The translations under genes and the position numbers were made by a program. From Halomonas sp. (GTDB lineage: Bacteria > Pseudomonadota > Gammaproteobacteria > Pseudomonadales > Halomonadaceae), in assembly GCF_017515565.1 (NCBI RefSeq), contig NZ_JAFWFN010000014.1, forward strand, positions 25,306 to 89,305: a DNA stretch of 64,000 bases. The letters run 5' to 3'. Below the pieces are notes generated by a model, which was not told the origin of the DNA, searched no databases, and worked only from the letters and a program-made list of their open reading frames with translations. This document shows, in pieces, positions 1 through 64,000 of this stretch. How positions within the stretch are numbered: position 1 is the stretch's first letter; every line of letters begins with the position of its first letter.

Positions 1-38
1 ACCGCTAGGCGAATGCCTCGCTCGCAAGGAAGTTAGCT

Positions 39-2091
<2,053 letters not shown>

Positions 2092-2313
2092 TTATCCCTT
2101 GGCCAGAAATCAGTGAAACACGGCGCACACCGCCCGTGATAAAGGGGCCTATTGTAGGCAAAAGCGCGGCGGGGAGCCATGGGGGGACGACAGTCGGTTT
2201 CCGCTTAGCCACGCTAGAAATTTGAAACAAGCCGATATTCCAAGCCTAACGTTTTAGGCCAAACGCTTAGCGCAGGGGTAGCCCAAACCAATAAAGGGGT
2301 AACTAAAGAGCCA

Positions 2314-2376
2314 ATGGGGCTCTGCCTTGGGCTGCACCTATTCATGCACCACCACAGTCAGCACCACGACGAATGA
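2314..2376 (+). CDS. Possible 20-residue His-rich leader peptide
   Basis: A short frame with a weak purine-rich sequence (AAAGAG) just before its ATG encodes MGLCLGLHLFMHHHSQHHDE and stops. Six of the twenty residues are His and there is one Cys, a composition suited to binding copper, nickel or zinc. It lies about 120 bases upstream of an operon whose other products also look metal related. It could be a translated leader, a remnant of an older gene, or chance. No homologue is recognised. The frame is seen directly; translation and function are inference. Confidence 0.25.
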   Translation: MGLCLGLHLFMHHHSQHHDE

Positions 2377-2416
2377 GTAGCCCGCGGTAGCTACTACATA
2401 CCTACAACCTTGAAAA

Positions 2417-2448
2417 GGGCAAGAAAAATTGCCCTGGATCAATATAAC
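2417..2448 (+). promoter_or_regulatory. Inverted repeat and TATAAC box before metal-linked operon
   Basis: GGGCAA (2417-2422), six-base spacer, TTGCCC (2429-2434) is a perfect inverted repeat. TATAAC at 2443-2448 could be a -10 box, which would put the repeat across the -35/spacer region, where operators of repressors or MerR-type activators sit. The right arm also starts TTGCCCTGGATCAA (2429-2442), which matches 8 of 10 fixed positions of an FNR/Anr box (TTGAT-N4-ATCAA). Both readings are possible and neither is proven. Confidence 0.4.
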
Positions 2449-2496
2449 CCAGGCCACAGCGAGGCAAGCTGAAGGCCTGACTCAACGGAGTTCATC

Positions 2497-2820
2497 ATGC
2501 GCCAGATCACTCGGACATCATCAACACAACGCATGGGAGGCCGCTGGCTGGCGCTCCTGCTTGCGCTGTTGTTGGCGATGGTCACCCTGTCGAGTCACGG
2601 CGCCATAGAGTCCCACCCAGGCGATTGTGGGGTAGCCGTTGAGTGGATGGCCGATGATGGCCAAAGCGCCGAGCATGACGCCCCTTCTTGTGCTACCTGC
2701 ACCACTGCCTCGGACCAGTTACGATTGATCGTGCTTGGTCCGGATCGCTTGGCTAAGTCGCTGGCCATGGCGGTATTTCCTCAAATACCGCTTACCCCTG
2801 AACGCCCTCCTAGAGCCTGA
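2497..2820 (+). CDS. DUF2946-like exported small protein
   Basis: A 107-residue product with an N-terminal hydrophobic segment (WLALLLALLLAMVTL, residues about 18-32) that acts as signal or anchor, followed by a short exported part with HDAPSCATC and a C-terminal PERPPRA. A single hydrophobic start, a central HxxxCxxC-like motif and a Pro/Arg tail resemble DUF2946 proteins, which are often encoded beside copper receptors and copper-resistance genes. Similarity is judged by eye and is weak. GGAG at 2487-2490 precedes the ATG well. First gene of a four-gene plus-strand operon. Confidence 0.6.
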   Translation: MRQITRTSSTQRMGGRWLALLLALLLAMVTLSSHGAIESHPGDCGVAVEWMADDGQSAEHDAPSCATCTTASDQLRLIVLGPDRLAKSLAMAVFPQIPLTPERPPRA

Positions 2821-2893
2821 TCGAACGCAGACGGTAGCGCCGTCGAATCGCGATACACCTTGCGTCAAACATTACGTTCATCAGGAGTTTCTC

Positions 2894-3994
2894 ATGTCTA
2901 CTCATTTCTCATCGCCTTCATCAGCGCGTCAGGCTCTCATGCCTACGTCCAATCTACTCAGCAGGAAACATCGGCTCCTAGGCTGGCTCATGGCTGCCGG
3001 GCTGGTCCTTTCTACTACGCAAACGTTAGCCGACGCTATTCCCTCAGGAGAGGTCATTACCGCTAACGAGCGTGGCACTTCCCTCACTCGCATCAACTTA
3101 ACAAGCGGTGATGCCACAACCCAATCCATTGGTATTGCTCCTCATAACATTCAGGTCAGCGCTTACGGGCGGTACCTGATGGCCGTAGGGGAAGCCACTT
3201 CCGGGGGGGATAACCATGGCAGCGGGCACGCTCACGGTGAAGCACCCGGTAAGCTCAAGCTCTACACGGCCGATGACCCAACCGGTGCTCCCGTAGCCAG
3301 TATTGAGGTAGGCAGTCATCCAGCCCATGTGGTCAGTGACCTAGAGGGCCGTTTCGCCTTTGTTACCAATGCCGGAGGTGATAGCGTCTCGGTCGTCGAC
3401 CTTGAGACCAAAGAGGCCGTGAACACGGTTACCACCGGAAAATCCCCCCACGGCCTGCGCCTAAGCCCCGATGGACGGGAACTCTATGTGGCTAACGTAC
3501 TGGACGGCAGTGTCTCGGTGATCGATGTGGCATCACAAAATGAGGTTGCTCGCCTAGCGGTAGGCCAAGCCCCGGTTCAGGTGGGCTTTACACCGGACGG
3601 CACTTGGGTTTTTGTCTCGCTGCGCGATGAGAATCGCGTTGCCGTCATCGACACGGCCAGCCGCGAGGTTGTTGAGCGCATCGAAGTAGGACGCCTGCCA
3701 ATCCAGGTACATGCCACTGCAGATGGCCAGTTTATGCTGGTAGCCAACGAAGGCACCGAAGCCGAGCCCGACAACCGGGTCTCGGTCATCGATCTCGATA
3801 GCCGGACGGTGGTGGCAACCTATGGGGTCGGCGCTGGCGCCCACGGTATCAGCGTCGACGACACCGGCCGTTTCGCCTTTATCACCAGCCTCTATAACGA
3901 CAGCCTGTCCGTTATCGACCTGGAAGCTGGTGCCGTCATTAGCCGCTACGACACCGGCAAGGGACCCAACGGCATAACTTGGGTAAACCACTGA
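2894..3994 (+). CDS. Secreted YVTN/YncE-type beta-propeller protein
   Basis: The frame is open from 2735, but the start at 2894 is preferred: CAGGAG lies eight bases before it and a signal peptide follows (GWLMAAGLVLSTTQTLA, residues 30-46). The mature part is built of about seven repeats with the YVTN pattern, e.g. FAFVTNAGGDSVSVVDLET, ELYVANVLDGSVSVIDVAS and FAFITSLYNDSLSVIDLEA, typical of surface or periplasmic propellers (YncE type). An inserted loop DNHGSGHAHGEAP carries three His residues (about 108, 112, 114), a possible metal site. Role unknown; the neighbours suggest metal handling or a redox partner. The open frame upstream of 2894 overlaps the preceding gene and is not thought to be translated. 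Confidence 0.85.
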   Translation: MSTHFSSPSSARQALMPTSNLLSRKHRLLGWLMAAGLVLSTTQTLADAIPSGEVITANERGTSLTRINLTSGDATTQSIGIAPHNIQVSAYGRYLMAVGEATSGGDNHGSGHAHGEAPGKLKLYTADDPTGAPVASIEVGSHPAHVVSDLEGRFAFVTNAGGDSVSVVDLETKEAVNTVTTGKSPHGLRLSPDGRELYVANVLDGSVSVIDVASQNEVARLAVGQAPVQVGFTPDGTWVFVSLRDENRVAVIDTASREVVERIEVGRLPIQVHATADGQFMLVANEGTEAEPDNRVSVIDLDSRTVVATYGVGAGAHGISVDDTGRFAFITSLYNDSLSVIDLEAGAVISRYDTGKGPNGITWVNH

Positions 3995-4006
3995 GGAGTT
4001 AAAACC

Positions 4007-4159
4007 ATGACTGAACATTGCACAGCTCTGATGGGTTCCCTGGGCTGGATTATACCCATCGCTATGCTCACCCTACTCGGCCTCGGCATTGCCGCCCTTA
4101 CCAAGTACCTATTTACGTCCCAACGTACTTCCCGTGGCCTGCCGGAGGATCGCTCATGA
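4007..4159 (+). CDS. Small single-span membrane protein, 50 residues
   Basis: This short gene has a GAGGAG Shine-Dalgarno (3993-3998) and an ATG 12 bases after the propeller gene's stop. Its TGA overlaps the next gene's ATG (ATGA), which argues for translational coupling. The product starts MTEHCTALMGS, then one membrane span (LGWIIPIAMLTLLGLGIAAL, residues 12-31), then a basic tail with KYLFTSQR. A Cys and a His at residues 4-5 precede the span. No family is recognised. Its position in a tight operon between the propeller and the DUF411 protein is the main evidence that it is real. Confidence 0.7.
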   Translation: MTEHCTALMGSLGWIIPIAMLTLLGLGIAALTKYLFTSQRTSRGLPEDRS

Positions 4160-4596
4160 AACGTCTGAGCCCCTCTCTCCTGCTCTCTGCCGCCCTGCTG
4201 CTAGGCGCTGGCACGACCCAGGCTGCCTTGCCCGACAAAGCGACCATGTTCAAGAACCCACAGTGCGGCTGTTGTGACGAGTACGCCCGCCAGCTTGGTA
4301 CCCGCGGAGTCGAGGTGGCGATCGTCGACGATGTCGAAGTGGGCAACATCAAGCAGCGCGCCGGCCTGCCCTATGGTCTAGGCTCCTGTCACACTATTCA
4401 GATGGGTGGCTACGCCATCGAGGGCCACGTGCCCTTCGAAGCGGTGGAACATCTCTTCGAGGAGCACCTAGACACCCGTGGAATAGGTCTAGCAGGGATG
4501 CCTATCGGCACACCCGGCATGCCAGGACCCAAGCAAGGGGAGTGGGACATCTACCAGTTCCGAGACGGCGAAGCCATGCCGTTCATGACTCTCTGA
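4156..4596 (+). CDS. DUF411 metal-binding periplasmic protein
   Basis: The start at 4156 overlaps the previous stop (ATGA) and gives a proper signal peptide (SPSLLLSAALLLGAGTTQA, residues 5-23). The mature 120-residue part shows the DUF411 hallmarks: MFKNPQCGCCDEYA with Cys 37, 39 and 40, then GLGSCHTIQMGGYAIEGHVP with Cys 78 and His 79. DUF411 has a thioredoxin-like fold and is commonly encoded with copper and other heavy-metal resistance genes; copper binding is the usual proposal, without a settled mechanism. The reading frame is also open upstream to 4018, but that would remove the signal peptide from the N-terminus. Last gene of the operon. Confidence 0.88.
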   Translation: MKRLSPSLLLSAALLLGAGTTQAALPDKATMFKNPQCGCCDEYARQLGTRGVEVAIVDDVEVGNIKQRAGLPYGLGSCHTIQMGGYAIEGHVPFEAVEHLFEEHLDTRGIGLAGMPIGTPGMPGPKQGEWDIYQFRDGEAMPFMTL

Positions 4597-4624
4597 TCCA
4601 TACTAGGAATCTCACTAACTAGAA

Positions 4625-4658
4625 TTGCCGCTTCTTTCTACAACGAAGCGGCACTTTT
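4625..4658 (+). terminator. Intrinsic terminator of metal-linked operon
   Basis: GCCGCTTC (4627-4634), ten-base loop, GAAGCGGC (4645-4652) is a perfect 8-bp stem, followed after two bases by TTTT. It lies 30 bases past the DUF411 stop. A second, smaller stem TTGCCG-N8-CGGCAA follows at 4712-4731. Confidence 0.65.
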
Positions 4659-4766
4659 AGAGCCACAAATGCAGCGCATAGTGTTAGAGGAAAATCTTCG
4701 AGCAGTTGAGATTGCCGCTTTTTATCGGCAACCTAGTGATAACATTATCGACAGAGCACTACGGCC

Positions 4767-5357
4767 ATGTTGACTGCTTTTGACCAAACACTCGCCGCCA
4801 TCGATGCCTTGCATGGTGAAGACCCTCGTACTACGACAATGGCCGATGGCACTTCATTGCCCCAGGAGCTTGCCTATGCCCAGCGTATGAGCGGCTGGCT
4901 AGATAGAGTGCACAACGCCCCCAATGACGTATTGCGCCTTGCAGTACGCGCGCAGCACTTACAGCGCTGGCTAGTTCCGCGCGAGGAGTATCCTGAAGGG
5001 CGCATAGGGTATTTAACCTGGCGGCGCGACCAGGGCGAGCGCGCAGGCGATACCACGGCTAAGCTAATGCGTGAGGTAGGCTATAGCGACGCAGACGCCG
5101 AACGCGCAACAGCGATTATTCGCAAGCAAGGCCTCGGCCGCGACCCAGATGTCCAGGCGCTGGAAGATTGCGCTTGCCTCGTGTTTCTAGAAAACTACTT
5201 TGCCGATTTCTCACGCAAAATTGACCATGACCACATGGTACGCATTGTGCAAAAAACATGGGGCAAGATGTCACCCGAGGCCCACAAACTTGCCCTTACG
5301 CTGCCAATGTCTGACACCTCCGCCGCACTGGTGAAAGAAGCGCTAGAAAGCGCATAA
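4767..5357 (+). CDS. DUF4202 domain protein
   Basis: Soluble 196-residue protein without signal peptide or membrane span. It fits the DUF4202 family throughout: start FDQTLAAIDALHGEDP, middle LAVRAQHLQRWLVPREEYPEG and RIGYLTWRRDQ, later ALEDCACLVFLENYFADF. The His and Asp/Glu pattern (AQHLQRW, EDCACLVFLE) resembles HD-type helical metal-binding folds, so a phosphohydrolase-like activity is possible, but no reaction is established for the family. No strong Shine-Dalgarno is seen. It has its own intergenic space on both sides, so it is probably transcribed alone or with the next gene. Confidence 0.8.
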   Translation: MLTAFDQTLAAIDALHGEDPRTTTMADGTSLPQELAYAQRMSGWLDRVHNAPNDVLRLAVRAQHLQRWLVPREEYPEGRIGYLTWRRDQGERAGDTTAKLMREVGYSDADAERATAIIRKQGLGRDPDVQALEDCACLVFLENYFADFSRKIDHDHMVRIVQKTWGKMSPEAHKLALTLPMSDTSAALVKEALESA

Positions 5358-5445
5358 ACCGTACCACCAAGATGCAGAGTAGCGGTGGCTGCGGTAAAGT
5401 AGCGCTATTTCCACTCCGCTTCCAGCAGTGACGGCCTGACCAACT

Positions 5446-8400
5446 ATGATTGCATCCTTGGATACGCGCACGGCTCCTTTTAAGCGCTTGAGCAGCCATT
5501 ACGTGCGTTTTCTTGAAGCCCTGCGCGCACGCGGCTTTGAAGGCGAGATTACTCCCGACTATGCCAACCGCACCGTGCTGGCAACGGATAACTCGATATA
5601 CCAGCGCCTGCCCCAAGCGGCGGTATTCCCCAAGAATGCTGAAGACCTAGAGCGCCTAGCCAAGCTGGTGGCTGAGCTGCCTCACCGCGACATCGTATTA
5701 ACGCCTCGGGGCGGCGGCACCGGCACCAACGGTCAGTCGTTAACTGACGGTATCGTGGTGGACGTTTCCCGCCATATGAATCAGATTTTAGAGATTGACG
5801 TGAACGCTAGGCGGGTACGCGTTCAAGCGGGCGTGGTGAAAGATCAACTCAATGCAGCGCTTAAGCCGCATGGATTGTTTTTTGCCCCAGAACTTTCAAC
5901 CTCTAACCGTGCCACCATCGGCGGCATGATCTCCACCGATGCCAGCGGCCAGGGGAGCTGCGAGTATGGCAAAACCCGCGATCACGTGTTGGAACTGGAT
6001 ACGATTCTGCTGGGTGGGCAACACCTACACAGCCGCCCGTTAACCTCGAATGAAGAGCAGAATGGCTGCCAGCAGCAGGGTATTATCGGCCGCGTGCATA
6101 CCACTGCGGCCACGATTATCGACCAACAGCGCGAGCTGATTGAGGCGAAATTTCCGCCGCTCAACCGCTGCTTAACTGGCTACGATTTGGCCCATCTGCG
6201 GGAAGCGGAAGGCCAGTTAAACTTAAACAGCTTGCTGTGTGGATCGGAAGGCTCACTAGGCTTTTTGAATGAAGCGGTACTCAACGTGCTGCCGATTCCC
6301 AAGTATTCCACGCTGGTGAATGTGCGCTACCCAGGCTTTATGGATGCGCTGCGAGATGCCAAAGCGTTAATGAGCGCCAGCGCACGCCCCACCTCGATCG
6401 AAACTATCGACGACACCGTTCTGCAGTTGGCTATGGAGGACTTTGTATGGGACAGCGTGGCAGAGTTCTTCCCCGCCACCGGCAGTACGCCGATTCGCGG
6501 TATTAACCTGATTGAGTTTAACGACGACGATGAAAGTGCCCTTGCAGCGCGTGTGCAGGCGTTCACTGAACATTTGAGTCAAGACCCTACCGTAGCGCGC
6601 TTAGGCTACACCCTGGCTGAGGGCCGAGCGCAGATCCAAAAAGTTTACGCGATGCGCAAACGCTCGGTAGGCTTGTTGGGGAACGTGCAGGGTGAAAAAC
6701 GCCCGATTGCGTTTGTGGAAGATACTGCCGTGCCACCAGAGCACCTGGCAGACTTTATCACTGAGTTCCGCGCTGCGCTGGACGCCAGAAAGCTCTCTTA
6801 CGGGATGTTTGGCCATGTGGACGCGGGCGTGCTGCACGTACGTCCGGCGCTGGATATGAAAGACCCCGCACAGGAGGCGCTGATTCGTGAAATTTCCGAT
6901 GAAGTAGCCGCGCTTACCCAGAAGTACGGCGGGCTTTTGTGGGGGGAACACGGTAAAGGCGTCCGCTCTGAATACGGCCCCAAATTCTTTGGCGAGCTTT
7001 ACCCCAGCCTGCAGCGAGTAAAAGCGGCCTTTGACCCGCATAACCAACTGAACCCAGGCAAAATTGCCTCCCCCGCTGATGGCAATAAACTAATCGCTAA
7101 AGACAGCGACCCTGAACTGTTAACGGTCAATGGCGTCCCCATGCGTGGCCAGCTTGATCGCACCATTGATGAGCGCGCATGGCAGGCCTATGACGCGGCG
7201 GTTTACTGCAACGGCAATGGCGCTTGTTACAACTACGATGTTGATGACCCCATGTGCCCTTCCTGGAAGGCCACCCGCGACCGCGTTCACTCGCCCAAAG
7301 GCCGCGCCAGTTTGATTCGTGAGTGGCTACGCTTGCAGTCCCAGGCGGGCATTGATGTAGTGGAAGAGTCGCGCAAGAAAAAGGCCGAACGCAGTTGGGG
7401 CTATATCAAAAGCTTCCCGCGTAGGGTAATGAACACTTTCAGCAAGCAGCAACATCACGACTACTCCCACCAAGTGTACGACGCGATGGCGGGCTGCTTG
7501 GCGTGTAAATCCTGCGCCGGCCAGTGCCCGATCAAAGTCAACGTGCCGCAGTTCCGTTCGCAGTTTTTAGAGGTCTACCACGGCCGCTACCTGCGCCCAC
7601 TGCGGGACTACGTGATTGGCGGTACCGAGTTTATGCTGCCGACGCTAGCCAACGCCGCGCCGCTCTATAACGCCATGCTCGGTCAGCGCTGGGTGGAAAA
7701 GCTAATGAGCAAAGGGCTGGGGATCAGCGACTCACCTCAGCTCTCTCGCGCCAGCTTGAAAAAGCAGCTGCGCGCCTGGGGCATCGCTGAGGCTACCCCG
7801 ACGTCGCTTGCACTGCTTACTGAGCAGCAGCGGGCCAACAGCGTCGTCATTGTGCAGGACGCTTTCACCAGCCATTTTGAAGCCCAGTTGGTAATGGACG
7901 TAGTCGAGTTGCTATCGCGGCTTGATCTGCGGGTATTTGTGATGCCGTATTCTGCTAACGGCAAGCCGCTGCACGTACAGGGCTTTTTAGGCGCATTTGA
8001 GCGCACGGCAGAAAAACAGGCCAAACGCTTGCGGGCGATAGCAGAATTTGAGGTGCCCATGGTGGGTATAGACCCTGCCATGACACTGACCTACCGCCAA
8101 GAGTATGTGAAAGCACTTGGCAATGAACAAGTGCCCAACGTGCTGATGCTACAAGAGTGGCTGGCAACGCGTATCAACACGTTAGCGCCTAGCCAACTTA
8201 CGCTAACCGATCCTGGCTATAAGTTGCTTTCCCACTGCACCGAAAAAACCAACGCACCGGGCAGCCCCAAAGCCTGGCAGCAGGTGTTCGCAGCGTTTGG
8301 CTTAAAACTTGAGCTGGCCAATACCGGCTGCTGCGGTATGTCCGGTACCTACGGGCATGAAACCCGCAATGTGGCAACGTCAAAAACCATTTACGCCCAA

Positions 8401-8547
8401 TCCTGGCAGCCCCAAGTGGAGGCCGACGAAAACGCAGGCAAGCTGCTAGCAACAGGCTACTCCTGCCGCAGCCAGGTAAAGCGCTACTCGGCGCAAACGT
8501 TACCCCATCCGCTTCAGGCGCTGCTTAGGTGCCTGCGCAGCCATTAA
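5446..8547 (+). CDS. ydiJ: FAD/Fe-S oxidoreductase YdiJ (D-2-hydroxyacid dehydrogenase family)
   Basis: Very large (1033 residues) flavin and iron-sulfur enzyme, about the length of E. coli YdiJ. Domain order: N-terminal PCMH FAD-binding domain with LTPRGGGTGTNGQSL (about residues 85-100) and STDASGQGSCEYGKT; FAD-linked oxidase C-terminal domain with FGHVDAGVLHVRP (about 455-468) and HNQLNPGKI; a 4Fe-4S segment CLACKSCAGQCPIKV (about 683-697); and a C-terminal CCG domain with NTGCCGMSGTYGHE (about 958). Homologues oxidise D-2-hydroxyglutarate or D-lactate-like acids and pass electrons to the respiratory chain. The exact substrate here is inferred. A strong terminator follows. Confidence 0.92.
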   Translation: MIASLDTRTAPFKRLSSHYVRFLEALRARGFEGEITPDYANRTVLATDNSIYQRLPQAAVFPKNAEDLERLAKLVAELPHRDIVLTPRGGGTGTNGQSLTDGIVVDVSRHMNQILEIDVNARRVRVQAGVVKDQLNAALKPHGLFFAPELSTSNRATIGGMISTDASGQGSCEYGKTRDHVLELDTILLGGQHLHSRPLTSNEEQNGCQQQGIIGRVHTTAATIIDQQRELIEAKFPPLNRCLTGYDLAHLREAEGQLNLNSLLCGSEGSLGFLNEAVLNVLPIPKYSTLVNVRYPGFMDALRDAKALMSASARPTSIETIDDTVLQLAMEDFVWDSVAEFFPATGSTPIRGINLIEFNDDDESALAARVQAFTEHLSQDPTVARLGYTLAEGRAQIQKVYAMRKRSVGLLGNVQGEKRPIAFVEDTAVPPEHLADFITEFRAALDARKLSYGMFGHVDAGVLHVRPALDMKDPAQEALIREISDEVAALTQKYGGLLWGEHGKGVRSEYGPKFFGELYPSLQRVKAAFDPHNQLNPGKIASPADGNKLIAKDSDPELLTVNGVPMRGQLDRTIDERAWQAYDAAVYCNGNGACYNYDVDDPMCPSWKATRDRVHSPKGRASLIREWLRLQSQAGIDVVEESRKKKAERSWGYIKSFPRRVMNTFSKQQHHDYSHQVYDAMAGCLACKSCAGQCPIKVNVPQFRSQFLEVYHGRYLRPLRDYVIGGTEFMLPTLANAAPLYNAMLGQRWVEKLMSKGLGISDSPQLSRASLKKQLRAWGIAEATPTSLALLTEQQRANSVVIVQDAFTSHFEAQLVMDVVELLSRLDLRVFVMPYSANGKPLHVQGFLGAFERTAEKQAKRLRAIAEFEVPMVGIDPAMTLTYRQEYVKALGNEQVPNVLMLQEWLATRINTLAPSQLTLTDPGYKLLSHCTEKTNAPGSPKAWQQVFAAFGLKLELANTGCCGMSGTYGHETRNVATSKTIYAQSWQPQVEADENAGKLLATGYSCRSQVKRYSAQTLPHPLQALLRCLRSH

Positions 8548-8563
8548 GCTTGCATACGCGAAC

Positions 8564-8599
8564 AAAAGGGGCTTACACCGGGTGTAAGCCCCTTTTTTT
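8564..8599. terminator. Strong intrinsic terminator after ydiJ
   Basis: GGGGCTTACAC (8568-8578), three-base loop, GTGTAAGCCCC (8582-8592), then seven T. The 11-bp perfect stem is preceded by AAAA, so it can also work on the minus strand, where the convergent NTF2-like gene ends. Confidence 0.9.
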
Positions 8600-8645
8600 A
8601 TTACAATGCATTTTCTATTTCACGGATTAAGCAACTAGCCAGTTG

Positions 8646-9209
8646 TTACTCCGTGAAAGGCAGCGAGGAGTGGTGCAGCACAATGCGTAGCTCGCCTTCA
8701 TCGTCTAGTTGATAGCCCCAGCTCTTATCTACTGTGGTGGTGTTGCCATCGCTATCCAGGATAGAAACATTACCCACCGTCATCGCTGTATCACCACTAA
8801 TAAAGATAGCGGCGTTATCAATGGTCACCTCCTGCCAGCCGTTCAGCGCGAAGCCACTATCGTTGGGGAATTCATCGCTATGCCCAACAAAATAAGCCAG
8901 CGCGCCTTCAGGCGTAGTGCGGAACGTTTGCGGCGCGGCTGCTAAAGTGGGTTTAAACAGTACCGGCCCTATCTCATAGCCATAAGCGCTTTCAATAACC
9001 GATTGGGCCAGTTCACTGGCGGCCTCAATGCCGTCGTTTTCATAGGTGTTTGAGATATTTACCAGCGCGTCACCCCACGCTTTTTGCGCTTCGATCACCT
9101 GCTCTTCAGTAATGTCTCCGCCTAAATGGGTTACCTCATGTGCGCCCGCTAAAGAGGCAGCACCAATACCCAAACCCAGCACGGCGCTGGTAAAAAGTAC
9201 TTTAATCAT
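8646..9209 (-). CDS. Secreted NTF2/SnoaL-like protein
   Basis: The 187-residue product has a signal peptide (VLFTSAVLGLGIGAASLAGA, cleaved before HEVTHL). The mature part alternates helices (QVIEAQKAWGDALVNI) with strand-rich segments such as AIFISGDTAMTVGNVSI and LRIVLHHSSLPF. This is the cone-fold pattern of SnoaL/DUF4440/NTF2-like proteins, whose C-terminal strand often carries His residues in a pocket. Similar proteins are sometimes labelled phosphoribosyl-AMP cyclohydrolase in databases; the cytoplasmic HisI motifs are absent, so I do not accept that name. TTAGGAG precedes the start. The upstream region contains three consecutive hairpins. Confidence 0.7.
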   Translation of the reverse strand: MIKVLFTSAVLGLGIGAASLAGAHEVTHLGGDITEEQVIEAQKAWGDALVNISNTYENDGIEAASELAQSVIESAYGYEIGPVLFKPTLAAAPQTFRTTPEGALAYFVGHSDEFPNDSGFALNGWQEVTIDNAAIFISGDTAMTVGNVSILDSDGNTTTVDKSWGYQLDDEGELRIVLHHSSLPFTE

Positions 9210-9240
9210 TACTATTGATCTCCTAATTACATATTAAAAG

Positions 9241-9320
9241 GCAGTGAACATTTTGCTTCACTGCACTACTTAGCAAGCCGCTATACCTTCGTGCTAAGAA
9301 ACCTGCTAGTAAACGCAGGT
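9241..9320 (-). promoter_or_regulatory. Three consecutive hairpins between trpC and NTF2-like gene
   Basis: Three perfect inverted repeats follow each other: GCAGTGAA-N8-TTCACTGC (9241-9264), CTTAGCA-N16-TGCTAAG (9269-9298) and ACCTGC-N8-GCAGGT (9301-9320). Read on the minus strand they are the end of the trp operon transcript and/or the 5' leader of the NTF2-like gene. The last one met by the polymerase (9241-9264) is followed by CTTTTAAT, terminator-like; the first is followed by TTTCTT. One of them probably ends trpGDC. Confidence 0.5.
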
Positions 9321-9383
9321 GCTTTCCATCAATCAGACTGATGCCCCTTAACAGTGAACAAAGGAGCGAACGTAAGAAGCTCT

Positions 9384-10187
9384 TTAAAAAAACAGTCTTT
9401 TTAACGCTAACCCAGGATCCTCTTCACGCATAAAGGCTTCGCCGACCAAAAAGCCGTTTACATCATGGTCGCGCATTAGCTCTACGTCGTCGCTGGTATG
9501 GATACCAGACTCGGTAATTACCGTGACGCCTGCAGGAATGCGTGGCAGCAGGTCAAGAGTGGTATTCAGGCTGGTATCAAAGGTGTGTAAGTTGCGGTTG
9601 TTGATGCCCACAAGTTTCAGGTTCAGCGCCAAGGCGCGCTCTAGCTCAGTGGCGTCGTGGACTTCTACCAATACATCCATCCCCAAAGCGTTAGCCTGCT
9701 GATGCAGGTCGCGCAGTTGAGAGTCGTCCAAGGCAGCTACAATCAGCAAGATGCAGTCTGCGCCAATAGCCCGGGCTTCAGTCACTTGGTAACCATGGGT
9801 AATAAAGTCTTTACGAATCACCGGCAGCTCACACGCGTCACGGGCGGCGATCAAGTAATCTTCATGGCCTTGAAAAAAATCCGCATCGGTCAGCACCGAG
9901 AGGCACGCAGCTCCCCCTTGGGCATAACTTTGTGCAATATCCGCAGGGTGAAAATCCTCACGCATTACCCCTTTAGAGGGCGAAGCTTTTTTTACCTCGG
10001 CGATCACCGCCGCATCACCCGCGGCAATACGGGCATTCAGCGCGTCGATAAAGCCACGGGGAGCGCTCTGCTTTTCAGCCAGCGCCAGCAAATCCGCTTC
10101 ACTTACCGCTTGGCGGCGCTCAGCCACTTCTTGGTCTTTACGGGCCAAAATACGCGTTAAAATTGTCGGTGTTGCCTGGTCACTCAT
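9384..10187 (-). CDS. trpC: Indole-3-glycerol phosphate synthase
   Basis: Catalyses ring closure of 1-(2-carboxyphenylamino)-1-deoxyribulose 5-phosphate to indole-3-glycerol phosphate in tryptophan biosynthesis. It is a monofunctional TIM-barrel protein (267 residues), not fused to TrpF as in E. coli. Visible motifs: [13 protein letters not shown] (catalytic Lys region, about residues 60-72), [47 protein letters not shown] and [12 protein letters not shown] (phosphate-binding end). It follows trpD with only 8 bases between them, so it is the last gene of trpGDC. Confidence 0.96.
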
Positions 10188-10195
10188 TGAATTAT

Positions 10196-11215
10196 TTATC
10201 CTTTAAAAACGCTGGTAAAGTGCGAAAGCTCTTTTAACTTTTCAAGCGGCAGCTTGGAGGCTTGAGCATCCTGAGCCACCATCACACCCTCTTTTAAGCT
10301 ATCGGCAACGCCCGCACAGTAAAGCGCCGCACCCGCATTAAGGGCAACCATATCCGCCGCCGCGCCTTCGCCGCTTAACGCCGCTTTTACTAGCCGCAGG
10401 CTGTCTTCGGCGCTAGCCGCTTTCAGCGTTGCTAAGCTTTGGCGTTCAATACCCAGCGCTTCCGGGGTAATGGTGTACTGGGTAATTTCGCCCTCTTTGA
10501 GTTCCGCCACCTGCGTAGGTGCCGCCAGGGAAATTTCATCTAGGCCATCTTCTGAATGCACCACCATTACATGGCGGCTGCCTAGCTTTTTGAGCACTTC
10601 AGCCATGAGTGGCACGAGCTCGGGGGCATAGACCCCCAGCACTTGGTTTGGTGCGCTGGCAGGGTTAGTCAGCGGGCCAAGAATGTTAAACAGCGTGCGC
10701 ACACCCATTTCACGGCGCGGGCCAATAGCGTAACGCATTGCTGGGTGGTGGTTGGGAGCAAACATAAAGCCAACCCCTACCTGCTCGATACAGCGAGTTA
10801 CCTCTTCCGGCTTAAGATCCAGATAAATACCGGCTATATCAAATAAATCTGCACTGCCTGACGAGGAAGAGACGCTGCGGTTACCGTGCTTAGCCACATG
10901 AGCGCCACCCGCAGCAGCCACAAAGCTGGCGGCTGTCGAGACGTTAAACAGATTAGCGCCATCACCCCCGGTACCAACAATATCTACCACGTTGTCGGTA
11001 TTAAGCGTCACCCGCTTCATCAGTTCCCGCATTACCTGAGCGGCAGCGCTAATTTCCACGGCGCTTTCGCCTTTCATGGCCAGTCCCACCAGCAGGCCAC
11101 CAATTTGCGCATCAGAGGCTTCGCCGGTCATGATCTGGCGCATCAGCGCGTGCATCGCATCGAAAGAGAGGTCTTCGCGGCGCATTACCGCGTTAATTGC
11201 ATCTCGCATTTGCAT
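10196..11215 (-). CDS. trpD: Anthranilate phosphoribosyltransferase
   Basis: Transfers phosphoribosyl from PRPP to anthranilate in tryptophan biosynthesis. The 339-residue length is standard for the free-standing enzyme. Motifs: [17 protein letters not shown] (PRPP-binding GTGGD loop, about residues 80-96), [17 protein letters not shown], and [23 protein letters not shown], followed by [10 protein letters not shown]. It sits between trpG (36 bases upstream) and trpC (8 bases downstream), all on the minus strand. TrpE is not in the window, so the anthranilate synthase large subunit must be encoded elsewhere. Confidence 0.97.
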
Positions 11216-11251
11216 GAACAGGAAAGCCCCTAAAGCGTATGAATTTGGCGA

Positions 11252-11872
11252 TCAGCCGCGTTGTAAAAAATTGGCCAATAACGCATGACCTTGGCGCGTG
11301 AGTATCGACTCAGGATGAAACTGTACCCCTTCAATATCCAAGTTACGATGGCGAAAACCCATTATCAGCCTAGGCGTTACGTCATCGCTTGCCGTTAAGG
11401 CGGTAACGTCTAAACAGTCGGGTAAGCTTGCTTCATCCACAACGAGTGAATGGTAGCGAGTTACCTCAAGCGGGTTTTCAAGGCCGTTAAATACTCCTTG
11501 CCCGCAGTGAACCACGGCAGACGTCTTGCCATGCATAACCTCTGGCGCACGCACTACCTTACCACCGTATACCTGACCAATCGCCTGGTGCCCAAGGCAG
11601 ACACCCAAAATAGGCAGTTTACCGGCAAAATGGGCAATAGCCGCCAATGAAATACCCGCTTCGTTAGGCGTACAGGGCCCCGGCGAAATCACCAAATGGG
11701 TAGGCGCTATGGCCTCGATTTGTTCAAGGGTAAGCTCATCGTTGCGGTAGGTCATTACCTCCGCACCAAGCTCACTCAGGTACTGAACGATATTGAAGGT
11801 AAAACTATCGTAATTATCGATCATCAATACTTTAGGCTTGCTAAACAACTGATTAACGTCAACATTAGCCAT
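11252..11872 (-). CDS. trpG: Anthranilate synthase glutamine amidotransferase subunit
   Basis: Class I glutamine amidotransferase that supplies ammonia to anthranilate synthase (TrpE) and possibly also to aminodeoxychorismate synthase as PabA. The triad is visible: Cys in [10 protein letters not shown] (about residue 95), and the terminal GVQFHPES with His and Glu. The oxyanion region is [14 protein letters not shown]. The family usually starts near [16 protein letters not shown]; here 16 extra residues precede that Met, with only a weak ribosome site at either start, so the true start may be at 11824. First gene of trpGDC. Confidence 0.95.
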
Positions 11873-12077
11873 CTATCTACTCGCAGTTACCCAGGCTAGT
11901 ACCCAGGCTCATCCTTTAACATCGATCATAGATTGTACCGCCCTACCCATGCATCCGCCACGCGCTATCGCTAGGCCAGAAGCCCAGGCCTGTAGTTATA
12001 AAACAAACAGATGGCAACCTTAAGCTGGCGGGAGGCTAACCGGTTATTAGGTAGTAACGGCTATAGCTAGAGTGGTG

Positions 12078-12113
12078 AAAAGCACCGCACAACGGCGTGC
12101 CGTGCGATGCTTT
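12078..12113. terminator. Hairpin downstream of rsd
   Basis: AAAGCA..GCAC (12079-12090) pairs with GTGC..TGCTTT (12102-12113), a stem with one internal 2x2 loop and A/T tracts at both ends, 20 bases past the rsd stop. It probably works as a terminator, perhaps in both directions. Confidence 0.4.
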
Positions 12114-12130
12114 GATTTGCTTCGATAAGC

Positions 12131-12619
12131 TTAGGCGGGAGATTTCGCGTGCTTAGGGCTATGGGCTGCGTGCAGGCGGGCAATTAACTGGTCTTCCAGC
12201 GCAAAGCGCTCAGTAAGGCCTTTTGCCAGTCGGTCAATCCATGCAGGTAAGCGCACCAGGTTTTGTTGGCAACGCACCGGCGAAGCAAAGTCTTCGTCAA
12301 ACTCCAGCACCATCGCGGTAGACATTTCTAGCCGCTCTAGCAGCTGCGAGGCGATTAGCAAAGCGCTTTCGTCGTTGAACGCTTTGGCCTCTTCCGCTAG
12401 CTGGGGATAGATTTCGAAATGGCCGGCGCTGATATAGTCCATTAACAGCTCACTAAAGACATCAACACGCGCTTTGCTAACCGCTTCTAATTCGGAATCG
12501 CAGGCTTCTTTCAGTTCGATAAAGCTAACCAAAAGCGCGCGACGTTGATCTAGCCAACGGTCAATCAAACTGTGCACGCCCCCCCAGCGCTCCAGGGCAT
12601 TTTTGCAATCTTCGAGCAT
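12131..12619 (-). CDS. rsd: Rsd/AlgQ family anti-sigma70 regulator
   Basis: The start at 12619 is chosen because CAAGGAG lies nine bases upstream; the frame is open to 12709, but that extension is unlike the family. The 162-residue product starts MLEDCKNALERWGG and has VHSLIDRWLDQRRALLVSF, the helical-bundle pattern of Rsd/AlgQ. Rsd binds the housekeeping sigma factor (region 4) in stationary phase in E. coli; AlgQ acts in alginate and siderophore regulation in Pseudomonas. Later segments LMDYISAGHFEIYPQL and TAMVLEFDEDFA also match the family. It has its own transcription unit between the dsbB terminator and a hairpin. Confidence 0.88.
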   Translation of the reverse strand: MLEDCKNALERWGGVHSLIDRWLDQRRALLVSFIELKEACDSELEAVSKARVDVFSELLMDYISAGHFEIYPQLAEEAKAFNDESALLIASQLLERLEMSTAMVLEFDEDFASPVRCQQNLVRLPAWIDRLAKGLTERFALEDQLIARLHAAHSPKHAKSPA

Positions 12620-12714
12620 GGGGTTTTCTCCTTGCAGATAACCACCTTTGATAAGGCTAGACTCGCCTTTCCATCTAACCCTGTCAATCCCGGCGGGTAC
12701 GGTTTCCATGATAC

Positions 12715-12742
12715 TAAAGGCCAGCCTATAGGCTGGCCCTGT
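12715..12742 (-). terminator. Terminator of the gshA-dsbB operon
   Basis: GGCCAGCC (12719-12726), TATA loop, GGCTGGCC (12731-12738): a perfect 8-bp stem. On the minus strand it is followed by TTTAGTAT. It lies 17 bases past the dsbB stop. Confidence 0.75.
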
Positions 12743-12754
12743 GTGAATGCTTAC

Positions 12755-13255
12755 CTAGCGCTTGATGGCCAACCACAAAATACGCAGCGGCGCGATAGCC
12801 AGTATTAAAAAGCCCACCAAGGTCCACGCGGGTAGCGAAAGGCCTAACAGCATAAAGTCAATTTCGGCGCACTCCCCAGAACCAGTGAGCACCATGGCGA
12901 CTACTTCCTGCATAGGCAGGATATCCATCATGTAATCCAGGCCAGGGCCGCATGAGGGTACTTGGTCAGCGGGCAGGCTCTGCAACCAAACGTGACGCCC
13001 GGCAATAAAAGCGCCGACACCTACAGCGATTAACCCCAGCACGCCATAAACGCTCTTACCTATACGACCACGGGGGTTGTGCATAGCGGCGACGGCCAGC
13101 ACTAGCCCGGCGGCTATCACCGCCACACGCTGAAAAATGCACAATGGGCAGGGGGCAAGCCCGGCAATATGCTCAAGGGCCAGGGCGACCGCCATCATCA
13201 CAACGCAGAATGCAACACCGGCTAGCGCAGCGGGGCGAATAGCAGCGGCGCTCAT
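12755..13255 (-). CDS. dsbB: Disulfide bond formation protein B
   Basis: Inner-membrane quinone reductase that reoxidises DsbA. The 166-residue product has four hydrophobic spans (about residues 9-30, 42-58, 68-86, 140-158). The first redox pair is Cys36-Pro-Leu-Cys39 in APCPLCIFQR on the first periplasmic loop. The second pair is Cys in PSCGPG (about 102) and in SGECAEI (about 128). All four essential Cys are therefore present. Its ATG overlaps the gshA stop by four bases (ATGA), so thiol supply (glutathione) and disulfide formation are co-transcribed here. A perfect terminator follows. Confidence 0.95.
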   Translation of the reverse strand: MSAAAIRPAALAGVAFCVVMMAVALALEHIAGLAPCPLCIFQRVAVIAAGLVLAVAAMHNPRGRIGKSVYGVLGLIAVGVGAFIAGRHVWLQSLPADQVPSCGPGLDYMMDILPMQEVVAMVLTGSGECAEIDFMLLGLSLPAWTLVGFLILAIAPLRILWLAIKR

Positions 13256-14892
13256 TGGCTATCCTCTGGTGAGATAGCCGAAAGCGCACGGGACTCACGC
13301 GCTTTGGCAAAGTAGCTGCTTAGAAACTCGCTAAAACTTTCTTGATCAGCGGCTTCAATATCCCGCTGCTGCTGGTGGGAGGTGTCAATGAGCTGTGCTA
13401 ACAGCGCCTCACGGGAGCGCAGCATCGGCGTGGCTTTAAGCTTATCCGCTTGCTCTTTAGCTAGGCTTAATAACGTATCGCTCAGTGAGCCATTACCCTC
13501 TTGTAGACGAGCCAGCACCTGCGCTGACGGCGTCAGTGATGGATCCTTCAGTCGTGGCGCTAACGCCTCTAGCGCGGCGGCATGGGGGGTGCCCTCTTCC
13601 ACTGCATCCAGCAGGCGGGCGACTTCGACTAATTCTGCAAATATCTGTTCGCCCCACGCTCGCACGGTGGTGGTTTCACAGTTATGTATTAGCGTTAGCG
13701 CCGGGTCGCGGCCGCGCTCTACCACCAAACGGCGGTTGTCATCCAGGCGGTCGCACTCCTCATCGGAGATCCAGGGGCTATCGCTCAGCAGGCACCACAT
13801 CAAAAAAGTGTCGACAAAACGCATCTGCGTTTCGGTAACGCCCAGGGGATCGAAGGGGTTTAAATCCAGGCAGCGCACTTCTATGTACTCAACCCCACGC
13901 GCTTCAAGCGCTTGACTGGGCGTTTCATTGTGCTTGGCTACCCGTTTGGGACGAATATCGCTGTAATACTCGTTCTCAATTTGCAGAATATTGGCGTTTA
14001 GCTGATGCCACTCTTCGCCGGTTTTTACGCCTAGCTTTTCATAGTCAGGCCACGGAGAAGAGATCGCATGACGCAGCGTGTTAACGTAGTTAGACAGTGA
14101 GTTAAAGCAAATTTTTAGCTGCGATTGTACTTTATTCTGGTAGCCCAAATCCGACATCCGCAGGGTCGTCGCATACGGCGCAAAGTAGGTATCGTCGCTG
14201 AGTGACTGTAGCTTTTCAGGCACTTTACCTTCAGGTAAAAAGCTCTTATCAATGGCCGGTGAGGCACCAAACAGATAGAGCAGCAGCCAGCTATGGCGCC
14301 GAAAATGCCGAATCATGCCGAAATAACGGGTGGAGCGATAATCGTTAAAGGGAATGTTAGTGGCTTTTTCCATCTCTCGCAGAGCGTGCCACATATCTTC
14401 TGGCAGCGAGACATTGTAATGAACGCCTGCAATTGCCTGCATGATACGCCCGTAGCGCACATCCAACCCTTTACGGTAAACATGCTTCATGGTGCCAACA
14501 TTCGAGCTGCCGTAGTCGGCTATCGGCACACTTCCATTGCCCGACAGCCGCGAAGGCATGCTGCCTGGCCATATCCACTCATTGTCTAGGTGATGATAGG
14601 TAAAGGTGTGCAGGTCGGATAAGAATGCCAACGCTTCACGTGGCTCTGAGTAAACCGGCGTAATGTACTCAAGCAGTGCTTCTGAGTAGTCGGTAGTGAT
14701 ATGCGGATGAGTTAATTTAGAGCCTAACGCCTGGGGATGCGGCGTTTGGGCAATATGACCATTGGCATCAACCCGCAGCCCTTCTTTTTCCAGCCCGCGA
14801 CGCAGGCGACCTAACCGCCCTAGCCGAGCGCTAGGCAGCAAACGCTCAACCTGGGCAGTTAGCGAAGATGGCACAGTGAGAGGTTCAGGCAA
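13252..14892 (-). CDS. gshA: Glutamate-cysteine ligase
   Basis: First step of glutathione synthesis: ATP-dependent joining of L-glutamate (gamma-carboxyl) and L-cysteine. It belongs to the E. coli-type GshA family, with LEKEGLRVDANGHIA, THPHITTDYSEALLEYITPV, YGSSNVGTMKHVYRKGL and GVHYNVSLPEDMW in the expected order. The frame is open to a GTG at 14901, but AAGGAG then overlaps that codon; the TTG at 14892 has the same AAGGAG eight bases upstream and is preferred, giving 546 residues against 518 in E. coli. Ends overlapping dsbB. Confidence 0.93.
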   Translation of the reverse strand: MPEPLTVPSSLTAQVERLLPSARLGRLGRLRRGLEKEGLRVDANGHIAQTPHPQALGSKLTHPHITTDYSEALLEYITPVYSEPREALAFLSDLHTFTYHHLDNEWIWPGSMPSRLSGNGSVPIADYGSSNVGTMKHVYRKGLDVRYGRIMQAIAGVHYNVSLPEDMWHALREMEKATNIPFNDYRSTRYFGMIRHFRRHSWLLLYLFGASPAIDKSFLPEGKVPEKLQSLSDDTYFAPYATTLRMSDLGYQNKVQSQLKICFNSLSNYVNTLRHAISSPWPDYEKLGVKTGEEWHQLNANILQIENEYYSDIRPKRVAKHNETPSQALEARGVEYIEVRCLDLNPFDPLGVTETQMRFVDTFLMWCLLSDSPWISDEECDRLDDNRRLVVERGRDPALTLIHNCETTTVRAWGEQIFAELVEVARLLDAVEEGTPHAAALEALAPRLKDPSLTPSAQVLARLQEGNGSLSDTLLSLAKEQADKLKATPMLRSREALLAQLIDTSHQQQRDIEAADQESFSEFLSSYFAKARESRALSAISPEDSQ

Positions 14893-15033
14893 GGTGAACA
14901 CTCCTTGTCAGTAAGGCCCGCCATAAGCAGGCCTTGGTGAAATCAGCTGGCATTGCCATGGTCGTTTTCCTGCTTTTCAGCGAAAACAGAAAGCAGGATA
15001 TGGCGGCAACCCTGTTTTTTTCAAGACACGCGA

Positions 15034-17400
15034 CTATTTGCCCTGCTTAGCTTTAAGCAGCGCTGCGCCTAATGCTCCCATGGCAGCGGGTGCCTCATTT
15101 GGCTTGGGCTTACTGCCCTGTTGCTGGCCACCCTGTCGACTACTGCGCGGTGGTTTGCGTGGTTCGTGGTTAGCCGTGCCACTGGCCGCGGCTGGGGCTT
15201 GCTGTTCTGGCTCGTCGTCCAAGCGCATGGAAAGCCCTACCCGCTTGCGGGAAATATCCACGCTCATTACTTTGACGCTGACAATATCGCCCGCCTTAAC
15301 CACACTGCGCGGATCGTCGATAAAGCGGTCAGAGAGCGCTGAAATATGCACCAGTCCGTCTTGGTGAATGCCCACATCTACAAAGGCGCCGAAGTGCGTC
15401 ACGTTGGTCACAGTGCCTTCTAACACCATTCCCAATTTTAAATCTTTCAGGGTTTCAACGCCTTCGCGGAACTCAGCGGCTTTAAACTCAGGCCGCGGGT
15501 CGCGTCCCGGCTTATCCAGCTCTTTTAGAATATCGCTCACCGTGGGCACGCCAAAACGCTCATCGGCAAAATCAGCGGGCTTAAGCGCTTTTAAGGTAGC
15601 GCTGTCACCAATCAAGCCTTTTACATCCCGGCGATTCTGCTTGGCAATGCGCTCCACCAGGGTATAAGCCTCTGGGTGAACAGCGCTGGCATCCAATGGG
15701 TTTTCGGCATTGCTGATGCGCAAGAAGCCAGCACACTGCTCAAAGGTTTTTGGCCCCAACCGGCTAACCTCTAACAGCTCTTTACGGCTTTTGAACGCAC
15801 CTTGGACATTGCGCTGGGCCACGATATTTTCGGCAATCGCCGCACTCAGGCCTGCCACGCGAGAAAGCAGTGCGCTAGACGCAGTGTTGAGATCCACACC
15901 AACCGCGTTAACGCAGTCTTCTATGACAACTTCCAGGCTGCGTGACAGCTGCACTTGAGAAACGTCATGTTGATACTGGCCTACACCAATGGATTTAGGC
16001 TCAATTTTAACCAGCTCTGCGAGTGGATCTTGCAAACGGCGGGCTATAGAGACAGCCCCCCGAACGGTCACATCGAGATCAGGCAGCTCACGGGAGGCAT
16101 ATTCCGACGCAGAGTAAACCGAAGCGCCCGCTTCAGACACCATCACTTTGCTCAAACGATATTCCGGCGCTAACGCTTTTAGTAGCTCGCCCGCCAGCTT
16201 GTCGGTTTCGCGGCTTGCGGTGCCGTTACCCACGGCAATCAGCTGAACACCGTACTGTTTCACCAGCTTAGCCAAGACACCTAGCGACTCATCCCAGCGG
16301 CTTTGCGGCGCATGGGGATAAATAGTGGCTTGATCAACGAACTGCCCCGTCGCATCAACCACCGCTACCTTACAGCCAGTCCTTAACCCTGGATCAATGG
16401 CAAGTGTGACTTTTTGGCCTGCTGGTGCAGCCAGAAGCAGGTCTTTAAGATTAGCGGCGAATACCTCAATGGCGGTGAGTTCCGCCTGTTCCCGCAAGCG
16501 CCCTAACAGCTCGGTTTCAAGCGCAGTATAGAGCTTCACTCGCCAGGTCCAGCGCACTACTTCCGCTAACCACTTATCCGCCGGGCGGCTTTGATCACTA
16601 ATGCCAAACTGCTTGGCGATGGCGACCTGGGCAGGGTGTATCGGGGCTTCCTCTTCGCCTGGAAGACGTATCGACAGGCTTAGCACCCCTTCATTACGCG
16701 CTCTGAACATCGCCAAGGCGCGGTGAGATGGCGCTTTGGCGAGTTTTTCATCGTGCTCGAAATAGTCGGAGAACTTGGCGCCCTCCTGCTGCTTGCCATC
16801 TAAAACCCGGGCGCTTAGCTCGCCCTCTTGCCAGAGGCGTTCGCGTAGTTGGCCAATCAGCTCGGGGTCTTCTGCAAAGCGCTCCATCAAAATCTGCTTG
16901 GCACCATCAAGCGCAGCCTTAGCATCCTCAATGGCAGGAATATCGCCCTCTGCGGGACGCAGATAGTGGGCTGCTTCGCTTTCTGGGTTGAGGGATGGAT
17001 TAGCAAGCAGCGCATCCGCCAACGGCTCAAGGCCTGCTTCGCGAGCAATTTGCGCTTTGGTGCGGCGCTTTTTCTTAAACGGTAGGTATAGATCTTCTAG
17101 GCGCTGTTTGGTCTCAGCAGCGTCAATGCTGGCTTTCAGCGTGGTATCAAGCTTGCCCTGCTCATCGATGGCAGAGAGTATCGCCGTGCGGCGCTCTTCA
17201 AGCTCGCGCAGATAGCGCAGACGCTCATCGAGTTGGCGAAGCTGGATATCGTCTAATGCGCCGGTGACTTCTTTACGGTAGCGGGCAATGAAAGGCACGG
17301 TAGCGCCGCCATCTAAAAGCGCGACCGTCGCGGATACTTGCTCAAGACGTACGCTTAGCTCAGTCGCTAGGCGGGAAATAATACGCTGATTGACATCCAT
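15034..17400 (-). CDS. tex: Tex-family transcription accessory protein with S1 domain
   Basis: RNA-binding protein of the Tex/YhgF family (788 residues; E. coli YhgF 773). Seen in order: N-terminal helical Tex domain with VPFIARYRKEVTGALDDIQL and RRTKAQIAREAGLEPLAD; YqgF/RNase H-like domain starting VTLAIDPGLRTGCKVAVVD (about residue 330); helix-hairpin-helix region GVDLNTASSALLSRVAGL; and a C-terminal S1 domain LEGTVTNVTHFGAFVDVGIH (about 655-675), ending in a basic Gln/Lys/Pro tail. I start at the ATG in MDVNQRI rather than the TTG three codons upstream. It is a monocistronic-looking neighbour of msrB and pckA. Confidence 0.94.
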   Translation of the reverse strand: MDVNQRIISRLATELSVRLEQVSATVALLDGGATVPFIARYRKEVTGALDDIQLRQLDERLRYLRELEERRTAILSAIDEQGKLDTTLKASIDAAETKQRLEDLYLPFKKKRRTKAQIAREAGLEPLADALLANPSLNPESEAAHYLRPAEGDIPAIEDAKAALDGAKQILMERFAEDPELIGQLRERLWQEGELSARVLDGKQQEGAKFSDYFEHDEKLAKAPSHRALAMFRARNEGVLSLSIRLPGEEEAPIHPAQVAIAKQFGISDQSRPADKWLAEVVRWTWRVKLYTALETELLGRLREQAELTAIEVFAANLKDLLLAAPAGQKVTLAIDPGLRTGCKVAVVDATGQFVDQATIYPHAPQSRWDESLGVLAKLVKQYGVQLIAVGNGTASRETDKLAGELLKALAPEYRLSKVMVSEAGASVYSASEYASRELPDLDVTVRGAVSIARRLQDPLAELVKIEPKSIGVGQYQHDVSQVQLSRSLEVVIEDCVNAVGVDLNTASSALLSRVAGLSAAIAENIVAQRNVQGAFKSRKELLEVSRLGPKTFEQCAGFLRISNAENPLDASAVHPEAYTLVERIAKQNRRDVKGLIGDSATLKALKPADFADERFGVPTVSDILKELDKPGRDPRPEFKAAEFREGVETLKDLKLGMVLEGTVTNVTHFGAFVDVGIHQDGLVHISALSDRFIDDPRSVVKAGDIVSVKVMSVDISRKRVGLSMRLDDEPEQQAPAAASGTANHEPRKPPRSSRQGGQQQGSKPKPNEAPAAMGALGAALLKAKQGK

Positions 17401-17513
17401 AAATTGCAACTAACTCATGCAGCATTTTTAAGTGCCAACAAGGTATCACAAACGCACCGCGGCTGGCATGGATTGGCCACGAGTGACGCCACTTTAAGGC
17501 AAGCATCAAGCCT

Positions 17514-18011
17514 TTAAGTGGGCACAAACCGAAGGGCTACGCCGTTGTTACACCAGCGTAAGCCTGTAGGCTCTGGTCCGTCATTAAACACGTGTCCCTG
17601 ATGGCCTTCGCAGCGGGCGCAGTGATATTCGGTTCTGGGCCATATCATCTTGAAATCTAGTTTAGAGAGAAGATGACCTTCTATATGGGTGTAAAAACTC
17701 GGCCAACCCGTGCCTGAATCGTATTTCATGGCGCTGGTAAAAAGCGGCAAATCACACCCAGCGCAGCGGTACTCCCCATCTCTCACTTCGCTATCCAATG
17801 GGCTAGAGAAAGAGGGCTCAGTGCCCTCTTTACGAAGCACATAAAAGGCATCGTCGGAAAGACGCTCACGCCAGGCCTCTTCGCTCAGCGTCAGCTTTTC
17901 AATACTAGGGGCTGCCTCAAGATTCAAACGTGGAAAACCATACGATACACCAGGAAGTGCACCCGCTAATCCGGTTAGGCCAGCTAAACCTAAAAATTGA
18001 CGCCGTTTCAT
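17514..18011 (-). CDS. msrB: Peptide-methionine (R)-S-oxide reductase with Tat-type signal
   Basis: Reduces methionine-R-sulfoxide in proteins. The MsrB domain is complete: zinc Cys pairs in CAGCDLPLF and CARCEGHQGHVF, substrate loop SGTGWPSFY, and catalytic Cys in RWCNNGVALRF near the C-terminus. The start at 18011 has GGGAG upstream and yields MKRRQFLGLAGLTGLAGA, a twin-arginine signal (RRQFLGL), so the enzyme is probably exported folded to the periplasm. Cytoplasmic MsrB lacks such a signal. About 165 residues. It lies upstream of tex, separated by about 110 bases. Confidence 0.93.
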   Translation of the reverse strand: MKRRQFLGLAGLTGLAGALPGVSYGFPRLNLEAAPSIEKLTLSEEAWRERLSDDAFYVLRKEGTEPSFSSPLDSEVRDGEYRCAGCDLPLFTSAMKYDSGTGWPSFYTHIEGHLLSKLDFKMIWPRTEYHCARCEGHQGHVFNDGPEPTGLRWCNNGVALRFVPT

Positions 18012-18050
18012 AAGCGCAACTCCCATCGAAGACGTAAAGGAATAAACCAC

Positions 18051-18085
18051 AAAAAAAGGGGCAGTGCCTCAGCACTGCCCCTTTT
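18051..18085. terminator. Strong terminator of pckA
   Basis: GGGGCAGTGC (18058-18067), CTCA loop, GCACTGCCCC (18072-18081): a perfect 10-bp stem flanked by seven A on the left and four T on the right. On the minus strand the pckA transcript ends in a run of seven U. Confidence 0.9.
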
Positions 18086-18136
18086 ACGACCGTTTAGTTA
18101 TCCAAACGTTCGACAAGCCAGATATTTATGCAAACC

Positions 18137-19693
18137 TTAGGTCAGCTGCGGACCGGCTTTCAGAATCGCGTCGTTAACGCCTTCAAACTTTTTGAAGTTA
18201 TCGACGAACTTGGTCGCCAAATCGCGCAGGTGACGATCATACGCATCACGATCGGACCAGGTTTCACGGGGGTCGAGCAGGCTAGAATCTACGCCCGGCA
18301 CGGCAACCGGAACCTGCAGGTTCAAACCATCAATGTGCTTGGTTTCCACATCGCGCAGGATACCCGACTGAATCGCGCTGATAATCGCGCGGGTTGTCGG
18401 AATCGAGAAGCGCGAGCCGCCCTCTCCGTAAGCACCGCCAGTCCAGCCGGTGTTGACCAGATAGACCTGAGCATCTTTCTTTTCAACGCGCTTAATCAGA
18501 AGATCAGCGTATTCACGCGCAGGACGCGGGAAGAAAGGCGCGCCGAAACAGGTAGAGAAAGTGGCAGCTAGGCCCTCAGAAGAGCCCATTTCTGTAGAAC
18601 CCACCTTCGCGGTGTAGCCCGAAAGGAAGTGGTACGCTGCCGCTTCTTTGGAAAGAATCGACACCGGCGGCAGCACGCCCGACATATCGCACGTCAGGAA
18701 GACAATTGCGTTAGGCTCGCCGGCCAGATTTTCCGGTACGCGTTTTTCAACGTGCTCCAGCGGGTAAGCGGCACGGGAGTTCTGGGTCAGGCTGTCGTCA
18801 GCGTAAGCCGGCTCACGGCGGTCGTTGAGTACAACGTTTTCCAGTACGGTGCCGAACTTAATGGCGTTCCAAATAACCGGCTCGTTCTTCTCGGAAAGGT
18901 CGATACACTTAGCGTAGCAACCGCCTTCCATGTTGAAGACGATACCATCGCCCCAAGCGTGCTCGTCGTCACCAATCAGGTAGCGAGCCTGGTCGGCAGA
19001 CAGCGTAGTTTTACCCGTACCAGAAAGGCCGAAGAACAAGCAGGTTTCGCCATCTTCCCCAACGTTGGCAGAGCAGTGCATCGGCAGCACGTCTGCAGCA
19101 GGCAGCAGGAAGTTCTGCACCGAGAACATCGCTTTTTTCATTTCTCCGGCGTAACGCATACCGGCAATTAGCACTTTGCGCTCGGCAAAGTTGATGATTA
19201 CACAGCCGTCTGAGTTAGTACCATCACGGCTGGGGTCACACTCAAAGCCCGCGGCGTTAAGAATTGTCCACTCATCTTTGGCCGCTTGGTTGTATGCCTG
19301 AGGACGCACGAACATGGTGCGACCAAACAGGTTTTGCCAAGCGGTCTCAGTGGAAACCCGCACTGGCAGGTAGTGAGTAGCGTCACTACCAACGTGTAGC
19401 TCAGCAACGAAATGCTCACGGCTACCCAGGTAGTCTTCTACGCGCGCCCAGAGCGCTGAGAATTTTTCAGCGTCGAACGGACGGTTAACGCTACCCCAGT
19501 CAATGCTGTCGCGGGTAGAAGGTTCATCGACGATAAAGCGGTCTTTCGGTGAACGCCCTGTACGCAGGCCGGTGTTAACCACCAGGGCACCGTTAGCCGA
19601 CAGGCGGCCTTCACCACGGGCCACGGCGCGCTCGATCAGTTCGGCGCTGCTGAGATTGACGTGGGCTTGGGGAGCGGCTTGAGTCGTGGTCAT
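18137..19693 (-). CDS. pckA: Phosphoenolpyruvate carboxykinase (ATP)
   Basis: Gluconeogenic enzyme converting oxaloacetate and ATP to PEP, CO2 and ADP. The P-loop [11 protein letters not shown] (about residues 221-231), the metal-binding region [17 protein letters not shown] and early [10 protein letters not shown] place it in the ATP-dependent family; length 518 fits. [17 protein letters not shown] is a further signature near residue 422. It is transcribed alone: a strong terminator lies downstream and another lies between it and the upstream hslO, so its promoter must lie in 19694-19818. Synteny with hslO-hslR-yrfG-nudE resembles E. coli. Confidence 0.98.
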
Positions 19694-20005
19694 GTCGATT
19701 CCTGGGCCTTAAGGCCGTTTCTCTCGTTTACCGGGCGTCACCGACGCCTTAAATGGTCAGCCCAGCCACGATAAAGAGGGCTGGACGCGCTTAAGTCCGG
19801 CGCATTATGGCAAAAAGAAAGCCCCCGGGAAACGGGGGTTTTGAGCAAATGCCTTGTAGTTAAACTACTACATTTGCGTACTATTTTGTGCTGCGCCGCA
19901 CCATTTATTCAAACAACCGTTTAGCAGGCTTGCTATATCCATTGCTATGCCTAGCATGGCAGTTAAACAGCTTTTGCGCACCTATCTCCCGGGGCGACTA
20001 CATAA
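19694..20005. other. pckA promoter region and hslO terminator
   Basis: About 310 bases between pckA and hslO, both on the minus strand. It holds the terminator described at 19817-19842 and, to its left, the space for the pckA promoter. The A/T-rich stretch 19850-19990 between the terminator and the hslO stop shows no convincing gene; the plus-strand frame crossing it runs into hslO antisense and is rejected. Confidence 0.5.
19812..19842. terminator. Terminator of the yrfG-hslR-hslO unit
   Basis: CCCCCG (19822-19827), five-base loop, CGGGGG (19833-19838), with TTTT on the right and AAAAAGAAAG on the left. On the minus strand the stem is followed by CTTTCTTTTT, an effective U tract. It isolates pckA from hslO. 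Confidence 0.75.
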
Positions 20006-20881
20006 CTAGTGAATCACCGGGGGTGGTGCACCTGGGTCATCTAACAAAATTTCAATATCCGCTGCCGTGTAGTGATATTTCGTGTGGCAAAAGTGGCATT
20101 GGGTATCAATTACGCCCTGCTCGCGCAAAATATCACGCAACTCTTCTTGTCCTAATGTGTAAAGCGCGTGACTCATCCGCTCTCGAGAGCAGGTGCAACC
20201 AAAGCGTAGCGCTTTAGGCTCGAAGACCCGTACGATCTCTTCATGGTAGAGCCGATATAGCACTTCGCGCTGTTCAAGGCCAAGCAACTCATCAGACTTA
20301 ATCGTGTCGGCCAACACAACGCTGCGCTCCCAGGCATCCACGTCTTGATTCTGCGAAGCATCCGGCAAGCGCTGAAGTAACAGCCCCCCAGCCCGCTTGC
20401 CGTCCGCCGCAAGCCATAATCGCGTCGGCAGCTGCTCCGACTGACCAAAGTAAGCCTCAAGACAGCCGCCCAAAGTACCGTGGTCTAGCGCGACAATGCC
20501 CTGGTAGCGATGCCCTTCTCGTGGGTCGAGGGTAATCACGATTTGGCCTTCACCCACCAGTTCACGAAAGCTTGCGTATTCACTCGGCAGCACCGCGTCT
20601 TCTGCAATACGGGCAATGGCGCGCAGTTCACCACCAGGGTTAGATTCCGCCATTAACAACGCCAACGCCCCTTGGCCGCGCACTTCAATGCTAAGCGTGC
20701 CATCTAGCTTAATGGTATCGGTTAACAGCGCCACGGCAGCCAACAGTTCGCCGAGTAGCTCATTAACTGCGGGAGGGTAAGCGTGGCGGTCAAGCACCTC
20801 TTGGTAGGCCTCGGAAAGCGTAACAATTTCGCCACGCACGTTGGTTTGGTCAAACAGGAAACGCTGGATTTGATCAGACAT
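20006..20881 (-). CDS. hslO: Redox-regulated chaperone Hsp33
   Basis: Cytoplasmic holdase activated by oxidation. The four zinc-binding Cys of the C-terminal redox switch are present: CTC in [10 protein letters not shown] and CxxC in [10 protein letters not shown], about 30 residues apart in the last 65 residues. The N-terminal part has [16 protein letters not shown] and [15 protein letters not shown], both typical. The length of 291 is standard. It follows hslR (about 70 bases gap) in a yrfG-hslR-hslO unit, the same order as in E. coli, and ends at a terminator before pckA. Confidence 0.96.
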
Positions 20882-20949
20882 AAAAAACCGTATGAAGGAG
20901 TAAGAAAAAATAAAAGCGCGTGAGGAAATCAGCGTATCGGCTGAACCTC

Positions 20950-21339
20950 TCAGTCACTCCCTTGACGCTGAAAGCGTTGAATATCACGACGCTGCTTTTT
21001 ATCAGGGCGCTTAAGAGGGTGCTGCATGGCTTCGTTGGTTAAGCGTCGTGCTTCGGCTTCTTTAGCCCGGCGCTGAGCACTCTCTTCAGTTTCTGCATAG
21101 AGCTTGCGCGCCTCAGGGGCACCACGACGCTGATCGGATAACGAAGTCACTTCTACCTCATAGATATCCCACCCTTGGGGCACGCGTATTAAAGCGCCTA
21201 GCTCTACGGTTTTACTGGTTTTCACCCGTGCGCCGTCATAATGTACCTTACCGCCTTCAATCGCTTTTTTAGCGAGGGCACGGGTCTTGAAAAAACGGGC
21301 GGCCCACAGCCACTTATCCAAGCGAACGCTATCACTCAT
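20950..21339 (-). CDS. hslR: Heat shock protein 15, S4 domain ribosome-recycling factor
   Basis: Small RNA-binding protein (129 residues; E. coli Hsp15 133). The S4 domain occupies the N-terminus: [32 protein letters not shown]. The basic tail with [14 protein letters not shown] is typical. Hsp15 binds free 50S subunits carrying nascent chains and helps rescue stalled tRNA-peptide complexes after heat shock. AGGAGAG lies just before the ATG. It is flanked by yrfG (27 bases) and hslO, in one transcription unit. Confidence 0.94.
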
Positions 21340-21365
21340 TAACGCTCTCCTAAGGTTTATGAGCC

Positions 21366-22028
21366 CTACCCCGGCAAGTTATTTGGCAGTAGTTGGGCAA
21401 ATCGGTCTAGGGCGATAAATTCCTGTAGTTCTTTTTCAGGTCGCCGACTATCGGGCTGCTTTATACCTAACAGGTGCTTAATACCAAACTCACGGGCGCT
21501 TTCCAGTACGCTTGCATTGTCATCGATAAACAGTGTGCGCGACGGATTAAAAGGCTCGCGCTCTTGAAGGGCAAACCAAAATGCCTGTTCCTCTTTGGCA
21601 GCCCCCACATCTTCTGAGGAGATGATGGCGTCTAAGTAGCTTTCCAACCCCGTGAGCGGTAGTTTTAAGGCTAAACTGGCGCGGTCAGCGTTGGTGGCCA
21701 GCACCACGCGTGGATGGGCTTTCTTTAGCCATTTTAGAAAGTCTAGTGCGTCACTGCGTAGGCCTATCAAATGCTGCACCTCCTGCTTTAACGCTACAAT
21801 ATCTACCCCTAGCTCACGACTCCAATACGCTAGGCTGTACCAATTAAGCGTGCCCTGCTCACCAATGATGCGTGCCCGCAGCTCCTCTTGGCTGGCGATA
21901 TCAAGCTGGTGAAGCTCCACATAGCGCCGGGGCAAATGTTCCAGCCAGAAATGGCTGTCGAAATGCAGATCCAGCAGGGTGCCGTCCATATCGAGTAGGA
22001 CAGTATCGATCCCGCGCCAATCAATCAT
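21366..22028 (-). CDS. yrfG: HAD-family GMP/IMP nucleotidase YrfG
   Basis: Haloacid-dehalogenase-fold phosphatase. Motif I is VLLDMDGTLLDL (about residues 10-21), motif II VLATNADRASL, the Lys in GAAKEEQAFW, and motif IV LFIDDNASVLESA. I use the ATG at 22028 with a GGAG site and 220 residues (E. coli YrfG 222); the frame is open to 22097. In E. coli the enzyme hydrolyses purine mononucleotides such as GMP and IMP. It is divergent from nudE and heads yrfG-hslR-hslO; igaA, which lies between nudE and yrfG in E. coli, is missing. Confidence 0.92.
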   Translation of the reverse strand: MIDWRGIDTVLLDMDGTLLDLHFDSHFWLEHLPRRYVELHQLDIASQEELRARIIGEQGTLNWYSLAYWSRELGVDIVALKQEVQHLIGLRSDALDFLKWLKKAHPRVVLATNADRASLALKLPLTGLESYLDAIISSEDVGAAKEEQAFWFALQEREPFNPSRTLFIDDNASVLESAREFGIKHLLGIKQPDSRRPEKELQEFIALDRFAQLLPNNLPG

Positions 22029-22098
22029 TGCCGCTCCAGTCTTAAAGAGTAAGCATGCTATTGTAGCGTAACCCGTTTTTTGCAGCCACGGAGGCACG

Positions 22099-22713
22099 AT
22101 GTCTAATAGCGATCAATCGTCAGGCGAGACCCACACCGGCTACCCGCGCAAGCCACAGATCTTGGCCCGCCAGAGCGTGGCGAGAAGCCGTTTATTTCAT
22201 ATTGAATCTCTCGACTTACGCTTCTCAAATGGTGAAGAGCGTCAGTTTGAACGCTTGACCGGCGCTGACCGTGGCGCCGTTATGATTATTGCCATGCCCG
22301 ACCCAGAGCACGTGCTGCTTATTCGTGAATACGCCGCCGGGTTTGAAGATTATGTTCTGACGCTACCTAAGGGGTTGGTAGATCCTGGCGAAGATATTGT
22401 CACTGCGGCCAACCGCGAACTTATGGAAGAGTGCGGGTTCGGTGCCCACTGCATTGAACCGTTGGTAGAGCTTTCCTTAGCGCCTAATTATATGCGTCAC
22501 CGCATGCAGGTACTGCTCGCCACTGACCTATACCCTAAACGACTACCGGGGGATGAACCCGAGCCGCTCATTGTCGAAACCCATGCCATTGAAGAGTTAC
22601 CCGCGCTGCTGCTCCGGGAGGATTTCCATGAGGCCCGTGCCATCGCTGCGCTGTACATCGCTAGAGACAAACTGCGCGAAGAGAAGCGCGACAGTGCGAT
22701 GGATTTACTCTGA
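22099..22713 (+). CDS. nudE: ADP compounds hydrolase NudE
   Basis: Nudix hydrolase acting on ADP-ribose, Ap3A and NADH-like compounds. The Nudix box matches the consensus GX5EX7REUXEEXGU exactly: G, LVDPG, E, DIVTAAN, then RELMEECGF (about residues 92-115). The preceding IREYAAGFEDYVLTLPKG and the following LVELSLAPNYMRHRMQ are typical of NudE. 204 residues (E. coli 186). GGAGG lies just before the ATG. It is transcribed away from yrfG with about 70 bases between start codons. Confidence 0.93.
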   Translation: MSNSDQSSGETHTGYPRKPQILARQSVARSRLFHIESLDLRFSNGEERQFERLTGADRGAVMIIAMPDPEHVLLIREYAAGFEDYVLTLPKGLVDPGEDIVTAANRELMEECGFGAHCIEPLVELSLAPNYMRHRMQVLLATDLYPKRLPGDEPEPLIVETHAIEELPALLLREDFHEARAIAALYIARDKLREEKRDSAMDLL

Positions 22714-22726
22714 AGGTGAAAAGGGA

Positions 22727-22753
22727 ATTAAAACAAGGGCGCCATCGGCACCC
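22727..22753. terminator. Hairpin between convergent nudE and Gfo/Idh gene
   Basis: GGGCGCC (22737-22743), ATC, GGCACCC (22747-22753): 7 pairs including one wobble. The minus-strand reading is followed by TTGTTTTAATT, so it mainly ends the Gfo/Idh/MocA gene. An outer pair GTGAAAAG/CTTTTCAC (22716-22723, 22758-22765) surrounds it. Confidence 0.55.
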
Positions 22754-22776
22754 CTGAGCTTTTCACAAACGCTTTT

Positions 22777-23829
22777 CTACAAATGGTGTTTAAGCGCTAT
22801 CCAACGCCGTTGCCGATGGCTGTCCAGGCCCGCTTCTAGCAGCATCATACTGCGCAGGGCATCGTCTATATTTATCGGCAACGGGACGTTATCGCGTAGG
22901 GCTGCAGCAATGCCTTCGTAGTAAGCAAGGTAATTACCCGGCAGCGTTGGGTGTTCGCGGTGCTGTATAGAAGCAGACTCGCTGTCACTTTCGCGAAGCG
23001 TCAACGTGCCGGAAGCAGCCTCACCCCAGTGCGAGGCAGGTGTTTCGCCCGCTTTTAAGCGCGCTTCTTGAGGATCAAGGCCAAGTTTTAGGTAGCTTCC
23101 CTGGGCACCATAGATGCGAAAACGCGGGGTTGGCTCAGCGATTAACGTGCCAGCACTGAGACTTACACGAAAACCGTCATACTCCAACAGCGCCAAAAAA
23201 TCATCGTCGGCGCTTGCCCCTTCTCGTCGCACACCCAGGTCGAGCAGTATTGCATTAGGTATGCCAAACAGATCACTGGCTTGATCAAGTAAGTGTGGCC
23301 CTACGTCATACCAAATGCCGCTCCCTGGCGTGGCTTTTTCCTGCCAACCATCGCGCACGTCTGGCTGGAAACGATCAAAGCGCGACTCAAAACCGGCAAT
23401 CCGCCCTAACGTGCCAGCCTTCAGCAAGGCTTTCACGGTTAAAAAATCGCCATCCCAACGGCGGTTATGAAATACCGAGACTAGCCGCTCTTTATCCAGC
23501 GCCAGCGCTTTGAGCTGCTTTGCTTCAAAGTGCGTCACAGTAAAAGGCGTATCGACTACCACGTGTTTGCCCGCCATCAGTGCTGCCTTGGCAAGTGGAA
23601 AGTGCGTATCGTTGGGCGTAGAAATGACGATAAGGTCAATATCTTTACGCTGGCACAAGGAAAGCGCTTGGCTCTCGACTTCAACCTCTAAATCAGCGGG
23701 CACTTTGGCGGCATCACTGGTGGACACCGCGACCAGGTCCAGCCCCTCCGTCGCCTGAATAAGCGGTGCATGAAACGTTTTACTCGAGTAACCATAGCCC
23801 ACTAGGCCAACGTTGATAGGCGCCTTCAT
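22777..23829 (-). CDS. Gfo/Idh/MocA family oxidoreductase
   Basis: NAD(P)-dependent sugar or polyol dehydrogenase family. The N-terminal Rossmann fold is VGLVGYGYSSKTFHAPLI (residues 7-24), the catalytic-loop signature is VDTPFTVTHFEAKQL (where family members have EKP at the same place, here DTP), and the C-terminal domain includes GIWYDVGPHLLDQASDLFG with the usual Asp and His. The replacement of the common Lys by Thr in the EKP motif is unlike most members but is shared by YdgJ-type proteins as I recall. 350 residues. Substrate unknown. It stands alone between nudE and ilvD. Confidence 0.85.
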   Translation of the reverse strand: MKAPINVGLVGYGYSSKTFHAPLIQATEGLDLVAVSTSDAAKVPADLEVEVESQALSLCQRKDIDLIVISTPNDTHFPLAKAALMAGKHVVVDTPFTVTHFEAKQLKALALDKERLVSVFHNRRWDGDFLTVKALLKAGTLGRIAGFESRFDRFQPDVRDGWQEKATPGSGIWYDVGPHLLDQASDLFGIPNAILLDLGVRREGASADDDFLALLEYDGFRVSLSAGTLIAEPTPRFRIYGAQGSYLKLGLDPQEARLKAGETPASHWGEAASGTLTLRESDSESASIQHREHPTLPGNYLAYYEGIAAALRDNVPLPINIDDALRSMMLLEAGLDSHRQRRWIALKHHL

Positions 23830-23864
23830 TACAATCCTTAGTCAATTTGACGGTTCACGTAGAG

Positions 23865-23892
23865 CAAAAAAACAGCCCGCATCAGCGGGCTG
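23865..23892 (-). terminator. Terminator of ilvD
   Basis: CAGCCCGC (23873-23880), ATCA loop, GCGGGCTG (23885-23892), with seven A on the left that become a U run on the minus strand, directly after the ilvD stop. Confidence 0.88.
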
Positions 23893-23905
23893 AGTTACAC
23901 ACGAT

Positions 23906-25750
23906 TTAGTCAAGTTTAGAGAGGTCGCGAACGGCACCTTTATCCGCGGAGGTAGCCAATAGTGCATAGGCTTTAAGCGCAGGGGTTACTTTACGCGGGC
24001 GCTGCTCCACAGGCTTCCATGCGTCTTTGCCTTTGGCTTCCATAGCTTCACGACGCTTAGCAAGTTCGGCGTCGGTCAGTTTGACGTTAATAGAGCGGTT
24101 AGGGATATCGATCAAAATGGTATCGCCTTGCTCCACCAAGCCAATGGCGCCGCCCGCGGCGGCTTCGGGAGAAACGTGACCAATAGAGAGCCCAGAGGTT
24201 CCACCAGAGAAGCGGCCATCAGTGAGCAGTGCACAGGCCTTTCCCAGCCCTTTCGATTTAAGGTAGGAGGTCGGATAGAGCATCTCTTGCATGCCCGGGC
24301 CGCCTTTAGGGCCTTCGTAGCGGATCACCACGACGTCTCCCTCTTTAACCTTGCCATCCAACACATTAGCAACCGCTTGGTCTTGAGACTCAACTACATG
24401 GGCTTTGCCCTCGAACACCAGAATGGAATCATCAACGCCTGCAGTTTTTACCACGCAGCCATTGAGTGCGATGTTGCCGTAGAGCACAGCCAAGCCGCCC
24501 TCTTTAGAGAACGCATGCTCAAGGTCACGGATACAGCCAGTGGCACGGTCACCGTCCAGGCTTGGCCAGCGGGTGCTTTGCGAAAAGGCGGTTTGGGTGG
24601 GTACGCCTCCGGGGCCTGCTTTGAAGAACTCCACTACCTCTGCGCTTGGTGAGCGCATGATATCCCACTCATCCAATGCCGCTTTCAGACTGTCGCCGTA
24701 AACAGTAGGAACCGAGGTATCCAATACCCCCGCACGGTCGAGCTCGCCCAGAATCGCCATGATGCCCCCGGCGCGGTGGACATCTTCAATATGATATTTC
24801 TGGGTATTGGGCGCCACTTTACACAGTTGCGGCACTTCGCGAGAAAGACGGTCGATATCTGCCATGGAGAAATCTACCTCTGCCTCTTGGGCAGCGGCCA
24901 GAAGATGCAGAATGGTGTTCGTGGAGCCACCCATAGCGATATCCAGCGTCATGGCATTTCTAAAGGCGGCTTTGTTACCTATGGCACGGGGCAACAGGTG
25001 GGCTTCTTCGCCTTCATAGAAACGCTTAGCCAGCTCCACAATCCGGTGACCCGCGTTTTCAAACAAGCGGCGGCGATCTGAGTGAGTCGCCAGCACCGTG
25101 CCGTTCCCAGGTAGCGCTAAGCCCAACGCTTCCATTAAGCAGTTCATGGAGTTAGCGGTAAACATACCTGAGCAACTGCCACAGGTAGGGCATGCGCTGC
25201 GCTCTACTTCAGCGAGGGTCTCATCATCCACGCTGTCGTCAGCCGCCATTACCATCGCATCAACCAGATCAAGGCCGTGATCTAGCAGCTTGGTTTTACC
25301 CGCTTCCATGGGGCCGCCGGAAACAAAAATGACCGGAATATTCAGGCGCATGGCGGCCATCAGCATTCCGGGTGTGATTTTGTCGCAGTTGGAAATACAC
25401 ACCAGGGCATCGGCACAGTGTGCGTTGCACATGTACTCAACGCTGTCGGCAATAATATCCCGACTTGGCAGCGAATAGAGCATGCCATCGTGGCCCATGG
25501 CAATGCCGTCATCCACCGCAATGGTATTGAACTCTTTGGCAACACCACCCGCTTTTTCTATCTCACGGGCAACTAACTGTCCCATGTCTTTTAAGTGAAC
25601 ATGGCCCGGTACAAACTGAGTAAACGAGTTAGCCACTGCAATAATTGGCTTATGGAAGTCGTCATCCTTCATACCCGTGGCACGCCAAAGGGCACGGGCA
25701 CCGGCCATATTACGGCCAGCAGTGGTAGTACGGGAGCGATACTCGGGCAT
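23906..25750 (-). CDS. ilvD: Dihydroxy-acid dehydratase
   Basis: Fe-S enzyme of branched-chain amino acid synthesis, dehydrating 2,3-dihydroxy-isovalerate and 3-methylvalerate. Cluster-binding Cys are seen in [17 protein letters not shown] (about residues 122) and [18 protein letters not shown] (about 195). The C-terminal [20 protein letters not shown] is a family signature. The start [14 protein letters not shown] at 25750 matches E. coli and has GAGG upstream; the frame is open to 25801, 17 codons earlier, without support. 614 residues. Monocistronic, ended by a clear terminator. Confidence 0.97.
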
Positions 25751-25904
25751 GGTGTCCTCTACATCTTTATCATGGCCTGCCACATTCTTGGCAGCAGGCA
25801 AGTGAATCCAGCGGCTTTGAATTGTGGCATGAGCGAACCGTAGAGACTAGATGGTGAGGGTGACCAACACCCACTTTTACACACCTTCGGCCTAGCACCC
25901 CGCA

Positions 25905-25932
25905 TAAAACATGCCACCCGAAGGTGGCATGA
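25905..25932 (-). terminator. Terminator-like hairpin after chemoreceptor gene
   Basis: ATGCCACC (25911-25918), CGAA, GGTGGCAT (25923-25930), a perfect 8-bp stem; the minus-strand reading is followed by GTTTTATG. It lies about 90 bases beyond the chemoreceptor stop and before ilvD. Confidence 0.65.
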
Positions 25933-26019
25933 ACGTAGTCGATCTTCTAAGCACAAAGTACCACCGCCAAGCTACTCGTCCAGGCGTCTCCTATGAGCTT
26001 TGAATGGCATATTCATTGA

Positions 26020-28179
26020 TTAAAATTCGTCCCAGTCCTGAGCACCACTTGAGCGGGCGGGCGCAGCCGAGGATTTAGCGGCAGGCAAGTTGAGAGAGGC
26101 TTTGCGCAGCGCTTGGTTAACTTGGTTAAGCTTTTCACGTGCGGCTTGAATGCTTTCCTCCTGGGCACCTTCTAACCGGAACGCGTCAACAACGTTTGCC
26201 AACTCGAAGGCTTCTATCGCTAAGTTATCCGCGGAGGCGGCAATGCTCTGTACCTTGGTCGCGTTTTGCTGAGTGACGTTGTCCATTTCGGCAATTGCTG
26301 TATTAATCTGACCAATACCGCTGCTCTGCTCACTGGAAGCGGTGCTAATCGACTCCATCAACTCACTAACGCGACTTACCTGCTGCATAACGTTTTCGAT
26401 CGCTTTTTCCGCCTGCTCAACGGCGCTGCGTCCACCGCTTACCTCTTGAGTGGTGCTATCAATCATCTTACGAATTTCTTGAGAGGCGCCTGCGCTTCGG
26501 CTTGCTAGATTACGCACTTCGCTGGCGACTACCGCAAACCCTCGGCCATGCTCACCCGCACGGGCTGCTTCAACGGAAGCATTAAGTGCCAAAATATTAG
26601 TCTGGAAGGCAATACCATCGATCACCCCGATCATTTCGGTCATTTTTTCGGCGCGCTGGGCAATTCGCTGCATACGTTCAACGAGCCGCTCCATTTGCGC
26701 CTGGGTATCACGGGTACTCACAGCGTTCTGCGCGGCAAGCTCGGTGGCCTGGCGAGCATTTTCGGTGTTCTGCTGCACCGTTGAGGTCATCTCCTCCATG
26801 CTTGAAGCAGTTTGCTGAAGCGATGAAGCCTGCTGCTCGGTGCGCGACGCAAGCTCTTCGTTTTCAACGGCTATTTGTTGCACGGCAGGAGTCACCACAG
26901 AAACGCGGTTTTCTACATCGCCTACGATGCTCGCTAAGCTAAAGCGCATAGTGTCTAGGGAATAAAGTAGCTCACCTAGCTCATCATTCGTTCGGCGGCG
27001 CTCCCGTGCCGCGAGATTGCCCGCTGCAATTTGGAAGGTCATATGCCGCGCCCCCGCCAAACTACGAAATACCGATTTTAAAATGACATAGCTTAGCCCT
27101 ACCATCACTAACAGCCCCACCACAATCAGCACCAACTGAGCGATGAGCATTTGCTGACGCCCCTGCTTCGCTTCAGCCACTAGCGCTTCGGCATTATCAC
27201 GCTCTTGGCTAACGAGCTGGCTACTCGCCTCGCGAAGTATTTCGGTGGCTGGCTGTACGCTGTCGTTGAAAGCTTCAAACGCTGCAAACCCATTGGCTTC
27301 CATGACAGCAACGAGCGCTCTATCAATACCGCTGTGCCAAGTGACCAACGCAGCATCAAACGCTTCTACACTCTCCTCACCCGAATCATTGTCGGCCCGG
27401 TACTCACCCCACAGCGTTTCAATGACTTGAGTATGCCCACCCATTGTGTCGCCAACAGCCTCTAAATCAACACGTCTTGGATTGCGAATAGCAGGCTCAA
27501 TCACTTCAATCGCCTGCCCTACATGCCGCTCGATACGCTGAAGATTCGCCACGGCTTCGAGGCCAGAACGGTTCAGTGTTTCCAAGCGTTCCCCTGATTG
27601 CACCAAACCTAAAACCCCTAGCCCACCAGCCAACGCCAGCAGTACCAGCGCGGCAATGACCATGCCGGTGAGCTTGGCTTTTAAGCTGGTTAGCTGAAAA
27701 CGAGCAAAAAAACCGCCAATCCCACGGCGTTTTAGCTGACCCTCTGAAAGCACATAGCGGCGGGACTTTCCTTTCTCACGTATTTCGGCATATACCTTAT
27801 CGGCCAGCGCCACCTGGTTAGGCGTGGCCTTTCGGCGAAGGGAGGTATAGCCGACAATGCGATCACCATCCCTTAGCGGTGCGACGGTGGCATTCACCCA
27901 GTAATGATCGCCGTTTTGGCGACGATTTTTGACCGTTCCCTGCCAAGTGCCGCCCGCCTGTATGGTTTTCCAAAAATCTGCATAAGCGGCTTCTGGCATA
28001 TCAGGGTGGCGAATTAGGCTGTGGGGAGCGCCCATCAACTCATCCCGCGTATAGCCGCTTACTTTCACAAAAGCAGCGTTGGCGTAGGTCACATTGCCTT
28101 TTAAATCTGAGCGAGAAATTAAAACAGTTTCGTCGTCCAGCGCATATTCACGTTGGGTAATGGGTTGGTTATTGCGCAT
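26020..28179 (-). CDS. PAS-domain methyl-accepting chemotaxis protein (Aer-like)
   Basis: 719-residue chemoreceptor. A cytoplasmic N-terminal PAS domain (residues 10-120: [18 protein letters not shown], then [20 protein letters not shown]) is typical of Aer-type redox or oxygen sensors. Two membrane spans follow (about 175-195, [18 protein letters not shown]; about 345-365, [17 protein letters not shown]) with a periplasmic helical domain between them, then HAMP and the signalling hairpin [20 protein letters not shown]. The C-terminal DWDEF resembles the NWETF pentapeptide that tethers CheR and CheB. The large periplasmic domain distinguishes it from E. coli Aer. No che genes are nearby. Confidence 0.93.
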
Positions 28180-28296
28180 TCAGGGTTCCCAGGGTAGTTA
28201 TTTAGAGACTGCTGATAGCTATATCGCTAATCTGGAGCTCTTTTCTATTTGTAGCTATTATCCTGTTTAATCACTCAACTTAACCAGTAAAAAGAT

Positions 28297-28332
28297 ATAA
28301 AAAAAGCGCCGTTCTTTGTAGAGCGGCGCTTT
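28297..28332 (-). terminator. Terminator of the lon-type gene
   Basis: AAAGCGCCG (28303-28311) pairs with CGGCGCTTT (28324-28332) around a 12-base loop with further pairing; the minus-strand reading ends in a U run from the A tract at 28298-28305. Confidence 0.8.
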
Positions 28333-28366
28333 AATTAAACAAACAAATTACAACGTCACGCGGGGG

Positions 28367-30844
28367 CTAGCTAAACACCACGTTAGCGACATCACGATAA
28401 CGGTTGGCAAAATGCACCGTCATGCCCTCTTTTAAATAGTCGGGTAACTCGTCATAGTCCCGGCGGTTAGCGTCAGGCAAAATCACCTCGAAAATATCGC
28501 TACGCCGTGCGGCAATGATTTTTTCACGGATTCCTCCTACGGGTAGCACCTGCCCAGTGAGCGTCAGCTCCCCAGTCATCGCCAAGGGCCGCTCAATCGC
28601 CTGGTGCTTGGCCAGAGAAAGTAGCGCGGTAGTCATCGTTACCCCGGCAGAGGGGCCATCTTTGGGCGTGGCGCCTTCTGGTACGTGAAGATGCACAAAG
28701 GCGGAGTCGAAAAAGTCCGCATCCGCGCCGTACTCGGCCAAATGGCCCAGGGTGTAACTGTAGGCGATATTAGCAGACTCTTTCATCACATCACCCAGTT
28801 TACCAGTGAGTTTAAACCCACGGTCTAGGGCGTGTACTTTACCGGCTTCAATAGGCAGTGTGGCACCTCCCATAGAAGTCCAGGCAAGCCCGGTTACCAC
28901 CCCCTCACCTTTAAGCACTTTCTCTTTACGGAACAGCGGAGCACCTAAAAACTCTTCCAGGTTTTTAACCGAAATCTTTACCGTCTCTAGCTTCTCTTCT
29001 AACAGCTTAACTGCTGCCTTACGCACAATACGGTGTAGCTGTTTTTCTAACTGACGAACACCGGCTTCTCGGGCGTAGCCGTCAATCACCTGTTTAAGCG
29101 CAGCGTCGGTTAGGTTAATGCGCTTTTTCGGCAAATTGTCGCGCTTAAGCAGCTTGGGCCAGAGGTGGTGTTTAGCAATCTGCAGCTTCTCTTCAGCGAT
29201 ATAGCCTGACAAGCGTATCTGCTCCATCCGGTCTAGCAGCGGTGCAGGAATGTTGTCTAGGGTATTGGCCGTACAGACAAACAACACTTTGGAAAGATCC
29301 ATTCGCACGTCAAGATAGTGATCAAGAAAGTCGACGTTTTGCTCAGGGTCTAGCACTTCAAGCAACGCAGAGGCAGGATCACCCTGGAACGACTGGCCGA
29401 GCTTGTCGATCTCATCCAGCATAATCACTGGGTTTTCAACTTCGACTTCTTTAAAGGCCTGCACCAGCTTGCCCGGCATGGCACCTACATAGGTGCGTCG
29501 GTGGCCCTTAATTTCAGCTTCATCGCGCATACCACCCACTGAAAAACGATAAAACTCACGGCCCAACGCTTCGGCAATCGAGCGCCCTATCGACGTTTTA
29601 CCCACCCCAGGCGGGCCGACCAACAGCACAATAGAGCCGCCTACATCGCCTTTAAAAGTACCTTCCGCGAGGAATTCGATAATTCGCTCTTTAACATCTT
29701 TCAAACCATCGTGGTCACGGTCTAGCACCTCACGGGCTGTAGCAAGGTCTAGCTTATCCTGGCTGGTGACACCCCAAGGTAGTGACGTTAGCCAGTCCAA
29801 GTAGTTACGCGTTGTGCCGTACTCAGGGGAGCCGGTCTCCAGCACGCTGAGCTTATTCAGCTCATCATCAATGCGACTTTGAACGCGTTCAGGCACAACC
29901 AGTGACTCCAGGCGCTGCTTGAAGGTATCAACATCGTTTTCGCGGTCGTCTTTTGAGATGCCCAGCTCACGCTGAATGACCTTCAGCTGCTCACGCAGGA
30001 AGAACTCTCGCTGGCGCTCCTGCATCTGGGCATTCACCTGCTCACTGATCTCGCCCTGCAAGAGCGCCACATCAATCTCTTTACGCAGCAACGGCAACAC
30101 TTTCTGCATCCGCTCTTCCACCGACAGGGTGGCCAGCACATCCTGAAGCTCGGGGCCTTTAGCGGAGGTAATGGCAGCGGCAAAATCTGTCAATGGCCCC
30201 GGCTGATGGGGGCTGAAGCGGTTGAGATAGTGTTTTAACTCTTCGCCATAGAGCGGGTTAATCGGCAGCAGCTCTTTAATGCCGTTGATAATCGCCATGG
30301 CATAAGCGCGGGTCTCTTCGTTTTCCGCGTCAACCGGCTCTTTAGGGTAGGTCACCTCGACTAAATAGGGCGGTTCCTTGGAGAGCCAACGGGTAATTTT
30401 AAAGCGCTGTAACCCTTGGGCGATAAACTGGATCTGCTGATCCTCGCTCTTGAGCTTATGTACTTTGACGGCGGTGCCAATCGCAGGGAAGCTTTCATGG
30501 TCAAGCGAATTCACGCCTTGCTCGCCGACAAACGCTACCCCAATGGTGTGGTGCGGTGTGTTGCCCACTCGACGCATGGTCTCTTCCCAGCGCTCACGGT
30601 TAATAACCAACGGCTGGACTTGGGCAGGAAAGAAAGGACGATTGTGAATCGGTAGCAGATAAATACGCTCTGGCAACATTTCGCTGGCAGGCACCAGCGA
30701 ATTTACCCGTTCGCCGTCGGAACGGTGCTCTTTATTTTCAGAGAACGTTTCACTTCCAGAGGGCTCTTGGTGGGACTCTTGTGGCTCGCCATCGGTTAGC
30801 CAATCAAGATCTTCGTGATCGCGGTCGTAATCTTGGTCGCTCAT
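28367..30844 (-). CDS. Lon-family ATP-dependent protease, AsrA-like paralogue
   Basis: Cytoplasmic AAA+ serine protease. The start at 30844 has GGAGG upstream and gives 825 residues. Order: an unusual acidic N-terminal tail of about 50 residues (rich in Asp, Glu, Ser), the LON substrate domain starting IYLLPIHNRPFFPAQVQPL, Walker A GPPGVGKTS (about 411), Walker B VIMLDEIDKLG, and the protease domain with catalytic Ser in KDGPSAGVTM (about 730) and Lys downstream. The FFPAQ variant and lack of clpPX/hupB neighbours suggest a second Lon like Pseudomonas AsrA (stress response) rather than housekeeping Lon. The paralogue assignment is inference. Confidence 0.88.
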   Translation of the reverse strand: MSDQDYDRDHEDLDWLTDGEPQESHQEPSGSETFSENKEHRSDGERVNSLVPASEMLPERIYLLPIHNRPFFPAQVQPLVINRERWEETMRRVGNTPHHTIGVAFVGEQGVNSLDHESFPAIGTAVKVHKLKSEDQQIQFIAQGLQRFKITRWLSKEPPYLVEVTYPKEPVDAENEETRAYAMAIINGIKELLPINPLYGEELKHYLNRFSPHQPGPLTDFAAAITSAKGPELQDVLATLSVEERMQKVLPLLRKEIDVALLQGEISEQVNAQMQERQREFFLREQLKVIQRELGISKDDRENDVDTFKQRLESLVVPERVQSRIDDELNKLSVLETGSPEYGTTRNYLDWLTSLPWGVTSQDKLDLATAREVLDRDHDGLKDVKERIIEFLAEGTFKGDVGGSIVLLVGPPGVGKTSIGRSIAEALGREFYRFSVGGMRDEAEIKGHRRTYVGAMPGKLVQAFKEVEVENPVIMLDEIDKLGQSFQGDPASALLEVLDPEQNVDFLDHYLDVRMDLSKVLFVCTANTLDNIPAPLLDRMEQIRLSGYIAEEKLQIAKHHLWPKLLKRDNLPKKRINLTDAALKQVIDGYAREAGVRQLEKQLHRIVRKAAVKLLEEKLETVKISVKNLEEFLGAPLFRKEKVLKGEGVVTGLAWTSMGGATLPIEAGKVHALDRGFKLTGKLGDVMKESANIAYSYTLGHLAEYGADADFFDSAFVHLHVPEGATPKDGPSAGVTMTTALLSLAKHQAIERPLAMTGELTLTGQVLPVGGIREKIIAARRSDIFEVILPDANRRDYDELPDYLKEGMTVHFANRYRDVANVVFS

Positions 30845-30966
30845 GCGCCCTCCAATCCACAGTAACCAGCAACAGTCATTAGCAACTGTCGCTGCTTGGT
30901 ATAACCCATGGAATGCGGGCACAGAGCCAAAACTTCAACCCTTTACGACGGCTTAAGGCAATACAG

Positions 30967-32220
30967 TTACGGCCATAAAGCTGGCATCGGCCGACCGTTT
31001 ACCCGCCACACGCCGCGCACCACGTCAAACTGCAGTTCTCGGGTACCCAGCGGCAGTCCTAACCATAGCGCAGCCACGGTAGGGGCATCATGCCAAATAA
31101 AATCGCCGTCGACACGCTCAAGCCAGCGTGCTCGCTCTTCGGGCTTTTCTAAGGCCGCAACACTTAGCTCGTTAAGATGCCGAGCATCGAAAAACAGCGC
31201 ACCATCCGCCTCAACGCTCAGCCCCAGTAACGGGCTGTCAATGGTGACGGTAGGCACATCCAAGCGAGGCGAATCGCTTAATACTTGCAGCAAGTCTGGC
31301 TCCAAACGGGCCAGTAATCCTTCTGCCATCGGCAAGCTGGTATCTCCCCAGGCAGCCTCTTGGCGTAACCGCCGAATCGTTTGCCGCACGGCATCCGCGT
31401 TAAGACGAGAGAGCTCTGCTTCCACTCTGCCGCTAAACAGGGGGGTTTCGGGGGCCTCGCTGGGCACACGCACTTCACCCACGATAAGCTCGCCTTTAAG
31501 GCGCAGCTCACTCTCATCAAGCACCATATAGCTGTGCACATCCAGAGGCGCTACCTGGACATCAAAAGCGGGATACCGCAGCGCTAGGTTTTCGATATGC
31601 AGATGGTCGCGCTGGGCAAAATGGTAGGCATCTTCAATGTAGGTATAACGGCTTTCCAATACGCTAGGGCCAAGGGTTAGCTGGGCCAGCCCATCAGTTA
31701 AGGTTAATTGATCTAGCAGCACGCGGGTATGCCAATCACCAAATACGCCCTCAAGGCGTATGCGCGCACCGCGCACGTCTAGCTCTCGGCCATTTTGTTG
31801 AATAACGAACGGGGCCAGTGCTAGCCGCAGCTCGCTATAACCGCTGAGCGTATGATAACGGCCCTGCCAGCGAGGCACTGAAGGCGCTGATACTTCACCC
31901 ACCGCTTTTTGCAGAACGCTATCTAAACGCGGCAGTATTGTACCTTCCACATCGGTACTTAAAATTCCGTGGCGCGCACGGTAATTAAGCTCTAGTCGCC
32001 AAGGACGACCAAGCAGCGGCGAAAGCAGCAAACTTCCCTGTGATGTTAACCATCCTTGGCGGCTTTCCGTACGGCTAACCCGCCACTCTCCCCGTGCCTC
32101 CAGGTCTTCAAGCGCTTGGCGAAGGCTGCGCTCAAACAGTACGCTCGACAGCAGTTGCGCCACCATCCATGCAACGGCGATGACGGCGAGAATGGGAGCG
32201 ATCAGACGTTCCTTGCGCAT
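30967..32220 (-). CDS. YdgA-family (DUF945) membrane-anchored protein
   Basis: 417 residues with one N-terminal membrane anchor (LIAPILAVIAVAWMVAQLL, residues 5-23) followed by a large beta-rich periplasmic part. Family-type signals: SVLFERSLRQALEDLEA after the anchor, SRQGWLTSQGSLLLSP, LEGVFGDWHTRVLLDQLTL and RLNADAVRQTIRRL. It ends GVWRVNGRPMPALWP. DUF945 proteins are envelope proteins without an established activity; some influence motility or outer-membrane traits. Between pgpA upstream and lon downstream on the same strand, with about 120 bases on each side. Confidence 0.75.
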   Translation of the reverse strand: MRKERLIAPILAVIAVAWMVAQLLSSVLFERSLRQALEDLEARGEWRVSRTESRQGWLTSQGSLLLSPLLGRPWRLELNYRARHGILSTDVEGTILPRLDSVLQKAVGEVSAPSVPRWQGRYHTLSGYSELRLALAPFVIQQNGRELDVRGARIRLEGVFGDWHTRVLLDQLTLTDGLAQLTLGPSVLESRYTYIEDAYHFAQRDHLHIENLALRYPAFDVQVAPLDVHSYMVLDESELRLKGELIVGEVRVPSEAPETPLFSGRVEAELSRLNADAVRQTIRRLRQEAAWGDTSLPMAEGLLARLEPDLLQVLSDSPRLDVPTVTIDSPLLGLSVEADGALFFDARHLNELSVAALEKPEERARWLERVDGDFIWHDAPTVAALWLGLPLGTRELQFDVVRGVWRVNGRPMPALWP

Positions 32221-32318
32221 GCCCTCTCCTTTAACAGCCCAAAATGGCGAGCAGAGCCAACGTTACCTATCTGTTCAGGCCAGCACAGTCGAAACATGCA
32301 ACCCGAAAGGTATAACCG

Positions 32319-32348
32319 AACCTAGTGCAGCCAAACCTAGTGCAGCCA
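32319..32348. repeat. 15-bp tandem duplication at the pgpA stop
   Basis: AACCTAGTGCAGCCA occurs twice back to back (32319-32333, 32334-32348). It duplicates the last codons and the stop of pgpA, so on the minus strand a second in-frame TAG follows the first after VWLH. Confidence 0.9.
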
Positions 32349-32810
32349 AAACCAGAGGTGCATGGTACTCCAGGCGTAAATCCCTGCCATTACGTCATCA
32401 ATCATAATGCCAAAACCGCCCGCCACCCGCCGGTCTGCCCAACGGATAGGCCAAGGCTTAAAGACATCAAAAATGCGAAAGACGATAAAGCCCCACAGCG
32501 CGGCTTCCCAGGAAAAAGGCACCGCTGCCATGGTAATCCAGTAACCAACAAACTCATCCCACACAATGCCCGAGTGGTCATGTACCCCTAAGTCTTGCGA
32601 CGTTTTCTCACAGAGCCAAACGCCTACAATAAAGGCGGCCATCACCAGGCTTAGGTACCATACCAGAGGTAGGTCAGCCATCATCCAGTAAAAAGGAATT
32701 GCTGCTAAAGTACCAAAGGTACCGGGCGCCCAAGGTGCAGCGCCACTCCCCAGGCCGAAAGCAAAGAAGTGGGTTGGCCTTCGCCAAACACTGGCGGGCG
32801 CACGGTTCAT
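32337..32810 (-). CDS. pgpA: Phosphatidylglycerophosphatase A
   Basis: Inner-membrane lipid phosphatase that makes phosphatidylglycerol from phosphatidylglycerophosphate. 157 residues with the PgpA pattern: FGLGSGAAPWAPGTFGTLAA near residue 20, hydrophobic spans (about 35-60, 100-125), and the acidic HDHSGIVWDEFVGYW and GGFGIMIDDVMAGIYA that carry the metal-binding Asp and Glu. Its ATG overlaps the thiL stop by four bases. It is the last gene of nrdR-ribD-ribBX-ribH-nusB-thiL-pgpA. The nusB-thiL-pgpA order is common in gammaproteobacteria. Confidence 0.95.
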   Translation of the reverse strand: MNRAPASVWRRPTHFFAFGLGSGAAPWAPGTFGTLAAIPFYWMMADLPLVWYLSLVMAAFIVGVWLCEKTSQDLGVHDHSGIVWDEFVGYWITMAAVPFSWEAALWGFIVFRIFDVFKPWPIRWADRRVAGGFGIMIDDVMAGIYAWSTMHLWFWLH

Positions 32811-33784
32811 ACCTCACCCCCACTAAAGTGCTGCCAGCCTGCATAGTCGGCGGCATCAATTCCGCTCACCCCTAGCGCTTCACAACAGCGCCCTATCACG
32901 GTAAGCGGCAGGCCTATACTGGCAAGGCTTGCCTGGGCACGTGTTACGTCATCAGGGGCAAGCGTTACCAGCAGCTCATAGTCGTCGCCGCCTGAAAGGG
33001 CCGCTTGACGAGCAGCATTAAGCCCACACTGCTCTACCAGCCCTTCCGCTAACGGAATCGCCTCTAAATCAAGTACCGCACCCACCTTTGAGGCCGTACG
33101 CAGGTGGGCGAGATCTGCCAGCAGCCCATCGGAGATATCCATTGCCGCAGTGGCGATGTCCCGCAACGCAACACCCGCCTCAAGCCGGGGTTCAGGCAGC
33201 AAATAGCGTTTAAGCAGCGGGTGCGATACATCACGCTCCCCCTGCTGCCAGAGTGCTAGCCCACCTGCTCCGCCGCCTAGCGCGCCGGTTACCGCAATCA
33301 CATCACCCGGCTTAGCACCGGCGCGGGTCATCGCTTTACCTGCGGGCACTTCACCCATCACGGTAACTCCGATGGTAAGCGCCCCAGAGGTAACATCGCC
33401 CCCCACCAGCGTTGTAGCGTGCTGGTGGCAAAGGTTATGAAACCCGTTTGCATAGTCCGATAGCCACTGTTCGGCGGCGGCATGCTCTGCAAATACCCGC
33501 TGATCGAGAGTTAGCGCCATCAGGCACCAGCGTGAGGTCGCCCCCATCGCGGCCAAATCGCTTAACGCAACGGCAAGCGCACGGTGCCCCACCGCATAGG
33601 CGGGGGCATCGCTGGGAAAGTGGACATCGATAACGGACGTATCGACGCTGACCGCCAGTTGATGCCCTGCCTTGGGCACCAATAGCGTGGCATCGTCGCC
33701 ATTTCCTAGGGCAACGCCATCAGTCGCATGCGCCTCCTGCGGCGACATAAAATAGCGTCGAATCAGTTCAAATTCGGCAAGCAC
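32807..33784 (-). CDS. thiL: Thiamine-monophosphate kinase
   Basis: Phosphorylates thiamine monophosphate to thiamine diphosphate. 325 residues with FELIRRYF at the start, GNGDDATLL (ATP/Mg loop), DVHFPSDAPAYAVGHRALAVALSDLAAMGA (shortened: GHRALAVALSDLAAMGA), LVGGDVTSG, and the C-terminal AMDISDGLLADL with metal-binding Asp residues and SGGDDYELL. Its stop overlaps the pgpA start; 34 bases separate it from nusB upstream. Confidence 0.96.
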   Translation of the reverse strand: MLAEFELIRRYFMSPQEAHATDGVALGNGDDATLLVPKAGHQLAVSVDTSVIDVHFPSDAPAYAVGHRALAVALSDLAAMGATSRWCLMALTLDQRVFAEHAAAEQWLSDYANGFHNLCHQHATTLVGGDVTSGALTIGVTVMGEVPAGKAMTRAGAKPGDVIAVTGALGGGAGGLALWQQGERDVSHPLLKRYLLPEPRLEAGVALRDIATAAMDISDGLLADLAHLRTASKVGAVLDLEAIPLAEGLVEQCGLNAARQAALSGGDDYELLVTLAPDDVTRAQASLASIGLPLTVIGRCCEALGVSGIDAADYAGWQHFSGGEV

Positions 33785-33818
33785 AAAGGCCCCTTAAACG
33801 CTTGATCAGGCCGCTCGC

Positions 33819-34322
33819 TTATAAACGACGAGCGCTGACTTCGGCACTACGTAAGCGGTTTGCCAGCTTATCGAGAATGCCATTCACGTACTTATGGCCG
33901 TCGGTGGCGCCAAATGATTTAGCCAGCTCAACGCCTTCATTGATGACTACACGGTACGGCACTTCCATTCGACGGGAAAGCTCGTAAGCACCCAAACGTA
34001 GAATCGCTAGCTCCACCGAGTCCAGATCCTCTAAACGGCGATCCAGCAACGGGGATATTTCACGATCAAGCTCTGCCTTGAAACGCACCGTATTGTGCAA
34101 AAGTTCATGGAAAAGCGCTTTGTCGGCAATTTCCATCACCTTAACCCAGTTTTCGTGATCTTCCAGATCATCATCAGCCACTTGGCTACGGAACTCAGCT
34201 TCAATAGTGGTGATGGATTTACCGGTCATTTGCCACTGGTAGAGCCCTTGAACCGCCAACTCTCGTGCGGCGTGGCGCCCTTGCTGCGCTGCAGAGGGCT
34301 TACGCTCACGACGTTCGCTCAT
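33819..34322 (-). CDS. nusB: Transcription antitermination factor NusB
   Basis: All-helical RNA-binding protein that, with NusE (S10), binds boxA of rRNA operons and supports antitermination. 167 residues, starting with a basic tail then [16 protein letters not shown]. The C-terminal signature [13 protein letters not shown] and [26 protein letters not shown] is diagnostic. Its ATG overlaps the ribH stop by four bases. The ribH-nusB coupling is conserved widely. Confidence 0.96.
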
Positions 34323-34807
34323 TGGTTGTCTCCTAACGGCAACGCGCGCAGCAGCGAGACCATTTCCATCGCTGCCATGGCCGCTTCGGTACCTTTGTTG
34401 CCAGCTTTGGTACCCGCACGCTCGATGGCCTGCTCGATAGACTCAACCGTCAATACGCCGTTTGCCACAGGTGTATCAAACTCAAGCTGGAGATGGTTCA
34501 TCGCTGTGTTGCAGCCACCCGCTACGTATTCAAAGTGGGGCGTTCCACCACGAATCACCGCGCCCAAGGCAATCACCGCGTCAGGCTGCATGACTTTAAG
34601 CACGCGCTTTACCGCCAGCGGCAGTTCCCAGGCGCCGGGCACGTGAACAATATGGATGTTTTCAGCATCAACACCGTGGCGAGTCAGGCTATCGACCGCA
34701 CCCTCAACCAGGCTATCCACCACGTGGTGGTTAAACCGCCCAACGACGATGACATAGCGGCCATCAACATCTACAAAGGTGCCTTCAACTTGCGAAAGGG
34801 ATTGCAT
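34319..34807 (-). CDS. ribH: 6,7-dimethyl-8-ribityllumazine synthase
   Basis: Penultimate riboflavin enzyme, joining 5-amino-6-ribitylaminouracil with 3,4-dihydroxy-2-butanone 4-phosphate. The start at 34807 (AGGA upstream) gives 162 residues; the frame is open further, into ribBX, but that part is the overlapping frame and not family-like. Motifs: [46 protein letters not shown] with the catalytic His region, and [19 protein letters not shown] is the variant seen in the RibH2-like type, where most enzymes have FN. It follows ribBX by four bases. Confidence 0.95.
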
Positions 34808-34811
34808 CAAT

Positions 34812-35978
34812 TTATTCCTGCTGAGAAGTTGGCTCATACGCCGTGTCATTAGGCCCCAGACGCTCGACAACTTCGAGATCAAACCCGGAGAGGGCCGAGA
34901 ACTTCCACGGGGAGCTAAGTAGCCGCATTTTACCCACGCCCAAATGGCGCAGAATTTGCGAGCCGGTACCAATCGTTAAATAGTTGCCGGAGCCGTCTGA
35001 ATCGCTGGTGCGCGGTTGACGCACGCGATCGAGGAAAATATCCAGCTGATTTTTTAAATCCTGATGCGGGCGTCCATCGTCGATCAGTACGAACACCCCG
35101 GCGGATGCCTGGGCGATTTCGCTAATCGCACGCTGAGCGTCCCAGCGGCACTGCTCACCTTTCAGCAAGCCGAGCACATCGCGCAGCGTATCGGCCAAAT
35201 GCACGCGAACCGTGGTCGCTTGCTCTGGGGTGGGCTGCCCTTTCACCAGTGCTAAGTGGTGCGCGCCTTGGATACGGTCGCGGAATACATGCAGCGCCAG
35301 CTTGCCGTGGGCAGTATTAACGCTTGAGGTTTCGATCAGGTCAATGGTTTGCTCATTGACGATACGGTAGTGAATTAAATCAGCAATCGTGCCGATTTTA
35401 ATACCGTGCTTCTTGGCAAACACTTCTAACTCTGGGCGGCGCGCCATACTGCCATCATCATTCATGATTTCGCAGATAACCCCACTGGGATCACAGCCTG
35501 CCAAGGCCGCAAGATCACAAGCCGCTTCAGTATGACCAGCGCGGCGTAAAACCCCACCCGGTTCGGCCATCAGCGGAAAAATATGCCCTGGCTGTACGAT
35601 ATCGGTCGGCTTGGCGTGGGGTGCAACCGCCGCTTGCACGGTGCGAGCGCGATCCGCCGCAGAGATGCCCGTTGTTACGCCTTCCGTTGCCTCGATAGAG
35701 AGCGTGAATTTGGTCCCGAAACCGGAACCATTGTCCCGCACCATGAGTGGCAAATTAAGCTGTTCGCAACGCTCGCGGGTCATGGGCATGCAGATAAGGC
35801 CACACGCATAACGCGCCATGAAGTTGATATGCTCGGCCTGGACTTTTTCGGCCGCCATAATGATATCACCTTCGTTTTCGCGATCCTCATCATCCATGAG
35901 AATCACCATTTTGCCCTGGCGAATGTCTTCCACCAGCTCAGCGATAGGGGATAGCCCCTCAGAAGAGAAGTGCGCCAT
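34812..35978 (-). CDS. ribBX: RibBX: DHBP synthase with degenerate GTP cyclohydrolase II domain
   Basis: The N-terminal half is a complete 3,4-dihydroxy-2-butanone 4-phosphate synthase (RibB): [19 protein letters not shown] (about residues 25-43), [12 protein letters not shown], and [12 protein letters not shown]. The C-terminal half has the RibA shape but lacks the zinc Cys cluster of GTP cyclohydrolase II; where active enzymes have a CxxGDxxxSxRCDC-type motif, this one has [20 protein letters not shown]. This matches the RibBX variant known in Proteobacteria. So it should supply only the DHBP branch, with an active RibA elsewhere. The start at 35978 has GGAG upstream; 388 residues. Confidence 0.93.
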
Positions 35979-36051
35979 GGAATCTCCAAAATAAAGTGGT
36001 CGCATTGCATGCGATTTCGCGCGTCAGGGTACCTTGCTATGCATTCTTGCG

Positions 36052-37221
36052 CTAGTCAGCATCAGGTTCAGCAATAATGTGCCAGTCACGCCCAACGGCG
36101 CGTATCTCTTTAATCGTCAGCCGCTTTTGGTCTGCCATGCGGGTTAAACCCGGCAGGGCAAACAGCGGCCTGGCTTCACCACCGAGCAGCGTGGGGGCGA
36201 CAAATAACTGCAGTTCGTTGACTAAATTGGCATCTAACAGCGCGCCAGCCAGCGTTGCGCCGGTTTCCACGAGCAGCTCATTAACCTGCTCATTATCGGC
36301 TAGCCAGTGCAGCATGTCAGCCAGGGCTACGCGCCCCCCTTGGTCGGCGGGAAACACCACTATTTCAGCGCCCGCCGCTTCTAGCTTGTGGCGTTTCTCT
36401 TCACTGTGCTGTTCGGTGGTAATCAACAGCGTGCGCCCCGGCTCGCGTAAACAAGCGGCGGCAAGCGGCAAGCGCAGTCGGGAGTCTAAAATAACGCGCA
36501 GAGGCTGGCGTTTAACCACCTCATCAGCATTCGCCAGCGCCAGCTGGTCGGCCCGCAAGGTTAACCGTGAATCGTCCATAATCAACGACTCAACACCGCT
36601 TAAAATAGCGCTGGAACGCGCCCGCAACCGCTGCACCTGGCTACGTGCTTCAGGGCCGGTAATCCATTGGGACTCACCTGACCCCATCGCCGTGCGCCCA
36701 TCAAGGCTCATCGCCATTTTCAGCCGCACAAAGGGGCGCTTATGCTGCATACGGGAAATAAAACCAGGGTTTAGCGCGCGGGCATCAGCTTCCAAAAGGC
36801 CTACATCAACTGCCACCCCATCGGCTTGTAGCCGCTTAATACCTTGCCCACTTACCTGTGGATTGGGGTCGACCATCGCGACAACCACACGGGAGACCTT
36901 GGCCTCTGCCAACGCTACCGCGCATGGCCCGGTGCGGCCGGTATGGGAGCAAGGTTCAAGCGTGACGTATGCAGTTGCCCCGCTGGCCAATCCAGCCGCT
37001 GCGTTAAGTGCGTGTATTTCAGCGTGAGGGCCGCCCGCGCTGATGTGAAAGCCTTCACCTACTATTCGCCCCTCATCGCTTTCATCATAGCGAACGATTA
37101 CGCAGCCAACGCGGGGGTTTGGGTCGGTGGTATAGAGCCCTTGCTTGGCGAGCTGAAGCGCCCGCGCCATGTACTTATGATCTTGCAGGGAGAACGCGGC
37201 GTGGCGTGGCTCAGCACCCAT
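36052..37221 (-). CDS. ribD: Bifunctional riboflavin deaminase/reductase
   Basis: Deaminates and then reduces the pyrimidine intermediate after GTP cyclohydrolase II. The N-terminal cytidine-deaminase-like domain has HAEIHALNAA and the zinc Cys in LEPCSHTGRTGPC (residues about 60-100). The C-terminal reductase domain has FVRLKMAMSLDGRTAM and LLVETGATLAGALLDANLVNEL. 389 residues (E. coli 367). Its start overlaps the nrdR stop (TAATG), and ribBX follows after 73 bases, too short a gap for an FMN riboswitch. Confidence 0.97.
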   Translation of the reverse strand: MGAEPRHAAFSLQDHKYMARALQLAKQGLYTTDPNPRVGCVIVRYDESDEGRIVGEGFHISAGGPHAEIHALNAAAGLASGATAYVTLEPCSHTGRTGPCAVALAEAKVSRVVVAMVDPNPQVSGQGIKRLQADGVAVDVGLLEADARALNPGFISRMQHKRPFVRLKMAMSLDGRTAMGSGESQWITGPEARSQVQRLRARSSAILSGVESLIMDDSRLTLRADQLALANADEVVKRQPLRVILDSRLRLPLAAACLREPGRTLLITTEQHSEEKRHKLEAAGAEIVVFPADQGGRVALADMLHWLADNEQVNELLVETGATLAGALLDANLVNELQLFVAPTLLGGEARPLFALPGLTRMADQKRLTIKEIRAVGRDWHIIAEPDAD

Positions 37222-37721
37222 TACTGCTTACCGCCAGCAGGGGGCGTGACGACCGCTCGCTCTTGATCAGGCTCCTGGGAAAGCCGATCTATTTCAGCGC
37301 GAAATTCGTCTAAATCCTGGAATTTACGGTACACCGAGGCAAAACGAATATAGGCAACTTGATCTAGATTGCTTAGCGCCTGCATAACGGCCTCGCCAAT
37401 CTCTCGGGCGTTGACTTCACGGTCCCCTTTGGCACGCAGCGATTGGCGAATACGCTCAACCGCCGCCTCAATCGCTTCGGCACTCACGGGACGTTTTTCC
37501 AGCGCGCGCAGCATGCCTGCCCGTAATTTGGCTTCGTTAAAACTCTCCCGAGACCCGTCAGATTTCACCACTCGCGGCATGATGAGCTCGGCGGTTTCAT
37601 ACGTCGTAAAGCGCTCATGGCAGCTGGCACACTGGCGACGCCGACGCACCTGATCACCCTCGGCTACCAGCCGAGAATCGGACACTCGAGTATCATTAGC
37701 ACCACAAAAAGGGCAATGCAT
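37221..37721 (-). CDS. nrdR: Transcriptional repressor NrdR
   Basis: Zinc-ribbon and ATP-cone repressor of ribonucleotide reductase genes. The zinc ribbon is [17 protein letters not shown] with the second pair in [12 protein letters not shown]; the basic RRRRQC DNA-binding stretch lies between them. The ATP-cone runs from about residue 48, [18 protein letters not shown] start at the ATG (MHCPFCG); an in-frame TTG lies three codons upstream. 166 residues (E. coli 149), with a longer C-terminal tail. First gene of the rib-nus-thi operon, as in many gammaproteobacteria. A 17-bp tandem repeat lies just upstream. Confidence 0.96.
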
Positions 37722-37733
37722 GGCAGTCAACCT

Positions 37734-37767
37734 ATTGTCAGTACGTGCAGATTGTCAGTACGTGCAG
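37734..37767. repeat. 17-bp tandem repeat upstream of nrdR
   Basis: ATTGTCAGTACGTGCAG occurs twice without a gap (37734-37750, 37751-37767), 13 bases before the nrdR start, inside the leader or promoter of the operon. A recent duplication is the simplest reading. Confidence 0.9.
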
Positions 37768-37876
37768 CTAACAGCACAAAAAAGCATATTTATTCAACGC
37801 GGCGTTAACCTAGCATTGTAACGATTTGGCACACAAGCTGCAGCGTTTGTCGTAAGTTGTTTAGGAGAGCATCCGC

Positions 37877-39640
37877 ATGACCCCTTTCGACAAGACAGTA
37901 CATCACTACTTAACGCACCTTTACGGCCCGCGGGCAGGCGAAGTTCAGCGGCGCTTAGAGCAGCATCTTGCGCATTTTCGACCTAGGCTACCAGCGGTGC
38001 TGCCGACAGCAACAGCCGCTCCCGACGCACCAACGTGGAGCGAGAAAGACCAGTGGGTGATCAGTTACGGCGACACAATTGTAGCTGAAGACGCCCCACC
38101 CCTTGCGGTGCTGAGTGAATTTCTCCAACGCTATCTGGGCGAGCGGATTAGCGGGGTGCACGTTTTGCCCTTTTTCCCCTGGAGCAGCGATGACGGCTTC
38201 TCAGTGATCCATTATCGGGAAGTAGAGCCGACGCTGGGCGACTGGGCACATATTCGCGAGCTGGCCAGCCACTATGACCTGATGGCAGATTTGGTGCTTA
38301 ACCATGTTTCACGGGAATCTCTCTGGTTTGTGGACTACTTAGCCGGCAGCCTACCCGGGCGGGACTACTTTATTGAAGTAGACCCGGAAACCGACGTTAC
38401 TCAAGTCACACGACCGCGTAGCAGCCCGCTTTTAGTGCCCGTTTCTACGCGGCGGGGAACCCGCCACCTATGGGCAACCTTCTCGGAAGATCAAATCGAC
38501 TTAAACTTCGAGAACCCCGATGTATTACTCGAGCTTGTCGGCATCCTGCTTTTTTATCTTCAGCAAGGCGTGCGTATTATTCGCTTAGACGCGGTAGCAT
38601 TTTTATGGAAGCGGCTGGGCACCTCCTGCATTCACCTGCCGGAAACCCATACGGTAGTGCGCCTGCTGCGAGCCATTGTGGATGAGATAGCACCGGGCAC
38701 CCTGCTGATTACCGAAACCAACGTGCCCCATGCAGAAAATATCAGCTACTTTGGCCTAGAGCGCTTGCCTGAGGGGGCGCCCGACGAAGCTCATATGGTG
38801 TATCAGTTCGCCCTGCCGCCACTGCTGCTGCACACATTAACCCGTGGTGAAGCCTCCACTCTCCAAAACTGGCTCACCAACCTGCCAGTGCTGCCCAAGC
38901 AGTGCACCTACTTAAACTTTACTGCCAGCCATGATGGTATTGGCGTACGCCCGTTGGAAGGCCTGCTGCCTGACCATGAACGAGATGCCCTGCTGGAACT
39001 GATGCACCGCTTTGGCGGCTTCGTCAGCATGCGCAGCAACCCCGACGGCAGCGATACCCCCTATGAAATTAACATTACCTGGTTTGAAGCCATGCGCGGC
39101 ACGCGGCGGGGGCCAGACCCATGGCAAGTTGCCCGCTTTATATGCAGCCAAGCCATTATGCTGAGCCTGCAGGGCATTCCCGCGCTCTACCTGCATACGC
39201 TGACCGGCACGCTTAATGACGTAGAAGGCGTGGAACGCAGCGGGCGTCTTCGCTCGATTAATCGGCGGCGCTGGAAGCGTGATGAGCTGGCGCTGCTACT
39301 TGAAAACCCTTCTACACCAACTCATAAAGTTTTCAATACGCTTAACCACTTGCTGAAACTACGCCGCTGCGAGCCCTGCTTCCATCCGCATGCTGCCCAG
39401 CGCGTACTGCCAAGCCCGCCTAACTTATTAGCGATTGAGCGTGGCCCGCTTAGCGACGGCCGCCGTTTGCTAGCACTCTTCAACGTTACCGACGCACAGC
39501 TTCCACTAGAGAGCGCGGGTGAAGCGGTTAACCAAGCGCTCAACCTGCACGACTGGCAAGACTTAAATACTAATAGCCGAGGAGAAGAAGCCGCCGCTTT
39601 ACCCCCTTATGCGGTACGCTGGCAGGTGGCTATTAACTGA
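37877..39640 (+). CDS. GH13_18 sugar phosphorylase, glucosylglycerate or glucosylglycerol type
   Basis: 587-residue alpha-amylase-superfamily protein of the sucrose-phosphorylase subfamily. (beta/alpha)8 motifs: HVLPFFPWSSDDGFSVIHY, DLVLNHVSRESLWF, catalytic nucleophile Asp in IIRLDAVAFLWK (about 232-243), acid/base Glu in LLITETNVPH (about 275-284), and NFTASHDGIGVRPL. GH13_18 enzymes phosphorolyse sucrose, sucrose 6'-phosphate, glucosylglycerol or glucosylglycerate to glucose 1-phosphate. The gpgP-gpgS pair 10 kb away favours glucosylglycerate; a glucosylglycerol phosphorylase is known from Marinobacter, so that remains open. AGGAGAG precedes the ATG. Divergent from nrdR. Confidence 0.85.
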   Translation: MTPFDKTVHHYLTHLYGPRAGEVQRRLEQHLAHFRPRLPAVLPTATAAPDAPTWSEKDQWVISYGDTIVAEDAPPLAVLSEFLQRYLGERISGVHVLPFFPWSSDDGFSVIHYREVEPTLGDWAHIRELASHYDLMADLVLNHVSRESLWFVDYLAGSLPGRDYFIEVDPETDVTQVTRPRSSPLLVPVSTRRGTRHLWATFSEDQIDLNFENPDVLLELVGILLFYLQQGVRIIRLDAVAFLWKRLGTSCIHLPETHTVVRLLRAIVDEIAPGTLLITETNVPHAENISYFGLERLPEGAPDEAHMVYQFALPPLLLHTLTRGEASTLQNWLTNLPVLPKQCTYLNFTASHDGIGVRPLEGLLPDHERDALLELMHRFGGFVSMRSNPDGSDTPYEINITWFEAMRGTRRGPDPWQVARFICSQAIMLSLQGIPALYLHTLTGTLNDVEGVERSGRLRSINRRRWKRDELALLLENPSTPTHKVFNTLNHLLKLRRCEPCFHPHAAQRVLPSPPNLLAIERGPLSDGRRLLALFNVTDAQLPLESAGEAVNQALNLHDWQDLNTNSRGEEAAALPPYAVRWQVAIN

Positions 39641-39792
39641 CCAAGGCCAATTAATAAAACAAAATCGGACTTGGATAGAAATTTTCAAACTTGCGTTGCG
39701 GCATAACGCCTCAGTGCAGCAAAACATAATCGCCAAATAATCGCGCAGTGACACACTGTGGCACGGATCATTACTAAGGATTGTAGTTAATT

Positions 39793-40608
39793 ATGCTGCA
39801 GCAAAGCATTGCGATTGGCCCTATGGGGTTTAGCCTTCATCAACTCGTCATTGGGTTGGCCTTTTTGCTCGCGCTTCTGGCGGGGGCACTCATCGGCCAG
39901 CGACACCGCGTCGCGGTGAGCGATACGCTATTTACCGTGCTGTTTGTCGCGATTATTGCCGCGCGGGGCGTTTTTGTTATTCGCTATTGGGGAGAGTACG
40001 ACGGCCTTCTAGCCCGTCTGGACATTCGCGACGGTGGCTTTGATATTTTGGGAGGCCTCGTCGCTGCGCTAGGCTATGCGGGCTGGGCGCTGTGGCGCTC
40101 CCCTCGCCAGCGCATCCCGCTTGGCGGCGCGTTAATGGTGGGCGGCCTCACCTGGGGCCTAATTGCGGGAGGGTCGACCCTGATTGAGCAGCAGTCCCGC
40201 CCCTTACCCGACATTGCTTTAACCACTGAGGAAGGTATCACGACCAGCCTTCCCCACTTTGCAGAGCAAGAGCAGCAGCCAATGGTGGTGAATCTCTGGG
40301 CAAGTTGGTGCCCCCCCTGCATCCGTGAAATGCCGGTATTTGAGCAAGCCCAACAAGCTGAACAGGACATTACCTTTGTGTTTGTAAACCAAGGGGAAAG
40401 CGCCCAGCAAATAGAATCATTCATGAACCAACATGCGTTTTCGTTGGAAAATGTTTGGCAAGACCCAGCGAATGCACTGGGTCAAGCTACTGGTGCCCAT
40501 GCTATGCCCACCACGCTTTACTACAATGCCGAAGGCCAACTGGTGAATACCCACTTCGGTGAGCTTTCCCGCGCCACCCTAGAACAAGGGTTAGAGCGTT
40601 TAAGATAG
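39793..40608 (+). CDS. TlpA-type thiol reductase fused to Lgt-like membrane region
   Basis: 271 residues in two parts. Residues 1-140 are membrane spanning (about 14-33, 41-60, 75-92, 107-130), with IAARGVFVIRYWGEY and GGFDILGGLVAALGY recalling the prolipoprotein diacylglyceryl transferase fold. Residues 145-271 are a periplasm-facing TlpA/ResA-like thioredoxin with active site WASWCPPCIREMP (Cys about 173 and 176) and cis-Pro in HAMPTTLYY. It lies 45 bases before dsbG and is probably co-transcribed. The Lgt catalytic residues cannot be confirmed by eye, so the N-terminal part may only serve as an anchor or electron path to DsbG. Confidence 0.85.
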   Translation: MLQQSIAIGPMGFSLHQLVIGLAFLLALLAGALIGQRHRVAVSDTLFTVLFVAIIAARGVFVIRYWGEYDGLLARLDIRDGGFDILGGLVAALGYAGWALWRSPRQRIPLGGALMVGGLTWGLIAGGSTLIEQQSRPLPDIALTTEEGITTSLPHFAEQEQQPMVVNLWASWCPPCIREMPVFEQAQQAEQDITFVFVNQGESAQQIESFMNQHAFSLENVWQDPANALGQATGAHAMPTTLYYNAEGQLVNTHFGELSRATLEQGLERLR

Positions 40609-40653
40609 CGTTTTTCAGCGCCACGATGCTGAACATTAATTAAGGATACGGTT

Positions 40654-41448
40654 ATGCAACGTTTTACTCTTTCCCACCTAAGGCTTCCCTACCTTGGCCG
40701 CTTCGTGATGTTAGCGGGTCTTGGCGCTGCCCCGCTAAGCTATGCCGAAGACCTTCCCGCGCCGGTTCAGGCGTTGAGCAATCAAGGGCTAACTATTCAC
40801 GGTCAGTTCGAGGCGCCTGGCGGAATAAGGGGCTATGGCGCCAGCGTACAGGGCCAGGACATGGCGATCTACTTAACACCCGACGGCGAGCACGCGATCG
40901 TGGGTACGTTAATGGATAGCGACGGTAATGACCTCACCGAAGCCCAGCTTGATGAGCACGTCCGTGTTCCTTTGGAAGCTGAGACGTGGCAACTGCTGGA
41001 AGAGAGCCACTGGATACAAGATGGCGACACCGCGGCACCGCGCATTGTTTACACGTTTACAGACGCCAACTGCCCTTACTGCCACCAGCTTTGGGAGCAA
41101 GCACGCCCGTGGGTAGAGGCTGGCAAAGTCCAACTGCGCCATATTATGGTCGGCATTTTAGCCACCAACAGCCCTGCATTAGCGGCCACAATGCTAGGTG
41201 CAGACGACCCCAGCGCCGCGCTTAATGCCCACAGTAAAGGTGCGCGCGTCAGCGCCAGCGCTCAGCCGCGAGATATTGAAGAGCAGGTCTATGCCAATAA
41301 CCAGCTGTTTGAAGAGTTAGGCTTATACGCCACGCCTACCAGCGCTTTTCAGCGCGAAACAGAGAGCGGTAGCATTCGTATTGACCGCATTCAAGGAATG
41401 CCTAACGAAGAACGCCTGATTGAGATGATGGGCAGCGAAGCACCCTAA
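40654..41448 (+). CDS. dsbG: Thiol:disulfide interchange protein DsbG
   Basis: Periplasmic thioredoxin-fold protein of the DsbC/DsbG type, which protects single Cys residues from sulfenylation and isomerises disulfides. The signal peptide is FVMLAGLGAAPLSYAE (cleaved near residue 31). The N-terminal dimerisation part has VQALSNQGLTIHGQFEAPGG. Active site Cys-Pro-Tyr-Cys in TDANCPYCHQLWEQ (about 139-142), then ILATNSPALAATML and cis-Pro segment LYATPTSAF. 264 residues. Follows the TlpA fusion, which could reduce it; no DsbD is next to it, unlike the related Pseudomonas cluster as I recall. Confidence 0.92.
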   Translation: MQRFTLSHLRLPYLGRFVMLAGLGAAPLSYAEDLPAPVQALSNQGLTIHGQFEAPGGIRGYGASVQGQDMAIYLTPDGEHAIVGTLMDSDGNDLTEAQLDEHVRVPLEAETWQLLEESHWIQDGDTAAPRIVYTFTDANCPYCHQLWEQARPWVEAGKVQLRHIMVGILATNSPALAATMLGADDPSAALNAHSKGARVSASAQPRDIEEQVYANNQLFEELGLYATPTSAFQRETESGSIRIDRIQGMPNEERLIEMMGSEAP

Positions 41449-41457
41449 CAGATGAAC

Positions 41458-41489
41458 AAGTAGGGGCAACCACTTGGCTGCCCCTACTT
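41458..41489. terminator. Long hairpin between convergent dsbG and tsdA
   Basis: AAGTAGGGGCA (41458-41468), ten-base loop, TGCCCCTACTT (41479-41489): a perfect 11-bp stem right after dsbG and 40 bases before the tsdA end. There is no T run on either side, so it may be a weak terminator or an mRNA-stabilising stem. Confidence 0.55.
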
Positions 41490-41528
41490 ACGATGCATGT
41501 TACTAGGATTATCACTGTGCTTGACGGT

Positions 41529-42584
41529 TTACTCCTCAGAAAGCTGCTCAAAGCGAGGCATACCTACATTCCAAGGGATAACGTCGCCTTTCTCGCCCAT
41601 GTTAGCGTGATCGCCCAGCACGTGGCCGTCGTGCTCGCGGGTTTGCCCATAAAGCGAGCGATTATGGAAAGTGGGCCCAAAGCGCTCTAATGTTTCGGCC
41701 ACATCGCCCGTATAGCGCGGGTCTTGGGGCCGCTCTTGGCTGCTCATGTAGTACGCGATGTCCCATGCGTCTTGTTCATTAAGCGAGCGGGGCTGCCCCA
41801 GAGGCATGTTGTTGTAGATAAAGCCTGCGGCCGTATCGACCCGCACCAAGCCTGCCCCCCAGTTATTCGAGCCATCGCCCCACGGCGCGGGGAATACGTA
41901 CTCACCGTTCTCATAATGCCCCGAACCATCGTCGCGGTGGCAAATGGCACACTGCTCCTGATAGGCCGCTTCGCCCCGGGCGTAATCGGGTTCTTGTGCT
42001 GGCTCATCCGGCGCCGGGAAACCGCGCCCATAAATTGGTTGGCTGGGGTACATGGGCGCCCCTTTCGCTAACCACTGGTGGTAAGCGCTTAGCGCCAGCA
42101 TCTCATCGCTACCGTACTCAGGCGGTGTGCCGTTCATCGAGTAAGCAAAGCAGCCTGCAATACGCTCTTCAAGGTTGTTGACGTGCTGATTTTTACCTCG
42201 AAAATCCGGCAAAGTGATGGCAGCGGCCCACACGGGGGCACTAAATGGCTGGCGCCCTTCACCTAGGTGGCAGCTAGAGCAGTTCATGTCGTTATAAACA
42301 TACTCGTCACGCAGCTGCTGGGTATCGGTAAATAGCTCGTAGCCGTAGCGAATGACTTTTTTCAGCTCGGGATGAATATCCGCAGTGTCAAGGTCTTCCA
42401 TGGTAGGCGGCACATGCACAAGCTCACCTTCTTGAGGGGCTGGGAAGCCTAGCTCAACCAAACCTTGGTAAGGCGCTTCATCTGCCTGGGTGGCATCACT
42501 ATCAGCAAAGGCGTTAATCACTAACCCTGTCGCTAACGAACTACCGACTAGCGCTAACACGAGACGCTTTTTATGAAACATCAT
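41529..42584 (-). CDS. tsdA: Thiosulfate dehydrogenase (tetrathionate-forming), TsdA
   Basis: Periplasmic diheme cytochrome c that couples two thiosulfate to tetrathionate. Signal peptide LVLALVGSSLATGLVINAFA. Heme 1 site NCSSCHLGEGR (about residues 100-110), then NNLEERIAGCFAYSMNG, whose Cys is the unusual axial ligand of TsdA, and heme 2 site QCAICHRDDGSG (about 210-221), then AGLVRVDTAAGFIYNNMPLGQ and DAWDIAYYMSSQERP. These match TsdA over the whole length, including the conserved PLGQ segment. 351 residues, longer than Allochromatium TsdA, with a C-terminal extension. Overlaps the tsdB stop by four bases. Confidence 0.88.
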   Translation of the reverse strand: MMFHKKRLVLALVGSSLATGLVINAFADSDATQADEAPYQGLVELGFPAPQEGELVHVPPTMEDLDTADIHPELKKVIRYGYELFTDTQQLRDEYVYNDMNCSSCHLGEGRQPFSAPVWAAAITLPDFRGKNQHVNNLEERIAGCFAYSMNGTPPEYGSDEMLALSAYHQWLAKGAPMYPSQPIYGRGFPAPDEPAQEPDYARGEAAYQEQCAICHRDDGSGHYENGEYVFPAPWGDGSNNWGAGLVRVDTAAGFIYNNMPLGQPRSLNEQDAWDIAYYMSSQERPQDPRYTGDVAETLERFGPTFHNRSLYGQTREHDGHVLGDHANMGEKGDVIPWNVGMPRFEQLSEE

Positions 42585-43267
42585 TGTGCTGCCTCCCCTG
42601 CTGAATTATCCGATTGTTCACTGACCGTTTGCGTGGCGTACCATGCGGATACCGCCTGGATATCCTCATCGCTCATGCGTTTGGCAATGGCGCCCATTAA
42701 GTTTTGCGGGTCGTTGCTGCGCTCGTCATTCTTCCAAGCAAGCAGCTGGCTGCTGATATAACCCGCATGCTGGCTGGCAATAGCGGGGAAGTCGCTGCCT
42801 GCGCCATTTCCCCCTGGGCCATGGCAACTTTTACACGACACGATATAAGCATCCCAATCGCCGCGCTCGGCCAATTGCTGACCACGGGCTAGCAACTCTT
42901 CGCTAGCGCTCTCGCCCCCCTGGGCAGGCGTAATGGGCATTTGGCTGTAGTAAGCCGCCACATCGGCAATTTGCTCGTCATTGAGCATATTGGCAAACGG
43001 CATCATCGAGGCGCTTTGTCGGCGCCCCTCTTTAAAATCGTGCAGCTGCTTGACGATATAGCCCGCATCTAACCCTGCCAAACGTGGCCAGGACTCACCG
43101 CCGGGAATATTCATGCCACCGCCATTTGCCTGGTGGCATGCGGTACAGGTTGCCGCTGCGGCCTGGCCACGCTGCGCATCGCCCTCTTGTGCCTGAGCAA
43201 ACGCGGCCCCTGATACTAGGCAAGCGCTCATCAGCAAACTCACCTTGCCCCACTGTTTTTTATTCAT
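42581..43267 (-). CDS. tsdB: Diheme cytochrome c4-like electron acceptor TsdB
   Basis: 228 residues: signal peptide VSLLMSACLVSGAAFAQA, then two cytochrome c domains with CTACHQANGGG (about 37-47) and CKSCHGPGGNG (about 143-153). Distal Met ligands are plausible in SMMPFANML and in NDPQNLMGAIAKRM. Tandem c4-type domains directly upstream of tsdA are the arrangement of the tsdBA operon in Pseudomonas stutzeri, where TsdB accepts electrons from TsdA. It lies 50 bases after the sensor kinase gene, so the four genes may form one operon. Confidence 0.85.
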   Translation of the reverse strand: MNKKQWGKVSLLMSACLVSGAAFAQAQEGDAQRGQAAAATCTACHQANGGGMNIPGGESWPRLAGLDAGYIVKQLHDFKEGRRQSASMMPFANMLNDEQIADVAAYYSQMPITPAQGGESASEELLARGQQLAERGDWDAYIVSCKSCHGPGGNGAGSDFPAIASQHAGYISSQLLAWKNDERSNDPQNLMGAIAKRMSDEDIQAVSAWYATQTVSEQSDNSAGEAAQ

Positions 43268-43317
43268 GACTCCCCCGATCGCTTGGTCATTACTGCTTTT
43301 TCATTACCACTGTTTTA

Positions 43318-44658
43318 TTAAGGGTCTCGCCTTCCATTTTTCTGCGTATTTAGCGTTACCGTGGGCACCGTTAAGTGCGCGCTAAAACCGCCTGCTTCAG
43401 CATTTTCAAACGCCACACTGCCGCCAAACCGCTCAGCAATGGCTGCCACAATGGCAAGCCCTAAGCCGCTTCCCTGCTGCTTGCTGGCTCGCCAAAAACG
43501 CTGGGTGAGCTGCTTCAGCGTTGCCTCATCTACCCCGGGCCCTTGGTCATGCACACTGAAGGTCGCTTGGCCGTCAACGCACTGCACAACCAAGGAGACC
43601 GCTGCGCCGCGTGGGCCGTGATGCAACGCGTTATCCAGCAAGTTTCGTAGTGCTGTGATCGCAAGCTCTCGGGGCATAGCAAGGCATACATTGGGAAGCG
43701 CCTCAGGCGGTTGGCACTGCCCCGGCGCTGCCACGCTGTCGGCTATCGCATACCCAACAATGTCGGCCACCTGACTCGGCTCGCCATCGTCAAAGCGCAT
43801 TCGTCCTTCCACTCGGGCCAGGGTGAGCAACTGATCTAACGTATGCGCTAGCCGCACAACCCCTGCTTCGGCATGGTGCAGCGACGCTTCAGCCGCGGCC
43901 CCTTGGGCACGCTGGGCGACTTGAAGGTGGGTTTTAATCGCCGTGAGCGGGGTACGCAGCTCGTGGGCTGCATCATTAGTGAAGCGCTGCTCACGAACGA
44001 GGGTGTGCTGCACGCGGGTGAGCAACCCATTGAGGGTCTCAATAAGCGGTTTGATCTCTTTGGGCACGCCGTAGGTTGAAACTGGCGCTAACGCTTCAGG
44101 ATGGCGGCTAGCCAATGCCGCTCGCAGGCGCGCTAAAGGCAACAATCCACGCCATACCCCCACCCACAGAGCAATAAAGCTGCCCACGGATGCAACGACA
44201 AAAGGCACCACAGCCACACGAATCACATCGCTTAGCAGCTTATCGCGCTCATCCATACGGTCGGCGGTGGTAATCACCAAATCACCACGCTCATAGGTAA
44301 ACACGCGCCAGGTGGTATCGCCCTCTTGGCGGTAGGTGTGCCCCCTAGCACCGGGGGAGAGTACCGCTTCAAGGTTGGCATGGGTGCGGGCAATGATGTT
44401 GCCTTGAGGAGAGTGAACTTGGCAGGCCAAGCCTTCAATCGGAGGAATTGAGAGCGCCGCTGCTGCGCTCTGCTCCCATACCTCTTCGGGTAACTGAAGC
44501 ACTAGCCCAGCGACCATGCGCGCCGACTGGGCTAAGCGCTGATCGAGGGTTTCTACAAACTTTTTTTCCAGGTCATTAAGTAACCAAGCCGCCGCCACAC
44601 CCCATAACACCACCAGGGTTAAGCCTAGCGTTAGCAGTAGGCGGGCACGCAAGCTCAT
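43318..44658 (-). CDS. Sensor histidine kinase of the QseC/PmrB type
   Basis: 446 residues. Membrane spans at about 7-27 (LLLTLGLTLVVLWGVAAAWLL) and 150-172 enclose a periplasmic sensor of about 120 residues with a single Cys in IEGLACQVHSPQGN. Then a HAMP-like linker, the phosphoacceptor His in DAAHELRTPLTAIKTHL (about 233), N box LRNLLDNALHHG, G1 VHDQGPGVDE and G2 GSGLGLAIV. The gene overlaps the response regulator stop by four bases and precedes tsdB by 50. Ligand unknown; the surroundings suggest thiosulfate, thiol stress or copper. Confidence 0.92.
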   Translation of the reverse strand: MSLRARLLLTLGLTLVVLWGVAAAWLLNDLEKKFVETLDQRLAQSARMVAGLVLQLPEEVWEQSAAAALSIPPIEGLACQVHSPQGNIIARTHANLEAVLSPGARGHTYRQEGDTTWRVFTYERGDLVITTADRMDERDKLLSDVIRVAVVPFVVASVGSFIALWVGVWRGLLPLARLRAALASRHPEALAPVSTYGVPKEIKPLIETLNGLLTRVQHTLVREQRFTNDAAHELRTPLTAIKTHLQVAQRAQGAAAEASLHHAEAGVVRLAHTLDQLLTLARVEGRMRFDDGEPSQVADIVGYAIADSVAAPGQCQPPEALPNVCLAMPRELAITALRNLLDNALHHGPRGAAVSLVVQCVDGQATFSVHDQGPGVDEATLKQLTQRFWRASKQQGSGLGLAIVAAIAERFGGSVAFENAEAGGFSAHLTVPTVTLNTQKNGRRDP

Positions 44659-45356
44659 TGCTGACCCTTGTAAGGCGTGCCAGGCAAATGCACTGCTTCG
44701 GGCTTACCAAGCCGGTACCCAAGGCCACGTACTGTCTCGATCACCCCGCTGCCGAGTTTGCGTCGCAGGTGGTGGATATGCACATTTAACGCATTACTCT
44801 CTACTTCGTCATTTAAGCCGTACAGGCTATCTTTCAACTGATCCGCCGACAGCACGCTGCGTGGCGCATGTAGAAACGCTTCCAACAGCACTAGCTCGCG
44901 TCGTGACAACGCCACTAACTGCCCGGCAACGTTTACCTCACGTGACGCTGGGTCTAAGGTCAGCGCCCCATGAACCGTAAGCCCCTGGCTACGGCCCGAC
45001 ACGCGACGCAGCAGCGCATGTAAGCGCGCAACCAGCTCATCAAGATCAAACGGCTTTATCAGATAGTCGTCGGCACCGCATTGAAGCCCATCCACGCGAT
45101 CACGAACCGCGTCCCGGGCGGTTAGCATCAGTACCGGCGTGGCGATCCCTTGCTCGCGCCATGACTGAAGTAGTTGTAAACCATCGCCATCAGGCAACCC
45201 GCGGTCAAGTATCACCACATCGCTCGCCACTGACTGCATGGCTTGCCGCGCGGCCTTAATCGAGGAGACGTGATCGACGACAAAATCGTACATCATCAGA
45301 CCTGAGCGAATACCCGAGGCCACCAGCGGGTCATCTTCAATGAGTAAGACGTGCAT
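44655..45356 (-). CDS. OmpR-family response regulator
   Basis: 233 residues. Receiver domain with acidic pocket in IEDDPLVASG, phosphoacceptor Asp in VVILDRGLPDGDGL (about 51), Thr/Ala in LMLTARDAV and Lys in DDYLIKPFDLDEL. C-terminal winged helix with SRRELVLLEAFLHAPRSVLS and SNALNVHIHHLRRKLG, ending [19 protein letters not shown] precedes the ATG. It is the first gene of RR-kinase-tsdB-tsdA. The Arg after the Asp (LDRGLPDG) is a small departure from the usual LDLGLPDG. Confidence 0.94.
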   Translation of the reverse strand: MHVLLIEDDPLVASGIRSGLMMYDFVVDHVSSIKAARQAMQSVASDVVILDRGLPDGDGLQLLQSWREQGIATPVLMLTARDAVRDRVDGLQCGADDYLIKPFDLDELVARLHALLRRVSGRSQGLTVHGALTLDPASREVNVAGQLVALSRRELVLLEAFLHAPRSVLSADQLKDSLYGLNDEVESNALNVHIHHLRRKLGSGVIETVRGLGYRLGKPEAVHLPGTPYKGQQ

Positions 45357-45456
45357 AGCGGTTTCCTTCTATAGTCTGTCCAGCATGGCAAACGCGCATT
45401 AACCTAGCGTTAAGCATCCAAGCAATGTCCATACGTCCTATTAATTCCCCCTATCA

Positions 45457-45489
45457 ATAAAAACACCCCTGCTGATTTCAGCAAGGGTG
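45457..45489 (-). terminator. Terminator of the YeeE/YedE operon
   Basis: CACCC-TGCTGA (45464-45475) pairs with TCAGCA-GGGTG (45478-45489) with one symmetric mismatch; AATAAAAA on the left becomes the U tract on the minus strand. It lies 50 bases past the last gene. Confidence 0.75.
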
Positions 45490-45538
45490 ATAATCTTGGT
45501 CATCAAGCGGGTGATGTAAGCCGGATTAAAGCAATGCG

Positions 45539-45967
45539 CTAAACTCGTTTAGCCAAAAACCATCCCACCACCATTGCCACTAACATGGCTAACAGCGGTA
45601 ACGATAAGCCCCCAACAGAGGCAATAGCCGGACCAGGGCAGTAGCCAGAAAGCCCCCAACCAATACCGAATAGCGCCGCACCGCCTAAAAGCTTAGCGTC
45701 TAAATCCTGCTTATTTGGCAGTTGGAAGCTGTTACCGAACAACGGAGTTCCACGGGCATAAACGAGCCGGTAGCCAATAAAGGTTGTGACTACTGCGCCG
45801 CCTAATACAAACATTAAGGTGGGATCCCAGGCGCCCGCGATATCCAAAAAACCCAATACCCGTGCCGGGTCGGTCATGCCTGATACTGCCAGCCCAAGCC
45901 CAAAGATGAGCCCAGCCAGATAGCCAGCCGCTGTTTTAAGCGTATTTGAATGACTAAGACGGCTCAT
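45539..45967 (-). CDS. YeeE/YedE half-transporter (PmpB-like)
   Basis: 142 residues, four hydrophobic segments (about 10-28, 45-63, 88-108, 120-138). The YeeE/YedE signature GLSGYCPGPAIASVGGLSLP with the conserved Cys lies near residue 110, and LAVSGMTDPARVLGFLDI near 25. YeeE/YedE proteins move small sulfur compounds such as thiosulfate through the inner membrane. The preceding gene encodes the other half. Its start overlaps that gene's stop by four bases. Last gene of the MBL-DUF2892-YeeE-YeeE operon. Confidence 0.88.
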   Translation of the reverse strand: MSRLSHSNTLKTAAGYLAGLIFGLGLAVSGMTDPARVLGFLDIAGAWDPTLMFVLGGAVVTTFIGYRLVYARGTPLFGNSFQLPNKQDLDAKLLGGAALFGIGWGLSGYCPGPAIASVGGLSLPLLAMLVAMVVGWFLAKRV

Positions 45968-46425
45968 GCACTACCTCCTAACACGTGGCGCACCACGTAC
46001 ACGGTCACAATAGCGGCTACTAGAAACATTGCCGTAGCCGCCATCGAGCGCGGCGCCAAGCGCGCTAAACCGCATACGCCGTGCCCGCTCGTACAGCCGC
46101 TGCCAATGCCGGTTCCTAGCCCAACTAACAGCCCAGCCAGCAACATTAACGGTATACCGCCCGCTGGCTCGCCAATGACCGCACCGGGGGCATCCGCCAC
46201 ATTGCCAAGCCCACCACCTAATGCCATCACGACTAACGGGCCACTTACCAACCCCGCCAGGAATGCCAGCCGCCAGGCGCTATCACCCTTGGGGCGCTGA
46301 GTAATTAACGTGCCAACAATGCCGCTAATGCCAGCAATGCGCCCAAGTGACCCCATTAGCCACACAGCAGAGAGCCCGATCAATACGCCCCCCACCAATC
46401 CTTGCAGACTCGCTGTCCAGTCCAC
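45964..46425 (-). CDS. YeeE/YedE half-transporter (PmpA-like)
   Basis: 153 residues with a GTG start, preceded by CAGGAG. Hydrophobic spans at about 8-28, 48-70, 85-105 and 128-148. Signature GIGSGCTSGHGVCGLARL near residue 108 carries the two conserved Cys of the family. In the split PmpA/PmpB arrangement the two halves form one sulfur-compound channel. The gene lies 65 bases after the DUF2892 gene and overlaps its partner. Confidence 0.88.
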   Translation of the reverse strand: MDWTASLQGLVGGVLIGLSAVWLMGSLGRIAGISGIVGTLITQRPKGDSAWRLAFLAGLVSGPLVVMALGGGLGNVADAPGAVIGEPAGGIPLMLLAGLLVGLGTGIGSGCTSGHGVCGLARLAPRSMAATAMFLVAAIVTVYVVRHVLGGSA

Positions 46426-46490
46426 GGAGTACTCCTGAAAAGTGCTTGTAACGTTGTTTACACAACTAGCTTACGAGGCTAGTGATCGTT

Positions 46491-46682
46491 TTAACGCTTG
46501 GTTTTACACGTTGAAATACCCAGCAGCGGGTAAAGCGGGCAAAAGTTAAAAAGCCCAGTTGCCAAAGGCACAATACCTATCCACCCCCAGGCACCTACTG
46601 TTCCGGTCAACGCCAACCCAATCAGCACCGCACCTACCACGATGCGCGCTACTTTATCGATACCACCTACGTTAGTTTTCAT
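46491..46682 (-). CDS. DUF2892 membrane protein
   Basis: 63 residues. Starts MKTNVGGIDKVARIVVGAVLI and ends FNFCPLYPLLGISTC, the exact DUF2892 pattern (also found as the C-terminal membrane part of YgaP rhodanese proteins). Two spans (about 10-27 and 32-48) and two Cys after them. Commonly co-encoded with rhodaneses, persulfide dioxygenases and YeeE transporters. It lies 30 bases after the MBL gene and has a GGAG-like site (AAGGAGCGC). Confidence 0.9.
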   Translation of the reverse strand: MKTNVGGIDKVARIVVGAVLIGLALTGTVGAWGWIGIVPLATGLFNFCPLYPLLGISTCKTKR

Positions 46683-46712
46683 ACAGCGCTCCTTGATTAA
46701 GCTAGAAATCGG

Positions 46713-47579
46713 TTAAAAACGATTAATCGGCACTTTTAGATACACTTGTCCATTATCTTCAGCGGGAGGCATCTCCCCGGCCCGCATATTGACCTGCACC
46801 GACGGTATAATTAGCTTTGGCATGCCCAGCGTGGCGTCGCGCTCGGAGCGCATTTTCACGAACTCATCTTCGCTAATACCTTCGTGCACATGGACGTTAG
46901 AGGTGCGCTGTTCCGCCACACTGGTTTCATGTTGGTAAGTCTCACGTCCTGGGGCTTTGTAGTCGTGACATAAAAACAGCCGCGTTTGCTCTGGCAGAGC
47001 CAACACTTTTTGTATTGAGCGGTAAAGCGTGCGGGCATCACCACCGGGGAAATCACACCGTGCGGTGCCGTAATCCGGCATAAAAAGCGTATCGCCTACG
47101 AAGGCAGCATCGCCGACGACATACGTTAGGCAAGCGGGGGTATGCCCAGGGGTGTGCACGACACGGCCTTGCAGTTTGCCAACCGTAAAAGTGTCGTCTT
47201 CATTGAACAGCGCATCAAACTGGCTGCCATCCCGGGCAAATTCGGTTCCCGCATTAAACGCTTTACCAAAAATTTCCTGCACGTCAACGATATGCGCGCC
47301 AATACCGGTTTTTCCGCCTAGTTGCTGATGTAAATAAGGCGCCGCGGAAAGATGGTCTGCATGTACGTGGGTTTCCAGAATCCACTCCACGGTTAAGTCG
47401 TTATCACGAATAAAGCTAATGATTGCATTAGCAGAGCGCACATCCGTTTGCCCAGCGGCATAATCAAAATCCAGTACTGAATCAACAATAGCGCAGGCAT
47501 GGCTATCGGGGTCTTGCACCACGTAGCTAAACGTATTGGTGGGCTCATCGAAGAAAGGGGTGACGATTGGGCGTTGCAT
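46713..47579 (-). CDS. MBL-fold hydrolase, persulfide dioxygenase-like (Blh type)
   Basis: 288 residues of the ETHE1/Blh branch of the metallo-beta-lactamase fold, whose members oxidise glutathione persulfide to sulfite and glutathione. Metal motif ETHVHADHLSAAP (about residues 70-82), GRVVHTPGHTPACL, AFVGDTLFMPDYGTARCDFP and LFLCHDYKAPG give the His/Asp iron-binding set. The C-terminal part with TSNVHVHEGISEDEFVKMR is typical of the Blh version. GGAGG precedes the ATG. First gene of a sulfur operon; a 14-bp palindrome lies about 50 bases upstream. Confidence 0.88.
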   Translation of the reverse strand: MQRPIVTPFFDEPTNTFSYVVQDPDSHACAIVDSVLDFDYAAGQTDVRSANAIISFIRDNDLTVEWILETHVHADHLSAAPYLHQQLGGKTGIGAHIVDVQEIFGKAFNAGTEFARDGSQFDALFNEDDTFTVGKLQGRVVHTPGHTPACLTYVVGDAAFVGDTLFMPDYGTARCDFPGGDARTLYRSIQKVLALPEQTRLFLCHDYKAPGRETYQHETSVAEQRTSNVHVHEGISEDEFVKMRSERDATLGMPKLIIPSVQVNMRAGEMPPAEDNGQVYLKVPINRF

Positions 47580-47624
47580 ACAGTGCCTCCACTAGGTGGC
47601 TTTTAGCGTTGCTATGCACCCACT

Positions 47625-47651
47625 ATAAACCATATATGGTTATATGTTTAT
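47625..47651 (-). promoter_or_regulatory. Palindromic operator candidate of the persulfide operon
   Basis: AACCATATATGGTT (47628-47641) is a perfect 14-bp palindrome. It sits inside a wider near-repeat ATAAAC ... GTTTAT (47625-47651). A/T-rich palindromes of this kind are bound by ArsR-type sulfide/persulfide sensors (BigR, SqrR, YgaV) before similar operons. No such regulator gene is in the window, so the assignment is inference. Confidence 0.5.
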
Positions 47652-47741
47652 ACCTTTATGGAATTTAAAGCCATTTATTAAATACATTCTTTAACCGATA
47701 CAGTATGGTCAGTATTTAAGGTACGAACCAAAGACACGCAT

Positions 47742-47767
47742 AAAAAAACCCTGCTAGGCGCAGGGTT
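47742..47767 (-). terminator. Terminator of the gpgP-gpgS operon
   Basis: AACCCTGC (47747-47754), TAGGC, GCAGGGTT (47760-47767): a perfect 8-bp stem; the A tract at 47742-47748 gives a U run on the minus strand. Confidence 0.88.
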
Positions 47768-47783
47768 CAAAAAAGCGATTGGT

Positions 47784-49004
47784 CTACACCTTCCCTTGGT
47801 TATCTAGCTCCACCGCGTCATTCATGCGGGCCAGCAAATCGGGCACGGCGGCTTGAACTCGGTTCCAGCTGGGGATGAACGGACGCTCGCGGGGGTTATC
47901 CAAAAACAGGTTACCTGCCTCTAACAGGTTGCTGGCAAACAGCTCTACTGCCTGTTCTTCGCAATGCCGGTCCAAGCTGAGCCCGTTCATCGTGGCATCG
48001 TGATCGTAAGCTTCAATCAGGTCTAAGGCATAGCGGTAATAGGTCGCTTTTAGCGTGCGGAAGTCCTCGCTGCTAAAGCTCACGCCTTGGGTGGCGAGCT
48101 TGCGATACAGCGCCTTGGCGATATCCAGGCTCATACGATTAAGGCCGCCATTAGGGTCGTCTTCGCTCACCGGCTGGTGCTTGTGATCATAGGCATCGGC
48201 AATATCGACCTGGCACAGCTGCCTTGGCGCGTAGTTGCGCTGCAACTCGGAAAGCACGCCAATTTCAAGACCCCAATCTGCCGGTATACGTATGCCTTCC
48301 AGCACCTCACTGCGCATCGCAAACTCGCCGGAAAGCGGATAACGAAAGCTATCCAAATAATCTAAGTAAGGAAGTGACCCACACACAGTTTTAAGAGCGC
48401 GTATGAGCGGCGTTACCATCAGCCGTGACACGCGTCCGTTTAATTTCCCCTCTGCAATGCGGGGGTAATAGCCCTTACAAAAACTATAGTTGAACCGCGG
48501 GTGGGCAACGGGGTACATAAGGCGCGCCAATAACCCACGCTCGTAGGTGAGAATATCGCAGTCATGTAACCCCACCACCGATGACCGTCCTGAGGATAGA
48601 ATATAGCCTGCGCAGTACCATACGTTGCGTCCTTTACCCGGCTCCAGCGCGCCTAGCCCATGGCTTTCCAATTCGGCATCTAGCGCCTTTAACCGAGGGC
48701 CGTCGTTCCATAAAATACGAGTGTGCTGGGGTAAGCGTGAAAAAAACTCTCGGGCATATAAAAATTGGTCGCGGTCAGCGCGATCCAGCCCAATCACCAC
48801 TTCATTGAGATAGGGCACTTTAACTAATTCATCGACAATGGCAGAAAGCGCTGGCCCCTCTAGCTCTGAAAACAGCGAGGGCAAGATCAACCCCATGGGG
48901 CGCCGCTTGGCAAATTGGCAGAGCTCTTGCTCAAGCGCGTCAACTGAACGGCGCGTTAAGTTGTGGAAATCGGTAATCACGCCATTTTGATGGAAATCAC
49001 TCAT
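47784..49004 (-). CDS. gpgS: Glucosyl-3-phosphoglycerate synthase
   Basis: GT-A-fold glycosyltransferase (family GT81) that joins glucose from a nucleotide sugar to 3-phosphoglycerate. 406 residues. Visible: nucleotide-sugar entry LNEVVIGLDRADRDQF, the DxD-type metal motif in VGLHDCDILTYERG (about 147-149), acceptor region SGEFAMRSEVLEGIRIPADWGLEIGVL (shortened: PADWGLEIGVL), and a helical C-terminus with Asp/His-rich YDHKHQP. AAGGAG precedes the ATG. It follows gpgP after 49 bases in the same operon. Glucosylglycerate is a compatible solute under salt and low nitrogen. Confidence 0.86.
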   Translation of the reverse strand: MSDFHQNGVITDFHNLTRRSVDALEQELCQFAKRRPMGLILPSLFSELEGPALSAIVDELVKVPYLNEVVIGLDRADRDQFLYAREFFSRLPQHTRILWNDGPRLKALDAELESHGLGALEPGKGRNVWYCAGYILSSGRSSVVGLHDCDILTYERGLLARLMYPVAHPRFNYSFCKGYYPRIAEGKLNGRVSRLMVTPLIRALKTVCGSLPYLDYLDSFRYPLSGEFAMRSEVLEGIRIPADWGLEIGVLSELQRNYAPRQLCQVDIADAYDHKHQPVSEDDPNGGLNRMSLDIAKALYRKLATQGVSFSSEDFRTLKATYYRYALDLIEAYDHDATMNGLSLDRHCEEQAVELFASNLLEAGNLFLDNPRERPFIPSWNRVQAAVPDLLARMNDAVELDNQGKV

Positions 49005-49053
49005 GCAGTATGTCTCCTTGGCTCACTGGCCATACGCGTTGACATAGATATGC

Positions 49054-49998
49054 TCACATAACGGCAGCATGACAGGCTGGCGCCGCCGCTAAACGGCGGT
49101 CGTCTCGCCCCCACCAATGGGCTACCCCCTCAGCCCAGCCTAATGGCCCGGTTGCCTCGGTACGATATAAAGCAGCACTACGTGGCGCTATCTCCAGCCC
49201 ATGACACCCCTTGATGACCACGGCTTGATCCACCGCTTCCAGCATGGTGATATCGTTAGGGCCATCACCTAACCCCAATGAAATAGGCGGGCTGCCCCTA
49301 AGCGCGCTAAAGCGCTTAATTAACCACTCTACGGCACTGCCTTTATCCGAGGCGCGCCCCATGACGTGCCAAAAACGCCCTCCTTGGGTCAGCTCAAGGC
49401 CATCCCCCGCTAGCGCAAGGCGAAACGCCTCAAGCGCTTTTTCATCATCGTGCCAAATGAGCGGTTCGCTCCCCTCTCGCTGCCGAGCAGCCCTTGCACG
49501 CCCCTCGTCTAATCCGGTGAGCTCCATAATTTGTGGGGTGTTCAGCTCTCCCATGCGGGTAAACCGAATACCAAGTCGTTCGCGCCATATTTTTAGCCGA
49601 GCACGAATAAAACCCACATCAACCCCTGTGTGCTTAACAACGACTCCATCCCGAGCACTGCCTGGACGGTCTAAACGGGCATGGCACCAACCAGGAGGCA
49701 AACCAATAACGGCGCCGTTTTCGGCAACAAAAGGCGTCGCGGTGAGGCCAAGTGATTCGCGAAGAGGGATCAGCTCAGCACGGGTTTTACTGGTCACAGG
49801 AATAACCGGCACGCCAAGTTTTTTTAGGCGCGCGAGCCAAGGGGCTGCGGGGGCAAAATCGTAGGTATGGTGATCAAGCAACGAACCATCAAGATCCGTC
49901 ACCACCAAGCGCGGCTGCAAAGCAGGGTCAATCGCGCTCGCTGCCACTGGTTGGGGCAATGTCTTCGATATTGGAAGAGCGCTGGCATGTTCAGACAT
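49054..49998 (-). CDS. gpgP: Glucosyl/mannosyl-3-phosphoglycerate phosphatase (HAD-IIB)
   Basis: 314 residues of the MpgP/GpgP phosphatase family, removing phosphate from glucosyl-3-phosphoglycerate. HAD motif I LVVTDLDGSLLDHHTY (about 32-47), motif II IPVTSKTRAELIPL, then VAENGAVIGLP, FWHVMGRASDKGSAVEWL with Lys, and motif IV GLGDGPNDITML. Upstream of gpgS in the operon. An N-terminal extension of about 25 residues is low complexity. Specificity for glucosyl over mannosyl is inferred from the gpgS neighbour. Confidence 0.85.
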   Translation of the reverse strand: MSEHASALPISKTLPQPVAASAIDPALQPRLVVTDLDGSLLDHHTYDFAPAAPWLARLKKLGVPVIPVTSKTRAELIPLRESLGLTATPFVAENGAVIGLPPGWCHARLDRPGSARDGVVVKHTGVDVGFIRARLKIWRERLGIRFTRMGELNTPQIMELTGLDEGRARAARQREGSEPLIWHDDEKALEAFRLALAGDGLELTQGGRFWHVMGRASDKGSAVEWLIKRFSALRGSPPISLGLGDGPNDITMLEAVDQAVVIKGCHGLEIAPRSAALYRTEATGPLGWAEGVAHWWGRDDRRLAAAPACHAAVM

Positions 49999-50299
49999 AG
50001 CATCACCTATTTACCATCTTAAAAGCGTTTGTACACTTTTGTATTAAGACCTCACTCAACACGTCGTCTTCATACACAGATAAGCAAACAAGCAGATTAT
50101 ATGCCAATGAAAAATAGACTATAGATAACAATGAGATAAGAAAAAAAATGATGCGTGTTTATTTTGAGCACCAAAAAGGAGCAAAAGAGATGCACCCAAA
50201 AAGTGCAAAAAATCACTGAAGCAGAGTGCTGACCAGGGACGTGCGGACTGAATCAATCATAGGTTACGAGCAGCAAGGCTAAAATATTTGCACAAACCC

Positions 50300-50327
50300 T
50301 TGGCAAATTCTCTCAAATAGCTATACT
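50300..50327 (+). promoter_or_regulatory. Sigma70-like promoter of the sRNA candidate
   Basis: TTGGCA (50300-50305), 16-base spacer, TATACT (50322-50327). Each box matches five of six consensus positions. Transcription would start near 50334. Confidence 0.65.
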
Positions 50328-50333
50328 GACATT

Positions 50334-50431
50334 GTACTCACTGGCAGTCTTGTACACCCCCTCACCTGATGCCAGTGAGCTGCAGTGAGCCAAGCCCTTT
50401 AATGCCCGCCTCCCCCGGCGGGCTTTTTTTT
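50334..50431 (+). ncRNA. Candidate trans-acting small RNA with C-rich loop
   Basis: About 98 bases between a good promoter and a textbook terminator, with no reading frame. CTCACTGGCA (50337-50346) pairs perfectly with TGCCAGTGAG (50370-50379), displaying a 23-base loop that contains ACACCCCCTCACC. A C-rich loop of this kind could pair with Shine-Dalgarno regions. CAGTGAGC occurs twice (50373-50380 and 50383-50390), so the 5' arm could pair with either copy, giving two alternative folds. The RNA ends in the GC-rich hairpin plus eight U, the usual Hfq-type 3' end. No known family is recognised. Confidence 0.6.
50404..50431 (+). terminator. Intrinsic terminator of the sRNA candidate
   Basis: GCCCGCC (50404-50410), six-base loop, GGCGGGC (50417-50423), then eight T (50424-50431). 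It points along the plus strand, where there is no protein gene upstream. Confidence 0.88.
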
Positions 50432-50505
50432 GCGCTGTAGGTTTTCTCAATTGCTACTTCTGCAAACGTCACTGTTGTACACGGCTTGCAATGACTCAGT
50501 TTCAA

Positions 50506-51519
50506 TTACTCAACGTGAATCACAACCTCAACGCGCCGATTGCGCGCTCGCCCTTCCGCAGTACTGTTATCTTCTAACGGTCGAGTAGCCGCCAGCCCTA
50601 CTGCGCGCAAACGCTGCGGTTCTACGCCTGCCGCTTCAAGCGCTTCCACAATGGCAATAGCGCGTGCGCTGGAGAGTGCCCAGTTGGATGAAAACTCAGG
50701 GGTATTAATCGACTGACTGTCAGAGTGCCCCTCTACCCACACCTCGCCCTCGTAGCGCTGAATTGTTTCCATCAAACTACTGACAAGCGAAGAGCCACCC
50801 TCCGAAAGGTCAGCCGCCGCTGATGGGAACAGCAACTGATCCTGCACACGCAGGCTAATGCCTTCGGCAACCCGCGACACCTCAACCCCCTCAAGATTGG
50901 GTAGGTAAGGTGATGCTTCAACGCGCTCTAGCAGTGTTTCATCGAGGGCCAAAGTGCTGCTGGCAACCTCATCTTCCACCTCCTGCACATTGACGGGTGG
51001 ACGGTCAGTCAGCAGCACCATGTAGTCAGCCAGCGGCGACACCAACTGACGTTCACTCGTAGGCAGCAGCGGCCGCGGCAGCACCACATCGAAAGTGAGC
51101 ACCTCTGGGGTAGGTGGTTCCTCCTCCACCCGTGCCAATAAAGGCGGAACGCTTACTGTTGGACGGCGCTGGGGTAGCCCAGCCACACCTAACGCGGCAC
51201 TTATAGCCATCTGGCTTAGCTCACCAGGGATTGTGGAGGGTAAAAAAATCCCCTCGCGCTGCTTACGCACGCTGGCAAGCTCGAGAGGTAACGGTATGTC
51301 GAGCGTGGACAAGACATCATAACGGGTCTCTGGCTCTGCTTCTTGGGGCTTCCACGTTGGGCTAGTGACCCCAGCGGCGGCAATAATAATCACAAAGAGC
51401 GCCACTAAGAGCGTCATAATATCGATATAGCTAATCATCCAACCGCTATTGCTATCATCATCTGAATAGGCAGTCAGCAGCGAATCATGACGCGGCCCAG
51501 CGCGGTGATCTTCAAGCAT
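50506..51519 (-). CDS. Orphan MotB-like OmpA-domain protein
   Basis: 337 residues. One N-terminal membrane span with the MotB-type start GWMISYIDIMTLLVALFVIIIA (about 27-48), where Asp in YIDIMTLL is at the position of the proton-binding Asp of MotB. A long Pro-rich linker follows (about 55-200), and a C-terminal OmpA/peptidoglycan-binding domain, VWVEGHSDSQSINTP to NRRVEVVIHVE (about 250-336). No motA lies next to it, so the partner must be elsewhere, or the protein may serve another envelope complex. Divergent from the lipoprotein gene. Confidence 0.82.
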   Translation of the reverse strand: MLEDHRAGPRHDSLLTAYSDDDSNSGWMISYIDIMTLLVALFVIIIAAAGVTSPTWKPQEAEPETRYDVLSTLDIPLPLELASVRKQREGIFLPSTIPGELSQMAISAALGVAGLPQRRPTVSVPPLLARVEEEPPTPEVLTFDVVLPRPLLPTSERQLVSPLADYMVLLTDRPPVNVQEVEDEVASSTLALDETLLERVEASPYLPNLEGVEVSRVAEGISLRVQDQLLFPSAAADLSEGGSSLVSSLMETIQRYEGEVWVEGHSDSQSINTPEFSSNWALSSARAIAIVEALEAAGVEPQRLRAVGLAATRPLEDNSTAEGRARNRRVEVVIHVE

Positions 51520-51622
51520 GGGAGCAATTACTCATTCAAGTTTTTAACCTCATGGCCGATATAAGCTAAGCGTGGCAAACTAGTCTATCAAAAGCCGTTT
51601 TGTAGCGAGAAGGAACTATCAG

Positions 51623-52360
51623 GTGCGTATTCGTTTTATTTCATCCTCTAAAGTTCGTTTTTTACGCCCTGTTAGCTTAGGGCTTGCAAGCCTAATGCTA
51701 AGTGGTTGCTTTTATGCCAATACCTCACAGGCACCGGTGGCAACGACGTACCCTTACACAGAACAGCAGCGGATGCAGGCTGCCCAGCACTGGGGAGTTC
51801 TGGCCCAGCACGAGGCTGCCGGCATCTTACGCAGTGAACGCGTACGCTTTAGGGATTTACATATTCCGGCAGAAGAGCATGCCTACCTCAGCGCCTACAG
51901 CGGCGGCGAATTTGAACGCGGCTTCCGCACCCTGCTAACCAGTGAACTGGTTTCTAGGGGAGGCAGCGTAACTACCCAACCTCGCTCAGGCGGCGCAACG
52001 GTTCAGATCGATGTAGAAGTCGTTGAACACCGGGATCGTGGTTACATACGTCCGCCCTTTGGCACTTACACAGCACTTGCCAGCGGCATTGCGGTTGCCA
52101 CTATGCCACTACGCAACTGGAGTGAACCTGCTCTGGCATTAATTCCTGCCGCCATGCTAGCCGACACAACGACCGGTAGCTGGACGCATACGGGCAATGA
52201 GGAAATCATCGTCACCACGCAAATAATTGAGGAAGATCGTATTCTTTACTCATCTTCCAACATTTATTACATCAACGGGGGAGATCGTCGCCACTATGCC
52301 CCGCATCGCGTTCCCCAAGCACCTACTACGCCCACTGTTTCCATCACTGATACCTGGTAA
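51623..52360 (+). CDS. Lipoprotein of unknown function
   Basis: 245 residues with a GTG start and AGAAGGAA about eight bases upstream. A lipoprotein signal peptide ends in LMLSGC with Cys at 29. The mature part contains a FlgO-like alpha/beta segment (FERGFRTLLTSELVSRGGSVTT) and a possible membrane-like stretch, TALASGIAVATMPL. The C-terminus is strand rich (EDRILYSSSNIYYING). No family is firmly recognised. Its stop codon is part of the 18-bp repeat that carries the next gene's start, so the two genes are tightly linked. Confidence 0.75.
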   Translation: MRIRFISSSKVRFLRPVSLGLASLMLSGCFYANTSQAPVATTYPYTEQQRMQAAQHWGVLAQHEAAGILRSERVRFRDLHIPAEEHAYLSAYSGGEFERGFRTLLTSELVSRGGSVTTQPRSGGATVQIDVEVVEHRDRGYIRPPFGTYTALASGIAVATMPLRNWSEPALALIPAAMLADTTTGSWTHTGNEEIIVTTQIIEEDRILYSSSNIYYINGGDRRHYAPHRVPQAPTTPTVSITDTW

Positions 52361-52429
52361 CGCTATGTTTTCTAGTAACACTATGTCTTCCAATAACGCT
52401 ATGTCTTCTAGTAACGCTACATTTTTATC
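52358..52429 (+). repeat. 18-bp tandem repeat with stop and start codons, about 3.5 copies
   Basis: Four 18-base units run from 52358 to 52429: TAACGCTATGTTTTCTAG, TAACACTATGTCTTCCAA, TAACGCTATGTCTTCTAG and a diverged TAACGCTACATTTTTATC. The first TAA is the stop of the upstream lipoprotein gene. Units 1-3 each carry an ATG in the frame of the next gene, coding for MFSSNT, MSSNNA and MSSSNA. Confidence 0.92.
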
Positions 52430-53003
52430 TTTTACTTATTACTGTCGCTTTTTAGCGCGTAAAGCCAGCTTTTTACCACTGGTGTTAATGGCGCTGACAC
52501 TGGCAGGATGCGGCACCTTTGGCAACACAAACACCCAAACGGCGGAGCCTGAGCCCGACCTTTCCGATTTAGCCCACGCGGCTGCCAGTCAGATGGTAGC
52601 GAGCAACCCAGACATAACACGTTATAGCCCGATGATAGCGGCTACGTTTGTCAGCATCGACAATCTTAGCCAATCCTCAACGTTTGGCCGTATTAGCTCT
52701 GAGCTTATGGCCTCTGCCTTAGCACGGGAAGGCATGCAGGTACGTGAAGTAAAAATGCGCGACAGCATGTTCATCGAAGAGAGCGTAGGCGAGCTGATTT
52801 TATCTCGCCAAGTACAGCGATTAAGCGCCCAACACGATGCACGCTCTATCTTGATGGGCACTTATGCCCAAGGGCAAGACTACCTTTATGTCAGCGCACG
52901 GGTAGTTAGGACGGGTGATGCCATGGTGCTGGGTAGCGCCGACTTTAGAGTACACCTCAATAACAACACACGAAGTTTGTTAGAAGGCCAAGGCGGCTGG
53001 TAA
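52365..53003 (+). CDS. FlgO-family lipoprotein
   Basis: The frame is open from 52227, but the region from 52365 has three in-frame ATG codons in a tandem repeat; the third (52401) is closest to a proper signal peptide, ARKASFLPLVLMALTLAGC, with lipobox LAGC. The mature part matches the FlgO domain: SQMVASNPDITRYSPMIAATFVSIDNL, SSTFGRISSELMASALAREGMQVREVKM and YVSARVVRTGDAMVLGSADF (each shortened when matched). FlgO is an outer-membrane protein needed for flagellar stability in Vibrio. No flagellar cluster is next to it except the MotB-like gene. About 200-212 residues. Confidence 0.82.
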   Translation: MFSSNTMSSNNAMSSSNATFLSFTYYCRFLARKASFLPLVLMALTLAGCGTFGNTNTQTAEPEPDLSDLAHAAASQMVASNPDITRYSPMIAATFVSIDNLSQSSTFGRISSELMASALAREGMQVREVKMRDSMFIEESVGELILSRQVQRLSAQHDARSILMGTYAQGQDYLYVSARVVRTGDAMVLGSADFRVHLNNNTRSLLEGQGGW

Positions 53004-53056
53004 TCAGCGAACAGTCATGCAACGTATAGTGATGTAAAACTTGCGTGTCAGAAACC

Positions 53057-53092
53057 AAAAAAAAGCGCTAACCCTATGGGCTAGCGCTTTTT
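53057..53092. terminator. Bidirectional terminator between FlgO-like gene and glyA
   Basis: AGCGCTA-CCC (53064-53074) pairs with GGG-TAGCGCT (53078-53088) with one bulged base on each side, flanked by eight A and five T. It serves both convergent genes. Confidence 0.88.
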
Positions 53093-53148
53093 GATTAGAG
53101 GCGGTCAGACAAAACTGTCAGACAAAACTACTTGATAGACGGCCTACA

Positions 53149-54414
<1,266 letters not shown>

Positions 54415-54595
54415 CGGCGAGAACCTCGTAACGAAACGATCATCATGGGAGAAGCGAGGGCGCTATCATAACGCAGCCTGACGCGACTTTCATCGCATCC
54501 GCGTCAGGTGTTGCATGAGTATGTTTCATGTTGCTGGCGCCCTTCAAAGGCTGACCAAGTGGACAGCCACGCTACTCGGCTAGCTTCCAACCTCG

Positions 54596-57160
54596 CTACG
54601 CCTCACCCAACAGCCCAAGGCTGGCGGCTGGGGCTTGGCGCCTCAAACTATAAGAAAGCGCATGGCCGATAATCCCAATCAGCAGCGCGCCACCTAGCGG
54701 CAATATAAACCAAAGCCCTACGTGCAGGCGTGGCGTTAAATCCAGCCAGTACAGGTACAGCGCGGCGGTGGCTAGCTCCGCTAGCGCTGCTCCCATCAAA
54801 CCGCTGGCAAACCCAAGTAGCGCATACTCTGCGCCTTGCACGCGGGAAATCATCTTAGTGCCTGCCCCAAACACGCGCAGTAAGCCGCTTTCATGGGCGC
54901 GCACTGGCCTACTTGCAGTCAGGGCTGCGTAGAGCACACTAATCCCTGCTAGCAGCACCAAGGCTAATACCAGCTCTACTGCCCGAGTAACCTGCGTTAG
55001 CACTTCGCGCACCTGGCCTAAAATAGCATCCACGTTGAGTAGCGAAACGCCTGGGAAATCGCTTACCAACTGGCGAATTAACCCTTGCTCCGCTTCGGGC
55101 AAGTGAAACGCGGTGATATAACTATGCCCAAACGACTCCAGCACACCCGGCGGGAAAATAACGAAGAAGTTGGGCGTAAAGCTATCCCAGTTAAGGCTGC
55201 GTAAGCTTTCGATACGAGTCGCAATGGTATCCCCCCCCACCGAAAACGTTAGCTCGTCGCCAACACCCAACCCTAACCGCTGTGCGAGCCCGTCCTCCAT
55301 GGATATGGGCGTAATGCCACTTCTATCAGTGGGGGTTGCGTCTACCTCACCCATAAAGCCTTGGGGCTCGGCCTCCGGTGTAAACCACTGCCCGGCGACG
55401 ACTTGGTTACCTTGGGGTACTTCGGCTTGCCAAGTGAGGTTTAGCTCACGGCGCAGAGAGTTGTCCCCCCTGGCGTCGGGCGGCACCGCATCCCGTGGCG
55501 ATTGCCCATTAATGCCGGTAATACGCCCGCGCACCATCGGGTAAAGTGTGCTCTGGGTGTCTACCCGTGGCGCAACAGCTTGTTCAAAGGCATCGCGCTC
55601 GCCGGGCTGTATGTTGATAGCAAAGTAGTTGGGGGTGTCATCCGGCAGTTGGTCTTGCCAGGTAGTCAGCAGATCGCCGCGCACCAATACAATCATCGCC
55701 ATAGCGAAGAACGTCACCGAAAAGGCCAACAACTGCCCTAATCCCGCCTGTTTGCGTCGTGCTAACTGCCGTCCTCCCAAGCGAAACGCCTGTGACCATA
55801 CACTTTTCCCTGACAGCCGCTGCACAACTTTTAGCAAGCCATTGAGTAGCAGTGAACTCAATAACCACAGCACGCCCAACAGCACGGCGCCGCCAATCAG
55901 CAGCGCAACCGCCAACGGCAAACTGCCCGAGTAGAGCCACAGCAGGCCGCCAAACACAATGCTGGCTACCCCAACCACCACCCATGCTGACGGTGGTAAC
56001 GGGTCCAGCTCGCGGCGCAGTACTTTAAGCGCACTCACTTGCTTAATGCGCAGTAGCGTTGGTCCAGCAAAGCCCACTAACACCGCTAAGGCAGTAAAAA
56101 TTCCCAGCCAAAGCGGCATGATGCCGGGGGGCGGCAGCGTCATGGGTAAAAAGCTGGTGAGCAGCCAGAGAAGCACCGCCTGCCCCACCAACCCCAGCAG
56201 CGCGCCTACCACCGATGCTGCCAGCGCTAACCCCAGCAACTGCAGGGAAAAAATCGTCACTAGCTGGTACTGGCTAGCTCCAAAGCAGCGCAGCAGTGCA
56301 GCCGTGTCCAAGTGGCGCTCCACATAGCGCCGGGTGGACATAGCGACCGCCACCCCCGCCAGCAGCACCGCAGCTAAACCCGCAAGCCCCAGGTAGCTTT
56401 CGGCACGCTCTAGGGCATTACCTAACTGAGGGCGGTCTACCCTCACATCGCGCACGTCCACACCATCTCTTCTTAGCTCGGCCAGTAGCGCCTGCACTTG
56501 CTCTAACGCTGCAGGCGGGCCTGCTGCCAACAAACTAAACTCAATACGCGAGCCTGGTTGCATCAAGCCGGTGGCCTCTAAGTCGGCAGTATTGAGCATT
56601 AAGCGAGGGTTGAAGTTGCCAAAACCACCCGACTGGTCGGCTTCGCGCTCAATAATACCGCTGATGGTCAGTTCGGTTTGCCCTACCTGCACACGATCGC
56701 CCAGCTCAAGTTCAATCAACTGGATAAGCCTTGGGTCTGCCCATGCCTCCCCCGCCGATGGGCCAGAGGCTATTTGCTCCGTGCCACTGCCAAGATCAAC
56801 ATGGGATTCGCCATAATGCGGGTAAATATCATCGACCGCTTTGAGGCTAGCAGGCTGAAAACGCTCGCCTCGACTAATCATTGAGACCAGTTCAACTTGA
56901 TCGCTCAACTCAAGTCCTGCCTGCTCTAAGGTGCCGCGCAGCTCATCGGAAAACGGCTCGCGCTGCTCAAGCACCAAATCGCCGCCCAGCATTTGGCCCG
57001 CCTGACGCTCCAAACCACGCTCTAGTCGGTCGAGAAAAAAAGCAATCATAGTGGAGGCGGCCACCGCCAGCATGAGTGCAATAAACAGCGCCCGCACGTC
57101 GGATGCTCGCAGGTCACGCTTCAAGCTGCGGGCGGCAAGGCGCCAGTTAATATCACTCAT
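54596..57160 (-). CDS. ybbP: ABC transporter permease, YbbP type
   Basis: 854-residue MacB/FtsX-type permease. N-terminal span ALFIALMLAVAASTMIAFFL (about 26-45), a periplasmic domain, FtsX block 1 (about 255-400: YLGLAGLAAVLLAGVAVAMS and GALLGLVGQAVLLWLL), two central spans, a second periplasmic domain, and FtsX block 2 (about 725-850: ELVLALVLLAGISVLYAALTA). E. coli YbbP is 804 residues. Works with YbbA; proposed to export or release lipids or lipoprotein-related substrates. The start at 57160 overlaps the end of ybbA. The function is not established. Confidence 0.9.
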   Translation of the reverse strand: MSDINWRLAARSLKRDLRASDVRALFIALMLAVAASTMIAFFLDRLERGLERQAGQMLGGDLVLEQREPFSDELRGTLEQAGLELSDQVELVSMISRGERFQPASLKAVDDIYPHYGESHVDLGSGTEQIASGPSAGEAWADPRLIQLIELELGDRVQVGQTELTISGIIEREADQSGGFGNFNPRLMLNTADLEATGLMQPGSRIEFSLLAAGPPAALEQVQALLAELRRDGVDVRDVRVDRPQLGNALERAESYLGLAGLAAVLLAGVAVAMSTRRYVERHLDTAALLRCFGASQYQLVTIFSLQLLGLALAASVVGALLGLVGQAVLLWLLTSFLPMTLPPPGIMPLWLGIFTALAVLVGFAGPTLLRIKQVSALKVLRRELDPLPPSAWVVVGVASIVFGGLLWLYSGSLPLAVALLIGGAVLLGVLWLLSSLLLNGLLKVVQRLSGKSVWSQAFRLGGRQLARRKQAGLGQLLAFSVTFFAMAMIVLVRGDLLTTWQDQLPDDTPNYFAINIQPGERDAFEQAVAPRVDTQSTLYPMVRGRITGINGQSPRDAVPPDARGDNSLRRELNLTWQAEVPQGNQVVAGQWFTPEAEPQGFMGEVDATPTDRSGITPISMEDGLAQRLGLGVGDELTFSVGGDTIATRIESLRSLNWDSFTPNFFVIFPPGVLESFGHSYITAFHLPEAEQGLIRQLVSDFPGVSLLNVDAILGQVREVLTQVTRAVELVLALVLLAGISVLYAALTASRPVRAHESGLLRVFGAGTKMISRVQGAEYALLGFASGLMGAALAELATAALYLYWLDLTPRLHVGLWFILPLGGALLIGIIGHALSYSLRRQAPAASLGLLGEA

Positions 57161-57965
57161 TACTACCCCCGTTAATAGACGCCGGTTCAAAGGGTTCTAG
57201 TTTGCCATTTGCAAGGCGCAGGCAGCGGTCGCAGCGGCGGGCAAGGGCGTGGTCATGGGTCACCAGAATCAGCGTGGTACCCGCCTCACGATTCAGGGTA
57301 AATAGTAAGTCAATAATTTGTGCGCCTGTGTCTGGGTCAAGGTTGCCGGTAGGCTCATCGGCAAATACCAGTTCCGGGTCGGTGACGAAAGCCCGGGCAA
57401 TGGCCACCCGCTGCTGCTCGCCGCCGGAGAGCTGTTTAGGTAGGTGGCCTGTGCGCTCGCCAAGCCCCACCCGCTCAAGCCATTGGGCAGCTGAATGATC
57501 TTCCCCACCCCGAGGTGAAAGTTCCAGGGGCAAGAGTACGTTTTCAAGCGCGCTCAATGTGGGCAGCAGTTGGAAATTCTGAAACACAAACCCTACTCGC
57601 CCCGCACGCAGCGCTGCCCTGCCATCTTCATCCAAACGGCTCAAGGGCTGCCCAAATAGGGTTAATTCACCATCGCTGGGAGTGTCTAAGCCTGCTAAAA
57701 GCCCTAAAAGCGTCGATTTACCGGCACCACTTTTACCCAGAATGGCCACGCTCTCACCTGCGGCCACGCTTAAGGAGAGGTCGTGTAAGATATGTAGTGA
57801 GCGCTCACCGCTGGTTACCTGTTTTGAAAGCTTTTCAGCCAGCAGCACAGGCGTACCCATCCCGACATTAGGAACCTTATGGGCAGAAGCAGTGTCGGTG
57901 GATGATTGGTTTGCAGGCGCGTCATCGGCTGGCAACGTAGACATTGGGTCAGAGGAGTAAGGCAT
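57153..57965 (-). CDS. ybbA: ABC transporter ATP-binding protein, YbbA type
   Basis: MacB/LolD-type ATPase. Walker A LGKSGAGKSTLL (about 82-93), Q-loop FVFQNFQLLPTLSALENVLL, signature LSGGEQQRVAIARA, Walker B LVFADEPTGNLD and H-loop LVTHDH. The conserved part begins near VLLAEKLSKQV; the low-complexity stretch before it has several possible starts (57977, 57965, 57944, 57860). I use 57965, which has AGGGA about 11 bases upstream, with low certainty. Forms one unit with ybbP and is divergent from tesA, as in E. coli. Confidence 0.92.
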   Translation of the reverse strand: MPYSSDPMSTLPADDAPANQSSTDTASAHKVPNVGMGTPVLLAEKLSKQVTSGERSLHILHDLSLSVAAGESVAILGKSGAGKSTLLGLLAGLDTPSDGELTLFGQPLSRLDEDGRAALRAGRVGFVFQNFQLLPTLSALENVLLPLELSPRGGEDHSAAQWLERVGLGERTGHLPKQLSGGEQQRVAIARAFVTDPELVFADEPTGNLDPDTGAQIIDLLFTLNREAGTTLILVTHDHALARRCDRCLRLANGKLEPFEPASINGGSNE

Positions 57966-58725
57966 GAAGCGTGGCATCCCTGTAGCGTGGCAAAAACTGG
58001 ATTGGCAGAAACTATTTCGTCAGAAGCTAAGCTTTCAAAAGCCAAGTCATCTAAAACCCTATCATCAAAAACTGAACCGTATGGTAACCGGTGGGGTGCT
58101 GGCACTGGTAGTCACCTTCGGTACTTCATCGATCAACGCAGGCCAAGGCCCTACTCTGCTAGTCATGGGTGACAGCTTAAGTGCCGCTTACGGCATTGAG
58201 CAGGAAGAGGGCTGGGTAACACTGCTGGAAGAGCGCCTTGAAGGCCAGGCAACGGTGGTCAATGCCAGCATTAGCGGCGAAACCACTTCCGGCGGAGCGC
58301 AGCGATTTACCGATATTATCGGACAGCGACAGCCGGATATCGTTCTGCTAGAACTAGGGGGTAACGATGGCCTACGCGGTTTAGATCCGAATCAAATGCG
58401 TGCCAACCTTGCCCGCATGATTGAACAAAGCCAGGAAGTAGACGCTGATGTACTACTGCTGGGCATTGATATCCCGCCTAACTATGGCCAAGCCTACCGG
58501 GACGCCTTCACCGGTGTTTTCCACTCCCTAGCGGATGAATACGATATTTCACTGGTGCCCTTCTTGCTGGAAGACGTTGCCCTGGATAGGCAGCTGATGC
58601 AAAGCGATGGCATCCACCCCACCGCCGAGGCACAGCCGATTATTCTAGATAACGTATGGCCAGCGCTTGAGCCGTTGCTTTCCGAACACACCCTGAAAGG
58701 GGCAATACAAGCCAAAGCTGAGTAG
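57964..58725 (+). CDS. tesA: Arylesterase/acyl-CoA thioesterase TesA-type GDSL hydrolase
   Basis: 253 residues. SGNH/GDSL blocks: LLVMGDSLSAAYGI (nucleophile Ser about 70), ASISGETTSGGAQRF, LLELGGNDGLRGL (about 134) and DGIHPTAEAQP (catalytic Asp and His, near 218). The start has AGAGGAG upstream. Before the signal peptide (MVTGGVLALVVTFGTSSINA, residues 40-59) there is an unusual basic repeat-like stretch, WQKLDWQKLFRQKLSFQK, absent from E. coli TesA; an internal start at Met40 is possible. The 5' end overlaps or abuts ybbA, so promoters lie inside coding DNA. Confidence 0.9.
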   Translation: MKRGIPVAWQKLDWQKLFRQKLSFQKPSHLKPYHQKLNRMVTGGVLALVVTFGTSSINAGQGPTLLVMGDSLSAAYGIEQEEGWVTLLEERLEGQATVVNASISGETTSGGAQRFTDIIGQRQPDIVLLELGGNDGLRGLDPNQMRANLARMIEQSQEVDADVLLLGIDIPPNYGQAYRDAFTGVFHSLADEYDISLVPFLLEDVALDRQLMQSDGIHPTAEAQPIILDNVWPALEPLLSEHTLKGAIQAKAE

Positions 58726-58830
58726 CGTCCATAAGGGAAATCTAGTACTACCAATTAATACTTTCTACTGGGCAGATATAGCGCTCAGGAGCCGTAGCTT
58801 GTAGTCTTGATGCATATTTGACAAACGCTA

Positions 58831-59544
58831 ATGGCGCTTATGCCTGACTCTCCTCGCCCCACGCTTTGCCCCCTTTCCCGTCGGCAGTTTTTAGCCACTG
58901 CCGGCGCGCTTATGTTGGGCGCAGGGTTGGGGGTATTTCCTACGCCTGCGACTGCGTTTAACCCACAGCGTTTGCGTCAAAGCATGGAGCAGCAGTATGG
59001 GCAGCGCGGCCTTGTCGTATTAGAGGCATGGTTTGACTTGCTAGAGCGCCTACGTGGGCAGGAACTACAAACGCAACTTCGCGACGTAAATGATTTTTTC
59101 AACCGACAAGTGCGCTGGGTTGACGATATTCATAACTGGGGCCAGGAAGACTTTTGGGCCACACCGCTGGAAACTATGGGGCAGGGTCAGGGCGACTGCG
59201 AAGATTACTCTATTGCCAAATACATTACGCTTAAGCAGCTTGACGTCCCTGGCGAACGCCTGAGGATGATTTACGTGCGTGCGCGTATTGGCCGTAGTCA
59301 AATTACCCAAGCCCACATGGTGCTTGGCTACTACACAACGCCCAACGCCGAGCCGTTGGTACTGGATAACCTTGTACCCTCCATTAGCCCCGCCTCACAG
59401 CGCACCGACCTTGACCCCGTATTTAGCTTTAACAGTGAAGGATTATGGGCGGGCGGCTCTTCAGAATCACGTGCCGACCCCTTAGCCCGGTTATCGCGCT
59501 GGCGCAGCGTGGTGGAACGCATGCAATCACAAGGCTTCATTTAA
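58831..59544 (+). CDS. lapG: Periplasmic transglutaminase-like protease LapG
   Basis: 237 residues. A twin-arginine-like signal SRRQFLATAGALMLGAGLG precedes cleavage near ATA. The bacterial transglutaminase-like Cys protease (BTLCP) core has catalytic Cys and calcium-site acids in GQGDCEDYSIAKY (Cys about 122), His in QAHMVLGYY (about 160) and Asp in LVLDNL (about 176). In Pseudomonas LapG cuts the N-terminus of the adhesin LapA when c-di-GMP is low. It is 14 bases before lapD, the same order as in Pseudomonas, and a RTX adhesin gene lies just downstream on the other strand. Confidence 0.93.
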   Translation: MALMPDSPRPTLCPLSRRQFLATAGALMLGAGLGVFPTPATAFNPQRLRQSMEQQYGQRGLVVLEAWFDLLERLRGQELQTQLRDVNDFFNRQVRWVDDIHNWGQEDFWATPLETMGQGQGDCEDYSIAKYITLKQLDVPGERLRMIYVRARIGRSQITQAHMVLGYYTTPNAEPLVLDNLVPSISPASQRTDLDPVFSFNSEGLWAGGSSESRADPLARLSRWRSVVERMQSQGFI

Positions 59545-59558
59545 AAGGATAAGGCACC

Positions 59559-61481
59559 ATGTCACTGATTAAACAGCTTTGGCTGGCCATTATTGCGCTT
59601 CTTCTACTCTCGTTTGTCGGCAGCCTTGCGATCAGCATTGCCTCAAGCCGTGACTATATTGAGCAGGAAGTGCGCATTAAAAACGAAGACAACGCCACTG
59701 CGCTTGCGCTTTCGATGAGCCAGCTTGACAAAGACATAGTGATTCTTGAGCTACTTATTGCTGCACAGTTTGATACCGGCTACTACCGCTCAATTGTACT
59801 AAAAGATACCGATGGCGAGGTGCTGGTTGAACGCACCGCTGGTGAGTACCGAGGCGATGTGCCGGCCTGGTTCCGTAACCTCATTCAATTTGATGTCCCT
59901 ACAGGGCGAGCCACCGTGCAGGATGGTTGGCGACAGTTCGGCACCTTAGAACTTGAAAGCCAGCATAGCTTTGCTTATACCTCTTTATGGCGCAGCATGT
60001 TGGAATTAGCAGGCTGGTTCTTACTGGCCGGGGCGATTAGTTTAGCCATTGCCACCGTACTGGTACGCGGTATCAAGCACCCGCTAACCCGTGTGGTTGC
60101 CCAAGCAAAAGATATCAGCGCCCGCCGCTTCACCACCATTAAAGAGCCCCGCACCCTAGAGCTGAAAGAAGTCGCTCAAGCGATGAATGTGCTTTCGGCC
60201 AACGTCCATCAAATGCTCAGCCAAGAGAGCCATAAGCTGGATGAGTTGCGTCGCGACCTTCAGCATGACCGAGTCACTGGCGCACTAAATCGTGATGTAT
60301 TCATGGGCAGGCTGGCATCACTGTTGAGTAGTGATGAAGCGCGCGCAACGGGCCTAATGGTCATGGTAAGGGTTCAAGCCCTGGAGCAGTTAAATGAGCA
60401 GTTAGGCCACAAAACAACTGATAGCTTACTGCGTGAGCTGGTCATACAGCTTTCCAAGCTTGACGATGCCTCCGAAGAGGCCATGGTAGGCCGCCTTAAC
60501 GGCAGTGACTTCATGCTGTTGCTGCCACTGGAAGAAGATACCAGTGCATTAGCGCCACGTGTTCGCCAAGCGCTTGATCAGGCACTTGAGACAGTGGGCG
60601 TACTCTCCTCTCATACAACACTGCACCTGCCAGCGGCTATTGCTGCCTATGCACCCCACGATGATCGCGGCGCCCTTCTAGCCACTTTAGACGATGCCCT
60701 GGCCGAGGCCGAAAGCAGCAGTGCTCACCGAGGTATTGTTGTTCGTGAAGGTAAGCAAGGCTCACTGTTTAATACGCATGCCGAGTGGCGCACAGCACTC
60801 AATACCGCTATTGACCAAGGGCCACAACTGGCCTACTTCCCTGTGACTGATGCACAAAACAACGTGCTCCACTATGAGTGCCCTGCCCGCTTAGAGCTTG
60901 CAAATGCATGGCAAACAGCCGGTGTGTTTATTCCATGGGTATCGCGCTTCGCCTTAGAGCCCGCGCTCGATATTGCCGTCGTTAAAAAAGCTCTTGAGCA
61001 GCTCACGATTGATCCTACGCAAAAACTGGGGATTAACCTTTCGCTTGCCTCAATTACCAACGGGCAGTTTGTCATTGAGCTAAGAGCACTGTTAGAGAAG
61101 CAACCGCAGCTCGCCAAACAGCTCTGCTTTGAAGTGCCCGCCGTATTAAACGCGCGCGCTATCGGCAGCTTACGTGGTTTATGTACGGCACTAAGGCCGT
61201 TGGAGTGTCAGTTCGGTATCGAGCACGTAGGCGCTGAATTTACAAAGCTTGCCGACCTTCACGACGTGGGGCTTGCCTACCTTAAAGTGGACAGCAGCTT
61301 GATTCGCGGGATTCACACCTCTAGCGAGCAGCAAACCATTGTGCGCGGCATGGCAACCCTGTGCCATTCGCTGGGTATTCAAGTGATTGCAGAAGGGGTA
61401 ACAGAGCAAGCGGAGCTGGAAAGCCTATTTCGTGCAGGCCTGGATGGGGCAACCGGCCCCGGCGTACGCCCCCTCTTGTAA
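59559..61481 (+). CDS. lapD: c-di-GMP receptor LapD
   Basis: 640 residues. Span 1 (about 7-27), periplasmic LapD/MoxY-type domain, span 2 (about 150-170), HAMP, GGDEF-like and EAL-like domains. Both enzymatic signatures are broken: the GGDEF site reads GRLNGSDF and the EAL site reads YECPARL. LapD-type proteins bind c-di-GMP in the EAL domain and then hold LapG, which keeps the adhesin on the surface. Degeneracy fits a receptor, not an enzyme. AAGGA precedes the ATG. The C-terminus GVRPLL differs slightly from the usual LapD end. Confidence 0.93.
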   Translation: MSLIKQLWLAIIALLLLSFVGSLAISIASSRDYIEQEVRIKNEDNATALALSMSQLDKDIVILELLIAAQFDTGYYRSIVLKDTDGEVLVERTAGEYRGDVPAWFRNLIQFDVPTGRATVQDGWRQFGTLELESQHSFAYTSLWRSMLELAGWFLLAGAISLAIATVLVRGIKHPLTRVVAQAKDISARRFTTIKEPRTLELKEVAQAMNVLSANVHQMLSQESHKLDELRRDLQHDRVTGALNRDVFMGRLASLLSSDEARATGLMVMVRVQALEQLNEQLGHKTTDSLLRELVIQLSKLDDASEEAMVGRLNGSDFMLLLPLEEDTSALAPRVRQALDQALETVGVLSSHTTLHLPAAIAAYAPHDDRGALLATLDDALAEAESSSAHRGIVVREGKQGSLFNTHAEWRTALNTAIDQGPQLAYFPVTDAQNNVLHYECPARLELANAWQTAGVFIPWVSRFALEPALDIAVVKKALEQLTIDPTQKLGINLSLASITNGQFVIELRALLEKQPQLAKQLCFEVPAVLNARAIGSLRGLCTALRPLECQFGIEHVGAEFTKLADLHDVGLAYLKVDSSLIRGIHTSSEQQTIVRGMATLCHSLGIQVIAEGVTEQAELESLFRAGLDGATGPGVRPLL

Positions 61482-61499
61482 GCCTGGGTAAAGCACAAC

Positions 61500-61533
61500 G
61501 CTAACGCGGCGTTACTTAAAAAGCCGCGTTAGA
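61500..61533. terminator. Hairpin between lapD and the small minus-strand gene
   Basis: CTAACGCGGC (61501-61510), twelve-base loop, GCCGCGTTAG (61523-61532): a perfect 10-bp stem between convergent genes that overlaps the stop of the small gene. No T tract follows, but the loop holds five A. Confidence 0.5.
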
Positions 61534-61852
61534 TAATACCACCATCATCACTAATCAAGTTGACATCATTCTTCGCCCGCAGCGATTTACGCTCCATCAC
61601 TTTGCTTTGTGCCGCTGGTGGCAAGTCGGTAAAGCTAAGAACACCCTTCGCGAGCAGCACTTCCAGCATGTCCTCAACCACACGCACAAACGCCAAATCA
61701 GACGCAATCATTTGCGCCGACTGCCCCGTTTGTTGCGCCAAGAACGCAAACACCTCCGGCGAATCCGGCTCAATAGTGCCATCACACTCAGGCGATGGCT
61801 CTTTACTAAGTGTCACGATGTCTCCTTGATCATTGCGTTTGATATGAAGCAT
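61529..61852 (-). CDS. Small conserved hypothetical protein
   Basis: 107 residues, soluble, starting MLHIKRNDQGDIVTLSKEP. A helical middle ALLAQQTGQ-like segment (VFAFLAQQTGQSAQMIASDL) and VRVVEDMLEVLLAKGVLSFTDLP. The C-terminus is ERKSLRAKNDVNL. I recall similar proteins being labelled tryptophan synthase subunit beta-like; that name has no catalytic basis here. It lies between lapD and the adhesin gene, on the adhesin strand. The start has AGGAAACC upstream. Confidence 0.7.
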   Translation of the reverse strand: MLHIKRNDQGDIVTLSKEPSPECDGTIEPDSPEVFAFLAQQTGQSAQMIASDLAFVRVVEDMLEVLLAKGVLSFTDLPPAAQSKVMERKSLRAKNDVNLISDDGGII

Positions 61853-61915
61853 AGCGGTTTCCTCTGTTAGTAAAAGCGCCTATTGGTTGCTAAACGTAAT
61901 CTTATCGCAGATACA

Positions 61916-61940
61916 ACAAGGCCGCCCGTGGGCGGCCTTT
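61916..61940 (-). terminator. Terminator of the adhesin gene
   Basis: AAGGCCGCCC (61918-61927), GT, GGGCGGCCTT (61930-61939), a perfect 10-bp stem 15 bases past the adhesin stop; the minus-strand reading goes on with GTTGTATC. Confidence 0.75.
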
Positions 61941-61954
61941 GGGTTAGGTTAAAT

Positions 61955-64000
61955 TTATTGGTCGATTTTCAGTTGGTTGTTATCCAGCATATGCTGAATT
62001 ACATCCTGTGAAGAATTCGCGCCGCCGAAGTCAGAGAAACTCTTACCTTCTAAGCGAATCACTTGATCTGCATTACTCTTATCACTGCTCAAGCCACCCT
62101 GAGAGTTTAGGTAAAGCACTGTGTCGTTGTCTTCCTGTTCAGCGACGATATAGGTACTCAGATCAACCGCTTCCTCTTCACCTTGGAGCAGGTCAGCAAT
62201 ATCCAAGATATTGTTGCCGTTACCAAAATCTCTAACCACGTCAATCGCAGGAGTCGTCTCTGGAGAGCCTTCATCTCCCTCCTGCCAGAGGAAGATGTCG
62301 TCACCATCACCACCGACTAGGATGTCGTTACCGGCACCACCAATAAGCACGTCATTACCGTCGCCGCCTGCCAGTTCATCATCTTCATTAGAGCCCTGGA
62401 TCCACTGACTACCCGAAGTCGCTGTGTAGCCAAGGGGCTTAACGGAGAACTCCGATTTACCGCTAGAACTGCCGTCAAAAGCAATATAACTAAAAGGCTC
62501 TTGGCTACTGATTTCTATACGATCACCTGTGGCATTAACCTCACTAGAAGCGCCGATTCGTTGTCCATCGCTACCGAAGAGTGAGTAGGTAGCACCATTC
62601 AAATCTCCTTTGATTGCGAAAGTCATGCTCTTAACAGGCTGTACCGTCTGGATCAATAGCGCCTCTTTGCCATCAATTTTATTAAGGTTATCTTGACCAT
62701 TATGATTGACCCCGTAAAAGCCCTCCTCATCTTGTGTTGAGCCTTGGGTAGAATGGCTACCGTTCATGGCGTCATTTTTCAGGCCGTTATTATTGGCATA
62801 AGTACCGGTACTACCGTTGCCGCTGGTGTGAACCGCCACACCAGCAATAATATCTTCAACAGCGGGTAATGGAATGAAGCCAGGTACATGAGTTGCTGAC
62901 TCAGAGCCTACTTTCACCTCAACGATATCGCTAGCGTTTCCGGCTTGATCCTCAGCGAAGTACGTAAACACACTATCCGGCGCGGTCTTATAAGTAATTT
63001 TAGAAACAAAGTATTCACTGTTATCGTTGTTTGCAGTGGCACCTGGGCCGTAGTCAACAGCTGTAAACCTCAACTGATCAAAGACAACGTCTTCAAGGAT
63101 GAAGCTTCCCTTGCCATCACTTCTACCGAAAGCAAAATCCACGCCTTCAGTACCCTCAGGCTCACCACTAAACACCCAGCGTCCAACCTCTTCCCCATTC
63201 TTGAAGGCAGTTAACTCGCCTCTTTCTTTTTCATTGTATTTGCCTGTAAACAGGTTGGAGACTTCTATCTCAGCTTCAGCAACTGCCTGCTTAAAGTCGA
63301 CAACTAACGTTTCAGTTTTACCATCGCGATACGCTAACTGATTTTCAACTTGTTTCTGCGAACCAGTTTTGTCTGTTACGCCAATACCACCATTACCGAC
63401 GTGTATCAGGCCGTTGTCTTTCACACCATCCAAATTGTAAGCATGGATCTCCACTCCATGCTGTTGCCAAGCGGAAAGTGAATTCCCACCAAGTATTTTT
63501 TCACTCAGCTCACTCCTTTCTAGTGAGAGAAAGAATGTTGCGTCTTTACTGAATGCAAAACCGCCATCAGATATATCCTGCTCTGTGATTTTGACGTAAT
63601 TCACACCGTCTTGTTTGACATACAGAGTGCCTTCGCTTGGCAAGCTAGTTAAGACAAACTGGGTAGCTTCTGCGTCTCCATTTACTCCGCCTAATGTTGG
63701 GTCAGACTCAAACACCGTGGGCACAGTTTCCAAACCGCCATTAACAGTGTCGACACTTCCTCCAACAGTAAAGGTGCGGAAGAGGAAGGGGTTGGTATCC
63801 ACACCGCTTGGCACCTCACCTGTAAATACCTGCCAATCGGTTAACACGGGGTCTGCGATGGGCGCGGTGGTGTCGACGCCGTATTCGTGGGTCGCGGTGA
63901 CGTTGCCGACGTTGCCGGCTTCGTCCGTGGCGGCCACCACGCCGTCGATGGTTTGGTCGTCATCCGCGACCAGGTCGCTGCCCTGCACGTTGACGCTCCA
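61955..64000 (-). CDS. C-terminal part of a large RTX adhesin (LapA-like), partial
   Basis: Only the 3' part is present; the frame is open to the right edge. The first visible codons read WSVNVQGSDLVADDDQTIDGV and belong to a Big/Ig-like repeat that ends ATHEYGVDTTAP. Next come unique domains, with a second repeat-like part around DQAGNASDIVEVKVG, then RTX nonapeptides GGDGNDVLIGGAGNDILVGGDGDD (about 130 residues before the end) and a C-terminal type I secretion region. It fits the substrate of LapG, but the N-terminal cleavage site is outside the window, so that is inference. GC is lower in the unique part than in the repeat. Confidence 0.88.
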   Translation of the reverse strand, partial: WSVNVQGSDLVADDDQTIDGVVAATDEAGNVGNVTATHEYGVDTTAPIADPVLTDWQVFTGEVPSGVDTNPFLFRTFTVGGSVDTVNGGLETVPTVFESDPTLGGVNGDAEATQFVLTSLPSEGTLYVKQDGVNYVKITEQDISDGGFAFSKDATFFLSLERSELSEKILGGNSLSAWQQHGVEIHAYNLDGVKDNGLIHVGNGGIGVTDKTGSQKQVENQLAYRDGKTETLVVDFKQAVAEAEIEVSNLFTGKYNEKERGELTAFKNGEEVGRWVFSGEPEGTEGVDFAFGRSDGKGSFILEDVVFDQLRFTAVDYGPGATANNDNSEYFVSKITYKTAPDSVFTYFAEDQAGNASDIVEVKVGSESATHVPGFIPLPAVEDIIAGVAVHTSGNGSTGTYANNNGLKNDAMNGSHSTQGSTQDEEGFYGVNHNGQDNLNKIDGKEALLIQTVQPVKSMTFAIKGDLNGATYSLFGSDGQRIGASSEVNATGDRIEISSQEPFSYIAFDGSSSGKSEFSVKPLGYTATSGSQWIQGSNEDDELAGGDGNDVLIGGAGNDILVGGDGDDIFLWQEGDEGSPETTPAIDVVRDFGNGNNILDIADLLQGEEEAVDLSTYIVAEQEDNDTVLYLNSQGGLSSDKSNADQVIRLEGKSFSDFGGANSSQDVIQHMLDNNQLKIDQ

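Follow-up and report, generated by a model that had tools for sequence, protein, structure and literature searches.

Sigma-S-driven small RNAs (sRNAs) of the Hfq class include SdsR/RyeB and RgsA. The 6C-like RNAs are composed of two stem-loops with C-rich loops, and the RNAs that sequester CsrA/RsmA carry multiple GGA motifs in their loops. For the mycobacterial 6C sRNA/B11, the accessible part of one report describes that either C-rich loop is enough for the repression of a target whose 5' UTR carries a G-tract (PMC10470900).

Halomonas and Vreelandella form an industrial chassis group, and their natural sRNAs seem hardly described. The accessible parts of the Halomonas reviews mention engineered tools, including an imported Pseudomonas PrrF1 system (PMC13414033, PMC12164125). 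The published literature was searched, with subscription papers mostly outside the search, and no native Halomonas or Vreelandella sRNA of the kind described below was among the matches listed.

The locus analysed here lies in a stretch of 64,000 nucleotides from Halomonas sp. (the window). An earlier note, made from the letters of this DNA alone, had proposed a new self-contained sRNA gene, and the proposal is supported: no Rfam family is matched at the gathering threshold, and the promoter, stem and terminator are kept in relatives. The Rfam comparison included 4227 families over the whole 64-kb window and gave 0 matches at that threshold.

The locus and the parts of the predicted RNA

The predicted sRNA gene is located on the plus strand, and the earlier note was right that its neighbours, a gpgP-like and a MotB-like gene, are both on the minus strand. 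The divergent neighbour is a gpgP-like gene for a HAD phosphatase of the mannosyl-3-phosphoglycerate phosphatase family (TIGR01486; 49054..49998), and adjoining it is a gpgS-like gene (47784-49004), which scores below the curated cut-off of NF040724. The convergent neighbour encodes a MotB-like protein with an OmpA domain (PF00691) and a MotB_plug domain (PF13677; 50506..51519). The MotB-like gene is in turn divergent from overlapping plus-strand frames at 51623-52360 and 52227-53003, the latter with a FlgO domain (PF17680).

The layout proposed earlier, namely a plus-strand promoter, a 10-bp stem, a 23-nt loop, a duplicated CAGTGAGC and a GC-rich terminator with eight T, was confirmed at the coordinate level. 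The promoter (50300..50327) is composed of TTGGCA (50300-50305), a 16-nt spacer, and TATACT (50322-50327), which is preceded by GC (GCTATACT). The predicted transcript of about 98-99 nt (50333..50431) has its inferred 5' end 6-7 nt past the -10 hexamer. The 5' stem-loop (50337..50379) has the arms CTCACTGGCA (50337-50346) and TGCCAGTGAG (50370-50379), which are 100% complementary over 10 bp and enclose the C-rich loop of 23 nt (50347-50369); the loop segment ACACCCCCTCACC (50354..50366) is a candidate secondary seed. RNAalifold also predicted a short extra helix between the 5' end of the RNA and UGCA at 50381-50384. The copies of CAGTGAGC are at 50373-50380 and 50383-50390. The single-stranded linker CAGTGAGCCAAGCCCTTT (50383..50400) is the most conserved unpaired stretch and a candidate primary seed. 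The intrinsic terminator (50404..50431) consists of GCCCGCC (50404-50410), the loop TCCCCC, GGCGGGC (50417-50423) and the eight T (50424-50431). A self-complementary GUAC tetramer was observed at the 5' end of the RNA (UUGUAC), and GUAY is found again in the loop of most copies (50352-50355 in the window); loop-loop or dimer contacts through these tetramers are possible.

The fold of 50333-50431 has an energy of -37.6 kcal/mol (z = -4.6), and none of 200 shuffles was equally good. A single-sequence scan of 2.2 kb showed no excess over chance in either promoter-like sites (1 versus 1.4 expected) or terminator-like sites (3 versus 2.5 expected). Such strings are about as common in shuffled sequence, and therefore the case for an sRNA rests on comparison.

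Distribution and conservation in the genus

Long homologues (blastn, E < 1e-16; 201 genomes of the family searched) were found in 42 genomes of the same genus besides the window's own, and each of these 42 loci has a motB-like or gpgP-like match in the fetched stretch. A covariance model was built from 42 aligned copies (alignment A1, MAFFT); one of the 43 copies (L038) was left out because the contig ends inside it. The model matches 73 of the 82 genomes of the genus at E <= 0.01. One of these matches (G226) comprises the terminator only, at another place, and is a chance match; another (G221, locus L104) is a decayed copy, in which the -10 element and the terminator are both gone. With these set aside, 71 matched genomes remain, including two copies cut by contig ends (G102 and G218) and one with an enlarged, different loop (G224). 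The 72-locus set used for comparison excludes G226 and includes G221.

Both neighbours are in the expected orientation at 58 of the 72 loci, and at least one neighbour at 69. The motB-like gene is convergent within 1 kb at 63 loci, and the gpgP-like gene is on the expected side at 64; some of the missing neighbours are due to contig ends, others are real differences. The median distance from the 3' end of the predicted sRNA to the motB-like end is 37 nt in this set. The putative sRNA gene is kept at the same place by most close relatives, between the same two genes. Moreover, the exact pattern of promoter plus 5' end was matched by 45 public records, all labelled Halomonas, Vreelandella or Halovibrio.

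No model match was obtained in nine genomes of the genus, five of which have a motB-like gene above threshold. By eye, both neighbours are present in G121 and G162 with no sRNA seen between them; G230 has a short remnant with linker-like sequence beside a repeat, repeats fill the interval in G156, and the motB-like gene has a different neighbour in G138. The sRNA gene has thus disappeared from a few species, or they never had it. Repeats of the type GTGGGAGCTGAATTTATTCGGCGATGGCG... or TGTAGGAGGGCAGCTTGCTGC... were observed beside the motB-like gene at L103, L105 and L107 (G230, G156 and G226), loci that lack the sRNA or retain only a remnant of it.

Beyond the genus, no match above 36.5 bits was obtained in an order-wide scan of 390 genomes with the model. 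Among the 18 off-genus loci, eight were searched again and five alignments were viewed; the terminator matches best, and the pairs of the 5' stem are broken or missing. A second model, scanned over 275 genomes from 24 genera of the family, gave one off-genus match (G095, 34.6 bits), which is mostly terminator. The stretches beside the motB-like hits in other genera, some of which are paralogues, contained no such RNA by eye among the matches listed, and no match to the sRNA model was found in plasmid and phage records. Within the range of these searches, the predicted sRNA occurs only in the genus of the window, Halomonas/Vreelandella.

Within the 42 aligned sequences, the commonest base reaches a mean frequency of 89% across the RNA and 83% across the promoter, versus 48% upstream and 35% downstream. 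Lack of conservation of promoter, stem and terminator in relatives had been named by the earlier note as an argument against the gene; all three are conserved. The predicted promoter and intrinsic terminator are conserved, whereas the flanks are not, and these elements make the putative unit an independent one.

The covariation of the stem, suggested earlier as a check, is also found. Of the 12 pairs in the whole 5' helix, 8 show double compensatory changes in the model-fitted alignment, with the same picture on A1, and the top terminator pair covaries among GC, AU and GU, also with double changes. Across the whole structure 98.5% of the cells pair in the model-fitted alignment; in the terminator, 100% of the cells are paired on A1 and A3. 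Pairing fell below 50% when the partner was shifted by 1-3 bases. Double-change cells number 57 in the whole structure, compared with 12.4 for shuffles, none of which (0 of 500) came as high; for additional pair types, the count did not exceed that of shuffles (441 of 500 as high). Each of the eight pairs needs at least one compensated event, so relatedness alone is an unlikely cause. At column 4/54 a U-G pair is found in 57 of 65 sequences; the opposite strand would have C-A here, and this favours the plus strand as the functional one in the predicted unit. The predicted RNA shape is under selection, and the unit is a putative selected RNA gene. Computation establishes the unit, its conservation, its paired stem and its coding strand.

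The promoter pattern is likewise regular. CTTGG[CA]A and TATACT are each present in 68 of the 72 loci, and the spacer is 16 nt in all 68 loci that fit the two-hexamer pattern. The -10 hexamer is directly preceded by C in 71 of 72 loci, and this C by G or T in 68 of 72. RpoS is encoded in the same genome (TIGR02394, above its cut-off). According to the accessible part of a published account, the sigma-S consensus is KCTAYRCTTAA, and sigma-S promoters are generally thought to have no -35 consensus (PMC5650638). The -10 context (GCTATACT) would fit sigma-S as well as sigma-70; because the -35 element is conserved here, this fit is only a hint of sigma-S control.

The 23-base stretch at 50274-50296 was considered as an upstream operator. 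It matches, at 22 of 23 bases, a stretch upstream of a gene of relatives (L044-L048), and at 21 of 22 in others. The matched stretch in L044-L048 adjoins a TAGCCAAGGCTA palindrome, which is reminiscent of MntR boxes, and the gene downstream resembles, judging from its frame, a metal-binding ABC transporter protein. The operator reading was set aside because the stretch is not conserved among the relatives of the sRNA itself.

Linker, loop and candidate targets

The second copy of CAGTGAGC is kept as unpaired sequence within the linker. The 16 alignment columns from CAGTGAGCC on are 96% identical in the 42 sequences, versus an average of 84% for the loop columns, and the mean unpaired probability of the linker at 50387-50396 is 0.76. 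The linker is kept in divergent copies while the stem is rewritten, as AAGCCAAGCC in L106 and L203 and as GAACCAAGCC in L201 and L205. For example, the copy of G224 (L205:1588-1731) keeps the stem with other bases and has a longer insert with predicted extra hairpins in place of the C-rich loop, including its candidate seed segment; the linker and terminator are retained despite this foreign loop. The linker is not invariant, and L013, L034, L199 and others deviate. Because the linker is 96% identical though unpaired, and is kept where stem and loop change, the single-stranded stretch around GAGCCAAGCC is taken as the candidate primary seed and as a better candidate than the C-rich loop. The earlier note had placed the pairing site in that loop. 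This idea survives in part, since the loop is C-rich in most copies; its length and letters vary, it is replaced in G224, and the linker is better conserved. The C-rich loop might therefore be regarded as a candidate secondary seed.

Complements of the linker near an ATG numbered 123 in six genomes, versus 57 for the reversed-pattern control. With at most three mismatches, 23 complements besides the gene itself were found in 12 genomes, versus 6 for the control; base composition may cause this excess. The long form of the loop pattern showed little excess (107 complements, the gene itself included, versus 92 for the control in 12 genomes), and the shorter near-ATG form gave 591 versus 361. Seventy loci of the 123 near-ATG linker sites were examined, and 13 have a possible start nearby, mostly in apparently spurious frames. 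Some of these sites recur by letters in two of the six genomes, at no confirmable start. A linker complement near a start that we take to be UppS-like was seen in one genome only (L223). Eight of the 23 sites from the 12-genome search were also examined, four lying inside a long sense frame and four without one.

For the long form of the loop pattern, five loci were viewed. The loop complement GGTGAGGTGGTGTTC is present in 12 of 12 genomes and, at the two loci viewed, lies inside a long frame which we assume to resemble CarA; its recurrence is explained by the conservation of the CarA-like protein. Another complement, GGTGAGCGGGCGTAC, is found in 6 of 12 genomes and has no long sense frame at the one locus examined, and AGGGCTTGGCGCACCGCAG recurs in two genomes (L330 and L336), also without a long sense frame. 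No convincing recurrent complement of the linker or loop at a gene start was found among the sites examined. Pairing of the loop with the mRNA starts of the neighbours was no better than with single-base shuffles (mean z +0.3, n=37, and +0.1, n=38), some gpgP starts in this comparison being misplaced (e.g., L007 and L008).

Proposed action, alternatives and likeness to known RNAs

We consider it likely that the RNA is a trans-acting sRNA, which would act as an antisense RNA: the linker, and perhaps the C-rich loop as well, would form short base-paired stretches with mRNAs. RNA polymerase would start at about 50333 from the conserved promoter and end at the intrinsic terminator, giving an RNA of 98-99 nt. 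This RNA is predicted to fold into the 5' stem-loop, the single-stranded linker (GUGAGCCAAGCCCUUU) and the terminator hairpin, whose U tail could hold Hfq. Pairing in trans might then alter the translation or stability of the mRNAs. Hfq is encoded in the same genome (PF17209, E 1e-28); the sRNA is probably Hfq-dependent and its transcription possibly sigma-S-driven. A wider reading is offered tentatively and is, as a whole, rather doubtful: a genus-specific core sRNA driven by sigma-S, with two seeds (the linker GCCAAGCC and the C-rich loop), would serve in Vreelandella as a global post-transcriptional regulator of adaptation to stationary phase or to osmotic conditions, and would be lost or decayed in a few species.

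Other explanations of the conserved unit were also weighed. The RNA might act mainly by binding a protein, as titrator or scaffold, through its linker and stem and not by mRNA pairing. The near-identity of the unpaired linker would suit such a role, as would the lack of a convincing recurring mRNA complement at gene starts among the sites examined; however, antisense sRNAs just as typically have short, unpaired seeds that are conserved, and protein binding as the main action is considered unlikely. In particular, GGA is absent from 50333-50431 and occurs singly in some relatives (e.g., L020, L106 and L201), so the window RNA does not belong to the known type of CsrA/RsmA decoy. Less probable still is a purely cis-acting element that serves the convergent motB-like mRNA as an antisense or terminator region. 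The 3' ends lie so close that read-through from motB would produce a transcript complementary to the RNA. However, the RNA persists where the fetched stretch has no motB-like gene (L014, L032, L196 and L199), the T-run is on the plus strand only, and a terminator alone would need no conserved promoter, stem and linker.

The earlier note had also read the two copies of CAGTGAGC as a structural switch, in which the 5' arm alternates between them. In the window sequence both copies can pair fully and the energy gap is small: the alternative fold is less stable than the best one by 2.8 kcal/mol in the 98-nt form and by 3.9 kcal/mol in the 100-nt form. Of five summary measures taken for the alternative helix on A1, two are slightly higher than in shuffles, namely paired cells (equalled by 18 of 500 shuffles) and the covariation score (by 2 of 500). 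Double-change cells are slightly raised too (12 of 500 shuffles as high), and one of seven pairs has a both-sided change (4 sequences). The relatives argue against the switch, as full pairing of the 5' arm is seen with the second copy in 5 of 42 sequences and with the first in 37 of 42, and the distinguishing position has no standard pair in 33 of 41 distinct sequences. The first copy varies along with the 5' arm (CAGTGGG in 24 and CAGTGAG in 3 of 42), whereas the second is CAGTGAG in 36 of 42. Relative to the best fold, the alternative is less stable by 3.9 to 20.7 kcal/mol (median 10.9), and its helix has a pair probability of at most 0.003 in the 42 sequences. A switch is hence given almost no credence; the window copy may have a minor alternative fold with a small energy gap, which is not a conserved feature. 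Hardly any chance is left either to a micropeptide of 18 codons, read from a TTG at the predicted 5' end of the window copy. Its frame (MYSLAVLYTPSPDASELQ) is open in the window copy, and an 18-codon frame is present in only 14 of the 42 aligned copies. Counted from the 5' end, AGCCAAG starts in each of the three phases (20, 17 and 5 of 42, including copies without these letters), since indels, many of them in the C-run, shift the conserved linker between phases. The TTG lies at or before the predicted RNA start, which leaves no room for a ribosome-binding site, and the stem changes are compensatory. A reading frame is not conserved in the predicted unit, and the absence of one claimed earlier is right in substance.

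A native sRNA that has covariation support and a clear seed candidate, whose promoter is conserved and whose natural losses in relatives allow comparison, would be a good entry to post-transcriptional control in Halomonas and Vreelandella. The best Rfam scores of the window sRNA are sub-threshold: 20.6 bits for ncS025 (RF02869; gathering threshold 46) and 20.2 bits for anti-hemB (RF02837; 49.5), and alpha-r14 (RF02344) scored 17.2 bits (58.8). The likeness to these three families consists of a 5' stem plus a GC terminator, in weak matches whose alignments to the window sRNA rest largely on the terminator. The likeness to the 6C sRNA/B11 is the C-rich loop; however, the window sRNA has one C-rich apical loop before the terminator and not two (the 6-nt loop of the terminator is also C-rich), its loop shows less conservation than the linker and has given way to another in one relative, the organism is unrelated, and there is no Rfam match. 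With the Hfq-class trans-encoded sRNAs of Gammaproteobacteria, the window sRNA shares the intergenic location, a length of about 100 nt, its own promoter, a 5' stem-loop, a conserved single-stranded stretch, and an intrinsic terminator with a U tail, together with Hfq and RpoS in the genome; it differs from the named members in matching no Rfam family at the gathering threshold. On these comparisons of sequence and predicted structure, the window sRNA is filed as a putative new family within a known kind, the small regulatory RNAs, and not as a member of a named family.
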